Origin: Prevotellaceae bacterium | GTDB lineage: Bacteria; Bacteroidota; Bacteroidia; Bacteroidales; Bacteroidaceae | Assembly (NCBI GenBank): GCA_031262785.1 | Contig: JAISHB010000064.1 | Coordinates: 1 to 64,000, forward strand | Reading direction: 5' to 3' | Length of the DNA: 64,000 nucleotides | In this document: piece by piece, positions 1 through 64,000 of the stretch | Layout of the letters: every line of letters starts with the position of its first letter | How positions within the stretch are numbered: position 1 is the first letter of the stretch | Made by a program: the position numbers and the translations under genes | Notes under the pieces: model-generated | Database searches by the model: none | The model's input: the letters and a program-made list of their open reading frames with translations, nothing else | Told to the model about the DNA's origin: nothing

Positions 1-2
1 TT

Positions 3-431
3 GTCGGATTTAATAGTGCTACTTTAGATGCACAAGCACAAATGCTTTACCTCAAAAGGAATAAGATGAAATTGGCGTTTGCTGCCATCGGATCTATATT
101 AAGATATCCACATATTCTCCCTAAGCTATATCAGCGCTATCGCTCGATAACAGTACAGAATTCTAATAAAAGTGAGTATGTTGTGGCGTCAGGTGCCCGA
201 GGGGAATATTGGGCGTGGGTACCTAACATTAAGGACCCTGAAACTTCTATTAATATGCATAAAGTGACACACCAAATTTGTGCACTACTCGGAAGTAGTA
301 GAATGTGTATAGAGGTGGATACCAGTAACAAGAAAATATTAGCTTTCCATAAATTGAATGGGGCTAAAGAAATAAAACGCATCAAGCTACCTGATGGTAG
401 GACGCGAGTGATTATGGAGTATCAATATTAG
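3..431 (+). CDS. Partial CDS (5' end outside window), uncharacterised polysaccharide-locus protein
   Basis: Frame is open from base 3 (VGFNSATLDAQAQMLYLKRNK...) to the stop at 431, so the ATG at 42 is probably internal; lies directly upstream of the ACP gene. Confidence 0.45.
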   Translation, partial: VGFNSATLDAQAQMLYLKRNKMKLAFAAIGSILRYPHILPKLYQRYRSITVQNSNKSEYVVASGARGEYWAWVPNIKDPETSINMHKVTHQICALLGSSRMCIEVDTSNKKILAFHKLNGAKEIKRIKLPDGRTRVIMEYQY

Positions 432-442
432 TTTATATATTT

Positions 443-661
443 ATGGAACAAGAATTTATTGAAAATCTAAAGGAAGTATTAGAAATTGAGGATCGAGAGA
501 TCGGCATGAGTGATGAATTCAAAAAGTACGAAGAGTGGGATTCACTTGCTTATCTCTCTGTCATTGCGATGATAGATGAAAAGTATGACAAACAAATATC
601 GGATGCAGTTTTTAAACAACTGTCTACAGTGAGAGATTTGTTTAATGCTATAATCGATTAA
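443..661 (+). CDS. Acyl carrier protein
   Basis: 72 aa acidic protein with ACP-like motif EEWDSLAYLSVIAMIDEKY. Confidence 0.85.
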   Translation: MEQEFIENLKEVLEIEDREIGMSDEFKKYEEWDSLAYLSVIAMIDEKYDKQISDAVFKQLSTVRDLFNAIID

Positions 662-664
662 GAG

Positions 665-1723
665 ATGGCTTTTCTGCATTACAGAGGAATAGGTATTTCT
701 GCAATGGCAGCAGCAGTTCCCCGTACTGTGATCAAGAACTATGAGTATACCGAATTCTTTCCGGCGGAACAAGTAAAAGAGGTTGTAGACAAGATTGGAG
801 TTACCGAACGTCGATTTGCAGGTAAAGAGACATGCTCTTCCGATCTATGCTATGCTGCATCTGAGAAACTAATAAAAGACAACAAGATCGACAGAGCTGA
901 AATTGATTTGCTCGTTTTCATTTCTCAGACTCCGGACTATCGAATGCCTGCAACTTCCGTTATTCTACAACATCGTTTGGGCTTACCTAAAACGGCAATC
1001 GCTTTTGACATTAATCTGGGTTGTTCTGCTTTCATTTATGGTTTAAGCGTCGTCTATGCTATGATGCAGCAGACCGGTATACGAAAAGCCCTATTGTTAG
1101 ATGGTGAAACTCGCTCAAAAGTATATTCACCAAAAGATAGAAGAACGGCTTTCTTGTTTGGGGATGGCGGTGTTGCTGCTCTGATAGAACGGAATGATCA
1201 AGTAGGAGATAGCTTTTTCTCTCTCAATTCGGATGGCTCCTTAGAGTCTTTGATAAAGATTAATGGAGGTGGCTATCGCAATCCAAGTTCTGTTGAGACA
1301 TTAGAAGAGCGGGTTGTGGATGAATATGGTAATATTCGTTCCGATGAACAAGGCTATATGAATGGCGGGGATGTATTTAACTTTGTTATTCGAGAAATAC
1401 CCAAAGATATTAAAAGTCTTGTCAGCTATGCAGAGGCAAACATAGAAGATATAGATTACTATGTATTTCATCAAGCAAATAGCTTTATAAATGGCTATCT
1501 ATCTAAAAAGATGAAATTAGATGCGTCTAAAATTCCGTCGACCATTGCTAAATATGGAAATACATCTTCCGTATCTGTCCCCTTGACAATTGTTAGCGAG
1601 CTAAAAAGCGCATTGCATGGTCAGAAGCTTCTGCTATTATGCGCCTTTGGCGTAGGTATGACATGGGCAAATGCCATTATTCCATTTGTGGATTGTAGAA
1701 TTAGCGATATTGTTGAAGTTTAA
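665..1723 (+). CDS. 3-oxoacyl-ACP synthase III family protein (FabH-like)
   Basis: KAS-III motifs: DINLGCSAFIYGL, FHQAN, KYGNTSSVSVPL. Confidence 0.9.
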   Translation: MAFLHYRGIGISAMAAAVPRTVIKNYEYTEFFPAEQVKEVVDKIGVTERRFAGKETCSSDLCYAASEKLIKDNKIDRAEIDLLVFISQTPDYRMPATSVILQHRLGLPKTAIAFDINLGCSAFIYGLSVVYAMMQQTGIRKALLLDGETRSKVYSPKDRRTAFLFGDGGVAALIERNDQVGDSFFSLNSDGSLESLIKINGGGYRNPSSVETLEERVVDEYGNIRSDEQGYMNGGDVFNFVIREIPKDIKSLVSYAEANIEDIDYYVFHQANSFINGYLSKKMKLDASKIPSTIAKYGNTSSVSVPLTIVSELKSALHGQKLLLLCAFGVGMTWANAIIPFVDCRISDIVEV

Positions 1724-2487
1724 TGGATTCATTTAATCCTTTCTCACTTAGTGGTAAAACGATTGTAGTGACTGGGGCTTCTTCCGGTATTGGTCGGCAA
1801 TGTGCGATTGATTGTTCTAAAATGGGGGCGCGTTTAATTCTTGTTGCTCGCAACGAGGAGCGACTTCAAGAAACATTGTGCATGTTATCCGGTTCGGAAC
1901 ATTTTTATTATTCCTTTGATTTATGCCTTATTGAATCTATTAAGGACTTTATAAGCAAGATTGTATGCGAACATGGAAAAATTGATGGTTTTGTTCATGC
2001 AGCTGGTATTGAAAAAACCTTGCCTGTAAAATTGCTATCTTATCATGATTATGAAAAGATTTATCGCGTAAATGCTATTAGTGCATTTGAATTCATTCAT
2101 CATTTTAGCAACAAAGAATACTTCAATAATGGAGGTCATATAGTTTTGATAGCATCGATCTCCTCTATTGTAGGGAGAAAAGGTTTAGCTGCATATGCCG
2201 CATCAAAAGGGGCTATAACAAGCGCTATTCGACCTATGGCTTTAGAGTTTGCCAAACGAAATATTTGCGTTAACAGTATTTCACCGGGTACAATACTTAC
2301 TCCATTAATGCAAGATGTTCTCCATTCACTATCTGAATAAGATGTAAAAAAGAGGTTAGATGGATTTCCTTTGGGCATTGGAGTGGAATCGGATGTCTCA
2401 AATCTATGCATATATCTGTTGAGTGACGCTTCTCGATGGGTTACCGGTCAGAATTTGATAATTGATGGTGGATATACTGCGCGATAG
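1723..2487 (+). pseudogene. SDR-family 3-oxoacyl-ACP reductase interrupted by an in-frame TAA (2338-2340)
   Basis: TGASSGIG and YAASKGA motifs before the stop; after the TAA the same frame continues DVKKRLDGFPLGIGVESDVSNLCIYLLSDASRWVTGQNLIIDGGYTAR*, a canonical SDR C-terminus. Confidence 0.75.
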
Positions 2488-2605
2488 TATATAGAATCAG
2501 TAAGCACTCACTATGAGGCTCTTGCCAACGAATAACTCTTCTTCTACTTTTTCTTTAGTATTCCGATGAATATGCCTACTTTCGCCTAAACAAATTAGAT
2601 TCATT

Positions 2606-2863
2606 ATGAAGCAAACAAAGACCTATTTCCCCATAGAACCCGAAAAGCAGGTTGTACATGATCCGACGGTGGCATACAGAAGCGGCGGTTCGCTTTTTGC
2701 GAAGTCATATTCCAATCGAAAAGGAGTCGATAAGTCATTTTTGCCCGGACAATTCTCGGAAGCAGAAAAGGACGCTCGTTTAAAAGCAGCAGTAGACTCG
2801 TTTCGTAGCGGTAAGGGCATAACCGAAGAGGAAATGGACATATTCTTTGATTCATTGGTCTAA
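2606..2863 (+). CDS. Hypothetical protein (85 aa)
   Basis: ORF with ATG, between two SDR fragments; no recognised domain. Confidence 0.5.
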   Translation: MKQTKTYFPIEPEKQVVHDPTVAYRSGGSLFAKSYSNRKGVDKSFLPGQFSEAEKDARLKAAVDSFRSGKGITEEEMDIFFDSLV

Positions 2864-2896
2864 TTACATGATTATACATAGCTGATATCCCTGTTA

Positions 2897-2977
2897 CAAT
2901 CTTATAATCCTTTCTCTCTCGAGGGAAAGCGAATCCTTGTGACCGGTGCCTCTTCGGGTATCGGGCTCACGTTATAG
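2897..2977 (+). pseudogene. N-terminal remnant of a second SDR gene
   Basis: Frame reads QSYNPFSLEGKRILVTGASSGIGLTL*, parallel to FNPFSLSGKTIVVTGASSGIGR at 1723; no remaining SDR body follows. Confidence 0.75.
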
Positions 2978-3033
2978 TAAGTTTCTTCATCCTCACAACA
3001 AAAGCAATCAATAAAGGAACAGTATATTATCTC

Positions 3034-4254
3034 ATGAAAATCCCCTTCTCTCCCCCCTTCATCAACGAATCCGTAGTCTACGAAGTGATAGACTCTCTTC
3101 ATTCCGGTTGGATCACCTCTGGTCCCAAAGTGAAAGCACTTGAAGAAGAAATAAAGAAGTTTTCAAGCACGCAAGAGGTACTTTGCGTCAACTCGTGGAC
3201 TTCCGGTGCAATAATGATGTTGCGTTGGTTGGGCGTGAAACCCGATGATGAAGTGATTGTGCCGGCCTATACCTATAGTGCCACCGCTTTGGCCGTGTTG
3301 CATGCCGGTGCGCGTCCGGTGATGGTGGATTCGTCCGACGACTTCAATGTTTCACTTGCTGCGATTCGAAAAGCAATTACGCCGAAAACCAAAGCCATCA
3401 TTCCGGTGGATATAGCCGGATGGCCTTGCAACTACGAACAGCTTATGAAGCTGGTGCAGGAAGATGAAATCAAGCAACGGTATCAACCCAATTCTCCCGT
3501 TCAAGAAAAGCTGGGACGCATTGTGGTAATCAGCGATGCGGCTCATTCGTTGGGCGCGCGCTATCGAAACCATCAGCATACGGGAAGCGAAACCGACATT
3601 GTTATTTTCTCGCTACATGCCGTAAAAAATATCACAACGGCCGAGGGGGGAGCCATTTGTCTGAATCTTCCGCTGCCGTTTGATAATGCCGCACTCTATC
3701 ACGAGCTGCACCAGATGAGTTTGAATTGCCAAACCAAAGATGCCTTCTCGAAATCAAAAGCCGGAGGATGGAAGTATGACATTGTGGGATTGGGCATGAA
3801 AATCAATATGGCGGATGTGAATGCCGCCATCGGATTGGCACAGATCCGCGAATATCCCAAACTGTTGAAAGAACGAAAGCGGGTGTTTGAAACATACAAT
3901 GCAGCTTTCAGCCGGTGCGAGTGGGCCATCCTTCCGCCGAGCAGCGACGGAGAGCGGGAGAGTTCGTATCACATCTATGCCTTGCGCATCCGCAACTTCA
4001 CGGAGGCACAACGCGACCGGATGATTGATGAAATTGCGAGGCACGAGGTGGCCGTGAATGTACACTTTATCCCCATGCCCATGCTTTCGTTCTTCAAATC
4101 GTTGGGTTACGACATCCATGACTTTCCGCAGGCTTATGCCAATTACAAGGCAGAAATCTCGCTGCCGGTTTATCCGCAGTTGGACGAAGAGGCTTTGCGC
4201 TACATTATATCCACCGTGCAAGAGGCCTATCAAACTGTTGCGAGCGGCGTATGA
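3034..4254 (+). CDS. DegT/DnrJ/EryC1/StrS family aminotransferase
   Basis: FSPPFINESVVYEVIDSLHSGWITSGPKVKALEEE...; SLHAVKNITTAEGGAI lysine motif. Confidence 0.9.
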   Translation: MKIPFSPPFINESVVYEVIDSLHSGWITSGPKVKALEEEIKKFSSTQEVLCVNSWTSGAIMMLRWLGVKPDDEVIVPAYTYSATALAVLHAGARPVMVDSSDDFNVSLAAIRKAITPKTKAIIPVDIAGWPCNYEQLMKLVQEDEIKQRYQPNSPVQEKLGRIVVISDAAHSLGARYRNHQHTGSETDIVIFSLHAVKNITTAEGGAICLNLPLPFDNAALYHELHQMSLNCQTKDAFSKSKAGGWKYDIVGLGMKINMADVNAAIGLAQIREYPKLLKERKRVFETYNAAFSRCEWAILPPSSDGERESSYHIYALRIRNFTEAQRDRMIDEIARHEVAVNVHFIPMPMLSFFKSLGYDIHDFPQAYANYKAEISLPVYPQLDEEALRYIISTVQEAYQTVASGV

Positions 4255-4838
4255 TTCGTTTCTGTGACGTGGTTTTTTCCCTGCTGGGAATCGTGGTGCT
4301 TTCGCCGCTGTTCCTACTGCTCTATATCGCCATTCGTTTAGAGAGTAGGGGAGGCGGTTTTTACAAGCAGCTGCGTGTGGGAAGAAACGGAAAGGAGTTT
4401 TTGCTTTACAAGTTTCGCTCGATGCGCACAGGAGCCGATAAACAGGGATTGATCACCATTGGAAACGATGCACGCATCACGCGCATCGGGCGCTTCATTC
4501 GCAAATACAAATTAGATGAACTGCCGCAACTCTTCAATGTGCTCAAAGGAGATATGAGTTTGGTGGGACCGCGTCCGGAAGTGCGCAAATACGTAGATTT
4601 ATACACTCCCGGGCAACGGCAAATACTCAGCATAAGACCGGGTATAACCGATTACGCCTCCATTTTGTATGTCGATGAAAACCGGCTGCTCGGAGAAGCC
4701 AACGATCCCGACAGCGTCTATATTGAGCAGATCATGCCGGCCAAGATAGAGCACAATATGCGATACCTGCATCACCATTCCGTAAAGGAGTATTTCAAAA
4801 TCATATTTCTTACGCTATGGCGAATCATCGCTCCCTGA
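4251..4838 (+). CDS. Initiating sugar transferase (undecaprenyl-phosphate sugar phosphotransferase family)
   Basis: [37 protein letters not shown] motifs. Confidence 0.92.
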
Positions 4839-4919
4839 AAAAACTTCTCTTCGCGCTTAAATACCTGTTCGTTCCACATTACTTGTGGAAGTAGCGTAGC
4901 CCGAAGAGGCGCACAAACC

Positions 4920-4968
4920 AAAACCGCCCGTTCTTTCTTATCTTGAAAGAGCGGGCGGTTTTTTTGTT
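4920..4968 (+). terminator. Rho-independent terminator after the polysaccharide locus
   Basis: AAACCGCCCGTTCTTTC-ttatctt-GAAAGAGCGGGCGGTTT followed by a T run. Confidence 0.85.
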
Positions 4969-5002
4969 TTTGCACTTACAGCAGCTTCGCTGCGTAATTA
5001 CC

Positions 5003-5119
5003 CTATTTCACCATTTTATTCCCTCGCCTATTTTGGATTGTGAAATATAGTACACTTATCACTGAAATAAGAATAACTATCCCACCCATAATAAGGAATC
5101 CAATTTCATTTCCGGTCAT
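5003..5119 (-). CDS. Small single-TM protein (38 aa)
   Basis: Reverse-strand ORF MTGNEIGFLIMGGIVILISVISVLYFTIQNRRGNKMVK*; below the ORF track length cutoff; AAAGGAG shortly upstream of the ATG. Confidence 0.4.
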   Translation of the reverse strand: MTGNEIGFLIMGGIVILISVISVLYFTIQNRRGNKMVK

Positions 5120-5219
5120 ATCATGCTCCTTTCAAAACGTCCAACAACCATTTAGCTAATTCTTCTTTCATATCTCATTTAGAATTTTGTTTTATAATTG
5201 GTGATGCTAAGGTAGGCAA

Positions 5220-5323
5220 TTCTTGCCCATTCCCCAAACCTTTGTATCTTTGTTGCCGTAACAAACAGCAACCATGATGATGGAAACCCGTAGAAAATTG
5301 CCCATCGGCATACAGAGTTTTGA
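5220..5323 (+). repeat. Direct repeat copy A: promoter plus first ~15 codons of the AAA-ATPase gene
   Basis: Nearly identical to the region preceding and starting the gene at 6108; reads MMETRRKLPIGIQSFD*. Confidence 0.9.
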
Positions 5324-5376
5324 TTGATTCACCTAAAAATATAGCCTATTTAAAGGGTTATTTTAGAAATAGTTCT

Positions 5377-5384
5377 TATATTTG
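5377..5384 (+). promoter_or_regulatory. Bacteroidota -7 element (TATATTTG) upstream of the small ORF/DUF6169-like pair
   Basis: Matches TAnnTTTG, ~26 bp upstream of the ATG at 5411. Confidence 0.5.
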
Positions 5385-5410
5385 TACGCAGTAATAATCA
5401 AGATACTATC

Positions 5411-5563
5411 ATGCAAACGAATCATATACCCCCCACCAAAAAGAGTTCTGTCTTTCAACGAATATTGGAAGACAAACGCGCTATACGTAAATGTATACAA
5501 GAGAAAGGTGATATAAAAACATTGGCAGAAAAACGCGGAATTAAGTTTGCAACCCCTATATAA
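5411..5563 (+). CDS. Small protein (50 aa) preceding the DUF6169-like gene
   Basis: MQTNHIPPTKKSSVFQRILEDKRAIRKCIQEKGDIKTLAEKRGIKFATPI*; overlaps the next ORF; below the ORF track cutoff. Confidence 0.6.
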   Translation: MQTNHIPPTKKSSVFQRILEDKRAIRKCIQEKGDIKTLAEKRGIKFATPI

Positions 5564-6017
5564 AATAATAAAAGAGGGAGAATGGGATTATTTTTTCGTA
5601 ACAAAGCATGGCATTAAGTACCATGCTTATTTTATTGATGCGTCCATCTATCATCCTTTATTCTCCAATGTTTATGCTTTCAATATAGAAGCGGAAACAG
5701 CAACCCCGCATCCTATTGACAATGGGATAGCGGCTACAATTGTATCTATCTTAAAAGTGTTCTTTTTGAATGAAGACCGCGCTATCATACTGGTTTGTGA
5801 CACAACAGACGGGAAAGAAAAGAAACGAGAAAAATTGTTCTCTAAATGGTTTATAAGGCACAACGATGGCTCACTCATAAAATACGATGCTTCCATTAAA
5901 ACGGAGAATTATTTGCTGTATGTATCTATGTTACTAAAGGTGTCTAATCCGCAACGCGAAATGCTACTGACTACTTTTAGCGAAATCGTAAGTAACAGTT
6001 TCTATCCAATAGACTAA
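5547..6017 (+). CDS. DUF6169-like family protein (156 aa)
   Basis: TTG-start ORF overlapping the small ORF; MQPLYKIIKEGEWDYFFVTKHGIKYHAYFIDASIYHP... Confidence 0.6.
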   Translation: MQPLYKIIKEGEWDYFFVTKHGIKYHAYFIDASIYHPLFSNVYAFNIEAETATPHPIDNGIAATIVSILKVFFLNEDRAIILVCDTTDGKEKKREKLFSKWFIRHNDGSLIKYDASIKTENYLLYVSMLLKVSNPQREMLLTTFSEIVSNSFYPID

Positions 6018-6052
6018 ATAGGCAACGCCTTTTATCAATCGTTCCCATCGTT

Positions 6053-6154
6053 CTTGCCCATTCCCCAAACCTTTGTATCTTTGTTGCCGTAACAAACAGC
6101 AGCAACGATGATGGAAACCCGTAGAAAATTGCCCATCGGCATACAGAGTTTTGA
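6053..6154 (+). repeat. Direct repeat copy B (intact ATPase promoter and 5' end)
   Basis: Matches 5220-5323 with few substitutions. Confidence 0.9.
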
Positions 6155-7685
6155 AGAATTACGTACAGGTGGTTACTTGTACGTAGATAAGACCGCTTAT
6201 ATCTATCAATTGGCCACCGAAGGAAAGCCTTACTTTCTGAGCCGTCCGCGCCGCTTCGGAAAGAGCCTGCTACTCTCCACCATCAAAGCCTATTTCCAAG
6301 GGAAAAAAGAGCTCTTCGAAGGGTTGGCCATCGCTGAACTGGAAAAAGAGTGGATGGAATATCCGGTGTTTCACCTGGATATGAATACGGCAGGCACATC
6401 GGTCGACATGGATACTTTCAGAAATGTGCTGGAAACCAATCTGCAGAAATTGGAGCAGCAGTGGGGAAAGAACACTTTTGAAAGCACTCCGGCAAGTCGT
6501 CTGGTGGGATTGATAGAGCGGGCGCATCAACAAACCGGCCGAAAAGTGGTGGTGTTGATTGATGAATACGACAAGCCGCTGCTCGATTCGCTGGATAATC
6601 CCCTGCTTCACGATTCCATTCATAAAGATTTAGGCGGCTTTTATGCCGTGCTGAAAACGGCCGATCCGCATCTGCAATTTGTACTGCTCACCGGCATCAC
6701 CAAATTCTCGCAGGTGAATGTATTTAGTAAACTCAATCAGTTGATAGATATCAGCATACGAGCACCTTATACGGGCATTTGCGGAATAACCGAAGCGGAA
6801 CTGCTGGCCAACTTTCAACCGGAATTGCATGCGTTGGCCGAAAACAACCATCAGACCTACGACCAGGCGGTTGCCGAGATGAAGAAACGCTACGACGGCT
6901 ATCATTTTGCACGAAAGAGTGCGGATATTTACAATCCGTTCAGCGTATTGAATGTGCTAAAGAGTGGCGAATATGATAACTACTGGTTCCAAACCGGCAC
7001 GCCAACGGCCTTGATTCGACAACTCGAAACCGGTCGTTATTCCGTTCCCAAAATTGAAAACGGAATCTATGCCTCGGCCGATGAGCTTTACAACTATCGC
7101 ATCGAATCGGATAATCTGATTCCGTTTCTTTATCAAAGCGGTTATCTTACCATCAAAAGCTTCGAGGCCGACATCAATCTCTACGTCTTGGGCATTCCCA
7201 ATGAAGAGGTGAAGTATGGTTTCTATAAGGAGCTGCTTGCTGTGTATGTGCCCACCTATAAAGAATCTGATTTTGCCTCCGGCTTGTTTGTTCGGGATTT
7301 GCGGAATGGCGATGTGGATGGTTTCATGAATCGCTTGAAAGCACTTTTTGCCAGCATACCCTATTCGGTGAGTCAAGAGCGCCGCGATGAGTATTACTAC
7401 CAATCGATTTGCTTTGCGCTGTTTTCGTTGATGGGTGAAGTGGCACAAATGGAGGTGCAGAACGCGCAAGGTCGCGCCGATTTAGTGGTAACCCTTCCAC
7501 ATACGGTTTATGTCTTCGAGTTTAAGATGATGGGTAGCGGCACGGCCGAAGAAGCATTGGCACAGATCAACGATAAGGGATATGCCATTCCTTATTCGGC
7601 CGGAGGTCGCAGGGTGGTGAAAGTGGGTGCGGAATTCTCGGAAAAAGAGCGCACCGTGGGGCGCTGGATGGTGGAGGAGGATTGA
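6108..7685 (+). CDS. AAA-ATPase-like protein with C-terminal PD-(D/E)XK nuclease-like domain
   Basis: RKLPIGIQSFEELRTGGYLYVDKT, SRPRRFGKSLLLST (Walker A-like), VVVLIDEYDKPLLD (Walker B), C-terminal GRADLVVTLPHTVYVFEFKM. Confidence 0.9.
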   Translation: MMETRRKLPIGIQSFEELRTGGYLYVDKTAYIYQLATEGKPYFLSRPRRFGKSLLLSTIKAYFQGKKELFEGLAIAELEKEWMEYPVFHLDMNTAGTSVDMDTFRNVLETNLQKLEQQWGKNTFESTPASRLVGLIERAHQQTGRKVVVLIDEYDKPLLDSLDNPLLHDSIHKDLGGFYAVLKTADPHLQFVLLTGITKFSQVNVFSKLNQLIDISIRAPYTGICGITEAELLANFQPELHALAENNHQTYDQAVAEMKKRYDGYHFARKSADIYNPFSVLNVLKSGEYDNYWFQTGTPTALIRQLETGRYSVPKIENGIYASADELYNYRIESDNLIPFLYQSGYLTIKSFEADINLYVLGIPNEEVKYGFYKELLAVYVPTYKESDFASGLFVRDLRNGDVDGFMNRLKALFASIPYSVSQERRDEYYYQSICFALFSLMGEVAQMEVQNAQGRADLVVTLPHTVYVFEFKMMGSGTAEEALAQINDKGYAIPYSAGGRRVVKVGAEFSEKERTVGRWMVEED

Positions 7686-7687
7686 AA

Positions 7688-7724
7688 AAAATAGGGACGC
7701 AGCCAAACAACCGCATCCCTATTC
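7688..7724. terminator. Hairpin between convergent genes
   Basis: ATAGGGACGC...GCATCCCTAT inverted repeat beside an A run. Confidence 0.5.
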
Positions 7725-7748
7725 ACCCTTAACCATCAGAGAAATTTG

Positions 7749-8534
7749 TTATCCCTGAGGAGGCTCCTCCTCCTCATCTCCGGAATTACCGTTGTCGCCC
7801 GGATGGGTATCTGTATTTCCACTTCCCGCATGCGAAACTTTTTGGCCGAGTATTCGCCGCTTATACACCACAATCACCGAATTGAGGTAGTCGCGAAACC
7901 GGGCAAACTTCGCTTCGCCCCGGAGCGTGATGAGTGCATTCACTATCTTGATGAGTTCGTGATAGGCCTCAATCAGCGCGTTTGCAATAGCTTTCGTTTC
8001 GCCCACCACCGTTTGAGAGGCGGCATGATTGGCCTCCTCTTCCAGTTTGATCACTTCGTTATTGCCCTCTTCCATCATATCGACGTAGGAAGTCAGGTTC
8101 AGCAAAGCCACTTCACCGGCCAACTTCTTGGCGTCGCGAAGATCGGGAAGAAACTGAAGCATCACCGCAGTCTGCTTCACCCGTCCCATGTTGGGCGTGA
8201 AATTATACAAGTTCCAATGATCGTGTAGCTTCTCATACGCTGCAAGTTCGTCACCCGAGGCATGATTGAAAATGGAGAGTCCTCCTCTGTAACCCCTCAC
8301 TCCCCGGTCGCGCTTGGCGTCGGCAAGAGCGAACGCTTCGGTGAGATCTTTCTTTCGGGAAAGCTTCACACGTTCGTCCATTCTCGTAACCAGCTCGCTG
8401 AAGGTTTTGCACTGTGCAGGGGCTTCCTGCAGAATCGCCGAAGTGGCGTTAAGCTCTTTCTGCACGGTGAGGCAGAAGGATACTAAATCGATTTGACTTA
8501 GCTTTTGCAAGGTGATGCGTTCAATCGTATCCAT
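7749..8534 (-). CDS. Helical hypothetical protein, probable DUF6261 family, paralogue 1
   Basis: C-terminus FRDYLNSVIVVYKRRILGQ...GDNGNSGDEEEEPPQG matches paralogues at 33515 and 54160. Confidence 0.6.
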   Translation of the reverse strand: MDTIERITLQKLSQIDLVSFCLTVQKELNATSAILQEAPAQCKTFSELVTRMDERVKLSRKKDLTEAFALADAKRDRGVRGYRGGLSIFNHASGDELAAYEKLHDHWNLYNFTPNMGRVKQTAVMLQFLPDLRDAKKLAGEVALLNLTSYVDMMEEGNNEVIKLEEEANHAASQTVVGETKAIANALIEAYHELIKIVNALITLRGEAKFARFRDYLNSVIVVYKRRILGQKVSHAGSGNTDTHPGDNGNSGDEEEEPPQG

Positions 8535-8642
8535 GTTGAATGAAACAATTAGTTAGTTAATAATAATGTTTGCTTGTACAGTTTAACTCTCTTCGTGATG
8601 GTTTCTTTGTCGCGTCGGGAGAGATGCTTCTGTAATCGGCGG

Positions 8643-8650
8643 CAAAAGTA
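8643..8650 (-). promoter_or_regulatory. -7 element TACTTTTG (reverse strand) for DUF6261 paralogue 1
   Basis: CAAAAGTA on the + strand, between array 1 and the gene. Confidence 0.45.
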
Positions 8651-8724
8651 ATGCAAATAATCACTCCCTCCAAATCGGAGCAACAATTTCTTCCAAAATT
8701 CTAAGATTTCTCTCATTCGGGGAA

Positions 8725-8937
8725 CACTACAATTTAGATTTCTTTTTACATATCAAATCTGAGAAGCCTTAGAATCCGGATTTCTTTTTACATATTAAAT
8801 TTGAGGAACCTTAGAATTAGAGTTTCTAACGCATCTAAAATCTGAGGAGCCTTAGAATTGGAGTTTCTAAGGCGTCTAAAAATTGAGGAGCATTAGAATT
8901 GGAGTTTCTAAGGTTCCTAAAATTTGAGAAGCCCAAC
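8725..8937. repeat. Array 1: tandem 41-42 bp repeats
   Basis: GAGRAGCCTTAGAATtggagTTTCTAAGG...; unit anchors at about 8767, 8809, 8850, 8891, 8932. Confidence 0.9.
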
Positions 8938-8947
8938 CCCACACCCA

Positions 8948-10531
8948 TTATTTCCCAAATTTTTCCGTTAAGTTCCTGCCCTCACCGTCCTGCGCCACCA
9001 GCAGATAAAAACCGGAAGGAAGCTGACCCACGCTCATCGTAAACCGGTGGGCGTCTTTGTTTTCTACGGGTACGGAAAGGAGCAGGCGTCCGTCGATGCT
9101 CCACACATTGACGCGAACCGGCGCAAATGCGTCCGGACATAGAATCGCTATCTCCTCCTTCTGCGGCCGGGAGAGGATGCGCATGCGGGTAGCGGCCTGC
9201 GCCGGGGAGGTTGTGCCGGTGGAGGTATCGAGCCGGAGGAAGGTCACGATGGGATTGTGGTCGGAACAGCGATACATATTGTTCGCTTGCACGCCGCTGC
9301 TGCCGATGTCCAGACGCGAGGGCTCGTCGGCATTGATGCGGAAAGGAACGGCGCGAAGCACTTGCGTATCGAGCGAAGCGGTGGTGAGCGAATGGTCGAG
9401 ATAACCCACCGCGTAGCTGTTGTTGCTGTAATAGGCGTAGCTGTATTCATTGGGCGCGTAGCGCTGCAACTGATTCACCAGCGCACCGCTCCGGGTTAGC
9501 AGCCGCACGGGATCTTCCTGCGAATAGGCATTTAAATCTCCCACCAGTAGCACGTCGGGGTCGTCGTAAACGGTGCAGATGGTTTGAAGAAACTTCAGCG
9601 TGGCCTCGGCCTCCTGCACGCGGCGCGGATTGTAGGCGCCCTGTCCGTCGCCTTTGTCTTGGTAGGCGTCGGGCACATTGGTGCCCGCTTTCGATTTCCA
9701 ATGATTCATGCAAACGATGAAGCGCTCGTCGTTGGCACGCAGGCGAAAGCCCAGCGCCACTTTTCGCTGCGGCAGGTAGTTGGAGGCCAACTTGTTCTGG
9801 GTGATGGTGCCAACGGGGGCAACCACGGCGTTGTTGTATAAGAAACAACACATGCCGGTGCGGTTGTCGTCGTAGGCTTCGGTGCGGTAATCGTCGGCGG
9901 GAAACAACTGGTTGAGCTTCGTACAGAGATTTTCCAGCGCCAAGATGCCTTCCACTTCGCACACGGCATAAATATCGGCATGCAACGCCTCGAAGGCGGC
10001 CAGCAGTTTCTGCGCTTTCACCTGGTAAGAGAGTGAGTCGGCATTGAAATGTTCCAGGTTGAAGCTGACCACCTTGAGGTTGCTCCCTTCCTGTTCGCAG
10101 CTGGTTGGGCGGGGGTTTCCGACCAATTGCGGGGCGCGGGTGAGCGTCAGGGTGTACCTGTCGCCGCTCTGTCGGAGCGTTCCGGTGAGTGAGGTGGCTG
10201 TTTGTCCGATGCGACACGTCCCGTCGGCATCGGTGAAGGAGAAGTTGCCCCGACGTACAAAAAGTTGATTGGCCGCATTGGCGGCATTTTGCTGTTCAAA
10301 CATCGCGGCGGAAGGAAGATGTTTCTCGGTGGGCGTCCACAGGGTACCCGCCGAGAAGGTGACCGAACCGGAGGCAAAGCTGTAGTTGTTGGTCAGCGTC
10401 AGGGTGTTGGTGATGGTCACGGTTTTTCCGTCGAGCGCACCGGTGCGGAAATCGTCGGGAAACACTACCGGCTGTTGCGCTGCGGCCGAAGCGGTAAACA
10501 GCAGCAGCAGAAAAAGGCGAAACGGCTTCAT
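8948..10531 (-). CDS. Secreted endonuclease/exonuclease/phosphatase protein with T9SS type A-like sorting domain
   Basis: Signal peptide; LKVVSFNLEHF, VLLVGDLNAYSQEDPV, CSDHNPIVTFL; C-terminus VNVWSIDGRLLLSV...LPSGFYLLVAQDGEGRNLTEKFGK. Confidence 0.85.
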   Translation of the reverse strand: MKPFRLFLLLLFTASAAAQQPVVFPDDFRTGALDGKTVTITNTLTLTNNYSFASGSVTFSAGTLWTPTEKHLPSAAMFEQQNAANAANQLFVRRGNFSFTDADGTCRIGQTATSLTGTLRQSGDRYTLTLTRAPQLVGNPRPTSCEQEGSNLKVVSFNLEHFNADSLSYQVKAQKLLAAFEALHADIYAVCEVEGILALENLCTKLNQLFPADDYRTEAYDDNRTGMCCFLYNNAVVAPVGTITQNKLASNYLPQRKVALGFRLRANDERFIVCMNHWKSKAGTNVPDAYQDKGDGQGAYNPRRVQEAEATLKFLQTICTVYDDPDVLLVGDLNAYSQEDPVRLLTRSGALVNQLQRYAPNEYSYAYYSNNSYAVGYLDHSLTTASLDTQVLRAVPFRINADEPSRLDIGSSGVQANNMYRCSDHNPIVTFLRLDTSTGTTSPAQAATRMRILSRPQKEEIAILCPDAFAPVRVNVWSIDGRLLLSVPVENKDAHRFTMSVGQLPSGFYLLVAQDGEGRNLTEKFGK

Positions 10532-11634
10532 CGATACTTGAGTTCCATTAACACCGGATTGTGATCGCTGCACAGCTCCATGTTCGGCGAGTAGTAGCGG
10601 CAGCCTTCCAATGAAGCGCTGTGAAAGATGTAGTCGATGCGCATCAACCGTTTGAAGTAACGATAGGTGTACATGTATCCCTGTCCGGCGGTTCGGAATC
10701 CATCTTCGAGCAGCGCGTGCAGCTGCCGGTAGGTATAGGAATCGGGTAGCGAGTTCAAATCACCGCACAGCACCACCGGATAGCGGCTCTCCTCGACTAA
10801 TCGGCACAGTTCGCGGGTTTGCCGGGCACGTTTAAGGAAGTTGTCGTGCAGTGTACCGATGGCCGATTGCACGGCACGGGCTTCCCGGCGCGTATCGTCG
10901 GTGGCCATCTCGCGTGCCCAGCGTCGTTTGTTCTGATTGAAGGCGGTGGTTTGCAGGTGATTGTTCAGCAGGCGAAGGGTATCGGTGCCCAACACTACAT
11001 CGCACTGCAGGCTGCAGTTGACACTCCCGTCATACCGAATAAATCGGGCACCCGTCAGCGGATAGCGACTAAACAAGGCGATGGGCAGCGTACCTTTGAG
11101 CGAATCGCCCGACAGCAAGGCATACTCCCAGTGTGCAAAGACGCGACGCAGGCTATCCATGGGATAGTATTGGTTGGCGGCAAACTCTTGGAAGCAAAGG
11201 ATGTCCGTCCCCTGGTCCCGGAGATAGGCGGCCAGCTTTTTGGCCGAATAGCCCGTGATTTCACTGCCGAATCCCTGCACGTTGTAGGTCGCTACTTTCA
11301 AATAGCCGTCGGGAGTGGTGGAGGTGGCGTGCGTGGCGGGTATCCCGTCGGTGAAGTTGATTTGAAACACGGCCGCCACAAAGTTCCAGTTGCACAGGAT
11401 GGCAACCAGCGAGACCACTGCCCAGCGCCGTCGGCGCCCGAAGAGCCAACACACGAGCACGAGCAGATTCATCAGGAGCAACACCGGAATGAGCAATCCC
11501 AATGCCGGCATATAAAAAGAGGTGGCCGGATCGTAGCGGCCGGCAAAAGAGGCGGCCACGGTAATCAACCCCAATACCCAGGTTAGGAGGACGGGAATGG
11601 CGCGGCCAATGGATTTGAGTTCGGTGGTTCCCAT
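10528..11634 (-). CDS. Membrane-anchored endonuclease/exonuclease/phosphatase family protein
   Basis: N-terminal TM helices; LKVATYNVQGF, VLCGDLNSLPDS, SDHNPVLMEL. Confidence 0.9.
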   Translation of the reverse strand: MGTTELKSIGRAIPVLLTWVLGLITVAASFAGRYDPATSFYMPALGLLIPVLLLMNLLVLVCWLFGRRRRWAVVSLVAILCNWNFVAAVFQINFTDGIPATHATSTTPDGYLKVATYNVQGFGSEITGYSAKKLAAYLRDQGTDILCFQEFAANQYYPMDSLRRVFAHWEYALLSGDSLKGTLPIALFSRYPLTGARFIRYDGSVNCSLQCDVVLGTDTLRLLNNHLQTTAFNQNKRRWAREMATDDTRREARAVQSAIGTLHDNFLKRARQTRELCRLVEESRYPVVLCGDLNSLPDSYTYRQLHALLEDGFRTAGQGYMYTYRYFKRLMRIDYIFHSASLEGCRYYSPNMELCSDHNPVLMELKYR

Positions 11635-11645
11635 CGTTTGGCGTG

Positions 11646-12608
11646 CTATTTAGGGGTAACGGTGTGAATGGGTGCGCCGGCCAGATAGGCTTTCAGGTTT
11701 TCGAGGGCTATTTGCATCAATCGTTGACGCGCTTCGTAGGTAGCCCAGGCAATGTGCGGGGTGATGTAGCAATTTTTGGCGGTGAGCAACGGATTGTCGG
11801 GGCGCGGCGGTTCGTGCGAGAGCACATCCAAACCGGCGGCATAGAGCTGTCCGCGGTTCAGGGCGTCGGCCAAGTCTTGTTCGTTGATGAGGCCGCCGCG
11901 TCCGGTGTTGATCAGAATCGAGGTGGGTTTCATCAGCGCCAGGCGTCGGGCGTTGACCAATTCGCGGGTCTGTTCGTTTAGCGGACAGTGCAGACTAATC
12001 ACATCACACTCGTGAAAGAGCTGGTCGAGTTCCATCTTCTTGATTTCGGGAGGTAGTTGCAGGCGCGACTTGGAGGTGTACGCCCATATTTTCATGCCGA
12101 AGCCCAAACCGGCGCGTGCCACATTGAAGCCTATCTGTCCCAAGCCTACAATGCCCATTTTCTTACCCAACAATTCAACCAGTGGCGTATCGCGGAAACA
12201 AAAGTCTTTGCTGGTAGTCCATCGTCCGCGATGTACCTCGTCGCTGTGATGCTTTACCTGCTGGGTGATGTTCAGGATGTGCGCAAAAACCATCTGCCCC
12301 ACCGAGGGTGTGCTGTAGGCCGGAATGTTGGTCACTACAATTCCCCGCTCGCGGGCGGCATCCATATCCACCACATTATAGCCCGTGGCCAGTACACCTA
12401 TATATTGCAGGTTGGGAGAAGCCTCTATGGCTTCGCGACGAATCGGGGTTTTGTTGGTGAGTATTGCTTGGGCGTCGGCAATACGATCGATCACTTCGGA
12501 AGGGGCTGTGCGGTCGTAAATAACACACGTTCCCAGTTCCTTCATTTTTTCCCAGCTCAGATCGCCCGGGTTGGCGGCATAGCCGTCAAGAACTACAATC
12601 TTTTTCAT
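11646..12608 (-). CDS. D-2-hydroxyacid dehydrogenase
   Basis: GKKMGIVGLGQIG, NTGRGGLINEQDL, DVLSHEPP motifs; start set at MKKIVVLDGYAANPGDLSW. Confidence 0.9.
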   Translation of the reverse strand: MKKIVVLDGYAANPGDLSWEKMKELGTCVIYDRTAPSEVIDRIADAQAILTNKTPIRREAIEASPNLQYIGVLATGYNVVDMDAARERGIVVTNIPAYSTPSVGQMVFAHILNITQQVKHHSDEVHRGRWTTSKDFCFRDTPLVELLGKKMGIVGLGQIGFNVARAGLGFGMKIWAYTSKSRLQLPPEIKKMELDQLFHECDVISLHCPLNEQTRELVNARRLALMKPTSILINTGRGGLINEQDLADALNRGQLYAAGLDVLSHEPPRPDNPLLTAKNCYITPHIAWATYEARQRLMQIALENLKAYLAGAPIHTVTPK

Positions 12609-12662
12609 GATGATGCAATTGAAATGATGAGGCAAAAGTAAATGAAATTGTTGAGCCGCCAC

Positions 12663-14087
12663 TCAGTCGGTACGCTTTTTTTCTGCTTCGTAGCAGCCCG
12701 CATCGGGTGCTGTGTCGGCCAGGCGCGAATTACCTCGACGGTCGAGCGGATAAGCGAGGGCATCTTCGGGTCTGCCCAGGTCGATGGCGGCCGAACCTTC
12801 GGTGGGCGTGAAGTCGTATTGTTGCGTGCGGACGTCGAGCAAGCGAAAAGCGTCGTCGCGTTTCCACACCACGCCCACGATGTGGTCGTTCTCTTCGGCG
12901 ATGGAGTTAATCAGGCAGTGCGAGAAGTAGTAGTTGAAGGGGGCGTCGGCGTCCTGGTCGCGACTGACGCTGATTTCGTCGGTACCGGAGCCTTCGATCA
13001 GGCAATTGCGGAAGATAGCCGCCTCGAGCCGGTTGCCCAACAACAGGGTGACTCCCTTGCGGATATCCCAGCTGAAGAAGTTGGCCAGCGAACAGTGCAC
13101 AAAGGTGTAGTCACCGCCCCAAAGTGCTACGCAATGGGTGCCGGCATTGCTGATTTCACTGTTGGTGATGAGTGCTTGGCAAGCGGTCAGTTCCAAGGCG
13201 GTGCCGGCGATTTGGCGTATGAGGCTGTTTTGGAGTGTGAGCTTGCGCTGTGCCGTACCGGTGGAGTCGCATCGAATGCCAAACTGGCCGCCGTGCACGT
13301 CGACGCAGGTCAACCGGTTCTCGAGGCTCTCTATGTGGAACCGAATACCACCCCATTGCCCGGGCAGGCGATCGTAGGGCAGGTAGGGGAAGATGCGGTC
13401 GGTGCGGTCGCCCCGAAATAGTACGGGATGGTCTATTGTGCCTTCGGCCAGCAGACGGCCGTGCACCTCCAGTGTGGCTTTGTCGTGGAAGAAGAGGCGG
13501 GTACCTGCCGCCAGGGTGACGTTTGTCCCTGCAGCGATGACCAAGCTGTCGTATATGAGCAGCGGACGCGCCGAGGCGATGAGCGTGTCGCGGGCGAGGA
13601 CGTGTCGGCGCAGCACAACGGCATCTTGGGTGTAGGCCCACAACTTCATCTCTTGGCGGATGCCGTTCAACTCGAAGACGACGGAGTCTCTGACTAATGT
13701 GACTAAGTCGTCGCCGTGTGCCGGAAAGGTTCCCTCCACAAACAGATAGAGACTGTCTTCGGCAGCCAGCTCCACGTCGGTGAAGCGAGTGCCGGGGATG
13801 CCGTCGAGGTTGATGCGGAAGCCTGATTTTTCCCCGTCGGCCAATGACACGGAAGAGAGCAACAGCTTTCGGGGGTGGGGGTTGTAGACTTTGAGGGTGT
13901 AGGTGGGCGTGGGTGGGTCGGTTAGCACGGTGTCCATCCGCAAAGTGTCGGCCGAGAAGCGTAAACGCAACGACGGGTCGTCGCTGAAATCGTCGGAGGT
14001 ATCGCAACTCGCGGCGGCAATCATCATCATCAGCAGCGCGAGCAGCAGGCTCGCCGACGACCTAAGGGGGAGGATGTTCACAGGCAT
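12663..14087 (-). CDS. Lipoprotein with parallel beta-helix-like repeats
   Basis: Lipobox-like AAASCD; repeated IRCDSTGTAQRKLTLQNSLIRQIAGTALELTACQALITNSEISNAGTH pattern. Confidence 0.6.
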   Translation of the reverse strand: MPVNILPLRSSASLLLALLMMMIAAASCDTSDDFSDDPSLRLRFSADTLRMDTVLTDPPTPTYTLKVYNPHPRKLLLSSVSLADGEKSGFRINLDGIPGTRFTDVELAAEDSLYLFVEGTFPAHGDDLVTLVRDSVVFELNGIRQEMKLWAYTQDAVVLRRHVLARDTLIASARPLLIYDSLVIAAGTNVTLAAGTRLFFHDKATLEVHGRLLAEGTIDHPVLFRGDRTDRIFPYLPYDRLPGQWGGIRFHIESLENRLTCVDVHGGQFGIRCDSTGTAQRKLTLQNSLIRQIAGTALELTACQALITNSEISNAGTHCVALWGGDYTFVHCSLANFFSWDIRKGVTLLLGNRLEAAIFRNCLIEGSGTDEISVSRDQDADAPFNYYFSHCLINSIAEENDHIVGVVWKRDDAFRLLDVRTQQYDFTPTEGSAAIDLGRPEDALAYPLDRRGNSRLADTAPDAGCYEAEKKRTD

Positions 14088-14225
14088 GTGTTGGAACGGG
14101 GTTTTACTCTATAAACGACCGGTGCGCCCTATTATTGCCTGCGAAACAGGGCGCATCGGCTTGCATAGCAGCGCACTTTGCCCTATCTTTGCGCTGTTTT
14201 TATCAATCGAAAATTAAACCCGCGA

Positions 14226-15887
14226 ATGGAAACCCATACCCGATTTATTGAATATATCGAACGAAGCATCGTTGCCCATTGGGATCTGAATGCGCTGACC
14301 GACTACCGGGGAGTTACCCTTCAATACAAAGACGTTGCTCGTAAAATTGCCAAATTCCACCTCACGTTTGAAGCCGCCGGCATCCTCCCGGGCGACAAGA
14401 TAGCCCTTTGCGGCCGTAACAGTGCCCACTGGGCGGTGGGGTTCCTTGCCAGCCTCACGTACGGGGCGGTGGCCGTACCCATCCTCCATGAATTTAAGCC
14501 GGACAATGTCCACAACATTGTCAACCACTCCGAGGCCAAACTGCTGCTGGTGGGCGATCAGGTGTGGGAAAACCTGAACGAAGAGGCGATGCCCGCCTTG
14601 ATGGGCGTACTGCTCTTGCCCGATTTCTCGCTGAAGGTTTGCCGCAACCCGCGCCTGCAGGAGGCCTATGACCAGCGCAACGTGCTGTATGGGCGCCGCT
14701 ATCCCAAAAACTTCCGTCCCGAACACATCACCTATCGTCGGGATGAGCCGGAGGAGGCGGCCGTTATCAACTACACCTCCGGAACCACCGGATATTCCAA
14801 GGGAGTGATGCTGCCCTACCGCAGCTTGGCCTCGAATGTGGCCTACTGCCAAGAGATGTTGCGCGTGCGCGCCGGCGACACGATGGTGGCGATGCTGCCC
14901 ATGGGGCATGTGTTCGGCATGACGTACGATTTCCTCTACGGATTTGCTGTCGGCGCCCATCTGTACTTCCTCACGCGCATGCCCAGCCCCAAAATCATCG
15001 CCCAATCCTTTGCGGAGATCCGCCCGAGGGTGATTTCGTGTGTACCCCTCATCGTGGAGAAGATTATTAAGAAAAACATCCTGCCCCGCATCGACAACCG
15101 GCTGGGCAAACTGCTGCTCAAGCTGCCCGTCATCAGCGATCGGCTCAAGGCACAAGCCCGCTTGGAAGCGATGAACATCTTCGGGGGCAACTTCGACGAG
15201 ATTGTTATCGGCGGCGCCCCCTTGAATGCCGAGGTGGAACGGTTCCTCAAGCAGATTGGCTGCCCCTACACCGTGGGTGACGGTATGACCGAGTGTGGCC
15301 CCATCATCTGCTCGGCGCGTTGGGAAGAATTGAAGCAACATTCGTGCGGACGCGCCGCCACCGGCATGCAGGTGCGGGTGGATTCGCCCGATCCGCAGCA
15401 CATCCCGGGTGAATTGCGCTGCCGCGGCGTCAATGTGATGCTGGGTTATTACAAAGAGCCGGAAATCACTGCCGAAACGATTGATGCCGAAGGGTGGTTG
15501 CACACGGGCGACCTCGCCACCATCGACACCGATGGTTTTGTGACGCTTCGGGGGCGCTCGAAGAACCTGCTGCTGACCTCCGGGGGGCAAAACATCTATC
15601 CCGAAGAGATTGAGAGCCAGCTCAACAACCTGCCCTACGTCTCCGAGTCGCTGATTGTGCTGCAACAGGAGAAAGTGGTGGCCTTGATTTATCCCGACTT
15701 TGAAGAAGCGTTTGCCAACGGCCTGGGACAGGCCGACATCGAGCGCGTTATGGACCACAACCGCACCGAACTCAACCGGCAGCTGCCTGCCTATTGCCAG
15801 ATTGCCAAGGTGAAAATCTACTTTGAAGAGTTTGAGAAGACCGCCAAGAAGTCTATCAAGCGGTTTATGTATCAAGAGGCGCTATAG
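14226..15887 (+). CDS. AMP-binding protein (long-chain acyl-CoA ligase-like)
   Basis: NYTSGTTGYSKGVMLPYR, GWLHTGDLATIDTDGFVTLRGRSKNL. Confidence 0.92.
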   Translation: METHTRFIEYIERSIVAHWDLNALTDYRGVTLQYKDVARKIAKFHLTFEAAGILPGDKIALCGRNSAHWAVGFLASLTYGAVAVPILHEFKPDNVHNIVNHSEAKLLLVGDQVWENLNEEAMPALMGVLLLPDFSLKVCRNPRLQEAYDQRNVLYGRRYPKNFRPEHITYRRDEPEEAAVINYTSGTTGYSKGVMLPYRSLASNVAYCQEMLRVRAGDTMVAMLPMGHVFGMTYDFLYGFAVGAHLYFLTRMPSPKIIAQSFAEIRPRVISCVPLIVEKIIKKNILPRIDNRLGKLLLKLPVISDRLKAQARLEAMNIFGGNFDEIVIGGAPLNAEVERFLKQIGCPYTVGDGMTECGPIICSARWEELKQHSCGRAATGMQVRVDSPDPQHIPGELRCRGVNVMLGYYKEPEITAETIDAEGWLHTGDLATIDTDGFVTLRGRSKNLLLTSGGQNIYPEEIESQLNNLPYVSESLIVLQQEKVVALIYPDFEEAFANGLGQADIERVMDHNRTELNRQLPAYCQIAKVKIYFEEFEKTAKKSIKRFMYQEAL

Positions 15888-17912
15888 TCCGAAGCGCGTG
15901 CCCGTCACGCGAAACTCGGTGCGCCGGTTGATGGCGTTGCACGGCTCCTGCTGCTCTGGTGGGAGCTTTTTTATGAAATCTTCGGTCAACACATCGCCTT
16001 CATGCAGGAAGGGCGCCGCCTGCAAGGTCTGCTTGGTGACGGTTTTGGGCACACTCTCGCCGTATCCCTTGGCCGTGAGGCGTGCCGGATCGATTCCCCC
16101 CTTAATCAGGTAGCGAACCACCGCTTCGGCACGCCGTTGCGAGAGCCGCTCGTTGTAGAGGGAGTCGCCCTTGTAGTCGCAATGGGCCGACAACTCCACG
16201 GTGATGTGGCTGTTGAGCCGGAGCAGTGCAATCAGCTCGTTCAAGGCGCTCGAGGAGGCCGCTGTAAGGTCGGCACGATTGAAGGCGTAGAAGATGTTCT
16301 CGATGAGCACCGGTCGGGTGATGGAGGTGAGGGGAAACGCCAGCCGGTAGAGGGTGTCGACCTCGAGCGTGTCGCTGATCACCTCCTCTTGATGATTGAG
16401 GTAGCCGCGGGCGGAGGCCGACAGGGCGTAGCGGTGACCGGCGCGGACGGCGTGGGTGAAGCTGCCGTCGCGTTTCACCCCGAGCTTGACGAAGGTGCCG
16501 TCGTCACCTGCCACCGTAACCGTGGCCTCGCCCAGTGCCTCCCCCTCTTTATCGAAGACGGTACCGACGATGAGCTGACGGGTCTGCGGCAGCTCGAAGC
16601 TGAAGAGATGATCCCAGCCGCGGGCATCGCCGCGGTTCGACGAGAAGAAGCCGCGGTGGGGAGCGCCCGGTTCAAAGGTCATACCGAAGTCATCCGCCTG
16701 CGAATTGACCGGAAAGCGCAGATTCTCCACCTTCCAATGTCCCGAACGAAGGCTGTCGGCCTGCGCCCGGAAAATGTCCAGTCCACCCAGTCCCAAGTGT
16801 CCGTCCGAGGAGAAGTAGAGCGTGCCGTCGGGCGCAAAAGTGGGGAATTGTTCGTTGCCGGCGGTGTTGATGTCTGCTCCAAGGTTGTCGACGTAGCCAA
16901 ATCCGGTGGGGGTAAAGTTGATTCGCCACAAGTCAAGCCCGCCGAAGCCGCCGGGCATATCGGAAGTGAAGTAGAGATACCTTCCGTCGGGGCTGACGGC
17001 CGGATGGGCGAACGACGAGAGGGTGTCGGCCGTGACGGCGCATCGTTGCGGAGCGCCCCACTGGGCGCCGCTTCGCTGCGACACATAGATTTCGGCAAAG
17101 GCCGGAGCGTTGGGCAGCACGCGACAACGGGTAAAGTACAGGGTCTTGCCGTCGGGGCTGAAGCTGCAGGCTCCCTCTTCCCATTCACTGTTTACCTCCG
17201 AGTCGATGGGCTGGGGTTTTTGCCACCGTCCTTTGTCGTCACGCTTACTCTGGAAGAGATCGGCCGACTTCATGCCAGTGATGCCGTTGAGTTCGGCGCC
17301 TTTGGCCTCGTTGCGCGTCGAGGTGAAGTAGAGGAGGTCGGCATCGGCGCCCGCATACATGGGCGAATAGTCGGCACGGCGCGATTGAAACACGGTGGCG
17401 CGGCGCACCTTGTAGCGGGTGGGGTGGTTCTTCCAAGCTTGCACCGTGCGGCAGGAGGCAAGGCCGTTGTCGGCCGCGGCATGCAGGGCGGCGGCAGCCG
17501 AAGCCTTGTCGGGCGTGGCGGGAGCCGGTTGCCGTTCGAGATAGGACAGGAACGTCTGATAGTGGGGAATGGCCGCGCCATACTCGCCGTTCTTGCGGAG
17601 CGTCTCGGCCAGCTGCAGGTAGAGCACGCTATCGGGATAGTGATAGCGGGCGGCATTCAGATAGGCGGCCTTGGCGCGCAGTGTGTAGTTGATGCGGCGG
17701 TAACATTCGCCCTGCATAAAGGCCAGACGGCCGCGGGTTGCCCGCTCTTTGGGAGGCGTCTTGGCGTAGGCCGACTTGTAGTGTCGGGCGGCATCGTAAT
17801 ACTCTCCGCGTGCCAGGCTCTGCTGGGCTTCGCGCAGGTGCTTGGCGCTACCACATGCGGCCAGCAGCAGTGCAGCCAGCAGCAACAGGCAGAGAGTGTG
17901 ATGCGGTTTCAT
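15882..17912 (-). CDS. porE: PorE-like T9SS-associated OmpA-family lipoprotein
   Basis: Lipobox LLAACGS, TPR-like N-terminus, PD40-type repeats (FSPDGKTLYFTR, VSPDGRYLYFTSDMPGG), carboxypeptidase-regulatory-like domain, OmpA C-terminus (LSAHCDYKGDSLYNERLSQRRAEAVVRYL). Confidence 0.7.
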   Translation of the reverse strand: MKPHHTLCLLLLAALLLAACGSAKHLREAQQSLARGEYYDAARHYKSAYAKTPPKERATRGRLAFMQGECYRRINYTLRAKAAYLNAARYHYPDSVLYLQLAETLRKNGEYGAAIPHYQTFLSYLERQPAPATPDKASAAAALHAAADNGLASCRTVQAWKNHPTRYKVRRATVFQSRRADYSPMYAGADADLLYFTSTRNEAKGAELNGITGMKSADLFQSKRDDKGRWQKPQPIDSEVNSEWEEGACSFSPDGKTLYFTRCRVLPNAPAFAEIYVSQRSGAQWGAPQRCAVTADTLSSFAHPAVSPDGRYLYFTSDMPGGFGGLDLWRINFTPTGFGYVDNLGADINTAGNEQFPTFAPDGTLYFSSDGHLGLGGLDIFRAQADSLRSGHWKVENLRFPVNSQADDFGMTFEPGAPHRGFFSSNRGDARGWDHLFSFELPQTRQLIVGTVFDKEGEALGEATVTVAGDDGTFVKLGVKRDGSFTHAVRAGHRYALSASARGYLNHQEEVISDTLEVDTLYRLAFPLTSITRPVLIENIFYAFNRADLTAASSSALNELIALLRLNSHITVELSAHCDYKGDSLYNERLSQRRAEAVVRYLIKGGIDPARLTAKGYGESVPKTVTKQTLQAAPFLHEGDVLTEDFIKKLPPEQQEPCNAINRRTEFRVTGTRFGL

Positions 17913-18712
17913 GCGAGGATGGCTTGACGGATGTGCACCAATCGTTCGAGCAGTCCTTCGAGCCGGTCGAGTGCCAACATATTAGCCCCGTCGCTCTTGG
18001 CGCGGGCAGGATGGGGATGCGTTTCGAGGAAGAGACCGTCCACCCCGACCGCTACCCCGGCGCGGGCAATGGTTTCGATGAGTTGCGGCAGGCCTCCGCT
18101 CACGCCTGCGGCTTGGTTGGGCTGTTGCAACGAGTGGGTGCAGTCCAAAATCACCGGAAAGCCCAGCGCCTGCATCTGCGGAATCCCCCGGAAGTCGACA
18201 ATCAGGTCTTGATAGCCGAAGGTGGTGCCCCGTTCGGTGAGCAGCACGTGCGGATTGCCGGCCTCCACCACCTTTTGGGCGGCAAAGCGCATCGCCTCGG
18301 GCGAGAGAAACTGCCCTTTCTTGATGATTACCCTCTTGCCCGTGCGTGCGGCGGCCACCAGCAGGTCGGTCTGCCGGCAGAGGAAGGCGGGAATCTGCAA
18401 TACATCCACATACTCGGCAGCCCGGGCTGCCTCCTCGGCGGTGTGAATGTCGGTCACCACGGGAATACCGAAGGTCTGTCGCACCTTTTGGAGGATGCGC
18501 AGCGCCCGCTGGTCGCCAATGCCCGTGAACGAGTCGGAGCGCGAGCGGTTGGCCTTGCGGTACGACCCCTTGAAGGTGTAGGGAATCTGCAATCGTTGGG
18601 TGAGACCCACGATGTGCTCGGCAATGCGGAGCGTGGTCTCTTCGTCTTCGATGACGCAGGGGCCGGCGAAGAGAAAGAAGTTGGAAGGAGAGGCGGGGAT
18701 TGTTTGTTCCAT
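17909..18712 (-). CDS. kdsA: 3-deoxy-8-phosphooctulonate synthase
   Basis: FFLFAGPCVIEDEETTLRIAE, TFKGSYRKANRS, VILDCTHSLQQPN. Confidence 0.95.
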   Translation of the reverse strand: MEQTIPASPSNFFLFAGPCVIEDEETTLRIAEHIVGLTQRLQIPYTFKGSYRKANRSRSDSFTGIGDQRALRILQKVRQTFGIPVVTDIHTAEEAARAAEYVDVLQIPAFLCRQTDLLVAAARTGKRVIIKKGQFLSPEAMRFAAQKVVEAGNPHVLLTERGTTFGYQDLIVDFRGIPQMQALGFPVILDCTHSLQQPNQAAGVSGGLPQLIETIARAGVAVGVDGLFLETHPHPARAKSDGANMLALDRLEGLLERLVHIRQAILA

Positions 18713-18753
18713 AAGATAGCTGGGGGATTAGCGCCACAAAGGTAGCATCTTTT

Positions 18754-19197
18754 TTACCGATACCGGCGCGACAGGTAGATATAACCTCCGCCGCACGCTA
18801 TCAACAGGAACGTTCCGCCAAGGACAACCGGCAGCAGGTGGAGCTGCATCCCCAGAAAGATAATACCGCACACCACATTGAGCACCCGCACCAAACGCAC
18901 GGCCAGGAAGAGTTGTGCCCGCACATTGTACTGGGTGATGCGTACCGGAAAGCGGAACGATTTGGCCGGCAGGTTGGCACTGGCGCCCAGTGCAAGCATC
19001 ACGGTGGTTTGAACGCCCACCTGTTTGAAGAAGGTGCCTATGGAACCTATCTCATCAGACTTTAGCAAGAGGGCGAGCACCCACGTGGCAATGAGCAGCA
19101 GCAGGGCCGCTCCTTCGAGCAAACGGTCAACCGGCGCAGCCGGCTGACGCAGACCGGCAAAGGCCTGGCCTACGGTGTAATGACCTAACTTAATCAT
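18754..19197 (-). CDS. Hypothetical membrane protein
   Basis: MIKLGHYTVGQAFAG...; two or more TM segments; ATGA overlap with the upstream RHH gene. Confidence 0.65.
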   Translation of the reverse strand: MIKLGHYTVGQAFAGLRQPAAPVDRLLEGAALLLLIATWVLALLLKSDEIGSIGTFFKQVGVQTTVMLALGASANLPAKSFRFPVRITQYNVRAQLFLAVRLVRVLNVVCGIIFLGMQLHLLPVVLGGTFLLIACGGGYIYLSRRYR

Positions 19198-19361
19198 GGC
19201 TTCTTTTTCGCCCGTCCACTCTTGTGCAAGGCTTCGTTCAGGATCCATTGGATTTGTCCGTTGGTGCTGCGAAACTCATCGGCAGCCCACTTCTCAATGG
19301 CCTCCATCGTATCCGGGTCGATGCGAAGGACAAAGCTTTTGGTTGAACGCTCGTTTTTCAA
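19194..19361 (-). CDS. Arc-like ribbon-helix-helix DNA-binding protein (55 aa)
   Basis: Reverse-strand TTG-start ORF (M)KNERSTKSFVLRIDPDTMEAIEKWAADEFRSTNGQIQWILNEALHKSGRAKKKP*; absent from the ORF track. Confidence 0.75.
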   Translation of the reverse strand: MKNERSTKSFVLRIDPDTMEAIEKWAADEFRSTNGQIQWILNEALHKSGRAKKKP

Positions 19362-19385
19362 GGCGAAGGGATGTTTAAAGGGTTA

Positions 19386-20738
19386 TTAATCGATGAGCCT
19401 GCCGGTGTGGATAAAAGTGGCGATATCCTCCATCAGGTAGGCGGGCAGAGGCGAGGGTTGCTGGTATTCCATGGGGGTAGACTGTCCGCTTCCCTCTCCA
19501 AACAAATGGTTGAGCTTGGGATACGACTTGAAGAAGACGTTGCCCTTGCGCATCAGTCCGTAGCGCCACATCCCGTAATCTTGCATGGTAACCTGATAGT
19601 CGCGCTCGCCCTGCAAGACAAGGATGGGAAGACTGAGGCCGGCCGCCGCAACCACCGGTTGGTAGCGGTTGGCCAGCAAGAAGTAGGAGGCGGGCAGTCC
19701 CAACGGCAGGCCAATCGTGTCGCAAAAGGCGGGCGTACCCAGCCTCTTGACATTGGCGGCCTGTTGCTTCACCTTCTCCACCGATTGCCTACTTTGAGCC
19801 GTCGAGGCGTCGGTCAGCGAGGCCAAGTAGCTCACCTGCTCCACCAGAGCGTCTTCCAGCGGACGCGCCAGCGCCGCCAGCAGGATGATGCCCGCCAACC
19901 CTTCGGCACGGCCGGCAATGCGCGGAGCCAGCGTAGCCCCCAAGCTGTGTCCGACCAGATAGATGCTGTCGGGACACAGTTCGGGCTGTGCTTTGGCCCA
20001 GGCCACGATGGCCACCGCGTCGTCCACCGCCTCGGTGTCGTAGTTGGCTTGGCCTCCTTGGGGAACGTAGCCGGCACCATAGACCTTGGTGCGTTTGTCG
20101 TAGCGGATGGAGGCAATGCCACGGGCGGCCAGCCCCCAAGCAAGGTCGCGGAAGGGTTTGTTCGGGCCGATGGTCTCGTCGCGATCGTTGGGGCCGGAGC
20201 CGTGCACTAATATGACGGCCGGGAATCGTCGGTTCCCCACCGGCGTGGTGAGTGTGCCGGGCAGTTGAAAGCCGTCGGCACCCACCACGATGTCCCGCTG
20301 GCGGGTGGTGCGCTCGTCGCGCACCACGGGTTGGGCGGTGGTGGCGGCCGGAACCGGCACTAACCGGAAGGTGCTGAGGCTGCCGTCGGCATCAAAGGCG
20401 GTGAGCAGCCGAAAACTATAGCGTTCAAACTGCAGGTCACTATAATAAAAGGTGAGTTGCTGGGCACTCTCCCGCTGCCACGGGCTGTGCGACTGCAGTT
20501 TGCCCACCTGACGCTCGGTTTGTCGGAGCGCCTCCTTGAAGAGCAGGGGAGATGCTTTGGCTTGATGCTCCTTGCCCAGCATGGCGTAGAGGCTGTCGCC
20601 CCGGCCGGCGGCAAAGTATTGGTAGGCACGCTCGGCAGCGACCAAACAGGAGTCTTCCCGTTGGGCAAACAGTGCCGTCACGTATCCCGTCAGCAGGGCG
20701 CAGAGCAGCAAGAGGCGGTAGATGAAATGGGGATGCAT
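19386..20738 (-). CDS. Alpha/beta hydrolase with N-terminal DUF3887-like domain
   Basis: FPAVILVHGSGPNDRDETIGPNKPF, YLVGHSLGATLAPRI. Confidence 0.88.
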   Translation of the reverse strand: MHPHFIYRLLLLCALLTGYVTALFAQREDSCLVAAERAYQYFAAGRGDSLYAMLGKEHQAKASPLLFKEALRQTERQVGKLQSHSPWQRESAQQLTFYYSDLQFERYSFRLLTAFDADGSLSTFRLVPVPAATTAQPVVRDERTTRQRDIVVGADGFQLPGTLTTPVGNRRFPAVILVHGSGPNDRDETIGPNKPFRDLAWGLAARGIASIRYDKRTKVYGAGYVPQGGQANYDTEAVDDAVAIVAWAKAQPELCPDSIYLVGHSLGATLAPRIAGRAEGLAGIILLAALARPLEDALVEQVSYLASLTDASTAQSRQSVEKVKQQAANVKRLGTPAFCDTIGLPLGLPASYFLLANRYQPVVAAAGLSLPILVLQGERDYQVTMQDYGMWRYGLMRKGNVFFKSYPKLNHLFGEGSGQSTPMEYQQPSPLPAYLMEDIATFIHTGRLID

Positions 20739-20752
20739 GTAACCGGAGGGAA

Positions 20753-21724
20753 TTAATGATGAAGCGTTCCGGTGTTGACCACAGGCTGGGCGGCCTCGTC
20801 GGCGCAGAGCACCACCAAGAGGTTGCTCACCATGGCGGCCTTCTTCTCTTCGTCGAGTTCCACAATCTGCTCTTCGCCGAGCTTTTGCAGTGCCATCTTC
20901 ACCATCGAGACGGCGCCCTCCACAATCTTTTCGCGTGCCGAAATGATGGCCGAAGCCTGCTGGCGACGCAGCATCACGGCGGCAATCTCGGGCGCATAGG
21001 CTAAGTAGTTGAGTCGCGCCTCCACAATCTCGATGCCGGCCATCTCGAGTCGTTCGTTGAGCTTCTGTTCGAGTTGCTGGTTGATTTCGTCGCCGCCCGA
21101 ACGCAGGGTGATGGCCTGATGATTCGTCTCATCCTCGTCGTAGGCATACTCGCCGGCCACCTGCCGCAGGGCGGCATCGCTCTGTATCTTCACGAAGTTC
21201 TCGAAGGCGCTCATCCTACTGGCCACGGTTTGTCCGATGGCCACCTCGTTGTTCTTGCCGCCGCCCACCGAAGCCATGGTTTGAGCGTCAATCTCGAACA
21301 TCGCCTTGTAGGTGTCTTTGAGTTTCCACACCAGCACGAGGCCAATCATGATGGGATTGCCGATTTGGTCGTTCACCTTGATGGGTTCCACATCGAGGTT
21401 GCGTGCGCGCAGCGACAGTTTCTTCTTGGTCAGGAACGGATTGAACCAGAAAAAGCCCGTTCCCTTGAACGTGCCCTTGTATTTTCCGAAAAACACCATG
21501 GCGCGCGCCTCGTTCGGCTCTTGTTGCATGTAGCCGGCGCAGAGGGTCAGCCACACGGGCACCAGTAGCGACGAGATCACGATGCCGGTCACGCACACCG
21601 GATAGGCCACACTCGAGAAGTAGTAGCCGCAAGCAATCACGGCCGTGAACACCAGCAGGTGCAGGAACAGCATCGTAAAGCCGTTCATCTTGAAGCCTGC
21701 AAAATCCTTTTCTTTTGTTTCCAT
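20753..21724 (-). CDS. SPFH/Band 7 domain protein
   Basis: MVFFGKYKGTFKGTGFFWFNPFLTKKKLSLRARNLDVEPIKVND...; start set at METKEKDFAGF. Confidence 0.88.
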   Translation of the reverse strand: METKEKDFAGFKMNGFTMLFLHLLVFTAVIACGYYFSSVAYPVCVTGIVISSLLVPVWLTLCAGYMQQEPNEARAMVFFGKYKGTFKGTGFFWFNPFLTKKKLSLRARNLDVEPIKVNDQIGNPIMIGLVLVWKLKDTYKAMFEIDAQTMASVGGGKNNEVAIGQTVASRMSAFENFVKIQSDAALRQVAGEYAYDEDETNHQAITLRSGGDEINQQLEQKLNERLEMAGIEIVEARLNYLAYAPEIAAVMLRRQQASAIISAREKIVEGAVSMVKMALQKLGEEQIVELDEEKKAAMVSNLLVVLCADEAAQPVVNTGTLHH

Positions 21725-21940
21725 ACTTTCAATTTTTGGGTTAGTTTGATATTGTTTTGATATCACAAAGGTATTGCTTCTTTTAATACGTCCGACAAAA
21801 CGGGAACAACTTTTAGGTTCTATTAACAAAAACGGGGTTGTCACGACCTTGCGGCAAGGAAGGTGCGTCAGAAACGCCTCCGAATCCCGACGGGATTGAA
21901 TCTTCGTAGAGGATGTATCCAACCCCGTGAAGTAACTAAA

Positions 21941-22070
21941 TTCCCCTCCTCCCGCGGAGGAGGGGTGCCCGCAGGGCGGGGTGGTAGGTTTATATATTAT
22001 AGGAATGAATAGCTATTTGATCCGACCACCCCGTCGCTTCGCGCCACCCCTCCTGCCGGCAGGAGGGGAA
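21941..22070. repeat. REP/BIME-like inverted repeat pair
   Basis: TTCCCCTCCTCCCGCGGAGGAGGGGTG...GGGGTGGT versus ACCACCCC...CACCCCTCCTGCCGGCAGGAGGGGAA. Confidence 0.75.
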
Positions 22071-22110
22071 CCAGTTACTTTTGATACATCCTCCCGAACC
22101 GGTGTAAATA

Positions 22111-22437
22111 CAAGCTTGCCCAACCCGGGCAAGTCCAATACCGTGCTGCGGCAAGCTTGCCCAAGCTGGGCAAGTCACATACAACGCTGCGACAAGCTTG
22201 CCCAAGCTGGGCAAGTCCATCCTGACCCTCCGGACAAGCTTGCCCAAGCTGGGCAAGTCCATCCTGACCCTCAGACAAGCTTGCCCTGCCCGGGGCAAGT
22301 CCAAACTGACCCTCAGACAAGCTTGCCCTGCCCGAGGCAAGTCCAAACTGACCCTCGGACAAGCTTGCCCTGCCCGGGGCAAGTCCAAACTGACCCTCAG
22401 ACAAACTTGCCCTGCCCGGGGCAGCCCTGTTTCGGGG
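22111..22437. repeat. Array 2: tandem 41-42 bp hairpin repeats
   Basis: Eight units, starts 22112, 22153, 22194, 22236, 22277, 22319, 22361, 22403; each contains CTTGCCC-loop-GGGCAAG. Confidence 0.95.
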
Positions 22438-22547
22438 ATGATTCCGGAGCACTTCCGACCCAACACAGGCCGTCCGACATGTTAATAAACACAAAAATGA
22501 GGAGATTTTGCCCCAACGTGCAATCTTTTTTTCATTCTCTTTGTTCT

Positions 22548-22555
22548 ACTTTTGC
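22548..22555 (+). promoter_or_regulatory. -7 element TACTTTTG for the atp operon
   Basis: Matches TAnnTTTG, ~56 bp upstream of the atpD ATG. Confidence 0.5.
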
Positions 22556-22586
22556 CCTGCCGATTGCAGGCGCACGTATCGATTAA

Positions 22587-24137
<1,551 letters not shown>

Positions 24138-24140
24138 AGG

Positions 24141-24446
24141 ATGGAATCAACCATGCAACCAACGATCATGCAACTGCAAATTGTATCTCCCGAAAAGGAA
24201 CTGTTTAGCGGAGAGGTGGAAAGCATCACCCTGCCCGGCACGGCAGGGGAGTTTTCCCTGCTGCCCAATCATGCACCTATTGTCTCCTCCTTGAAAGCGG
24301 GGCAGTTGTTCTACCTTCCCAAGGGAGGGAGCGATGTACAAACCGTGGCCATCAGCGGCGGCTTTGTAGAACAGCATAACAACAAGGTGTCGGCCTGTGT
24401 GGAGCTGGCCGATGCAATCAAGATTACCGATGAAAAGAAAGCATAA
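24141..24446 (+). CDS. atpC: F1 ATP synthase subunit epsilon
   Basis: LQIVSPEKELFSGEVESITLPGTAGEFSLLPNHAPIVSSL. Confidence 0.95.
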   Translation: MESTMQPTIMQLQIVSPEKELFSGEVESITLPGTAGEFSLLPNHAPIVSSLKAGQLFYLPKGGSDVQTVAISGGFVEQHNNKVSACVELADAIKITDEKKA

Positions 24447-25521
24447 CATCGTGCTGTTGCTGCTGCTCGTCGTGCTTGGCACCACGGGTAGAGCCTATGC
24501 AGCCCAAACAGCAGAAACCCGCAAGCCGGTGGATGTGAAGGAGATTATCTTCGGACACATCGGCGATGCCTACGAGTGGCACATCACCACGTGGGGACAC
24601 ACCGCCGTGACCATTCCCTTGCCGGTGATCGTGTATAGCCGCCAGAGCGGTTGGCACGTGTTCCTCTCCTCGCGCCTCAAGGAGCACGGGGGGAGTTACG
24701 AGGGGCTTTCCATTGCCCCGTCGGGCAGCCGCTACGAGGGTAAACTGGTGGAACACGATGCCGCCGGAGGCGAGGTGCGTCCGTGGGACATCTCCATCAC
24801 CAAGGTGACCCTTTCGTTGCTACTCAACAGCCTGCTGCTACTGGCCATTATTCTCTATGTGGCGCGCTGGTATCGGCGTCACCCGCAGGGGAGTGCCTCC
24901 CCGGGAGGCTTCGTCGGCTTCATGGAGATGTTTATCATGATGATCCAAGAGGATGTTATCCGCTCGTCGGTGGGGGTCAACTATCGCAAGTTCTCGCCCT
25001 ACCTGCTCACCGTCTTCTTCTTTATCTTCCTCAACAACCTGATGGGGCTGATACCTATCTTCCCGGGCGGTGCCAATGTCACGGGCAACATTGCCGTTAC
25101 GTTGGTGTTAGCGCTCTTTACCTTTGTGGCGGTCAACCTCTTTGGTACCAAGCACTACTGGAAGGACATCTTCTGGCCTGACGTGCCTTGGTGGCTGAAG
25201 GTGCCGGTGCCGATTATGCCTTTCATCGAGTTTTTCGGGGTATTCACCAAGCCCTTTGCCCTGATGATCCGTTTGTTTGCCAATATGCTCTCCGGACACA
25301 TGTCTATCTTGGTGTTGACCTGCCTCATCTTCCTGACGGCCGGCATGGGTGCGGCGTTGTTTGGCACCATGACCTTTGTGTCGGTGCTGTTTAGTATCTT
25401 TCTGAACCTGTTGGAGGTGTTGATTGCCTTCATTCAGGCGTATGTCTTCACCATGCTCTCGGCTGTGTTCATCGGCTTGGCGCAAGAGACGGAACCCGTA
25501 AAAGAAACAAGTAGAAATTAA
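24430..25521 (+). CDS. atpB: FO ATP synthase subunit a
   Basis: LFANMLSGHMSILVL; LLEVLIAFIQAYVFTMLSAVFIGLA. Confidence 0.95.
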   Translation: MKRKHNIVLLLLLVVLGTTGRAYAAQTAETRKPVDVKEIIFGHIGDAYEWHITTWGHTAVTIPLPVIVYSRQSGWHVFLSSRLKEHGGSYEGLSIAPSGSRYEGKLVEHDAAGGEVRPWDISITKVTLSLLLNSLLLLAIILYVARWYRRHPQGSASPGGFVGFMEMFIMMIQEDVIRSSVGVNYRKFSPYLLTVFFFIFLNNLMGLIPIFPGGANVTGNIAVTLVLALFTFVAVNLFGTKHYWKDIFWPDVPWWLKVPVPIMPFIEFFGVFTKPFALMIRLFANMLSGHMSILVLTCLIFLTAGMGAALFGTMTFVSVLFSIFLNLLEVLIAFIQAYVFTMLSAVFIGLAQETEPVKETSRN

Positions 25522-25529
25522 TCATTTAA

Positions 25530-25799
<270 letters not shown>

Positions 25800-25802
25800 G
25801 TT

Positions 25803-26312
25803 ATGTCACTGTTATTACCCGACAGCGGATTGTTGTTCTGGATGGTGCTGGCCTTCGGCATTGTCTTCTTGGTGTTGGCCAAGTATGGTTTTCCGGTCAT
25901 CACTAAGATGGTGGAGGGGCGGAAAACCTACATCGACCAATCGCTTGAGGTAGCCAAGGAAGCCAACGCCCAGCTGGCACGCCTCAAACAAGAGAGCGAA
26001 GAGATTGTAGCCAATGCCCACAAAGAGCAGGGTCGCATTATGCGCGAGGCCATGCACCAGCGCGACCAACTTATTGTTCAAGCGCAGCAGCAGGCAAAAG
26101 CGGCGGCACAAAAGGAGCTGGATGAGGTGAAAGAACGCATCAGCCAAGAAAAAGAGGAGGCGATTCGCTCCATCCGCAGGCAGGTGGCCGTGTTGTCGGT
26201 CGATATTGCCGAGAAAATCATTCGCAAGAATCTGGACGACGAGCGCGAGCAGATGGACATGATAGACCGGATGCTCGACGAAGCCTTGGTTACCCTCAAA
26301 CAAAACCGTTGA
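25803..26312 (+). CDS. atpF: FO ATP synthase subunit b
   Basis: N-terminal TM and long amphipathic helix with [13 protein letters not shown]. Confidence 0.95.
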
Positions 26313-27399
26313 CGCAGTCGATGACGTGCGTCACTTCCTTTTCACTCAGCAGTGGCGAGATGGGCAAGCTCAACTCCTCACTGCTGAGTTTTTCTGTGAC
26401 AGGCAGGTGCAAGTGAACATACTCCTGTTGCAAGGCCTGCTGCCGGTGCGGTGGGATGGGGTAGTGGATGAGTGTTTCAATATGGTGCGCGGCCAAGTGA
26501 TGCTGCAACGCATCGCGTTGCGGAGAAAAGAGCGGAAAGATGTGGTACACATTGCGTTCGTCCATCGGACGGTGGAGTAGGGTGGTGCTCAACCCGCCCG
26601 CTTGCCAGTGGATTTCGGCCCGATAGCGTTGGGCTATCTCGCGCCGTCGGGCATTATCGGCATCCAATCGCTTCAGCTTGACCGAAAGAGCGGCCGCCTG
26701 CACCTCGTCGAGGCGACTGTTGACCCCCTTATATAAGAACGTATATTTCTCGGTTGATCCATAGTTGGATAGCGAGCGAACCACTGCCGCCAACTCGGAA
26801 TCATGGGTGACGACGGCGCCTCCGTCGCCCAATGCGCCCAAATTCTTGGCCGGATAGAAACTGTAGGCTGTGGCATCTGCCGCAGGGTGCCCGTCGCTGA
26901 GTGCGCCGTGTGCTTGCGCGGCATCTTCAATGACTTTTAGTTGGTAGCGACGGGCCAGTCGGGCAAACGACGGGCTGTCGGCGGGCAATCCGTAGAGATG
27001 GACGGGCAGCAGGGCGCGCGTACGCGGCGTGATCAGCTTTTCGGCTTCGACGGGACTGAGGTTGCACGTCTCGGCCAGCGGTTCGCACAGCACCGGCTTT
27101 AGTCCGGCGCGCATCACGGCCAGTATGGTGGCAATATAGGTGTTGGCCGGGACAATCACTTCGTCACCTGCTTGCATCTGTCCCAGCTCGCGGTAGGCCA
27201 AGAAGATGAGGGTGAGCGCATCCAGCCCGTTGCCCGTTCCAATGCAATGCGGGGCGCGGCAATAGCGGGCAAACTGTTCTTCGAAGCGTGCGGTGGCCTC
27301 GCCGTGGAGGTACCAGCCCGAGCGGAGCACCTGCCGGACGGCATCCGACAGTTCCGGCTCAAAAGATTGGTTGATGGCTTGCAAATCGAAGTACTTCAT
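26296..27399 (-). CDS. DegT/DnrJ/EryC1/StrS family aminotransferase
   Basis: [22 protein letters not shown]. Confidence 0.93.
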
Positions 27400-28349
27400 A
27401 GCTTCAATTCATAGGTATCGTACATCACGGCGCGTCCGCCGAATCCCTCCTTTTGAAAGAGCAGCCCCTCGTTGAGCAAGCTGCCGTCGTGTTCGGTGGA
27501 GATGCCGAAGTCGAAGTAGTGCTTGTCGGGATATCGCCGGTTCATCAGGTAATCGAAGAGCAAGTCGAGGGCACCATACTGTTTGCCGGCCTCCGAAGCG
27601 GCAATGTATTGCACGTGAGCCACCTGATGCGTGTCATAAACCACGCATCCGCCCACGGTTTCGCCCTGTCGGCAAACACGGAAGAGGGTGATGTGGCGGG
27701 GAAAGCATCGATGCAGGTAGGTAATCTCGCTAAGCGTGTGAACAGGCCGTACCCCGTGACAACTCAGCAGATTTTCGGTGAGGACAGGCCAAAAGGCGGC
27801 GAAGTTCTCATCTTCCACCACTTCGAGTGCCTCGCCTCGTGCGCGTGCCATCTGGCGGCGGCGCAGCGTACGGTAGGGCAGGCGTTCGGCAGTCGGTACC
27901 ACCGACGAGAGGCTGCGATTGACCAGCGAAGCGCCCATGCGGGAGAGTGCATAGAGGTCTTCTTCGGCCGGATAGCGGTGGTAGATGTGGGGAATGGCGC
28001 GGTAGAGGAGCGAAGTGGCTTTCAATTCGGTGCGAATGTAGTTGGTTAGGAGGTGAAACAGCGTCTCGACCTGCCCAAACGTGACGGCGGCGGAGTAGAT
28101 TAGTCCGCCGTAGGTCAATCCTTGATGGGAGTAGTAGCCATGATTGCTTAAATTGCCCGGAAGCAGTGCCATCAGCTTGCTATTTTGGTATACCAGGAGC
28201 GAGGCATCGTGGAATCGGTCGGAATGATAGTCCATGTAGTCGCGCAGCAGCAGGAACGTCCCGTTCTTGGAGTGTCGCACAGCTTGATTCCAGTGCTCTT
28301 TCTTGGGTTCGGAGTAGCGAATTACTTGCCACTGTTTGATTGTCGTCAT
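27396..28349 (-). CDS. GNAT/FemAB-like acyltransferase
   Basis: FRVCRQGETVGGCVVYDTHQVAHVQYIAASEAGKQYGALDLLFDYLM; 4-bp overlap with the aminotransferase. Confidence 0.65.
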   Translation of the reverse strand: MTTIKQWQVIRYSEPKKEHWNQAVRHSKNGTFLLLRDYMDYHSDRFHDASLLVYQNSKLMALLPGNLSNHGYYSHQGLTYGGLIYSAAVTFGQVETLFHLLTNYIRTELKATSLLYRAIPHIYHRYPAEEDLYALSRMGASLVNRSLSSVVPTAERLPYRTLRRRQMARARGEALEVVEDENFAAFWPVLTENLLSCHGVRPVHTLSEITYLHRCFPRHITLFRVCRQGETVGGCVVYDTHQVAHVQYIAASEAGKQYGALDLLFDYLMNRRYPDKHYFDFGISTEHDGSLLNEGLLFQKEGFGGRAVMYDTYELKL

Positions 28350-28448
28350 CTTCTTGTCTTTAACTAAGTAGCTATGGCAAATAACGGAGCTTAAACCTCT
28401 TTATTATTTGTGAAATATCTATATTTGCGGCAGAAATTAACAAGTATT

Positions 28449-29213
28449 ATGCGTAAATCAACTTGTAAGACCCCGCTTCTGCTGTTGTTGATGCTTTCGT
28501 TAGGCGCTTGCCGTTCATCCTACGAAGTGGTACGTGTGGAAGCAATCCCTCTGGTTATAGATTCTGTATTTGACGCAGTGCCGGCACGCGATGCCGTTGC
28601 GACGCTAACACCCTACAAAGCCGCGATAGACAGTATGATGTATACGGTGATAGGAACCGCTGCCGTGAGTATGGACCGAGGCGCGCCGGAAAGTCTGCTC
28701 TCCAATTTGGTGGCTGATGTCTTGCGGCAGTCGGCTGCCGCAGTCACGGGTCATCCTGCCGACCTTGGAATCGTCAATATGGGCGGACTGCGCAACGTGC
28801 TCACCCAAGGAGACATCACGGTAGGCGACGTCTACGAGATACTCCCCTTCGAGAACTCGCTCTGCGTGCTGACCATGCAAGGAACCGCCTTGCGGAAACT
28901 CTTCACGGACATTGCCAAGAGCGGCGGACAAGGGCTGAGCGGCGCCCGTTTACGCATTGGCAAAGCCGGTGCGCTGCTCGAAGCCACGGTGGGAGGGCAA
29001 CCCATAGACGATGCCCGCAGCTACACCCTTGCCACCATCGATTACCTTGCCGACGGCAACGACGGCATGCCCTCGTTCACGCTCGCCCAAAGCCGCGAGT
29101 GCCCCGCCGGCGCCACGTTGCGCAGCCTCTTCATGAAGTATGTGGAAGCGCAAACGGCGGCGGGCAAAACCATCACCTCGCAGTTGGAAGGCCGAATCAC
29201 GGTGGTTGAATAA
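28449..29213 (+). CDS. 5'-nucleotidase C-terminal domain lipoprotein
   Basis: LLSNLVADVLRQSA, IVNMGGLRNVLTQGDITVGDVYEILPFENSL. Confidence 0.88.
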   Translation: MRKSTCKTPLLLLLMLSLGACRSSYEVVRVEAIPLVIDSVFDAVPARDAVATLTPYKAAIDSMMYTVIGTAAVSMDRGAPESLLSNLVADVLRQSAAAVTGHPADLGIVNMGGLRNVLTQGDITVGDVYEILPFENSLCVLTMQGTALRKLFTDIAKSGGQGLSGARLRIGKAGALLEATVGGQPIDDARSYTLATIDYLADGNDGMPSFTLAQSRECPAGATLRSLFMKYVEAQTAAGKTITSQLEGRITVVE

Positions 29214-29243
29214 CGGCTTTTTACCCCGCTAACTCATTACACT

Positions 29244-30095
29244 ATGCAACGAATATCGTTACTTCTCCTCTATCTCCTGCTCTGGGTGGCCGCTCCGCTG
29301 GGAGCGCAGCAAACCAAAGAGTTGTTGGTGCTGCACACCAGCGACACGCACAGCCGCATCGAACCCATCGACGTGCATTCGTCCGACCGCAACGCCGGAT
29401 TGGGCGGCATTGTCCGCCGCGCCACGCTGGTGAAGCTCACCCGTGCCCTCACGCCCGACCTCCTGCTCTTCGATTGCGGCGATTTCTCCCAGGGAACGCC
29501 CTACTACAACCTCTTCCACGGCGAAGTGAGCATCCGGATGATGAACCTGATGGGCTACGACGCCATGGCCATCGGCAATCACGAGTTCGACTCGGGCTTG
29601 GAGAACATGGCTCGCCTCTATCGGATGGCCGAATTCCCCGTGGTCTGCGCCAACTACGACGTGACGGGCACGGTGCTCGAAGGATTGGTGCACCCCTACG
29701 TGATTTTGCAGCGCAACGGGTTGAAGATTGGCGTTTTCGGTCTCAGTCCGCAGCCCCAGGGGCTGATTTCGGCGGCCAACTACCAGGGAATTGTCTATCA
29801 CGACCCCGTCGCCGCGGCGCAAGCGATGTCCGATTTGTTGCGGCACAAGGAGCGGTGCGATGTGGTGATTTGTCTCTCGCATCTGGGCTTTCGGCTCAAG
29901 GATGTGCCGTGTGACGAGCTGGTGGCTCGCCAAACCTCCGGTATTGATCTCATCCTGGGAGGACATACCCACACGTTTCTGGAGAAGCCGGTCCTGTACA
30001 TCAATAAAGAAGGGCGCAGCGTGGCGGTGTATCACAGCGGCAACAACGGCGTTCGCATCGGCCAGCTCCGACTGACCCTCGAAAAGAAAAAATAA
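29244..30095 (+). CDS. Metallophosphoesterase (5'-nucleotidase N-terminal domain)
   Basis: LHTSDTHSRIEPID, AIGNHEFDSG, ILGGHTHTF. Confidence 0.92.
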   Translation: MQRISLLLLYLLLWVAAPLGAQQTKELLVLHTSDTHSRIEPIDVHSSDRNAGLGGIVRRATLVKLTRALTPDLLLFDCGDFSQGTPYYNLFHGEVSIRMMNLMGYDAMAIGNHEFDSGLENMARLYRMAEFPVVCANYDVTGTVLEGLVHPYVILQRNGLKIGVFGLSPQPQGLISAANYQGIVYHDPVAAAQAMSDLLRHKERCDVVICLSHLGFRLKDVPCDELVARQTSGIDLILGGHTHTFLEKPVLYINKEGRSVAVYHSGNNGVRIGQLRLTLEKKK

Positions 30096-30127
30096 ATCTA
30101 CTCATTCATAAAATAAAATCGAAACAG

Positions 30128-33082
30128 ATGAAAGTATGTAAAATCCTGTGGGTACTGGCCGTATTGACTGCCGCCGCACCCTGTTTTCCCCAGACAGCTC
30201 CCTTCCTGCCCGAGAGTGCCGACGATGCCTGCCGGCAATGGGTTGATTCGGTGATGCGCCGGATGAGCCTCGAGGAGAAACTGGGTCAAAGCCTCATCAT
30301 GACGCTTCCGGCGCGCGCCACCAAGCAGCAGGAGAAGCGCCTGCGCGAGGCGGTGAAAAGATATAAGATAGGCGGCCTGCTCTTTGGCCACGGCACCGTG
30401 GAAGAGCAGGCACAGCTGACCAATTTGGCACAGCGGGCGGCCAAAGTGCCGTTGCTGGTCACCTTCGACGGCGAGTGGGGCCTCTCGATGCGCCTCGATT
30501 CGGTTCCCGACTTCCCGCGGGCGGCCGCCTTGGGCTGCATTGGCGATGTCAGCCGGCTATACGACTACGGCCGCGAGATGGCGCGCGAGTTTCGCCTGCT
30601 CGGCGTGCAGGTCAACTTCGCCCCGGATGCCGACGTGAACACCAATCCGCTCAATCCGGTCATCAATACCCGCTCCTTCGGCGAGCAGCCCGAGGGCGTA
30701 GCCCGTCGGGTCATTGCCTACGCCCAAGGGTTGGAGAGCGGCGGCGTACTCTCGGTGAGCAAACACTTCCCCGGGCATGGCGACACCGACGTAGACTCGC
30801 ACAAGGCGCTTCCCACGCTCAAGTTCGACCGTGCGCGGCTTGAGGCCATCGAGCTGTACCCCTTCCGCCGGGCCATTGGCGCCGGCCTGGGAGGCATGAT
30901 GGTCGGACACCTGCGCGTGCCCGTGCTTGAGCCGGACGCTTCGCTCCCCTCGTCGGTGTCGCGGCGCATCGTCACCGGTTTGCTCCAAGAAGAGATGGGC
31001 TTTCGCGGACTTGTCTTCACCGATGCGCTGGAAATGCGCGGCGTTTCGACCGTTCCGCAGGTGACGCTCAAGGCCTATATGGCCGGAAACGATATGCTGC
31101 TGGCGCAGCGCAATCTGGAACGGGGCATGCGCGAGTTGACCGCGGCGGTGCGCAGCGGAACGCTTCCCCTGACGGTGGTGGATGCCAAGTGCCGCAAGAT
31201 TCTTACCTATAAATACCTGTTGGGATTGCGTCATCCCCGGCCGAAGCTCACCCTCGAGGGATTGCATGCCCGCATCTGCACGCCGGAGGCTGAAGAGCTG
31301 GCCGCCAAGCTGCATGCCGAAGCCATCACGGTGCTGGGCAACCGCTTCGGCGTGTTGCCGCTGGCGCCTCCCGCCGGACGTCCCATCGGTATCCTGAGCG
31401 TGGGGGCGGGCAGCGACTCGCTCTTCGTTGAGGAACTCCAATCGCTCTCACCCGTTCCGGTGGAGCGCCTCCTGCTGACCAAGGAGACGGACGAGGCCGG
31501 GCGGCAAGCCATCGCCGCACAGTTGGCGCGCTACTCGCGCATCATAGTGGTTACTTCGGGCAATAGTAGCGAGATGACGGAGTATTTCGACTTCCTCTCC
31601 TCCCTTCGCCCGTCGGCACCGCTCGTCTATCTCTTCCTGAACTCCTACCGCGCCGCGCAACTGCTTGAAGGAGCGTTGCGGCAAGCCGGTGCCGTGGTGC
31701 TCGGACATGCCGGCAACCCCGTGGTGCAACGGCGCGCCGCCCACGTGCTCTTTGGCAAGGCTCCGGCGCACGGGCGCCTGAGCATGAGCATCGGAACGCT
31801 CTACGGCGCAGGCCAGGGCATCGACCTGGAGGTAACCACCCCGGCCAAGGAATCTCTGGCGGAAGATGTGGGCATCCGTTCCATCGACCTGCAGGCACTC
31901 GACGACATCGCCCGGCTGGGTATCGACAGCATGGCCTATCCGGGCTGCCAATTGCTGGTAATCAAGAACGGCCGCACGGTCTATGAGGAGAACTTCGGCA
32001 CCCATTCCTACGCCGACACCTCGGCGGTGCGCGCCACCGACCTGTTCGATTTGGGCACGCTCTCGGCTTCGACCGGCACGCTCCTGGCCGTGATGAAACT
32101 CTTGGACGAGGGGCGCCTCGAGCTGACCGATAGGCTCTCCGCCCACGTGCCTTCGCTGCGAAAAAGCACCCTCAAAGAGCTTACCATCCGTCAGTTGCTC
32201 TACCACGAGTCGGGTTTGCAGCCCCACCTGCGCTTCTACCTCGAGGCCATCAACGCCAACTCCGTCCACGGCCCCTATGCGCAGGGATGGAAAGACCAGT
32301 GGCACCAAACGCAGGTGACGGCCAGCAGCTATTTCAGCTCCGACTTCACCTTCAAGAAGAATCTGATCTCGAAAAGCCAGACGCCTACCCACACGTTGCA
32401 CGTGGCCGCCGACATGTGGCTGAGCAAGAGCTTCCGGGAGAACATCCTCCGGCAAATAGAGCGCAGTGAGCGCGACCAGACGCCGCGCTACATCTACAGC
32501 GACCTGAATTTCATCCTTCTCCAGCAAGTGGTCGAGGGCATCACCGGCACGTCGCTCGAGAGCTACCTATCGCACACCTTCTACACCCCCATGGGACTGA
32601 CCCGCACGGCCTATCTGCCGTTGCGCACCCACGCCCTGTCCGAAATCATGCCCACTTCGTCGAACGACTTTTTGCGGCGGCAAGACCTGCACGGCTATGT
32701 GCACGACCCCTCGGCCGCCATGATGGGCGGCATTGCCGGGCACGCCGGTTTGTTCTCGACGGCACGCGAAGTGGCGGCGTTGTACGGCTTGTTGCTCTCC
32801 GGGGGCGAGTTTGGCGGACGGCGTTACCTCAGCGAGGCCACCTGCCGCCTCTTCACCCAAACGGTGCTGCCGCTCCATCGCCGCATTGCCTCAGCCCCCA
32901 AGGAGGCGTTCGGCGCCGTCAGCCCCACAGGCACGGCCGTATGGGCCGATTCGCAGCACCAGCTCCTCTTTGTCTTCCTGAGCAATGCCTTGTGCCCCCA
33001 GGCGTGGAACACGAAGCTGCGCGACGAGAAGATTCTCCGACGCATCCGGCAGACGGTGTACGAGGCGATGCCGGGGAATTAA
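30128..33082 (+). CDS. Glycoside hydrolase family 3 fused to class C beta-lactamase-like serine hydrolase
   Basis: GH3: SVSKHFPGHGDTDVDSHKALP; hydrolase module with IRQLLYHESGLQPHL and YSDLNFILLQQVVEGITG. Confidence 0.9.
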   Translation: MKVCKILWVLAVLTAAAPCFPQTAPFLPESADDACRQWVDSVMRRMSLEEKLGQSLIMTLPARATKQQEKRLREAVKRYKIGGLLFGHGTVEEQAQLTNLAQRAAKVPLLVTFDGEWGLSMRLDSVPDFPRAAALGCIGDVSRLYDYGREMAREFRLLGVQVNFAPDADVNTNPLNPVINTRSFGEQPEGVARRVIAYAQGLESGGVLSVSKHFPGHGDTDVDSHKALPTLKFDRARLEAIELYPFRRAIGAGLGGMMVGHLRVPVLEPDASLPSSVSRRIVTGLLQEEMGFRGLVFTDALEMRGVSTVPQVTLKAYMAGNDMLLAQRNLERGMRELTAAVRSGTLPLTVVDAKCRKILTYKYLLGLRHPRPKLTLEGLHARICTPEAEELAAKLHAEAITVLGNRFGVLPLAPPAGRPIGILSVGAGSDSLFVEELQSLSPVPVERLLLTKETDEAGRQAIAAQLARYSRIIVVTSGNSSEMTEYFDFLSSLRPSAPLVYLFLNSYRAAQLLEGALRQAGAVVLGHAGNPVVQRRAAHVLFGKAPAHGRLSMSIGTLYGAGQGIDLEVTTPAKESLAEDVGIRSIDLQALDDIARLGIDSMAYPGCQLLVIKNGRTVYEENFGTHSYADTSAVRATDLFDLGTLSASTGTLLAVMKLLDEGRLELTDRLSAHVPSLRKSTLKELTIRQLLYHESGLQPHLRFYLEAINANSVHGPYAQGWKDQWHQTQVTASSYFSSDFTFKKNLISKSQTPTHTLHVAADMWLSKSFRENILRQIERSERDQTPRYIYSDLNFILLQQVVEGITGTSLESYLSHTFYTPMGLTRTAYLPLRTHALSEIMPTSSNDFLRRQDLHGYVHDPSAAMMGGIAGHAGLFSTAREVAALYGLLLSGGEFGGRRYLSEATCRLFTQTVLPLHRRIASAPKEAFGAVSPTGTAVWADSQHQLLFVFLSNALCPQAWNTKLRDEKILRRIRQTVYEAMPGN

Positions 33083-33115
33083 GCATGAAGCGTGAAACAT
33101 AAAGCATCGAGGCTG

Positions 33116-33386
33116 TCGGCGCCCGCCGACAGCCTCAATTGTTAAGACGGCATGCTCTCGGCGCCCGCCGATTGTCTTGATGCTTAACAGTTCACGCCAT
33201 CTTCTCCCGCCGATTGCTCTGTTTCTTAACAATTGATGCGATCTTCGCCCGCCGATTGCTCTGTTTCTTAACAATTCATGCGATCTTCTCCCGCCGAGAG
33301 CTTTGCTTCTTAACAATTGATGCCATCGGCGCCCGCCGAGAGCTTTGCGTCTTAACAGTTCATGCCATCGGCGCCCGCCGACAGAA
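33116..33386. repeat. Array 3: tandem repeats with exact 42 bp pitch
   Basis: CCCGCCGA core at 33122, 33164, 33206, 33248, 33290, 33332, 33374. Confidence 0.97.
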
Positions 33387-33426
33387 ATTCTTCCCTCTTC
33401 ATATTGCAGGTTTCCGCATGGCGTTG

Positions 33427-33434
33427 TATCTTTG
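33427..33434 (+). promoter_or_regulatory. -7 element TATCTTTG for DUF6261 paralogue 2
   Basis: Matches TAnnTTTG between array 3 and the gene. Confidence 0.5.
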
Positions 33435-33514
33435 CGCCCGAGTTGATGCAAGAGTTTGTCATCACTAATGAGATTCTTTCACTTTTTTACCAACCCTTTT
33501 AAATCTATTGTTTT

Positions 33515-34282
33515 ATGCAAATAGAAGATATAGGAATAACCAAAATGAATAACGGCGGTCACTACAATTTTGTAGAGAAGCAGATCGGACATCTCTCCGA
33601 CAACCAGTCCGTTTCCCCTAAAGTGCCTCCGCTGCTTTCCCAGCTAAAGGAGAAGTTCGCAGCCGAAGGCTCCTACCTGAAAACTTTTCAGAAGAGTATG
33701 ATTACCGACAGCATCCATGCTGCCGATAAGAAGCGCGATGCATTGTATGTGGGCTTGCACGAAATGATACGTGCCCACTCGCACAATCCGCTCGCCGAAC
33801 GGGTTACCGCAGCCCTGGAATTGCTGCAGGTGTTCAAGGAATATGCCATCCGTACCGGTCTGCAGATCGACACCGAGACGGGAATGATGGAAAATCTGAT
33901 TAACGACTTGCAAACCAAGTTCGCCTCACAGGTGAAATTGCTTGCATTGGGCGACTACGTAAAGGCACTTTCGAGTGCCAATGAAGAACTTAAAAGCCTT
34001 ACCGCCAGCCGACTGCAACAACAGGCCGGCCGCGTGGTGGGCGCCTTGGCGGCAGCGCGTCGCCAAACCGACAACGCTTATAAAGCCGTCATCCAGATGC
34101 TTAATTCGCTCATGGTAGTGGAGGGCGAAGAGCGCTACCGCTCGCTGGCGATACTGCTGAATGCCGAAATCACGCACGCCAAGCGTGAACTGCTCGGCCA
34201 GCATGCCAGCGGCAACACCGAGCCGGGCGGCGACGCCGGCAACGGTGGTGACGACGGCGACGACGACGTACCGCAAGGATAG
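33515..34282 (+). CDS. Helical hypothetical protein, probable DUF6261 family, paralogue 2
   Basis: MNNGGHYNF, MITDSIHAADKKRDALY, LNAEITHAKRELLGQ, acidic Gly-rich tail ending VPQG. Confidence 0.65.
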   Translation: MQIEDIGITKMNNGGHYNFVEKQIGHLSDNQSVSPKVPPLLSQLKEKFAAEGSYLKTFQKSMITDSIHAADKKRDALYVGLHEMIRAHSHNPLAERVTAALELLQVFKEYAIRTGLQIDTETGMMENLINDLQTKFASQVKLLALGDYVKALSSANEELKSLTASRLQQQAGRVVGALAAARRQTDNAYKAVIQMLNSLMVVEGEERYRSLAILLNAEITHAKRELLGQHASGNTEPGGDAGNGGDDGDDDVPQG

Positions 34283-34323
34283 CGGTACGTCAGGGTTCCA
34301 CTCGCATCAACTCAACTCACACG

Positions 34324-34363
34324 GCGGGGCTGTATCTTCGGGATACAGCCCCGCTCTTTTTTA
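34324..34363. terminator. Strong hairpin terminator between convergent genes
   Basis: GCGGGGCTGTATC-ttcgg-GATACAGCCCCGC then T-rich tract. Confidence 0.9.
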
Positions 34364-35287
34364 TTCGGGAATGATAAGCGTGACCGCCTCGTGCATGACG
34401 CCGATGTAGAGGGGGAAGTGGCGGTCGAGCAGCCGGCCGTCGAGGTCGACCGAGGCGTTTTGGGCGCGCAACACCTTGATGTTTTTGGTGCGGTAGGGAC
34501 TCACCATCTTGTGATTGAGGATGCGTCCGGTGGTCAGCATCCACAATCCCGACCACAGTTGCCACAATTCGGGACGATGAATCACCGATACGTCGAGCCA
34601 GCCGTTGTAGGGCACCGCACTGGGGGTTTGTCCGTAGCCCGAGGCATTGCCGATGCACAGGGTCATGATGCGTCCGCGGATATGTTCGCCGTTGATGTTC
34701 AAATGGGTGCGATAGAGTTTGCGCTGGAAGATAACCGAGAGCAACGCCATGAAATACGACAGCGGCTTGACTCCCCAAAAGCGCTTACAGCGGTCGGTGA
34801 TCTCCACCACACGGGCGCCCAGGCCGATATTCATGGCATTGAGGAAGTAACGGGTGTGGTGGGCGCCCGCTTCGTAGTAGTTGCAGGTGCCCACGTCGAT
34901 GCGGCGACGCCTGCCGCCGATGATGCACTCCACCGCTTCGCGGTATTCGGTGCTAATGCCCCAATATTTGGCGAAATCGTTGCCGATGCCGTTGGGAATC
35001 AACCCGATGGCGATCGACTCTTTTTGCCCGGCCTCAGAAAGCATGATGCCGTTGATGGCGTCGTTGAGTGCGCCGTCGCCTCCCACCACTACGATGGTGC
35101 GATAGCCGTTGTTGGCCAGGATACCGGCCAAACGTTCCACCGAACCGAAGCCCTCGGACTGCACATAGTCGTAGTCGACGCCGCGATGTTCCATGTAGGC
35201 TTTGATTTCTTTCCATCTTTTCTGCACCTTGCGGGTGCCGGCTTTGGGGTTGTAGATCACTCCCCACTTATCGGATGACGTGGCCAT
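34361..35287 (-). CDS. Diacylglycerol/lipid kinase family protein (YegS-like)
   Basis: NPKAGTRKVQKRWKE, VVVGGDGALNDAINGI, GLIPNGIGNDFAK. Confidence 0.93.
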   Translation of the reverse strand: MATSSDKWGVIYNPKAGTRKVQKRWKEIKAYMEHRGVDYDYVQSEGFGSVERLAGILANNGYRTIVVVGGDGALNDAINGIMLSEAGQKESIAIGLIPNGIGNDFAKYWGISTEYREAVECIIGGRRRRIDVGTCNYYEAGAHHTRYFLNAMNIGLGARVVEITDRCKRFWGVKPLSYFMALLSVIFQRKLYRTHLNINGEHIRGRIMTLCIGNASGYGQTPSAVPYNGWLDVSVIHRPELWQLWSGLWMLTTGRILNHKMVSPYRTKNIKVLRAQNASVDLDGRLLDRHFPLYIGVMHEAVTLIIPE

Positions 35288-35336
35288 GTTATTGAGAATG
35301 AATAATGAAGATTTGCGCTTACCGTGAGCAAAGGTA

Positions 35337-36260
35337 TCAATTCTTCCCGAGGAATGCTTCTATCTGTGCGATTTTTTCCGGTTCGCCGAGGGCGGCGTCT
35401 ATCCAGTGGATCGCTACGCCGCGTCGTTCCATGCCGCGGAACCAGGTCATTTGCCGCTTGGCAAAGCGGTGGATGGCGGTTTCGAGCCGGGCGAACATCT
35501 CTTCGTAAGAGAGGCGGCCGAGCAGGTAGAGCGTGAGGTATTTATATTCCAATCCGTAGTAGAGGAGGTCGTCGGGGGAGATGCCCTCGTCCAGCAGGCG
35601 GCGTACCTCGTCGACCATTCCTTCGTCCAGACGCTGGCGTAGCCGCTCGCTGATGAGCCGGCGCCGTTGTTCACGTTCGCACTCCAGGCCGAAGACCAAG
35701 CTGTCGATGGCCGGAAACGGGCGCTCCTGTCCGGCAGGCAGCTGACGATAATATTCTTCGATTTCAATGGCGCGGATGGCGCGTTGCGGCGTGTCGGTAT
35801 CGGTGTGGTTGTGCAGCACCTTGTAGCCGCTGAGCAGCCGGGTGAGCGCCTCGAGCGATTGTCCCTTCAGACGTTCGCGCAGCTCGGCGTTTTCCGGCAC
35901 CGGCAGCAGGCGGTAGCCGCTCAGTACGGCCTCGAGGTACAATCCGCTCCCCCCGCAGAGTATCGGCTGCTTGCCGCGGCGGCGAATCTCCTCATAGGCG
36001 GCCAGGAAGTCGCGTTGGTAGGCAAACAGGTTGTACTTGGAGCCGGCCGGCAGGATGTCGACTAAGTGAACGGGTATGGATTGTCCGCCCACGGTGTAGT
36101 CGGCCAGGTCTTTGCCCGTGCCCAGGTCCATGCCACGGTAGACTTGGCGGGAATCGGCGCTGATAATCTCTGCGTCTAATCGTTGCGCCAAGGCGACGGC
36201 AAGCCGTGTCTTACCCGAGGCTGTCGGCCCCAGCAGGGTGATAAGCGGTGAGCTGTGCAT
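35337..36260 (-). CDS. miaA: tRNA dimethylallyltransferase
   Basis: [36 protein letters not shown]. Confidence 0.97.
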
Positions 36261-38151
36261 AGATTCCTTCTTCGTCCATTCCGCACAAATGGTAGAGTTG
36301 GTCGATGGTGCCGTGCTCGATGAACTTGTCGGGCACGCCGATGCGACGGAGGGTGGGGGTGTAGCCGTGGTAGGCCATAAATTCCAGCACGGCGCTGCCC
36401 ATTCCTCCTTGAATGACGCCGTCTTCCACGGTCACTACGCGCGCAAACGAGCGCCCGATTTCGTGCAGCATCTCCTCATCGAGCGGCTTGAGGAAGCGCA
36501 GGTCGTAGTGGGCGATGTGGAGGCCGGTTGTCTCCTCGGCGCGGCTGATGGCACGCCGGGCGCGGTAGCCGATGGGGCCGAGTGTAATCACGGCCAGGTC
36601 GCTTCCGGCTTTCAGCCGGCGCCCTTTGCCTACGGGAAGCGCTTGGAGCGGGCAGTGCCAATCACCCACCGTGTGGCCACGCCCGCGCGGGTAGCGGATC
36701 ACGAAAGTGCCTTGGTCGGGCAGCTGTGCGGTGTACATCAATCGCCGGAGTTCCTCCTCATCCAGGGGAGAGGCGATGGTAAGATGCGGCACGGGACGCA
36801 AAAAGGCCAAATCGAACACGCCGTGATGCGTGGGTCCGTCTTCTCCGACCAGTCCGGCGCGGTCCAGACACAAGACAACGGGCAGATTGAGCATGGCGAT
36901 GTCGTGAATCACATTGTCGTATGCCCGCTGCATAAACGAGGAGTAGATATTGCAGAAGGGTTGCATCCCCTCCTTGGCCAATCCGCCCGAAAAGGTGGCG
37001 GCGTGCCCTTCGGCGATGCCTACATCGAACGCCCTGTCGGGCATGGCCTCCATCAGCAGGTTCATCGAGCAGCCCGTGGGCATGGCGGGCGTGATGCCCA
37101 CGATGCGGGGGTTGGCGCGCGCCAACTCGACGAGTGTTTCACCGAATACCTCCTGGAAAAGAGGGGGAAGATGGGTCTGGTCATGCTGGATGCGCTCGCC
37201 GGTTTGGGGATTGAACTTGCCCGGAGCGTGCCATATCTCGGGGTTCTTTTCGGCCGGCTCGAATCCTTTGCCTTTGATGGTGTGCAGGTGAAGGATTTTG
37301 GGTCCTTGCATGTTTTTGATGTCGCCCAGGATGCGGGTCACCTTCTTGACATCGTGTCCGTCGATGGGGCCGAAGTAGCGGATGTTCATTCCTTCGAAGA
37401 CGTTCTGTTGCTGTGCCAGAATAGACTTCAAACTATTGGCAAAGCGGATGAGGGCTTTGCGGCGGTCTTCGTTGAGAAGGCCTATCTTGAAGAGTAGCTT
37501 CGAAAGGCAGAAGCGTAGTCGGTTGTAGCGGTTGGAGGTGGTCAGGTTGAAGAGGTATTGTTTCATGCCTCCGACGCTGCGGTCGATACTCATGTCGTTG
37601 TCATTGAGCACGATCAGGAGGTTGTTGGGCGTGGAGGAGGTGTTATTCAATCCCTCGAAGGCGAGACCGCCGCTCATGCTTCCGTCCCCGATAACCGCCA
37701 CCACGTGCCGCTCTTTTTCTCCTTTTTCAGCCGCGGCTACTGCCATGCCAAGGGCGGCGGAGATGGAGTTGGAGGCGTGTCCGCAGGTGAAGGTGTCATA
37801 TTCGCTCTCGAAAGGGGAGGGGAAGGGGCGGATGCCCCGAAATTTGCGATTGGTAGCGAAGGATTCGCCTCGGCCGGTGAGAATCTTATGGCCGTAGGCC
37901 TGATGTCCTACGTCCCAGACAATGCGGTCGTAGGGCGTGTTGAAGACGTAGTGCAGCGCAACGGTAAGTTCCACCGTTCCCAGGCTGGCGGCCAGGTGCC
38001 CGGGGTTGCGGGAAACTTCCTGGATGATATCTTCCCGTAGCTCGGCGCATACTTGGGGCAACTGGTCTACGTTTAACCGGCGCAGTTCTTCGGGATAGTG
38101 AATCGAGGGCAAAAGAGAGGGGGTTTTTTCTTGGGTTTTCTTTCTTTTCAT
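36211..38151 (-). CDS. dxs: 1-deoxy-D-xylulose-5-phosphate synthase
   Basis: [45 protein letters not shown]. Confidence 0.97.
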
Positions 38152-38165
38152 AAGGTAGCTTCCGG

Positions 38166-38873
38166 CTATTTCTTAAGATTGAACAAGTAGGTTGCCTTCA
38201 CCGTGATGGCGGTGTTGGCCGAACGGGCAAAGTAGTCTTTCTTCGTGCTGTGATAGAAATCGGAGAGTCCATAGTAGTAGCGTCCCTCCAGCAGAAAGTT
38301 CCCGATGTTGGTATGCAACTCCACACCCAGGCCGGCTACGATGCCGTAGTCGAATTTGTTCTCGACGGCTTGGTCGTGTTGCTCGGTGACGGCACCACTG
38401 ACGGTGTCCCAGTTGTCGCTCATCGTGTAGCTGTCGTTCAGGAAGAAGCCTACTTGCGGACCGGCGTGCAGGAAGAACTGCAGGCCCCGTTCGTTGCCCA
38501 TCCCGATGTGGGCGAGGAAGGGAATTTCCACATAATTCGTGGTGCGGGTGTAGCTTAGGTGGGGAAAGTCTTCGTAAAACTCGCTCCACCCGTGTTGCGA
38601 GAAGTTGATTTCGAGTTGTGCGCCGCAGAGGAGGGCGAAATATTTCTCCGAGATGTAACGGGCGGCCAAACCGGCCGTCATTCCCATCAGATTCTTCTGC
38701 CTAACGGTGGGGGAGAAGCTCACGCTGTTCAAATTGACGCCTCCGCCCACGCCCACCGAGAAGACGTTGCGGTATTCGCCCACCTGTGCTTGCAACGATT
38801 GCGTGGGGAAGAGCAACAGCAGCAATAGAATTCCCCCGGTGAGGCCATACATACGATACCGCTTCTTAATCAT
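38166..38873 (-). CDS. Outer membrane beta-barrel protein (PorT/porin-like)
   Basis: Signal peptide; alternating aromatic strands ([26 protein letters not shown]) and terminal strand [13 protein letters not shown]. Confidence 0.65.
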
Positions 38874-40659
38874 AGTCGAGCTTTAGCAGTTCGTAATTGC
38901 GGGTGAAGTGCACGAAGAACACCTTGCGGTTGATGAAGCCGCCAAAGTTGTTGACGCGCTCAAACTTAAAGCCGGTTTGAATGGGAATGAGGCTCATTTC
39001 CTGCATCTTCTGTTCAAAGTTCGAACCATAGCGCCACAATCCGTTCAGAAAGAAAAAGCCGGTGTCGAAACCGAGCATGCCGAAGCGCGGATAGCTGTCG
39101 TCCATCTCTTTACCGTACCATTTGCGGTAGTTGTGTATGAAGCGGATGGAGGCCGGCAACAGGTTGTTGGTGTAGAACGACGAGTAGAAGTAGGTATCGA
39201 GTTCGAAGAAGGCCTCGAGGTGGTCTTTGGTGTAGGTCTGCCATTCGGGGTAGCCGAACAGGTGCACGGCTGCCTCGGGATTGCTGCGCACCAACAGGGT
39301 GAGTTGCGGCAAAATCTTGATCAGCGTGATGTTGCTTCCGGAGGTAGGCAGGAAAATGTTCTGGCGATCGGCTCGCAGCAGGGTTTTCAGCTCATCGGCA
39401 GTGGCGCTCTCCGGAATCGTTGCCGAAGGGATGCCGTGGTTGTACAATTCATCTTTCAGTCCTTTGATGAAGTCGGCTTTTTCTTGGGTGTCATTGGTTG
39501 CCTCCACGAAGATGACGTGAGCGGCGGGAAACTGTCGCACAAAATGGTTGTACACCTCCGAATAGAGATAAGATTGCGGTGTATTCACCTGATAGATGGA
39601 TGGATTCTGAAACACCGTGTTGTCTTTCGAGGTAAAGGGGATCACTAACCGGATATTGTGCCTATCGGCGAAGTCTGCCAGGGGTTTTATCTGTACGGGA
39701 TGCAGCGGGCCGAAGATTACGTCCATCCGGGTCATTTCAGGCTTGGCCAAGATGGCGTTGAGCGTGTTCTTGTCGTTGCCCGAGTTGTAGGTGTAGAGAT
39801 CGATGGAGACTCCTTTGCGTTTCAGGCTGTCGACGGCCATGAGAAATCCTTCGTAATATTCCACCGTGCGAAGCGTGGTCTTGTTTTGCTCTCCTCCCTC
39901 GAGGAAAGGGAGAATGATGGCGGCGCGCACGGTGCTGATGCGTTTCCACGGCGTTTTGTTGGCGTCGAAAAGTTCGCTGTCGGTGGGTGGAAGTTTGCTT
40001 TTGTCCGTATCCGTTGTTTCCTGAGCGGGATAGGGGATGCACAGTAGGGTGCCTTTCTTTATTTTATCCTCGCCTTTCAGCTCGGGATTGGCGGCAATCA
40101 GTTCGGCTTCGCTGATGGCATACTTCCGACTGATGCTATAGACTGTTTCTTTGCGTTTCACCTTGTGCATACTGCGGCAACGCGATTCCACCGAAGCCGG
40201 CAGGGTGGTGGCGGCGGTCGACGACTCGGCAGGTACCGGCTCGCCCGACAAGATTTGCTCTTTTTCCGAGGGAATGCGTATCACTTCTCCGATGCGGAAG
40301 TTGTCGGCACTCAGTCCGGGGTTGGCTTCGCAGATCAGTTTGGCGGATACGCCGTATTTGACGGTGAGTCGATAGAGTGTTTCGCCTTTTTCAATCGTGT
40401 GAAAAGTTTCTTTTACGGCATTCGTGAGGATGCGTGGAATGCGCAGAGTGCGTCCCACATAGATTTTCTCGTTACTTCCCGGATTGAGTTTGACGATGTC
40501 GGCCTGACTCACTCCATACATGCTGGAGATGGAATAGAGGCTTTGCCCTTTTTCGATGGTATGCAGAAAATAAGTTTCATTTTCTTGGGCAGCAGCGTGG
40601 AAGCAGCAGCATGCACAAGTAATGAATAATAAACAGCTAATGTGTTGTATGATTTTCAT
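38866..40659 (-). CDS. LysM-repeat protein with periplasmic-binding-protein-like domain
   Basis: Three LysM motifs (HTIEKGQSLYSISSMYGVSQADIVKLNPG; HTIEKGETLYRLTVKYGVSAKLICEANPG; HKVKRKETVYSISRKYAISEAELIAANPE). Confidence 0.85.
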   Translation of the reverse strand: MKIIQHISCLLFITCACCCFHAAAQENETYFLHTIEKGQSLYSISSMYGVSQADIVKLNPGSNEKIYVGRTLRIPRILTNAVKETFHTIEKGETLYRLTVKYGVSAKLICEANPGLSADNFRIGEVIRIPSEKEQILSGEPVPAESSTAATTLPASVESRCRSMHKVKRKETVYSISRKYAISEAELIAANPELKGEDKIKKGTLLCIPYPAQETTDTDKSKLPPTDSELFDANKTPWKRISTVRAAIILPFLEGGEQNKTTLRTVEYYEGFLMAVDSLKRKGVSIDLYTYNSGNDKNTLNAILAKPEMTRMDVIFGPLHPVQIKPLADFADRHNIRLVIPFTSKDNTVFQNPSIYQVNTPQSYLYSEVYNHFVRQFPAAHVIFVEATNDTQEKADFIKGLKDELYNHGIPSATIPESATADELKTLLRADRQNIFLPTSGSNITLIKILPQLTLLVRSNPEAAVHLFGYPEWQTYTKDHLEAFFELDTYFYSSFYTNNLLPASIRFIHNYRKWYGKEMDDSYPRFGMLGFDTGFFFLNGLWRYGSNFEQKMQEMSLIPIQTGFKFERVNNFGGFINRKVFFVHFTRNYELLKLDYD

Positions 40660-40747
40660 TGGTTGTTGCTCAAATCAATTAAATTTTGCCAAAGTAGCCG
40701 CAAAGGTAAGCATTATTCGAGAGGAACGTTTACTTTTGTGGCTAATT

Positions 40748-41428
40748 ATGTGCTCCATACTTCTTGTATATCTTAGTTTTCTTGTAACGACGGTTGTCTC
40801 CATGCCGCCGCTTGCACCTGTAGCAGTACTACTTTCGGAAAATGGTTCAACACCCGAAGATGCGGTTGTTATCTACCCGGGCGAAATGTATACGGGCAAT
40901 GCGCCGTTGGAGTTTCGCTTCCGCTGGCAGGAATCGGACGACGTTTCGATAGACACCTCTACGTTGCGATTTGAGTGGACGTTTGCACGGGATGCCGCCT
41001 TTAGCGACATCTTCCTTACCCGCTTCGAGGCCGAAACCATTTACAGTTTCACGCAGACAGGCACTTTCTATGTGCGGCTCACCGTTACCGATACCGCCAC
41101 CGAAGAGACTTCGCAGACCGACGCTTTTCTCATCCGCATTGCCCAGTCGGAACTGAAAGTACCCAACGCCTTCTCGCCCAACGGCGACGGGGTGAACGAT
41201 GTCTTTCGCGTTACGCATCGTTCGCTGGTGCGTTTCCAGGCTGTGGTGTTTAATCGGTGGGGGCAGGAGATTTATCGCTGGAATCTGGCAAACATCGACG
41301 ACGGATGGGACGGAAACACGCGCGGGGGAAAGCCTGTGGCCGAAGGAGTTTACTATCTGCTCATCAATGCCGAAGGGGCCGACGGCGTGCGCTACACTAT
41401 ACGCAGCGACATTAATATACTAAGGTAA
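40748..41428 (+). CDS. T9SS type B (gliding-motility-associated C-terminal) sorting domain protein
   Basis: PNAFSPNGDGVNDVFRV...FNRWGQEIYRW...WDGNTRGGKPVAEGVYYLLINAEGADG. Confidence 0.88.
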   Translation: MCSILLVYLSFLVTTVVSMPPLAPVAVLLSENGSTPEDAVVIYPGEMYTGNAPLEFRFRWQESDDVSIDTSTLRFEWTFARDAAFSDIFLTRFEAETIYSFTQTGTFYVRLTVTDTATEETSQTDAFLIRIAQSELKVPNAFSPNGDGVNDVFRVTHRSLVRFQAVVFNRWGQEIYRWNLANIDDGWDGNTRGGKPVAEGVYYLLINAEGADGVRYTIRSDINILR

Positions 41429-41448
41429 GCAGCATCCATCATTAGCTT

Positions 41449-44283
41449 ATGAACGAAGAAACAGAATATATCAACGTCTATGGTGCCCGTGTGCACAATC
41501 TCAAGAACATAGACGTCGACCTTCCACGCAATAGCCTGACCGTGATTACCGGATTGAGCGGGAGCGGTAAATCATCGTTGGCCTTCGACACCATTTTTGC
41601 CGAAGGACAGCGTCGCTACATCGAAACCTTTTCGGCCTATGCACGCAACTTCTTGGGTAATCTCGAACGCCCCGATGTGGACAAGATAACCGGACTGAGT
41701 CCGGTCATCTCCATCGAGCAGAAGACCACCAACAAGAATCCGCGCTCCACCGTGGGCACTACCACCGAAGTGTACGACTTTCTGCGTTTGCTCTATGCGC
41801 GTGCCGGCATCGCCTACTCCTACCTCTCGGGAGAACGCATGATCAAGTACACCGAAGAGCAAATACTCGATCTCATCCTCACCGCCTACAACGGGCGGCG
41901 CATCTACATCCTCTCCCCGCTGGTGCGTGCCCGCAAAGGACACTACAAAGAACTCTTCGAGAATGTGCGCAAGAAGGGTTATCTGCATGTGCGCATCGAC
42001 GGCGAAATCAAAGAAGCGTTACCCGGCATGAAGCTCGACCGCTACAAGAATCACGACATCGAAGTGGTTATCGACAAGCTCATTGTCAGCGACAAAGACA
42101 ACACCCGCCTGAAGAAAAGTGTAGCCACCGCCATGCAACAAGGCGACGGACTGATTATGATATACGATACCGACACCAAAGAGGTGCGCCACTACAGTCG
42201 CCGTCTAATGTGTCCGGTAACAGGCCTCTCTTACCAGGAACCGGCTCCCCACAACTTCTCGTTTAACTCGCCGCAGGGTGCTTGTCCGCGCTGCAAAGGG
42301 TTGGGGGTGATTAGTCAGATAGACCTCGATAAAGTGATTCCCGATCGCTCCCTTTCCATTGCCGAAGGGGCGGTGATTCCGTTGGGTAAGTCTAAACAAT
42401 CGATGATATTCTGGCAAATAGCCGCCTTGCTGGAGCGCTACGATGCCACCTTGCACACGCCGGTGAAAGAGTTGCCCGACGAGGCCATCGACGAGATCCT
42501 CCACGGATCGGGCGAACGGTTGCGCATTAGAAGCCAGTTTATCGGCACCTCGTCCGACTACTACGTCACCTACGAGGGTGTCGTCAAGTACATCCAGTTG
42601 TTGCAAGAGCGCGAAGCTTCGGCTACGGCGCAGAAGTGGGCAGAACAGTTTGCCAAAACCACCGTATGTCCCGAGTGCAATGGGGCGCGCTTGAATAAAG
42701 AGGCACTGCACTACCGGCTCTACGACAAAAATATCTACGAACTCTCGTGCATGGACATCTCCGATTTGTACGACTGGCTCGATCGGCTCGATGTGCATCT
42801 CGAGCACAAGCAACGGCAAATTGCCACGGAAATCATGAAGGAGATACGCACGCGCCTGAAGTTCCTGCTCGATGTGGGGCTGGATTACCTCTCGCTCGAC
42901 CGTGCTTCGGCTTCACTTTCGGGCGGAGAGAGTCAGCGTATCCGGCTGGCCACGCAGATAGGGTCACAATTGGTGAACGTGCTCTATATTCTGGACGAAC
43001 CCAGCATCGGATTGCATCAACGGGACAATTGCCGCCTGATCCATTCACTCAAGGAGCTACGCGACATCGGCAACTCGGTGATTGTGGTAGAGCACGACAA
43101 AGAGATGATGCTGGAGGCCGATTACATCATCGATATGGGACCCAAAGCCGGTCGCTTGGGCGGTGAAGTAGTTTTTGCCGGCACCCCGCAAGAGATGCTG
43201 GCCACACACACGCTCACCTCGCAATACCTCAATGGCGAACGCTTCATCGAAACTCCTTCGGTACGTCGAACGGGCAACGGCAAGCAACTGATACTGCGCG
43301 GCGCTCGCGGAAACAACCTGAAAAACGTAGATGTAGCCTTTCCGTTGGGGTGCCTCATTTGCGTCACCGGCGTCTCGGGTAGCGGAAAGTCTACCTTGGT
43401 CAACGAAACCTTGCAGCCCATCCTCTCGCAGAAGTTCTACCACTCGTTGCAAGACCCGCTGCCCTACGACTACATCGAAGGGTTGCCCTATATAGATAAG
43501 GTGGTGAACGTAGACCAGTCGCCCATTGGCCGGACACCCCGTTCCAATCCGGCCACCTACACGGGCGTGTTTAGTGACATTCGCAACCTCTTTGTGGAGC
43601 TTCCCGAGGCGAAGATGCGCGGCTACAAACCCGGACGCTTCTCTTTCAACGTGAAAGGAGGGCGGTGTGAGACGTGTCAGGGCAACGGCTACCGCACCAT
43701 CGAAATGAACTTCCTGCCCGACGTGTATGTGCCCTGCGAAGTGTGTCACGGCAAACGCTACAACCGCGAAACGTTGGAAGTACGCTTTCGTGGTAAGTCG
43801 ATTGCCGACGTGCTGGACATGACCATCAACATGGCCGTGGAGTTTTTCGAGCATGTGCCGCAGATACTGCATAAAATCAAAGTGATTCAAGACGTCGGCC
43901 TGGGTTACATCAAGCTGGGGCAATCTTCCACTACGCTTTCGGGCGGGGAGAGCCAACGCGTGAAGCTGGCCACCGAACTATCCAAGCGCGACACGGGCAA
44001 GACCGTCTATATTTTGGACGAACCCACCACGGGCCTTCATTTCGAAGACATCCGCGTGCTGATGGCTGTCCTGAACAAATTGGTAGACAAGGGAAACACC
44101 GTGATCGTCATCGAGCACAACCTCGACGTGATTAAGCTGGCCGATTACCTCATCGACATGGGACCCGACGGAGGCAAGGCAGGCGGCACCGTGCTCAGCA
44201 CGGGCACTCCCGAAGAGGTGGCGCTAAGCACGAAGGGATATACCCCCCAATTCTTACGCGAAGAGCTGAAAATGAAGCCGTAG
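41449..44283 (+). CDS. uvrA: Excinuclease ABC subunit A
   Basis: Two ABC modules: [50 protein letters not shown], zinc-finger Cys motifs. Confidence 0.98.
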
Positions 44284-44310
44284 CACACGGTCTATTTCAG
44301 TAATAAAGTA

Positions 44311-44318
44311 TATATTTG
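44311..44318 (+). promoter_or_regulatory. -7 element TATATTTG upstream of the POT transporter
   Basis: Matches TAnnTTTG, ~95 bp upstream of the ATG. Confidence 0.4.
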
Positions 44319-44413
44319 CACAGCAAATTGCACTGCGAACCCCAACGCTCTCATTCTGAACGGAAAAAACTTATTATCACATATCATTTTATTAACTTAA
44401 TATCATTATTACC

Positions 44414-46078
44414 ATGTTTGAAGGACATCCCAAGGGATTATACGCATTGGCGTTGGCCAATACAGGCGAACGCTTCGGTTATTACACCATGCTTGCCATC
44501 TTCACCCTGTTTGTGCAGGCAAAGTTTGGTTACACAGCCGACCAGGCATCTACCATTTACGGTATTTTCCTGGCCGGCGTTTATTTTATGCCGCTGGTAG
44601 GCGGCGTGTTGGCCGACAAGTTTGGTTTCGGCAAGATGGTCACCACCGGTATCGTCGTGATGTTTGCCGGTTATCTGTTACTCTCTGTTCCCACGGCCGT
44701 GAACATGACCAGCCAGGTCATGATGTTCGGGGCGCTCTTCCTGATAGCCTGCGGCACCGGCTTGTTTAAAGGCAATCTGCAAGTGATGGTCGGCAACCTC
44801 TACGATGTGCCCGCCTACCGTCCCAAACGCGACCATGCCTTCAGTCTTTTCTACATGGCCATCAACATTGGCGCCCTGTTTGCCCCCACGGCGGCCACGG
44901 CCGTTACCAACTGGATTATGGGCGGTGCCGGCTTGACCTACAACGCCAAGATACCCGCCCTGGCGCACCAGTTCTTAGACGGCACCATCAGCGAAGCCGG
45001 TAGCGCCACCCTGGCCACCCTGCAGGCGGCGCAAGGATTTGTGGGCGACACCGCCGTGTTCTGCAACACCTACATCGCCAAGCTTTCCGAGGCCTACAAC
45101 TACGGCTTTGGCGTAGCCTGCATCTCCCTGATCGTCTCGATGTTGATTTATGTCTGCTGCCGTCCCATGTTCAAACATGCCGACACCAACTCCAAGCAGG
45201 CCAAGGCCACTACGGGCACCACTGAACCCGAGCTGACCCCCTCGCAAACCAAAGAGCGCATCGTAGCGCTGTGTCTGGTGTTCGCCGTGGTGATTTTCTT
45301 CTGGATGGCTTTCCATCAAAACGGCTTGACGCTCACCTTCTTCGCCCGTGACTACACCGCCACCTCCGTGGTAGGACTGGACCGCATCGGCTTCAGCGTG
45401 TGGAATCTGGCACTGATTATCCTGGCCGTCTACGGCGCCTTCAGCCTCTTCCAATCCAAACATCTGCAAGGCAAGGTCATTTCCGGACTGGTGGTAGCCG
45501 CTTCGCTGGGCGTGCTGGCGTGGGCCTACTCGTCGATGGATGCCACCATCGACATCCTGCCGCAAATCTTCCAGCAGTTCAACCCCTTCTTTGTGGTGGC
45601 GCTTACGCCGGTTTCGCTGGCCGTCTTTGCCGCCCTGGCCAAGCGCAAGAAAGAACCTTCGGCTCCGCGTAAGATTGGCTTGGGAATGATCATCGCCGCT
45701 GTGGGATTCTTGTTGATGGCCGTTGGGTCGATGGGACTTCCCACCCCCAACGAGGTGTCGCAAGCGGGCATCAGTTCAGACATGCTCGTATCGCCCAATT
45801 GGCTCATTTCGACCTACTTGGTGTTGACCTTTGCCGAGTTGTTACTCTCGCCGATGGGCATTTCGTTCGTCTCAAAGGTGGCTCCCCCCAAGTATAAAGG
45901 CATGATGATGGGCGGCTGGTTTGCCGCCACCGCCGTTGGCAACTACATGGTGGCCATCATCGGTTACCTGTGGGCGGGCATTCCGCTCTGGATTGTGTGG
46001 GGCGTGCTGATTATCCTCTGCTTGCTGGCCGCCATTTTTATCTTCTCCATCATGAAGCGGTTAGAGAAGGTGGCGTAA
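44414..46078 (+). CDS. POT-family peptide MFS transporter
   Basis: MFEGHPKGLYALALANTGERFGYYTMLAIFTLF; GTGLFKGN. Confidence 0.93.
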   Translation: MFEGHPKGLYALALANTGERFGYYTMLAIFTLFVQAKFGYTADQASTIYGIFLAGVYFMPLVGGVLADKFGFGKMVTTGIVVMFAGYLLLSVPTAVNMTSQVMMFGALFLIACGTGLFKGNLQVMVGNLYDVPAYRPKRDHAFSLFYMAINIGALFAPTAATAVTNWIMGGAGLTYNAKIPALAHQFLDGTISEAGSATLATLQAAQGFVGDTAVFCNTYIAKLSEAYNYGFGVACISLIVSMLIYVCCRPMFKHADTNSKQAKATTGTTEPELTPSQTKERIVALCLVFAVVIFFWMAFHQNGLTLTFFARDYTATSVVGLDRIGFSVWNLALIILAVYGAFSLFQSKHLQGKVISGLVVAASLGVLAWAYSSMDATIDILPQIFQQFNPFFVVALTPVSLAVFAALAKRKKEPSAPRKIGLGMIIAAVGFLLMAVGSMGLPTPNEVSQAGISSDMLVSPNWLISTYLVLTFAELLLSPMGISFVSKVAPPKYKGMMMGGWFAATAVGNYMVAIIGYLWAGIPLWIVWGVLIILCLLAAIFIFSIMKRLEKVA

Positions 46079-46110
46079 CCGGCGCGGTGTAGCCGCACCC
46101 GTTTTAGAGA

Positions 46111-46462
46111 TTCGGTGCGCCGAACGGTGTCAGGGACAACTGAAAGACACTGTTCGGCGCACCGAATTGTTTCAGGGAGCGGAGAGACACTTCGTCCCGT
46201 GGTACGGGATGCAGTCTCCCCTTAAGGGGTCTTAAAGGACGGGGGTCGGGACAGCGTCAAACCTTTCGGCGTGTTAAAAGACGGGGTACGGGATACGGCC
46301 GCCCCTTAACGGATCTTAAAGGACGGGGGTCGGGACTGCGTCAAACCTTTCGGCGTGTTAAAGGACGGGGGTCGGGATCCGTTCACCCCTTAACGGGACT
46401 TAAAGGACGGGGGTCGGGACGACCTGATTCCGACCCGATACAGGGAGGTCGGTGCGCCGAAC
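46111..46462. repeat. Array 4: tandem repeats with 42 bp pitch, edge hairpin and alternating A/B units
   Basis: TTCGGYGCRCCGAA boxes at 46111 and 46153 and again near 46449; TTAAA core at 46232, 46274, 46316, 46358, 46400. Confidence 0.95.
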
Positions 46463-46467
46463 GGAAA

Positions 46468-48057
46468 CTATTCGGAGGAATTGGCTTTGTTCAGCCAGGT
46501 GACAATCATCTCCTTGAGCGCCTCTTGCGTGAACGGCTTGGTTAAGAAGTCGTTGCAACCCGCCTCCAGGGCAGCCTGCTTGTCGTGATCGAATGCAAAG
46601 GCGGTGAAGGCAATGATAGGCACCTCGGACGAGAGTTGACGGATGATGCGGGTGGCATCCAAGCCGCCCATATTGGGCATCTTCATATCCATGAGAATCA
46701 GATCGGGGTTCGTCTCTTCAAACAGACGCACCGCCTCCATGCCGTCTTTGGCATGAACCAGCGTGTAGATCTTTCCCAGAATGGCGTTGACCAAGATGTA
46801 GTTGAAATCGGTGTCTTCGGCAACGAGTACCGTCTTCTTTTCGACGGACGGCAGTTCGGCCGGGGACGGTTCCGTACTCTGTTTGGGTTCGGGAGGAAGG
46901 GGCGGGGTGTCGAACAGGTCGCCGCCATCTTCCTCGAGCTTGTTGGGCAGCGTGAAAGTAAAGGTGGTCGACTTGCCCGGATCGGAGGTCACCGTGATAG
47001 TTCCGCCCAGACGCTCCACAATGGTTTTGCAGATGGACAAACCCAGGCCGGTGCCCTGCACGCTGGTGTTCCCCTTGATGAACCGTTCAAAGACCGTTTC
47101 GATTTTGTCGGGAGCGATGCCCGAACCCGTGTCGGTAACGTGAAAGACAATCATCGTTCCCTTTCGCTCGTAGCCGTAGCGGATACTCCCCTGCGTGGTG
47201 AATTTGAACGCATTGCCGATGAGGTTGGAGAGCACCTGGATGATTCGGTTTTTGTCGGTGGAGATGCGGATATGTTCGTCCGAAGGCTCGAAGATGAGCT
47301 GAACCTCTTCGGGACACCGGAATACGTGTGCATCGTACACCTCCTTGCATAGCTGGTGCAGTAACACGGGCGCAATGGTAAACTGAAGGTGTCCCGATTC
47401 CATCTTGGACAAATCCAGTATCTCGTTGATGAGCTGCAGCAGCCGCTCACTGTTGGAGGCCACCATGTTATAGTAGTTCTTGCGGTCGCCAGCGTCGTCG
47501 CTCTCCGAAATGATGCGTGAGAAACCCACGATAGCATTGAGCGGGGTGCGTATCTCGTGGCTCATGTTGGCTAAGAAAGCCGACTTGTTGTGGTCGGAGT
47601 TCTCGGCCTTCTCCTTGGCTTTCTTCAGCGCTTCGTTCATCTTCTCCAGCTCGCGCTGATGGCGGGTCAGGGCGGTGATGTCGCGGCCGAAGCCCCAGAA
47701 CAGCTCCTCCCCCCGGGCGTCGAGGCAGCGGTAGAGGTCGCCCTCGATGGCCTCCACGTCGGGAAACAACGGGAAGGGGTGTTGGATAATCATATTCTGA
47801 AATTCTCCTTTGGCGCGGATAGCGCCGGTGAGTTCTTCCCACAGCATCTCGTCGAAGAACGAGCTGGTTTCGTAGATTTTCAGGCCGGTGATCTCTGCCT
47901 CCTCTTCAATAGCAAAGTGTTGACGGAATCTTCGATTGCCGAATACCAATGAACCGTCGGCGCGGGCGGCAAAGATGTGTTCACGAGATTGGTTGATCGC
48001 TTCGGTGAGCATTTCCATCTGTACCGGTTGGGGGCGGGCGGTTGATTCTTGCTTCAT
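46468..48057 (-). CDS. PAS-hybrid sensor histidine kinase/response regulator
   Basis: FLANMSHEIRTPLNAIVGFSRI, DTGSGIAPDKIETVFERF, VLVAEDTDFN, LILMDMKMPNMGG. Confidence 0.95.
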   Translation of the reverse strand: MKQESTARPQPVQMEMLTEAINQSREHIFAARADGSLVFGNRRFRQHFAIEEEAEITGLKIYETSSFFDEMLWEELTGAIRAKGEFQNMIIQHPFPLFPDVEAIEGDLYRCLDARGEELFWGFGRDITALTRHQRELEKMNEALKKAKEKAENSDHNKSAFLANMSHEIRTPLNAIVGFSRIISESDDAGDRKNYYNMVASNSERLLQLINEILDLSKMESGHLQFTIAPVLLHQLCKEVYDAHVFRCPEEVQLIFEPSDEHIRISTDKNRIIQVLSNLIGNAFKFTTQGSIRYGYERKGTMIVFHVTDTGSGIAPDKIETVFERFIKGNTSVQGTGLGLSICKTIVERLGGTITVTSDPGKSTTFTFTLPNKLEEDGGDLFDTPPLPPEPKQSTEPSPAELPSVEKKTVLVAEDTDFNYILVNAILGKIYTLVHAKDGMEAVRLFEETNPDLILMDMKMPNMGGLDATRIIRQLSSEVPIIAFTAFAFDHDKQAALEAGCNDFLTKPFTQEALKEMIVTWLNKANSSE

Positions 48058-48069
48058 AACGTTTTTCGA

Positions 48070-49275
48070 TTAGTTGGCTCTCTTTGCTTTTTCCCAAGCG
48101 CCGTTGCGGCTGGTCTTGCGTTTGTGCAAGTAGGCAAATCCTTTGATAACATTGAGGTTCATAAAGAGGAAGTAGTAGGGGATGAACAAAACCTTGTTCT
48201 TGATATTTTTTCCGGCCAAAAGACGGCCGTACATTCCGGCGGCGTAAAAGAGGAGTTGCAAGAGTAGCAATACCAGATAGAGGCGACTACACTCCCGGTC
48301 GGAAAGAACCAGCAGCGCGGCATTCAGAGGCAGTAGCAGGAAGAGCAACACCGGTGTCACCGACCAGCGCAACACCCGATGCGACACATATTCAAACCAG
48401 AGCCACCGGTAGCGAAACGGACGCAGCAACAACGCACGCAGTCGCCACACCGACTGCAGTCCGCCCGCAGCGATGCGCACCTTGCGCTTCTCCTCCTCAT
48501 GCATGTCGGCCGAACCGCTCTCCACGGCGTAGGCCTGGGCGCAATAGGCAATGAGAAAGCCCTTCATGGCGATGCGCAGCGAGAGTACGAAATCGTCCAA
48601 GAGCGTGTCGACGGGCATCGGCTCGAACAGCTCCCGTCGGACGGCGAATAGCTCGCCGGCGGCGCCCACGGCCGAATACAGACGGGTATCTAATGCCTTC
48701 AGGGTAGACTCATATTTCCAGTAGAAGCCTTCGCCGCCCGAGGCGGCATTCTCCTTTTCCTGCACGGCGATACGTTTCTCACCGGCCACGCATCCCACGC
48801 GCGGGTCGGCAAACGTGGCCACGATGTGTCGAATGGCTTGGCTATTGAGGTGGGTATTGGCGTCGGTGAATACTACCAGCGGAGTCTCTACATAGGTCAT
48901 GCCCCGGTTGAGTGCCGCGGTCTTGCCCTGTCGCTCGGGTTGATGCAGCACGGTGGCCTGCGGCCAGTTCTGCAGCCGTTGATTGGTGGCGTCGTTGCTC
49001 CCGTCGGTCACCCACAGGACGCGCAGCTTGTCGGCCGGATAGTCGAGTGCCAACGTGTTACGCATCTTTTCGTCGACCACCAATTCTTCGTTATAAGCAG
49101 CAATGAACAGCGTGACGGGAGGGAGCGCCGCATCCTCCGGCAGCGGGTATTGCACCGGCTTGCGGAAGCACTCTTTGAGTTTGACCAACAGATAGAGTAG
49201 CGCACCATACCCCACATAGGTATAGAACACCGTACACAAACCGACCCAGAAAATAATTTCCAAAACTATCATCAC
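48070..49275 (-). CDS. Glycosyltransferase family 2 membrane protein
   Basis: VTLFIAAYNEELVVDEKMRNTLALDYP, VFTDANTHLNSQAI; C-terminal TM helices. Confidence 0.9.
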   Translation of the reverse strand: MMIVLEIIFWVGLCTVFYTYVGYGALLYLLVKLKECFRKPVQYPLPEDAALPPVTLFIAAYNEELVVDEKMRNTLALDYPADKLRVLWVTDGSNDATNQRLQNWPQATVLHQPERQGKTAALNRGMTYVETPLVVFTDANTHLNSQAIRHIVATFADPRVGCVAGEKRIAVQEKENAASGGEGFYWKYESTLKALDTRLYSAVGAAGELFAVRRELFEPMPVDTLLDDFVLSLRIAMKGFLIAYCAQAYAVESGSADMHEEEKRKVRIAAGGLQSVWRLRALLLRPFRYRWLWFEYVSHRVLRWSVTPVLLFLLLPLNAALLVLSDRECSRLYLVLLLLQLLFYAAGMYGRLLAGKNIKNKVLFIPYYFLFMNLNVIKGFAYLHKRKTSRNGAWEKAKRAN

Positions 49276-49370
49276 TGCTTTTTCTGCTTAAAAAAATAGC
49301 GTCCAAAAGTATGGAGAATCTTTTGTTGTTGCAAGAAAATGCTATGTTATTTGTATTTTTTGCATGCAAG

Positions 49371-49389
49371 ACGAACAAAACTTGTTCGT
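49371..49389. promoter_or_regulatory. Perfect inverted repeat ACGAACAA-aac-TTGTTCGT in divergent intergenic region
   Basis: Read directly; 8-3-8 palindrome. Confidence 0.45.
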
Positions 49390-49460
49390 TATTGATACGG
49401 AAGCCGTTCTCCAAGGGGTAGATTTGTGCAAAAAGCGAAGCGAATAGACCCGGACGGCTG

Positions 49461-49478
49461 TGTTAATAGGTATTAACA
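49461..49478. promoter_or_regulatory. Perfect inverted repeat TGTTAATA-gg-TATTAACA, possible operator
   Basis: Read directly; 8-2-8 palindrome upstream of TACTTTTG near 49513. Confidence 0.45.
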
Positions 49479-49560
49479 AGACCGACAAGCATCTCTCCTG
49501 TGGAAAAGATGAACTACTTTTGCCCTATCAAATTCACACCCTCCTACTATAATAGCAACC

Positions 49561-50286
49561 ATGAACCAACCTGCGAATTACATCCGCCGCATCGAGATAG
49601 ACGGCCTGTGGGAACGCATCGACATTGCCTGGGATTTGCGTCCCGACGTGAATATCCTTTCGGGCATCAACGGGATAGGGAAAACCACCATCCTCAACTG
49701 TGCCGTGGGGTGTCTGGATGCCCTCTCGGGCAACCGTGCGGCCTCCGGCGGCTTCGAAAATGTGCATCTGACCTTCGATCGCGAGGATGCCGGCTTAGTG
49801 CGGTACGATTTGGTGCGCAGTTTCGCCTATGCCCGCGAACAGGATAAGCGCCTGGCAGAGCTATCAAGTCGGTATGCCGGGCTTCCCCCCGGTGGGGCGA
49901 AAGAGCTGCTTGTCCGGCAGCTCGACACCCTTTTCGGCTACACGGGCAAGCAGCTCGAGACCGGCAGCACGGAGCTATGCTTCCGGCAAGCGGGCGAACG
50001 GTTGCCGCTAACCAAACTCTCTTCGGGGGAGAAGCAGATGCTCATTATCCTGCTCACGGTCTTGCTGCGTGCGGGAGTGCCGTGCGTCCTTTTCATGGAC
50101 GAACCCGAAGCGTCGCTGCACATCGAGTGGCAGCAGAAGCTGATCGGCCTGATACGCGCACTCAATCCGCAGGTACAGCTCATTCTCTCCACCCATTCTC
50201 CGGCCGTGATTATGGAGGGATGGCTCGACGCCGTCACGGAAGTTAGTGATATATCCTCGCCCCACCATGCCCTCGCTGCGCAATAG
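49561..50286 (+). CDS. Compact AAA family ATPase (OLD/AAA_15-like)
   Basis: ILSGINGIGKTTILNCAVG, LTKLSSGEKQMLIILL, LFMDEPEASLHIEWQQKLI, LILSTHSPAVI. Confidence 0.9.
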   Translation: MNQPANYIRRIEIDGLWERIDIAWDLRPDVNILSGINGIGKTTILNCAVGCLDALSGNRAASGGFENVHLTFDREDAGLVRYDLVRSFAYAREQDKRLAELSSRYAGLPPGGAKELLVRQLDTLFGYTGKQLETGSTELCFRQAGERLPLTKLSSGEKQMLIILLTVLLRAGVPCVLFMDEPEASLHIEWQQKLIGLIRALNPQVQLILSTHSPAVIMEGWLDAVTEVSDISSPHHALAAQ

Positions 50287-51274
50287 CCTCACCTCTTCGT
50301 ATCTGGAGGCGGCACACCGGCTTTATCCCAAGCAGGCGCGCCGCCGCATCGTGGCCTATGTGGAGAGCTACGAGGACGTGGCCTTCTGGCGCACCCTACT
50401 GGGAGCGTATGAAAATGAGTCCTGCTATTTCCAGGTGATGCTCCCCTCGAACACCTCGCTTTCGAAGGGGAAAAAGATGGTACTGCTCAACACCCTGAAT
50501 ACCGCCGAGCTGGGACGGAGCCTGATTGCCTGCGTCGACAGTGATTACGACTTCCTGCTGCAGGAAACCACGGCGACCTCGCGTCGGATGAATCGGAATC
50601 CCTACATCTTCCAGACCTACGCCTATGCCATTGAGAATTTCCATTGCTACGCCGAAGGGTTGCACGAAGTATGTGTCCAGGCCACGTTGAACGACCGCGT
50701 GTTGATAGACTTTCCCGCCTTCCTGCGTCGCTACTCCCAAACGATTTATCCCCTTTTCCTCTGGAACATCTGGTTCTACCGCCGGGGCGATACCAACACC
50801 TTTCCGATGCACGCCTTCAACGAGTATGTGGGCTTGCCGGGCGTGAGTCTGCGGCATCCCGAGCGCGCACTCGGCCAGGTGGAGCGCGCCGTCCGTGCCA
50901 AGCTGGGCGAACTGCGCCGGCGCTTCGCCGGACACCTCCAAGAGGTGGAAGAACTGGGAGAGGCACTTACCCGACAGGGGCTTACGCCCGAAGTCACCTA
51001 TCTCTACATGCAGGGACACCACCTCATGGAGGGCGTGGTGCTTAAACTACTCACGCCCGTATGCATCGCGCTGCGCCGGGAGCGTGAGCAGGAAATCAAA
51101 CAGCTGGCACGTCACGGCAGACAGTTTCGCAACGAGCTGACCGCCTACAACAACAGCATCGTTCCGCTATCGCTGGCGCTGCGTAAGCAGGTCACCTACC
51201 AGGGACTCTATCTCTACGGGTGGATGAAGCGGGATGTGGAGCAGTTCCTTACCTCGATACACCAAACTATATAA
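50267..51274 (+). CDS. DUF4435-domain, Toprim-like protein
   Basis: VAYVESYEDVAFWRTLL, GKKMVLL, ACVDSDYDFLL, YAIENFHCY. Confidence 0.8.
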   Translation: MPSLRNSLTSSYLEAAHRLYPKQARRRIVAYVESYEDVAFWRTLLGAYENESCYFQVMLPSNTSLSKGKKMVLLNTLNTAELGRSLIACVDSDYDFLLQETTATSRRMNRNPYIFQTYAYAIENFHCYAEGLHEVCVQATLNDRVLIDFPAFLRRYSQTIYPLFLWNIWFYRRGDTNTFPMHAFNEYVGLPGVSLRHPERALGQVERAVRAKLGELRRRFAGHLQEVEELGEALTRQGLTPEVTYLYMQGHHLMEGVVLKLLTPVCIALRREREQEIKQLARHGRQFRNELTAYNNSIVPLSLALRKQVTYQGLYLYGWMKRDVEQFLTSIHQTI

Positions 51275-51276
51275 AT

Positions 51277-52527
51277 ATGAACATCGTACGAATCATTAAC
51301 GAACAGCTTGTATCGTTAGGTCTCGGCCAGAAGAGTGCCGAAGTAGTAGATCAGATTGTAGCCTTCGCCGGCCTGTTACTCATCGCCTATGCGGCCGACT
51401 ATCTTTCCCGCAAAATCTTGTTGGGCGTGGTCGGGCGCATTGTGCAGAAAACCAAAGCCTCGTGGGACGACATTGTTTTTGACCGCAAGGTGGTCATTCA
51501 CCTGAGCCGCATGGTGGCGCCCATTGTCATCTATGTGCTGCTGCCCATGGTGCTGGTGGAGATAGACCCCACGCTCTACCAAACCATTCACCGCCTGTGC
51601 ATGGTATTCATCATCATCATGGTAGTGAAGTTTATCTGCGCGCTGCTCGACGCCATCTACGCGGTGCTGCAAAGCAAGGAGCAGTTTCGGAGTCATCCGC
51701 TCAAAGGATTGCAGCAAACCATCCAGCTCATTGTTATTGCGGTGGCCGTGATCACCAGTATCAGCATCCTACTGGACAAGAGCGTGGTGGGTATCTTCAC
51801 CGCCCTGGGTGCTTCGGCCGCCATCTTGATGCTGGTCTTTAAGGACAGCATCATGGGATTCGTTTCGGGCATCCAACTCTCTACCAACAAGATGCTGCAG
51901 GTGGGTGACTGGATCGTGATGAACAAATACGGCGCCGACGGCACCGTCATTGAGGTCTCCCTGAACACCGTCAAGGTGCAGAACTGGGACAACACCATCG
52001 TGACCATTCCGCCCTATTCGCTGATGAGCGATTCGTTCCAAAACTGGCGGGGCATGCAGGAGGGAGGCGGCCGACGGGTGAAACGCTCGGTTAATATCGA
52101 CATGAACAGCGTGCACTTTTGCACCCCCCAGATGCTGGCCAAGTATCGGAAGATTCATCTGCTGAGCAACTACGTCGACGAAAAAGAGCGCGTGGTGGAG
52201 GCGTACAACGAGCAGCATCACATCGACGGGAGCGTGCCGGTCAATGGCCGCCGGCAAACCAATCTGGGCATCTTCCGTGCCTATTTGGTCAGCTATTTGA
52301 ATAATCACCCCGACGTGAATCACGAGATGACCTGCATGGTGCGGCAACTCCAACCCACCGACAAGGGTATCCCCGTCGAACTCTATTTCTTCTCGGCTAT
52401 CAAAGAGTGGGTGGCCTACGAAAACCTGCAGTCGGATGTGTTTGACCACCTGCTGGCCATCGTCCCCGAATTCGACTTGCGGGTGTATCAGGCTCCTTCG
52501 GGCGCTGATTTCCGGAAGGGTGAGTAA
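51277..52527 (+). CDS. Mechanosensitive ion channel (MscS/YbdG-like)
   Basis: VGIFTALGASAAILMLVFKDSIMGFVSGIQLSTNKMLQVGDWI. Confidence 0.93.
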   Translation: MNIVRIINEQLVSLGLGQKSAEVVDQIVAFAGLLLIAYAADYLSRKILLGVVGRIVQKTKASWDDIVFDRKVVIHLSRMVAPIVIYVLLPMVLVEIDPTLYQTIHRLCMVFIIIMVVKFICALLDAIYAVLQSKEQFRSHPLKGLQQTIQLIVIAVAVITSISILLDKSVVGIFTALGASAAILMLVFKDSIMGFVSGIQLSTNKMLQVGDWIVMNKYGADGTVIEVSLNTVKVQNWDNTIVTIPPYSLMSDSFQNWRGMQEGGGRRVKRSVNIDMNSVHFCTPQMLAKYRKIHLLSNYVDEKERVVEAYNEQHHIDGSVPVNGRRQTNLGIFRAYLVSYLNNHPDVNHEMTCMVRQLQPTDKGIPVELYFFSAIKEWVAYENLQSDVFDHLLAIVPEFDLRVYQAPSGADFRKGE

Positions 52528-52535
52528 CGGAAGTT

Positions 52536-52663
52536 TCCCCACCCCCAAACCCCCTGAAGGGGGCTTAGCAAACCTGTCTCCCCACCCCCACACCCCCTGA
52601 AGGGGGCTTAGTTACTACTGCTTCTTAGTAGTATCTAAGCCCCCTTCAGGGGGTTTGGGGGTG
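52536..52663. repeat. REP-like palindromic repeats between convergent mscS-like and asnA genes
   Basis: Two direct CCCCACCCCCAaACCCCCTGAAGGGGGCTTAG-like copies (pitch ~43 bp) then an inverted copy CTAAGCCCCCTTCAGGGGGTTTGGGGGTG. Confidence 0.85.
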
Positions 52664-52707
52664 TATGTAAAGAGGATATACGCTATCCGAAATTCCCAAC
52701 TTCGTTC

Positions 52708-53745
52708 TTATATCAGCGGAATATAATGCGCCCGGCATTCCTCCCGCATCGCCTCCGGCCAGATGCTGGCCTGAATCTCGCCAATGTGTGCCTTGCGCAG
52801 GTAGTACATGCACAGGCGTGACTGACCGATGCCCCCGCCAATGGACAGAGGTAGGCTGCCCTCGATGAGGCGTTTATGGAAGTAGAGCTGCGTGCGGCGC
52901 TCCTCGCCCTCGAGTGCCAGCTGACGGAGCAGCGCCTGGCGGTCGACGCGGATACCCATCGACGAGAGTTCAATGCTGCATCCGAGCACGTCGTCCCACA
53001 ACAGCAGGTCGCCGTTCAGGCCCGGCAATCCGTCGGGTCCGGGCGTGGTGTAGTCGTCGTAGTCGGGAGCGCGTCCGTCGTGTTTCTTTCCGTCGGAGAG
53101 CTTGGCGCCGATGCCGATGACAAAGAGCGCCCCGTGGGTGCGGCAGGCGGCATGTTCCCGCTCCTTGGGCGGGAGGTCGGGATAGCGCCGGCGCAGCTCC
53201 TCGGAGTGGATGAAGTGGAGCGTGCGGGGCAGGCACGGCTTGATTTGGGGAAACATTTCATAGACCATGTATTCGGTGCGTATCATGGCATCGTAGATGC
53301 GCGAGACAATCTCTTTGAGGAAGGCGACGGTGCGCTCTTCGGGGCGGATGACCCGTTCCCAGTCCCACTGGTCGACGTAGAGCGAGTGGAAGTTGCCCAG
53401 CTCCTCGTCGGCGCGAATGGCGTTCATGTCGGTGTAGATGCCGTAGCCCGGCTCGATACCGTAGTCGGCCAGCGTCAGGCGCTTCCACTTGGCCAGGGAA
53501 TGCACCACTTCGGCCGGGGCACCCTCCAGCTCCTTGATGGGAAAGGTGACGGCACGTTCGGTGCCGTTCAAGTCGTCGTTGATGCCCGTGCCCTTGAGCA
53601 CGAACAGGGGTGCGGTGACGCGGCGAAGCCGCAATTCCGACGACAGATTCAGTTGGAAGAACTCTTTGATTTGCTTGATGCCCAGCTCGGTCTGTTTCAG
53701 ATCGAGCAGCGGCCGGTAGCCTTCGGGTTTTAAGAGGTAACTCAT
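52708..53745 (-). CDS. asnA: Aspartate-ammonia ligase
   Basis: ELRLRRVTAPLFVLKGTGINDDLNG, SLYVDQWDWERVI, GGGIGQSRLCMYYLRKAHIGEIQASIWP. Confidence 0.97.
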   Translation of the reverse strand: MSYLLKPEGYRPLLDLKQTELGIKQIKEFFQLNLSSELRLRRVTAPLFVLKGTGINDDLNGTERAVTFPIKELEGAPAEVVHSLAKWKRLTLADYGIEPGYGIYTDMNAIRADEELGNFHSLYVDQWDWERVIRPEERTVAFLKEIVSRIYDAMIRTEYMVYEMFPQIKPCLPRTLHFIHSEELRRRYPDLPPKEREHAACRTHGALFVIGIGAKLSDGKKHDGRAPDYDDYTTPGPDGLPGLNGDLLLWDDVLGCSIELSSMGIRVDRQALLRQLALEGEERRTQLYFHKRLIEGSLPLSIGGGIGQSRLCMYYLRKAHIGEIQASIWPEAMREECRAHYIPLI

Positions 53746-53969
53746 GGAGGTAGTTGATTAGTTGTTAGTAAACTGTTATTTTGTTCGCAAATGTAGGGGA
53801 TTTATTTGGAAATGTCATTGTTCCGGCCTGTTTTGTTTGCATTTTGCTTGCAGATTTGGTTGTTTTGCTACCAAAATATCAGCCTCGGTGCGCCGTCGGA
53901 GAAGAGGCATTGTTGGGCGGGGGCGTACAAATAGTCGGGAAATAATTAGGAAGATGCGGGCAATTGCGT

Positions 53970-53977
53970 TACTTTTG
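53970..53977 (+). promoter_or_regulatory. -7 element TACTTTTG for the tRNA gene
   Basis: Matches TAnnTTTG 12 bp upstream of the mature tRNA. Confidence 0.45.
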
Positions 53978-53988
53978 CGACGCCTTAA

Positions 53989-54061
53989 GGCTCCGTAGCT
54001 TAGTGAATAGAGCGTCAGATTCCGGTTCTGAAGGTCGTGGGTTTGAGTCCCACCGGGGTCA
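53989..54061 (+). tRNA. tRNA-Arg (anticodon CCG)
   Basis: Cloverleaf: GGCTCCG/CGGGGTC acceptor, TCAGA-ttCCGgt-TCTGA anticodon arm, GTGGGTTTGAGTCCCAC T-arm. Confidence 0.92.
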
Positions 54062-54159
54062 CGAGAGTTTTTCGATTCATTATTTTTAGTGTCAAACGCC
54101 CCTGCAGACGATGCTGTTTGCAGGGGCGTTTCCTTATCCTGACGACCGGTGTCCTCCCC

Positions 54160-54936
54160 CTATCCTTGGGGAGGCTCTTCCTCGTCGCCTCCGGAGTTGC
54201 CTCCGCTGGCGGCGCCTTCGTCGCCCGTATCGGCCGACGGGCCTTTGGCCTTTTGGCCAAGCACCTCGCGGCGGTAGTGAAGAATCTGGGCATTGAGGTA
54301 GGAGACGAAATCGGCATACTTGGCGTCTCCCTCCACAATGAGATAGGCGTTCAGCTTCTCGATAAAGGTGTGGTAGGCTTTTTCAGCCTCGGCACGGGCA
54401 GCTTTGAGGGTGCCGTTGACGTGATTCTTCTGCTCCTCGGTGCGTTGCTGCATCAGGTCGATTACTTGCTGGTTGGCCGCTGCGAATTGATCGACCAAAC
54501 TGGTCAGCCCCAGGGTTTTCACCGCAGCGGCATACTTGGTGCGCATGTCGAGAATGAGGTTGCCCATCATACCAGACTCTTTATCGCGCTGCCCCTTCAC
54601 CCGGATGCGATAATCTTTAAACGCCTGCTCCAACTGCTTGGCAAGGCCGGCCTTGTCGGGTTCGAGCAGGAAGGTCTCGACGCGCTTTACCAAGGCCGGA
54701 TAGAGCCGGTCGCGAAGGGCGTCGGCCTCTTCGATTTGATCGGTAATCAAACTCTTGGTGGATAGTTTCAGCGCGGCGTTCTCGGCGTCGATGGCCTTCC
54801 CGAAGGCCTCCAGCTCGGCTTTGAACTTGCTGTTGATGGCGGGAGTCGATTTGGCTCGGTTATACACATCGGTTTCAAATTGGAAATGACCTCCGTTGTT
54901 CATTTCTCTGTAGTAAAAACTTTCGGCTTTTGTCAT
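54160..54936 (-). CDS. Helical hypothetical protein, probable DUF6261 family, paralogue 3
   Basis: MNNGGHFQF, SLITDQIEEADALRDRLY, YLNAQILHYRREVLGQ, tail SGGDEEEPPQG. Confidence 0.65.
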   Translation of the reverse strand: MTKAESFYYREMNNGGHFQFETDVYNRAKSTPAINSKFKAELEAFGKAIDAENAALKLSTKSLITDQIEEADALRDRLYPALVKRVETFLLEPDKAGLAKQLEQAFKDYRIRVKGQRDKESGMMGNLILDMRTKYAAAVKTLGLTSLVDQFAAANQQVIDLMQQRTEEQKNHVNGTLKAARAEAEKAYHTFIEKLNAYLIVEGDAKYADFVSYLNAQILHYRREVLGQKAKGPSADTGDEGAASGGNSGGDEEEPPQG

Positions 54937-55007
54937 AGGGTTTGTTATTTAAGTAAATTGGTTCGTAACTCTACATCAACGGGAGCATCCCCGCGATTAA
55001 GACGGCG

Positions 55008-55015
55008 CAAAGGTA
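55008..55015 (-). promoter_or_regulatory. -7 element TACCTTTG (reverse strand) for DUF6261 paralogue 3
   Basis: CAAAGGTA on the + strand, between array 5 and the gene. Confidence 0.45.
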
Positions 55016-55104
55016 AGCAATCGGTGCGTCGGTTGTCTCCCCGCTGTTCGTTTTTATACTACATTAACCATCGGGAGGGAATCTCCCGCCTGTGCGCGGG
55101 CGTA

Positions 55105-55445
55105 TTCGGTGCACCGTCTTTTAAGTCCCGTTAAGGAGTGACGGCATCCCGACCGTCGTCTTTTAAGGCGCGTTAAGGGGCGAAGGGATCCCGACCCCCG
55201 TCCTTTAACACGCCGAAAGGTTTGAAGGGATCCCGACCGTCGTCCTTTAAGACCCGTTAAGGGGAGAGGGGATCCCGTACCCAGTCTTTTAACACGCCGA
55301 AAGGTTTGACGGGATCCCGACCCCCGTCCTTTAAGACCCGTTCAGGGGCGAAGGCATCCCGTAGGTCGGGACGGAGTGTTTCGATGCGGGGAGAGGGTAG
55401 TCGGGTGCACGGGATGGAGTGTTTCGCTGGTGCGGGAGTTTGTCC
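55105..55445. repeat. Array 5: tandem repeats with 42 bp pitch, inverted relative to array 4 and of the same family
   Basis: TTTAA core at 55120, 55162, 55204, 55246, 55288, 55330; GGAGTGTTTCG at 55373 and 55416. Confidence 0.95.
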
Positions 55446-55464
55446 GGCCGGCCGGAGGAGGTGG

Positions 55465-56034
55465 TTAGATGCGGTCCGGATCGATGTAGCCGTGCATCAC
55501 GGCATAGATGGTCAGGCCGGATACCGACCGGATGCCCAGCTTCTCCATGATGTTTTTGCGGTGCGAGATAACGGTGGTCAGGCTGATGTGGAGCCGGTCG
55601 GCCACCTCTTTGTTGAGTAGTCCGCGGACAATGAGCACGAGCACCTGACGCTCGCGCGGGGTCAGGTCGTGGATGTCGGCGGCCACGCGGTGGTGTGCCC
55701 GATGGCCGGTTTGGTGCAGCTGCAGGATGCTTTTGACCAATTCCTGTTCGTTTTGGCAAGTGTTGAGCACGGCAATGCCCGACAGGGGACGGGGCGATGC
55801 CCCGCTCACCAGGACAATGGTGCGCTGGTGCCGCTCGAGGAAGAAAGCGGTGTGCTCGAAGTAGACTTGCGCCGAAACGAAGTAGTGCGCATACTGGTCG
55901 GGCGTATCTTCGACCAGTGCCTGGTAGGTGGGAAAGGTGCGAATCACGGCCGAGGGGATAATCTCTTCGAGCAGCTGCTTGAGACCCAGACAGGCGAGTG
56001 TGCTGGCTTCGACGATGGCAAATTCGGGTATCAT
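55465..56034 (-). CDS. LuxR-type response regulator/transcription factor
   Basis: C-terminal HTH: LTPRERQVLVLIVRGLLNKEVADRLHISLTTVISHRKNIMEKLGIRSVSGLTIYAV; start at MIPEFAIVEAS. Confidence 0.9.
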   Translation of the reverse strand: MIPEFAIVEASTLACLGLKQLLEEIIPSAVIRTFPTYQALVEDTPDQYAHYFVSAQVYFEHTAFFLERHQRTIVLVSGASPRPLSGIAVLNTCQNEQELVKSILQLHQTGHRAHHRVAADIHDLTPRERQVLVLIVRGLLNKEVADRLHISLTTVISHRKNIMEKLGIRSVSGLTIYAVMHGYIDPDRI

Positions 56035-57599
56035 GGCTTCGGGGATTGGGTGGAACAATAGCGGGCAGCGGCTGCGGCGCACCGCTCGCCGTCGATGGCC
56101 GCCGAGACAATGCCGCCGGCGTAGCCGGCTCCTTCTCCGCAGGGGAAGAGGCCTTGCAGGCGGACGTGACCCAGGCTCTCGGGATGGCGGAGGATGCGCA
56201 CGGGTGCCGAGGTGCGGGTCTCCACGCCGATCGCCACCGCCTCGTTGGTCAGGAAGCCGCGGCTCATGCCCCCGAACCGGCGGAAGGCCTGGCCGAGCCG
56301 GTCGCCCACGAAGGGGGGAAGCCAGAAATGGAGCGGCGAGGAGATCAGGCCGGGGACGTACGAACTCTCCGGCAGGTCGTAGCTCAGGCGACGATTCACG
56401 AAGTCGGCCATCCGTTGGGCGGGTGCGGTTTGGCGGCAGCCTCCCTGCAGCCAGCAGGTGTGCTCCAGGGTTTGTTGGTAGCGCATCACAGAGAGGGCAT
56501 CGGAGCTGTCGCCCACATCTTGGGGGCGCAACTCTACCACCATGCCCGCATTGCTCCAGCGCGAGTTGCGGTGGCTGGGACTCATGCCGTTGACCACGAT
56601 CTCTTCGGGAGCACTGGCCGCCGGCACCACGAAGCCGCCCGGACACATGCAGAAGCTATAGACCCCGCGTCCGTCCACCTGTGTAACGTAGCTGTATTCG
56701 GCCGCCGGCAGGAACTGCCCGCGTCCTTCGCTCCGGTGATACTGCAACCGGTCGATCAACTCGGCAGGATGTTCCAGGCGCACGCCTACGGCGATGCCCT
56801 TGGCCGCTATTTCAATCTGCCGGTCGAAGAGCATGCGGTAGGTGTCGCGTGCCGAGTGGCCGGTGGCCAGAATCACCGGACCGTGAAAGGTGCGGCCGTC
56901 GGAGGTAAGGATGCCCGCTACGCGGTTGCCTTGCAGGAGAAACTCCGTCATGCGGGTTTGGAAATGGATCTGGCCGCCGCAGGCCAGGATGGTGCCGCGT
57001 ATCCGCCCGATGACCCCGGGCAGGCGGTCGGTGCCGATGTGGGGGTGCGCATCCCAGAGGATATCGGTGGAGGCACCGTGTTGGCAAAACACGTGGAGTA
57101 TTTTGCGGGTGTCGCCACGCTTTTTGCTGCGGGTGTAGAGCTTGCCGTCGGAGTAGGCGCCGGCGCCCCCTTCGCCGAAGGCGTAGTTCGACTCGGGATC
57201 GATGCGGTGCGTGCGGCCTATTTGGGCGATGTCGCGCTTGCGCTCGTGCACCTCTTTGCCGCGCTCCACTACCACCGGGCGCAGCCCCAGCTCGATGAGC
57301 CGGAGGGCGGCAAACAGGCCGGCCGGACCGGCTCCCACCACCACGACCGGGGGACGCTCCGAGACGATCGGATAGTCGGTGTGGGGGAACAGCTCGCCGG
57401 TGGCGGGTTCATTGACGAACACCCGCACACTCAGGTTGACCCGCACGGTGCGACCCCGGGCGTCGATGCTGCGACCCAGGATGCGCACGTCGGTGATTTC
57501 GTGCGCCCCCAGTCCTTTTTCTTCGACCAAGTGGGCACGCACGTGCTGCAGGTCGGCTGCCTGCTCGGGCGAGAGGCGGAGTTGAAATTCGTGAACCAT
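56031..57599 (-). CDS. NAD(P)/FAD-dependent oxidoreductase
   Basis: VVVVGAGPAGLFAALRLIE; FPCGEGAGYAGGIVSAAIDG. Confidence 0.92.
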   Translation of the reverse strand: MVHEFQLRLSPEQAADLQHVRAHLVEEKGLGAHEITDVRILGRSIDARGRTVRVNLSVRVFVNEPATGELFPHTDYPIVSERPPVVVVGAGPAGLFAALRLIELGLRPVVVERGKEVHERKRDIAQIGRTHRIDPESNYAFGEGGAGAYSDGKLYTRSKKRGDTRKILHVFCQHGASTDILWDAHPHIGTDRLPGVIGRIRGTILACGGQIHFQTRMTEFLLQGNRVAGILTSDGRTFHGPVILATGHSARDTYRMLFDRQIEIAAKGIAVGVRLEHPAELIDRLQYHRSEGRGQFLPAAEYSYVTQVDGRGVYSFCMCPGGFVVPAASAPEEIVVNGMSPSHRNSRWSNAGMVVELRPQDVGDSSDALSVMRYQQTLEHTCWLQGGCRQTAPAQRMADFVNRRLSYDLPESSYVPGLISSPLHFWLPPFVGDRLGQAFRRFGGMSRGFLTNEAVAIGVETRTSAPVRILRHPESLGHVRLQGLFPCGEGAGYAGGIVSAAIDGERCAAAAARYCSTQSPKP

Positions 57600-57606
57600 C
57601 TGTTTG

Positions 57607-58974
57607 CTATCCGAAGAGTGCCCTGAAGGCCTCTTCTACTTTGCGGACGGGCACCAGCTCGATCGAAATCTTCCGGGTGTCTAATCCTTGCATGTTATAC
57701 TTGGGTAGTAAAAACCGCCGAAAGCCCAGCTTGCCGGCCTCGGCGATACGTTGTTGGATACGGCCGACGGGGCGTATCTCACCCGAAAGACCAATTTCGC
57801 CGGCCATGCAGACGTCGCTCTCGACTGCACTATCCATGTTGCTCGAAAGAATGGCGCTGATGACGGCCAGGTCGATGGCCGGGTCGCTGATACGCAATCC
57901 CCCGGCGATGTTTAGAAAGACATCTTTCTGTGCCAGCTTGAATCCGACCCGTTTTTCCAGGACGGCCAGCAGCATGTTCATGCGCCGCAGGTCGAAACCG
58001 GTGGCCGAGCGTTGGGGCGTGCCGTAGACGGCCGAGCTGACCAGGGCCTGTGTCTCGATCAGGAACGGGCGCACTCCTTCGACGGCCGAAGCGATGGCGA
58101 TGCCGCTCATTCCCTCGTGCTCTTGCGAGAGTAGCAGCTCGGAGGGATTCACTACCGGACGCAAGCCCTCTTGACGCATCTCGTAGATGCCCAGTTCGGC
58201 GGTGCTTCCGAAGCGATTCTTGATGCTCCGCAGAATGCGGTAGAGGTGTTGCTGGTCTCCTTCAAACTGCAAGACTGTATCGACGATGTGCTCCAGTACC
58301 TTGGGGCCGGCAATGCTTCCCTCCTTATTAATATGGCCGATCAGGAGCACCGCCGTGTGGCTCTCTTTGGCGAAACGCAGCAGGGCGGCGGCGCACTCGC
58401 GTATCTGTGTGAGGCTACCCGGCGACGACTCAACGGACGCGGTGGCGATGGTTTGAATGGAGTCGATCACCAGCAATTGGGGACGTACCGTTTGGAGGTG
58501 TGCGAAGATTTGCTCCAGAGAGGTCTCGCACAAGACCAAGCAGTCGGAGTCGGCACTCGTGAGCCTGTCTGCGCGCAGCTTGAGTTGGGCGGCGCTCTCC
58601 TCACCCGATACGTACAGGATGCGGCACCCTGCCAGGTGCAAGACCGTCTGTAAAACGAGGGTGGATTTGCCGATTCCCGGCTCCCCCCCGATTAGTACGA
58701 GCGAGCCGGGCACCAGCCCGCCGCCCAGGACGCGGTTCAGCTCGGCGTCATGCAGGTCGATGCGCGGGGCATCGACTGCTTCTATCTGCGAGAGGCTGAT
58801 CGGGCGCGCTTTCTCTATGGCGAGACCTGCGAGGGGGCGTTTATGTGCCGGTTCTTTGTGCACGACCTCTTCGGCGAAGCTGTTCCAGGCTCCGCACGAG
58901 GGGCATTGCCCCATCCACTTGGGTGCATCGTATCCGCACTGCGTGCAGACGTAGGCTATTTTATCTTTGGGCAT
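57607..58974 (-). CDS. radA: DNA repair protein RadA
   Basis: Zinc finger CTQCGYDAPKWMGQCPSCGAWNS, GGEPGIGKSTLVLQ, KNRFGSTAELGIYEM. Confidence 0.97.
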   Translation of the reverse strand: MPKDKIAYVCTQCGYDAPKWMGQCPSCGAWNSFAEEVVHKEPAHKRPLAGLAIEKARPISLSQIEAVDAPRIDLHDAELNRVLGGGLVPGSLVLIGGEPGIGKSTLVLQTVLHLAGCRILYVSGEESAAQLKLRADRLTSADSDCLVLCETSLEQIFAHLQTVRPQLLVIDSIQTIATASVESSPGSLTQIRECAAALLRFAKESHTAVLLIGHINKEGSIAGPKVLEHIVDTVLQFEGDQQHLYRILRSIKNRFGSTAELGIYEMRQEGLRPVVNPSELLLSQEHEGMSGIAIASAVEGVRPFLIETQALVSSAVYGTPQRSATGFDLRRMNMLLAVLEKRVGFKLAQKDVFLNIAGGLRISDPAIDLAVISAILSSNMDSAVESDVCMAGEIGLSGEIRPVGRIQQRIAEAGKLGFRRFLLPKYNMQGLDTRKISIELVPVRKVEEAFRALFG

Positions 58975-59009
58975 ACCGTAAGAGAGGTGTATGGGTGTGG
59001 CCGGAGCGG

Positions 59010-59492
59010 TTACCGCATGGCATCGGCATCGAACGAGAAGGGAAGCAGGCCGTCCACGCTGCCGAATTCATAGACGCCCGAGGTTCCGTAGAGCAAAATG
59101 CGCATGGGTTGCTTGAATCGTTTCTCCGCCTCGAGCATCACCTGCCGGCAAGCCCCGCACGGAGGAATGGGGGAGTCGAGAAAGTTGCCCTGCTCGTTTC
59201 GGGCGGCCACGGCCAGGGTGAGAATGGCCTGGGTGGGGTATTGCGAGCCGGCGTAGAAGAGCGTGGTTCGCTCGGCACAGGTGCCCGAGGGATAGGCGGC
59301 GTTTTCCTGGTTGCTGCCGCTGATAATTTCACCGCCCGAGAGGCGAACCGCCGCACCCACATGAAAGTGGGAGTAGGGAACGTAGCTGCGACGGGTGGCT
59401 TCCTTGGCCTGGTCGATCAGCGCACGGTCTTCCGCGCTCAATTCTTCGTAATCGTACACGGAAATGGGAATCTGCAGGGTAAGTTGTTTCAT
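59010..59492 (-). CDS. cdd: Cytidine deaminase
   Basis: SGSNQENAAYPSGTCAERTTLFYAG; IPPCGACRQVMLE. Confidence 0.93.
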   Translation of the reverse strand: MKQLTLQIPISVYDYEELSAEDRALIDQAKEATRRSYVPYSHFHVGAAVRLSGGEIISGSNQENAAYPSGTCAERTTLFYAGSQYPTQAILTLAVAARNEQGNFLDSPIPPCGACRQVMLEAEKRFKQPMRILLYGTSGVYEFGSVDGLLPFSFDADAMR

Positions 59493-59595
59493 AAAGTTTG
59501 GATGGATTTATCAGATATATGTGGAGCAAAGGTACGCAAGAGATTGGTTTATTCAACTCTTTTTAAGAACTTTGTGCGCAGTTAGCACTTCCACC

Positions 59596-60528
59596 ATGAG
59601 AAAGACTCCGTCCTCTATCTTCCGAACGGGTGCCCTCCTGTTCGTTCTGCTGTGTACCCTGCCGCTGCCCGGGCAGCGCCGCAACGCCCGCTATACCGAC
59701 TATATCCGCACGTATGCACCCTTGGCGGTGGAACAAATGAAGCAGCACAAGATTCCGGCAAGCATTACGCTGGCACAAGGGCTGCTCGAGAGCGGCGCGG
59801 GCATGAGCACGCTGGCACGCAAAAGCAATAACCACTTCGGGATAAAGTGTCACGGCGACTGGCGCGGTAAAACCGTCCGGCACACCGACGATGCGCCCAA
59901 CGAATGTTTTCGGGTCTACGGCAAGGTGGAAGATTCCTACGACGATCACTCGGCTTTCCTCAAGCGGGGTGCCCGTTATGCCTTCTTGTTCGAGCTGAAG
60001 ATTACCGACTACAAAGCATGGGCGCGCGGACTCAAAAAGGCGGGCTACGCCACCGATCCTTCGTACGCCAACCGGCTGATCACCATCATCGAAGATTACG
60101 AACTCTATAAATACGACGCCCAAGGGTTGAGCAAAAGAGCTGCCCGTCAGCGGGAGAAGGAGTTGCGAAAGAAGCCGTGGCTGGCCGCTCCGCATGAGGT
60201 GCTTCTGGCCGGTGGGCTGGCCTATGTCGTGGCACGGGAGGGCGATACCTTCGAACTGTTGGGCAAGGAGTTTGAAATTAGCTGGAAGCGCTTGGTGCGG
60301 TATAACGATCTGCACCGCGACTACACCCTCGAGGCGGGCGATATCATCTACCTGAAGGAGAAACGCAAGAAAGCACTCAAGCCGCACAAGGTTTATGTGG
60401 TCAAAGACGGTGATTCCATGCACTCCATCTCGCAAACGTACGGCATACGCCTGAAGAATCTCTATAAAATGAATCGAAAGGCGGCCGATTATGTACCGGA
60501 GATAGGCGACCGGCTGCGGCTCCGATAA
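59596..60528 (+). CDS. Glucosaminidase domain protein with C-terminal LysM
   Basis: SITLAQGLLESGAGMSTLARKSNNHFGIKCHGDW; HKVYVVKDGDSMHSISQTYGIRLKNLYKMN. Confidence 0.93.
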   Translation: MRKTPSSIFRTGALLFVLLCTLPLPGQRRNARYTDYIRTYAPLAVEQMKQHKIPASITLAQGLLESGAGMSTLARKSNNHFGIKCHGDWRGKTVRHTDDAPNECFRVYGKVEDSYDDHSAFLKRGARYAFLFELKITDYKAWARGLKKAGYATDPSYANRLITIIEDYELYKYDAQGLSKRAARQREKELRKKPWLAAPHEVLLAGGLAYVVAREGDTFELLGKEFEISWKRLVRYNDLHRDYTLEAGDIIYLKEKRKKALKPHKVYVVKDGDSMHSISQTYGIRLKNLYKMNRKAADYVPEIGDRLRLR

Positions 60529-60569
60529 CGTTTCTCAGCCCGCGTGGGAGGAAATCGGAAAATGTTTCG

Positions 60570-60577
60570 TACTTTTG
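60570..60577 (+). promoter_or_regulatory. -7 element TACTTTTG for lysS
   Basis: Matches TAnnTTTG, ~36 bp upstream of the ATG. Confidence 0.45.
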
Positions 60578-60612
60578 CGCCCAAATTTTATGTAAATATA
60601 ATCCCCAGATTA

Positions 60613-62157
60613 ATGAATGAGCTTAGTGAACAGGAAGTGATTCGTCGCCGTAGCATGAATGAACTTCGCGCCATGGGCATCGAACCTTATCCGGCTGCCG
60701 AATATGTTACCAATGCCTTTTCAAGCGATATCAAGGCCGCTTTTCAAGATGACGCGCCCCGGCGCGAAGTCTCCGTGGCCGGCCGCCTGATGACGCGCCG
60801 CGTGATGGGGAAAGCTTCGTTTGCCGAATTGCAAGACGCCAAAGGGCGCGTCCAACTCTATATCACGCGCGACGATATTTGTCCGGGCGAGAATAAAGAC
60901 CTTTATAATGTGGTGTTCAAACGACTGCTCGACTTGGGCGACTTCATCGGGGTGGAGGGATTCGTGTTCCGCACACAGATGGGCGAGGTGAGTATTCATG
61001 TGCGCAAGTTGACGCTACTGGCCAAGTCGATCAAACCGCTTCCCATCGTCAAGTATAAAGACGGCGTGGCCTACGACTCGTTTGAAGACCCCGAGCTTCG
61101 TTATCGTCAGCGCTACGTCGACTTAGTGGTCAACGGGGGCGTAAAAGAAATCTTCGAGAAACGCGCTGTCGTGGTCAAGACCCTGCGCAGTGTGCTCGAC
61201 CGGGCGGGTTACACCGAGGTGGAAACCCCCATTCTTCAATCGATTCCCGGAGGAGCCAGTGCGCGTCCGTTCATCACGCATCACAACTCGCTCGACATCG
61301 ACCTCTACTTGCGCATCGCCACCGAACTCTACCTCAAACGACTCATCGTGGGAGGATTCGAGGGGGTGTATGAAATCGGGAAGAACTTCCGCAACGAAGG
61401 AATGGATAAGACACACAATCCGGAGTTTACCTGCATGGAACTCTACGTGCAGTATAAAGACTACAACTGGATGATGAGCTTTACCGAACAGCTGCTCGAA
61501 CAAATCTGCATAGCGGTCAACGGTACGACCCAAAGTATGGTCGACGGACAGGTGATTAGCTTTAAAGCGCCCTACCGACGCCTTCCCATCCTCGAAGCCA
61601 TCGAAGAAAAGACCGGCTACGACCTTCGCGGAAAAAGCGAAGAGGAAATTCGTCAAATCTGCCGCGAACTGAAGTTAGAGATAGACCCTGCCATGGGAAA
61701 AGGCAAGCTTATCGACGCAATCTTCGGAGCGTTTTGCGAGGGCACCTACCTGCAACCCACTTTCATTACCGACTATCCGGTGGAGATGTCCCCGCTAACC
61801 AAAATGCACCGATCCAAACCCGGCCTTACGGAACGTTTCGAACTGATGGTCAACGGCAAGGAACTGGCCAATGCCTATTCCGAACTAAACGATCCCATCG
61901 ATCAGGAAGAACGTTTCAAGGAGCAGATGCGCCTGGCAGACAAGGGCGACGACGAAGCGATGATTATCGACCATGATTTTCTTCGTGCGCTGCAATACGG
62001 CATGCCTCCCACCTCGGGAATAGGCATTGGCATCGACCGGCTGGTGATGCTCATGACCGGACAAACGGCCATTCAGGAAGTATTGCTTTTCCCCCAGATG
62101 CGCCCCGAAAAGAGTACCAAAAAAGAAGAAGCCGATAGCAAAAACGAAGCGGTATGA
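60613..62157 (+). CDS. lysS: Lysine-tRNA ligase (class II)
   Basis: FRNEGMDKTHNPEFTCMELY; GIGIGIDRLVMLMTGQTAIQEVLLFPQMRPE. Confidence 0.97.
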   Translation: MNELSEQEVIRRRSMNELRAMGIEPYPAAEYVTNAFSSDIKAAFQDDAPRREVSVAGRLMTRRVMGKASFAELQDAKGRVQLYITRDDICPGENKDLYNVVFKRLLDLGDFIGVEGFVFRTQMGEVSIHVRKLTLLAKSIKPLPIVKYKDGVAYDSFEDPELRYRQRYVDLVVNGGVKEIFEKRAVVVKTLRSVLDRAGYTEVETPILQSIPGGASARPFITHHNSLDIDLYLRIATELYLKRLIVGGFEGVYEIGKNFRNEGMDKTHNPEFTCMELYVQYKDYNWMMSFTEQLLEQICIAVNGTTQSMVDGQVISFKAPYRRLPILEAIEEKTGYDLRGKSEEEIRQICRELKLEIDPAMGKGKLIDAIFGAFCEGTYLQPTFITDYPVEMSPLTKMHRSKPGLTERFELMVNGKELANAYSELNDPIDQEERFKEQMRLADKGDDEAMIIDHDFLRALQYGMPPTSGIGIGIDRLVMLMTGQTAIQEVLLFPQMRPEKSTKKEEADSKNEAV

Positions 62158-63149
62158 AATTACCCGGACAGATAGCCATCATAGGCGGAGGAAGTTGGGC
62201 GACAGCCATCGCTAAAATGGTGCTGGCACAAGCCGAAACCATCAATTGGTATATGCGCCGCGACGACCGCATCCTCGACTTTAAACGACTTCGCCACAAT
62301 CCGGCCTATCTGACGGGTGTTAAGTTCGACACCAAACGAATCAATTTCAGTTCCAACATCAACGACGTGGTCAAAAGCTCGGACACGCTCATTTTTGTCA
62401 CTCCTTCCCCTTACTTAAAGACACACCTGAAGAAACTAAAGGTGAGGATACGCGATAAGTTTATTATCACGGCCATCAAAGGCATTGTGCCCGACGACAA
62501 CCTCATCGTATCGTCCTACTTCACCGAAGAATACGGCGTACCTCCCGAAAACATAGCCGTATTGGCCGGTCCCTGCCATGCCGAAGAGGTGGCACTCGAG
62601 CGATTATCCTATCTGACCATTGCTTGTTCGGTGGTGGAAAAAGCCTCGATTATTGCCCGTCATCTGGCCAGTAGCTACATTAAAACATCGGTTAGTAACG
62701 ACGTGGCGGGCATCGAATACAGCTCGGTGCTAAAGAATGTCTATGCCATAGCAGCCGGCATTTGCAGCGGATTGAAATATGGCGATAACTTTCAAGCCGT
62801 GCTTCTGTCCAATGCCACCGAAGAGATGAACCGTTTCCTGCAAACGGTGCATCCGCTCAATCGGAACATCACCGATTCCGTTTATCTAGGCGATTTGCTC
62901 GTGACAGCCTATTCCAATTTCAGCCGCAACCGCACGTTCGGCACCATGATTGGCAAGGGATATGCCGTTAAAAGCGCACAGATAGAGATGGAGATGATAG
63001 CCGAAGGCTACTACGGCACCAAGTGTATCAAGGAGATTAACAAGCATCACCACGTCAACATGCCGATATTGGATGCCGTCTACAACATTCTGTATGAACG
63101 CATCTCCCCCATGATAGAGATTAAGTTACTGACCGACTCGTTGCGCTGA
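62154..63149 (+). CDS. gpsA: NAD(P)H-dependent glycerol-3-phosphate dehydrogenase
   Basis: IIGGGSWATAIAKM; VLAGPCHAEEVA; EYSSVLKNVYAIAAGICSGLKYGDNFQA. Confidence 0.95.
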   Translation: MKLPGQIAIIGGGSWATAIAKMVLAQAETINWYMRRDDRILDFKRLRHNPAYLTGVKFDTKRINFSSNINDVVKSSDTLIFVTPSPYLKTHLKKLKVRIRDKFIITAIKGIVPDDNLIVSSYFTEEYGVPPENIAVLAGPCHAEEVALERLSYLTIACSVVEKASIIARHLASSYIKTSVSNDVAGIEYSSVLKNVYAIAAGICSGLKYGDNFQAVLLSNATEEMNRFLQTVHPLNRNITDSVYLGDLLVTAYSNFSRNRTFGTMIGKGYAVKSAQIEMEMIAEGYYGTKCIKEINKHHHVNMPILDAVYNILYERISPMIEIKLLTDSLR

Positions 63150-63207
63150 GCCTCGTGCGAGGTGCAACAAGTCTCGATATAAATGAATAATTTTAAACTA
63201 AACACGT

Positions 63208-64000
63208 ATGATTGGATTAAGTATCGAAAAGACCTTCGGAGCCATTTCCAAGGCAGCCGTTTCGGCTTACGAAATGAAAGTGAAAGCCGCCCAAGACGCA
63301 CTCGAAATGGGGACCGGCAAAGGAAGCGATTTCTTGGGGTGGCTGCACCTCCCATCGTCCATTAGCGAAGCTATGCTGGCCGACATCAAGGCCACGGCAC
63401 AAGTGCTTCGCACCAATTGCGAAGTGGTGGTGGTAGCCGGTATTGGCGGAAGCTATCTGGGCGCGCGTGCTGTGATTGAAGCACTTTCCAACAGCTTCGG
63501 TGCTCGTGAAAAGGAGACTCCCGCCGTGGTATATGCGGGGAATAACCTCAGCGAAGATTACCTCTACGAACTGCTCGAGTTTCTCAAAGGGAAACGCTTC
63601 GGGGTAATCAACATCTCCAAATCGGGCACAACCACCGAAACAGCCATTGCCTTCCGTCTGCTCAAAAGAGCATGTGAAGAGCAACGCGGCAAAGAGATGG
63701 CACAACAAGTAATCGTAGCCATCACCGACGAGCACAAAGGTGCCGCCCGCGTAACAGCCGACAAAGAGGGATATAAGTCATACATCATTCCCGATAACGT
63801 AGGTGGACGCTACTCCGTGCTCACGCCCGTGGGATTACTTCCCATTGCCGTGGCCGGTTTCGACATCGCGCAATTGGTGGCCGGTGCCGCAGCCATGGAA
63901 AAGGCTTGTGCCGCAGAGACCCCCTTCGCAGAGAACCTCGCCGCCCAATACGCAGCCGTGCGCAACGAACTGTATCAACGCGGCAAGAAAATAGAGATTC
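63208..64000 (+). CDS. pgi: Glucose-6-phosphate isomerase (3' end outside window)
   Basis: [58 protein letters not shown]. Confidence 0.95.

Follow-up and report, generated by a model that had tools for sequence, protein, structure and literature searches.

Does the tandem array at positions 33116–33386 belong together with the DUF6261 gene that follows it? It lies in a 64-kb window (the window being the whole stretch of DNA that was analysed), flanked by a GH3/beta-lactamase fusion gene (PF00933 + PF00144) and by the DUF6261 gene (PF19775, 2e-37; 129 bits against a Pfam cut-off of 27), and these Pfam matches agree with the location given in an earlier, sequence-only reading of this DNA. That reading had also proposed a link between array and neighbouring protein; we have followed it through the window, the genome to which the window belongs and other Bacteroidota.

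The array at 33116–33386 and other arrays in the window

The array consists of seven units with a pitch of exactly 42 bp throughout, as originally described: CCCGCCGA occurs in it seven times (at 33122, 33164, 33206, 33248, 33290, 33332 and 33374), and the identity at lag 42 is 0.81, where 1000 dinucleotide shuffles gave a mean of 0.26 and a maximum of 0.42 over all lags from 20 to 79. In the whole 64-kb window, CCCGCCGA was counted 11 times against 4.2 expected. The box TTAACARTT, said to recur in perfect register, is present five times with the 42-bp spacing (33184, 33226, 33268, 33310 and 33352), but unit 7 lacks the TTAACA box. The perfect dyad TCGGCGCCCGCCGA is restricted to units 1, 2, 6 and 7, and the left dyad arm in units 3–5 reads TCTTCT or TCTTCG, so that the palindrome is indeed intact in the outer units and degenerate in the central ones. 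Unit 1 carries TTGTTAAGA. The last dyad ends at 33381, and TATCTTTG follows 45 bp on, at 33427–33434 (about 40 bp had been estimated); a TTG located 20 bp upstream of it completes a promoter-like pair, TTG-N20-TATCTTTG, right after the array. The elements of this locus are as follows.

33116..33386, plus strand: tandem array of seven 42-bp units with the dyad TCGGCG-CC-CGCCGA and the TTAACARTT box, upstream of DUF6261 paralogue 2
33405..33434, plus strand: putative Bacteroidota-type promoter TTG-N20-TATCTTTG, immediately 3' of the array
33515..34282, plus strand: DUF6261 gene (PF19775), 255 amino acids, all-helical model, disordered linker, tail DDDVPQG
34259..34279, plus strand: codons for the conserved C-terminal tail DDDVPQG

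No second copy of this particular array was detected in a DNA-level search of the genome to which the window belongs. Arrays of its kind do recur: in each of the five strongest tandem arrays of the window, the period is 41 or 42 bp or an exact multiple thereof. Three of them are located upstream of the window's three DUF6261 genes and two are not. Apart from the locus described above, these are:

7749..8534, minus strand: DUF6261 gene, tail EEEPPQG
8715..8933, minus strand: array of 41-bp pitch, upstream of the DUF6261 gene at 7749–8534
22110..22423, plus strand: array of 42-bp pitch ahead of an ATP synthase alpha/beta-family gene (22611); no DUF6261 gene
46198..46420, plus strand: array between convergent genes, without a DUF6261 gene; unit family as at 55114, inverted (similarity read from the sequences)
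54160..54936, minus strand: DUF6261 gene, tail EEEPPQG
55114..55363, minus strand: array of 42/84-bp pitch, upstream of the DUF6261 gene at 54160–54936

The array at 8715..8933 has a 91% identical copy on another contig (C64), where no DUF6261 match was found. The array at 22110–22423, which has no DUF6261 gene nearby, contains a CTTGCCC...GGGCAAG dyad. On a different contig (L184), the promoter of a V-type ATPase operon likewise has an array abutting it.

Arrays and DUF6261 genes across the Bacteroidota

The window's genome (an assembly of 2.34 Mb in 135 contigs, 76% complete) has 40 PF19775 matches, and nearly every DUF6261 gene with enough upstream sequence is preceded by a 41–42 bp array with a unit sequence of its own. 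We counted as an array any repeat with a pitch of 40–43 bp, or multiples of it, upstream of a DUF6261 gene. Of 152 genes tallied in several classes of Bacteroidota, about 132 had one; the sub-tallies are about 81 of 93 genes, 29 of 34, 13 of 16 for classes elsewhere in the phylum and 9 of 9 for additional genes from a complete genome. In the complete genome, of 4.3 Mb, there are 38 DUF6261 genes, only L045/L267 being without an adjacent array. The rule was also seen in other Bacteroidales, and Prevotella nigrescens, a named species, has DUF6261 with a 41 bp array, a first scan of named genomes having found nothing. The proposed link between array and protein is supported in part, and much widened (about 130 of 150 genes have an upstream array of 41/42 bp). 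The arrays and the DUF6261 genes suggest a large, undescribed set of protein/DNA-address pairs on the chromosome.

The array is almost always upstream of the gene and rarely downstream, and roughly one in eight DUF6261 genes has no recognisable array. Two loci, L010 and L030, have no upstream array and a 42-bp array directly downstream (L030 at 1987–2161); L030 and L031 lack the C-terminal tail described below and appear truncated or frame-shifted. Many contigs of the window's genome end immediately before a DUF6261 gene or inside one (L021, L028, L029, L033, L034 and L036), which is what would be expected should assembly be confused by near-identical arrays or promoters; the true copy number in this genome is probably above 40. 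In another genome (G237), the locus pairs L113/L114 and L119/L120 are near-identical on two contigs, with the same array units and unit numbers, apparently because two strains are present within one assembly.

DUF6261 itself is patchily distributed: it was found in 46 of 393 Bacteroidales genomes and in 12 of 396 genomes of a phylum sample, and most members of the genus to which the window belongs are without it. One DUF6261 gene (L111, MT839608.1, 2068–2928) occurs in a scaffold of 4.2 kb from human faeces, deposited under the name 'Bacteriophage sp.', 3' of a large helicase-like ORF; a weak 42-bp upstream array appears there with lax settings and none with strict ones. A phage or plasmid origin of the family was considered and dismissed, that single unannotated scaffold and one Prevotella nigrescens replicon being all that could be adduced for it; two scans of viral contigs turned up no relative.

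The pitch takes essentially two values. Amongst 116 arrays, most lag-2 peaks fall at 82 or 84 and most lag-3 peaks at 123 or 126; the mean pitch, 41.46 bp, corresponds to about four turns of B-DNA. Pairs of orthologues are 41/41 or 42/42 in nearly all instances, and pitch conservation in relatives, on which the sequence-only reading had set store along with copy number, therefore held; unit number varied modestly between related genomes (e.g., 6.5 versus 5.9 and 5.8 versus 6.5 units). Above 80% protein identity, the pitch is the same and the units are usually recognisable; below about 65%, the similarity of the units is at background, and paralogues that are 72% identical can have unrelated arrays. 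That each paralogue has a unit sequence of its own had escaped the earlier reading. Since arrays are at background similarity below about 65% protein identity, the correlation between protein and array sequence is weak, and we dropped strict co-evolution of the two as an explanation. Across genomes, related proteins tend to agree in pitch despite differing array sequences (0 of 5000 permutations were as extreme), but within genomes the correlation between pitch and protein is weak (pooled p = 0.02; neither large genome is significant alone). The idea that the protein dictates 41 or 42 bp is, therefore, suggestive across genomes and weak within them, and we do not lean on it.

Neither of two other origins for such a repeat fits well. 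A coding repeat was rejected, as 41 cannot be divided by three and nearly all of the arrays are located outside long ORFs. Neutral growth of a minisatellite by slippage, beside a fast-duplicating gene family, would account for the variable number of units and for their likeness within an array, but it would yield many periods and positions, where nearly all arrays, in several classes, are of 41- or 42-bp pitch; moreover, in 440 kb of a related genome that lacks DUF6261 there is no array of this kind. The two-valued pitch already contradicts slippage, to which we give almost no credence.

Dyads are enriched in the unit consensus sequences (37% at p < 0.05; KS p = 7e-20), which raises the question of whether the units act as hairpins, in cruciform DNA or in an RNA through the array, and are read by structure, with the sequence free to vary while pitch and dyads are kept. 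Compensated changes between units do occur: the pooled count is 84 double changes against 63 expected, with arrays L009, L065 and L084 contributing. This signal is, however, small and comes mostly from those three arrays, and units 3–5 of the 33116 array lose the left arm without compensation. The arrays are upstream of the promoter, no RNA family of Rfam matched at the arrays (over the window, only a tRNA was found) and the copies remote from DUF6261 genes, described below, have sequence in common, not structure alone. With base-pair compensation so slight, the dyads look like two-fold protein sites rather than maintained hairpins, and we rejected the latter, a reading by structure being very improbable.

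Unlinked copies and the shared C-terminal tail

Near-copies of seven gene-linked arrays (the best 88–96% identical) are located on ten contigs without a DUF6261 match, at no fewer than 10 sites, as found by searching the window's genome at the DNA level with 30 arrays; the sequence-only reading had not seen them. In the complete genome, this search located about 14 unlinked sites, every one with a match to a single gene-linked array, so gaps in the assembly are not the cause. The unlinked copies in the window's genome are intergenic, upstream of a ruvB-like gene, of the V-type ATPase operon and of others, and also between convergent genes; about half of those inspected have no evident promoter. 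In one array family, four copies are homologous unit by unit over 340–390 bp, one of them extending into the promoter region. Counts of arrays away from DUF6261 loci come from the window, from sampled stretches and from DNA searches. The DUF6261-rich complete genome has 19 such arrays in 400 kb chosen away from DUF6261 genes (17 of the 19 being outside long ORFs), and a congener of the window's genome that is without DUF6261 has none over 440 kb (p = 3e-6). Only six of the 19 arrays met in this random way match a gene-linked array, and many arrays are thus without a recognised partner.

An ordinary transcription factor could be thought to produce this picture, with DUF6261 regulating its own promoter and a small regulon through phased operator sites upstream. 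In the window's genome, many DUF6261 genes have a TAnnTTTG box directly following the array, about 80 bp ahead of the start codon, and some unlinked copies are upstream of promoters (the ruvB-like gene, the V-type ATPase operon, ATP synthase). The many copies lacking an evident promoter speak against it, as do the number of sites, since five to seven over 200–300 bp far exceed the usual needs of a regulator, and the failure to find a helix-turn-helix or other regulatory DNA-binding domain. We regard such a regulon as unlikely; it and structured RNA are less likely than the alternative that follows.

The copies could alternatively be dispersed mobile repeats that spread whole, in the manner of BrickBuilt and other minisatellite-bearing MITEs, with DUF6261 and the HU-like proteins hosting the master copy, or helping to replicate, move or restrain the element, instead of acting as regulators. 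BrickBuilt, in Porphyromonas gingivalis, is a 23-bp minisatellite-MITE present 19 times. It has leader and tail ends as well as inverted repeats and target-site duplications; one of its copies, BrickBuilt_14, adjoins PGN_0872, an HU-family gene (PF00216) (PMC4596501, Table 1). The unit-by-unit homology of the four copies, including the adjacent promoter region in one, and the assorted intergenic places at which copies are found, convergent genes included, are what mobility would bring about. Yet on reading the flanks of the copies, we saw no clear terminal inverted repeats or target-site duplications, and DUF6261 does not resemble a transposase (searches against Pfam, NCBIfam and PHROGs gave no transposase family match, only PF19775). 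Furthermore, mobility leaves unexplained why a pitch of 41–42 bp is kept while the sequence turns over, and why the position is nearly always on the promoter side. This rival is the strongest, if rather unlikely in our estimate, and it is compatible with a pairing of protein and array, because proteins that restrain or use such elements would give the same matching of sequences.

A further observation concerns the C-terminus. Most DUF6261 proteins of the window's genome have a variable Gly/Asn/Asp linker followed by an almost invariant EEEPPQG or DDDVPQG. EEEPPQG is encoded in 27 genes by mixed synonymous codons, from which it follows that the tail peptide is under selection at the protein level. 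The DNA pattern of the tail gave 40 matches in the window's genome against one in a reversed control; the extra matches are two fragments of further DUF6261 genes and three HU-family DNA-binding proteins (PF18291 or PF14848), the latter being the sole bearers of the tail found in this genome besides DUF6261. The three HU genes are themselves adjoined by arrays, with a pitch of about 23 bp, for which there are about 14 further dispersed matches in the window's genome:

L187, 2190–2309: HU-linked array of about 23 bp pitch
L188, upstream of the gene at 1992–2525 (minus strand): HU-linked array of about 23 bp pitch
L189, 2608–2758: HU-linked array of about 23 bp pitch

In a congener in which the DUF6261 tail is LPDPLA, the one additional genuine bearer of the tail is HU-like (assigned by eye from its sequence), with no array detected next to it. 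That two families of unrelated proteins change their tail together suggests a single partner common to both.

A putative pairing of protein and array

The explanation that we favour, without putting it above an evenly balanced prospect, is that a DUF6261 protein and the array before its gene form a matched pair, in which the protein would bind its own array and the copies of it and the tail would recruit a common partner. The array would be a run of helically phased sites, four DNA turns per unit and usually with a short dyad, on which the protein may assemble side by side, both at its own promoter and at array copies elsewhere, the four-turn pitch allowing the subunits to line up on one face of the DNA. 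The acidic, proline-containing tail, specific to the genome and common to DUF6261 and HU-family proteins, would recruit one partner to all addresses; the likely outcome is a local nucleoprotein structure that could provide self-regulation as well as folding, silencing or marking of the array sites, while rapid divergence of the unit sequence would keep the paralogues apart.

The sequences shared by gene-linked and distant arrays, together with the tail held in common with HU-family proteins, point to DNA binding. Against the model, unrelated arrays in paralogues of 72% identity are demanding for sequence recognition. The genes without a recognisable array, the weak correlation of pitch and protein within genomes, the small share of randomly met arrays with a gene-linked match and the lack of a detected second copy of the 33116 array also count against it. 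The protein itself offers no recognisable DNA-binding domain, and no helix-turn-helix, in its AlphaFold2 model, in Foldseek or in family searches. The model is all-helical with a disordered tail (mean pLDDT 83, pTM 0.50); Foldseek returned no significant relative, the best being the helical bimodular sensor domain of McpS (E = 0.06, TM about 0.4), and the core, with a median net charge of +2, is just slightly basic. It is here, in the missing domain and the slightly basic core, that the binding model is weakest. Relatives amongst known defence, phage or PDB proteins were sought and none was found, PADLOC giving no credible match to a known defence protein family.

More tentatively, and with distinctly less conviction than for the matched pair as such, the whole may constitute sequence-addressed chromatin: dozens of DUF6261 paralogues and the tail-sharing HU proteins would each sit on a private phased array, at their own gene and at scattered sites, and recruit one factor, the address book evolving very fast. 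DUF6261 combines dozens of copies per genome and a pitch of some four DNA turns across several classes with an almost complete turnover of sequence. Should the proteins bind the arrays, nature would have supplied a collection of mutually distinct protein–DNA pairs. Bacteroidota might then have a layer that organises or silences the chromosome, and minisatellites such as BrickBuilt might be explained in the same way. The common tail opens a direct way to test the system, through the partner of EEEPPQG. In the literature searched, we found no description of DUF6261 function or of the gene–array rule, and one incidental mention of DUF6261 amongst 5.4 million papers.

How does this system compare with those already known? 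In plasmid iterons and partition centromeres (parC/ParR, tubC/TubR), phased direct repeats immediately precede the gene of their own binding protein. The DUF6261 arrays are likewise phased direct repeats directly upstream of a gene whose product is a putative binder. However, no replication initiator, filament NTPase or partner gene was found next to DUF6261, and there are dozens of mutually different chromosomal pairs per genome; DUF6261 is not an initiator nor of the ParR/TubR or ParB type, with PF19775 as its only family match and no structural match. REP palindromes are linked to RAYT genes, which encode a Y1-type transposase. These and the GTAG/CGTC-tagged palindromic repeats resemble our arrays in being dispersed intergenic palindromic repeats tied to a protein gene (PMC3733652). 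DUF6261 differs in that it has no transposase match, and its arrays are long and regularly phased, each gene having its own sequence.

With BrickBuilt, the likeness extends to intergenic, spacerless tandem repeats in many dispersed copies, with a unit number that varies between strains (PMC4596501), and to the position of BrickBuilt_14 beside an HU-family gene, as the arrays of about 23 bp are here beside the tail-bearing HU genes; by analogy, the product of PGN_0872 is a candidate BrickBuilt binding protein. BrickBuilt differs by its 23-bp unit, by forming a single sequence family without DUF6261, and by being described as mobile, with no linked protein proposed. Several of our array families have a tandem core with dispersed intergenic copies, no second copy of the 33116 array having been detected, and the unit of the latter is 42 bp instead of 23 nt. 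The gene–array system resembles iterons and centromeres in layout and BrickBuilt in dispersal, and lacks defining features of each.

The HU-HIG/HU-DNA_bdg proteins (PF18291, PF14848) are alike in bearing the DUF6261 tail, in two genomes with different tails, and in having dispersed arrays of their own in the window's genome; they differ from DUF6261 in their unrelated HU fold, a pitch of about 23 bp and far fewer copies. Burroughs and colleagues reportedly analysed the HU clades of Bacteroidota in 2017. In the complete DUF6261-rich genome, L227 carries a 22-bp tandem array of about 20 copies at 18740–19186, which is possibly of the HU-linked kind.
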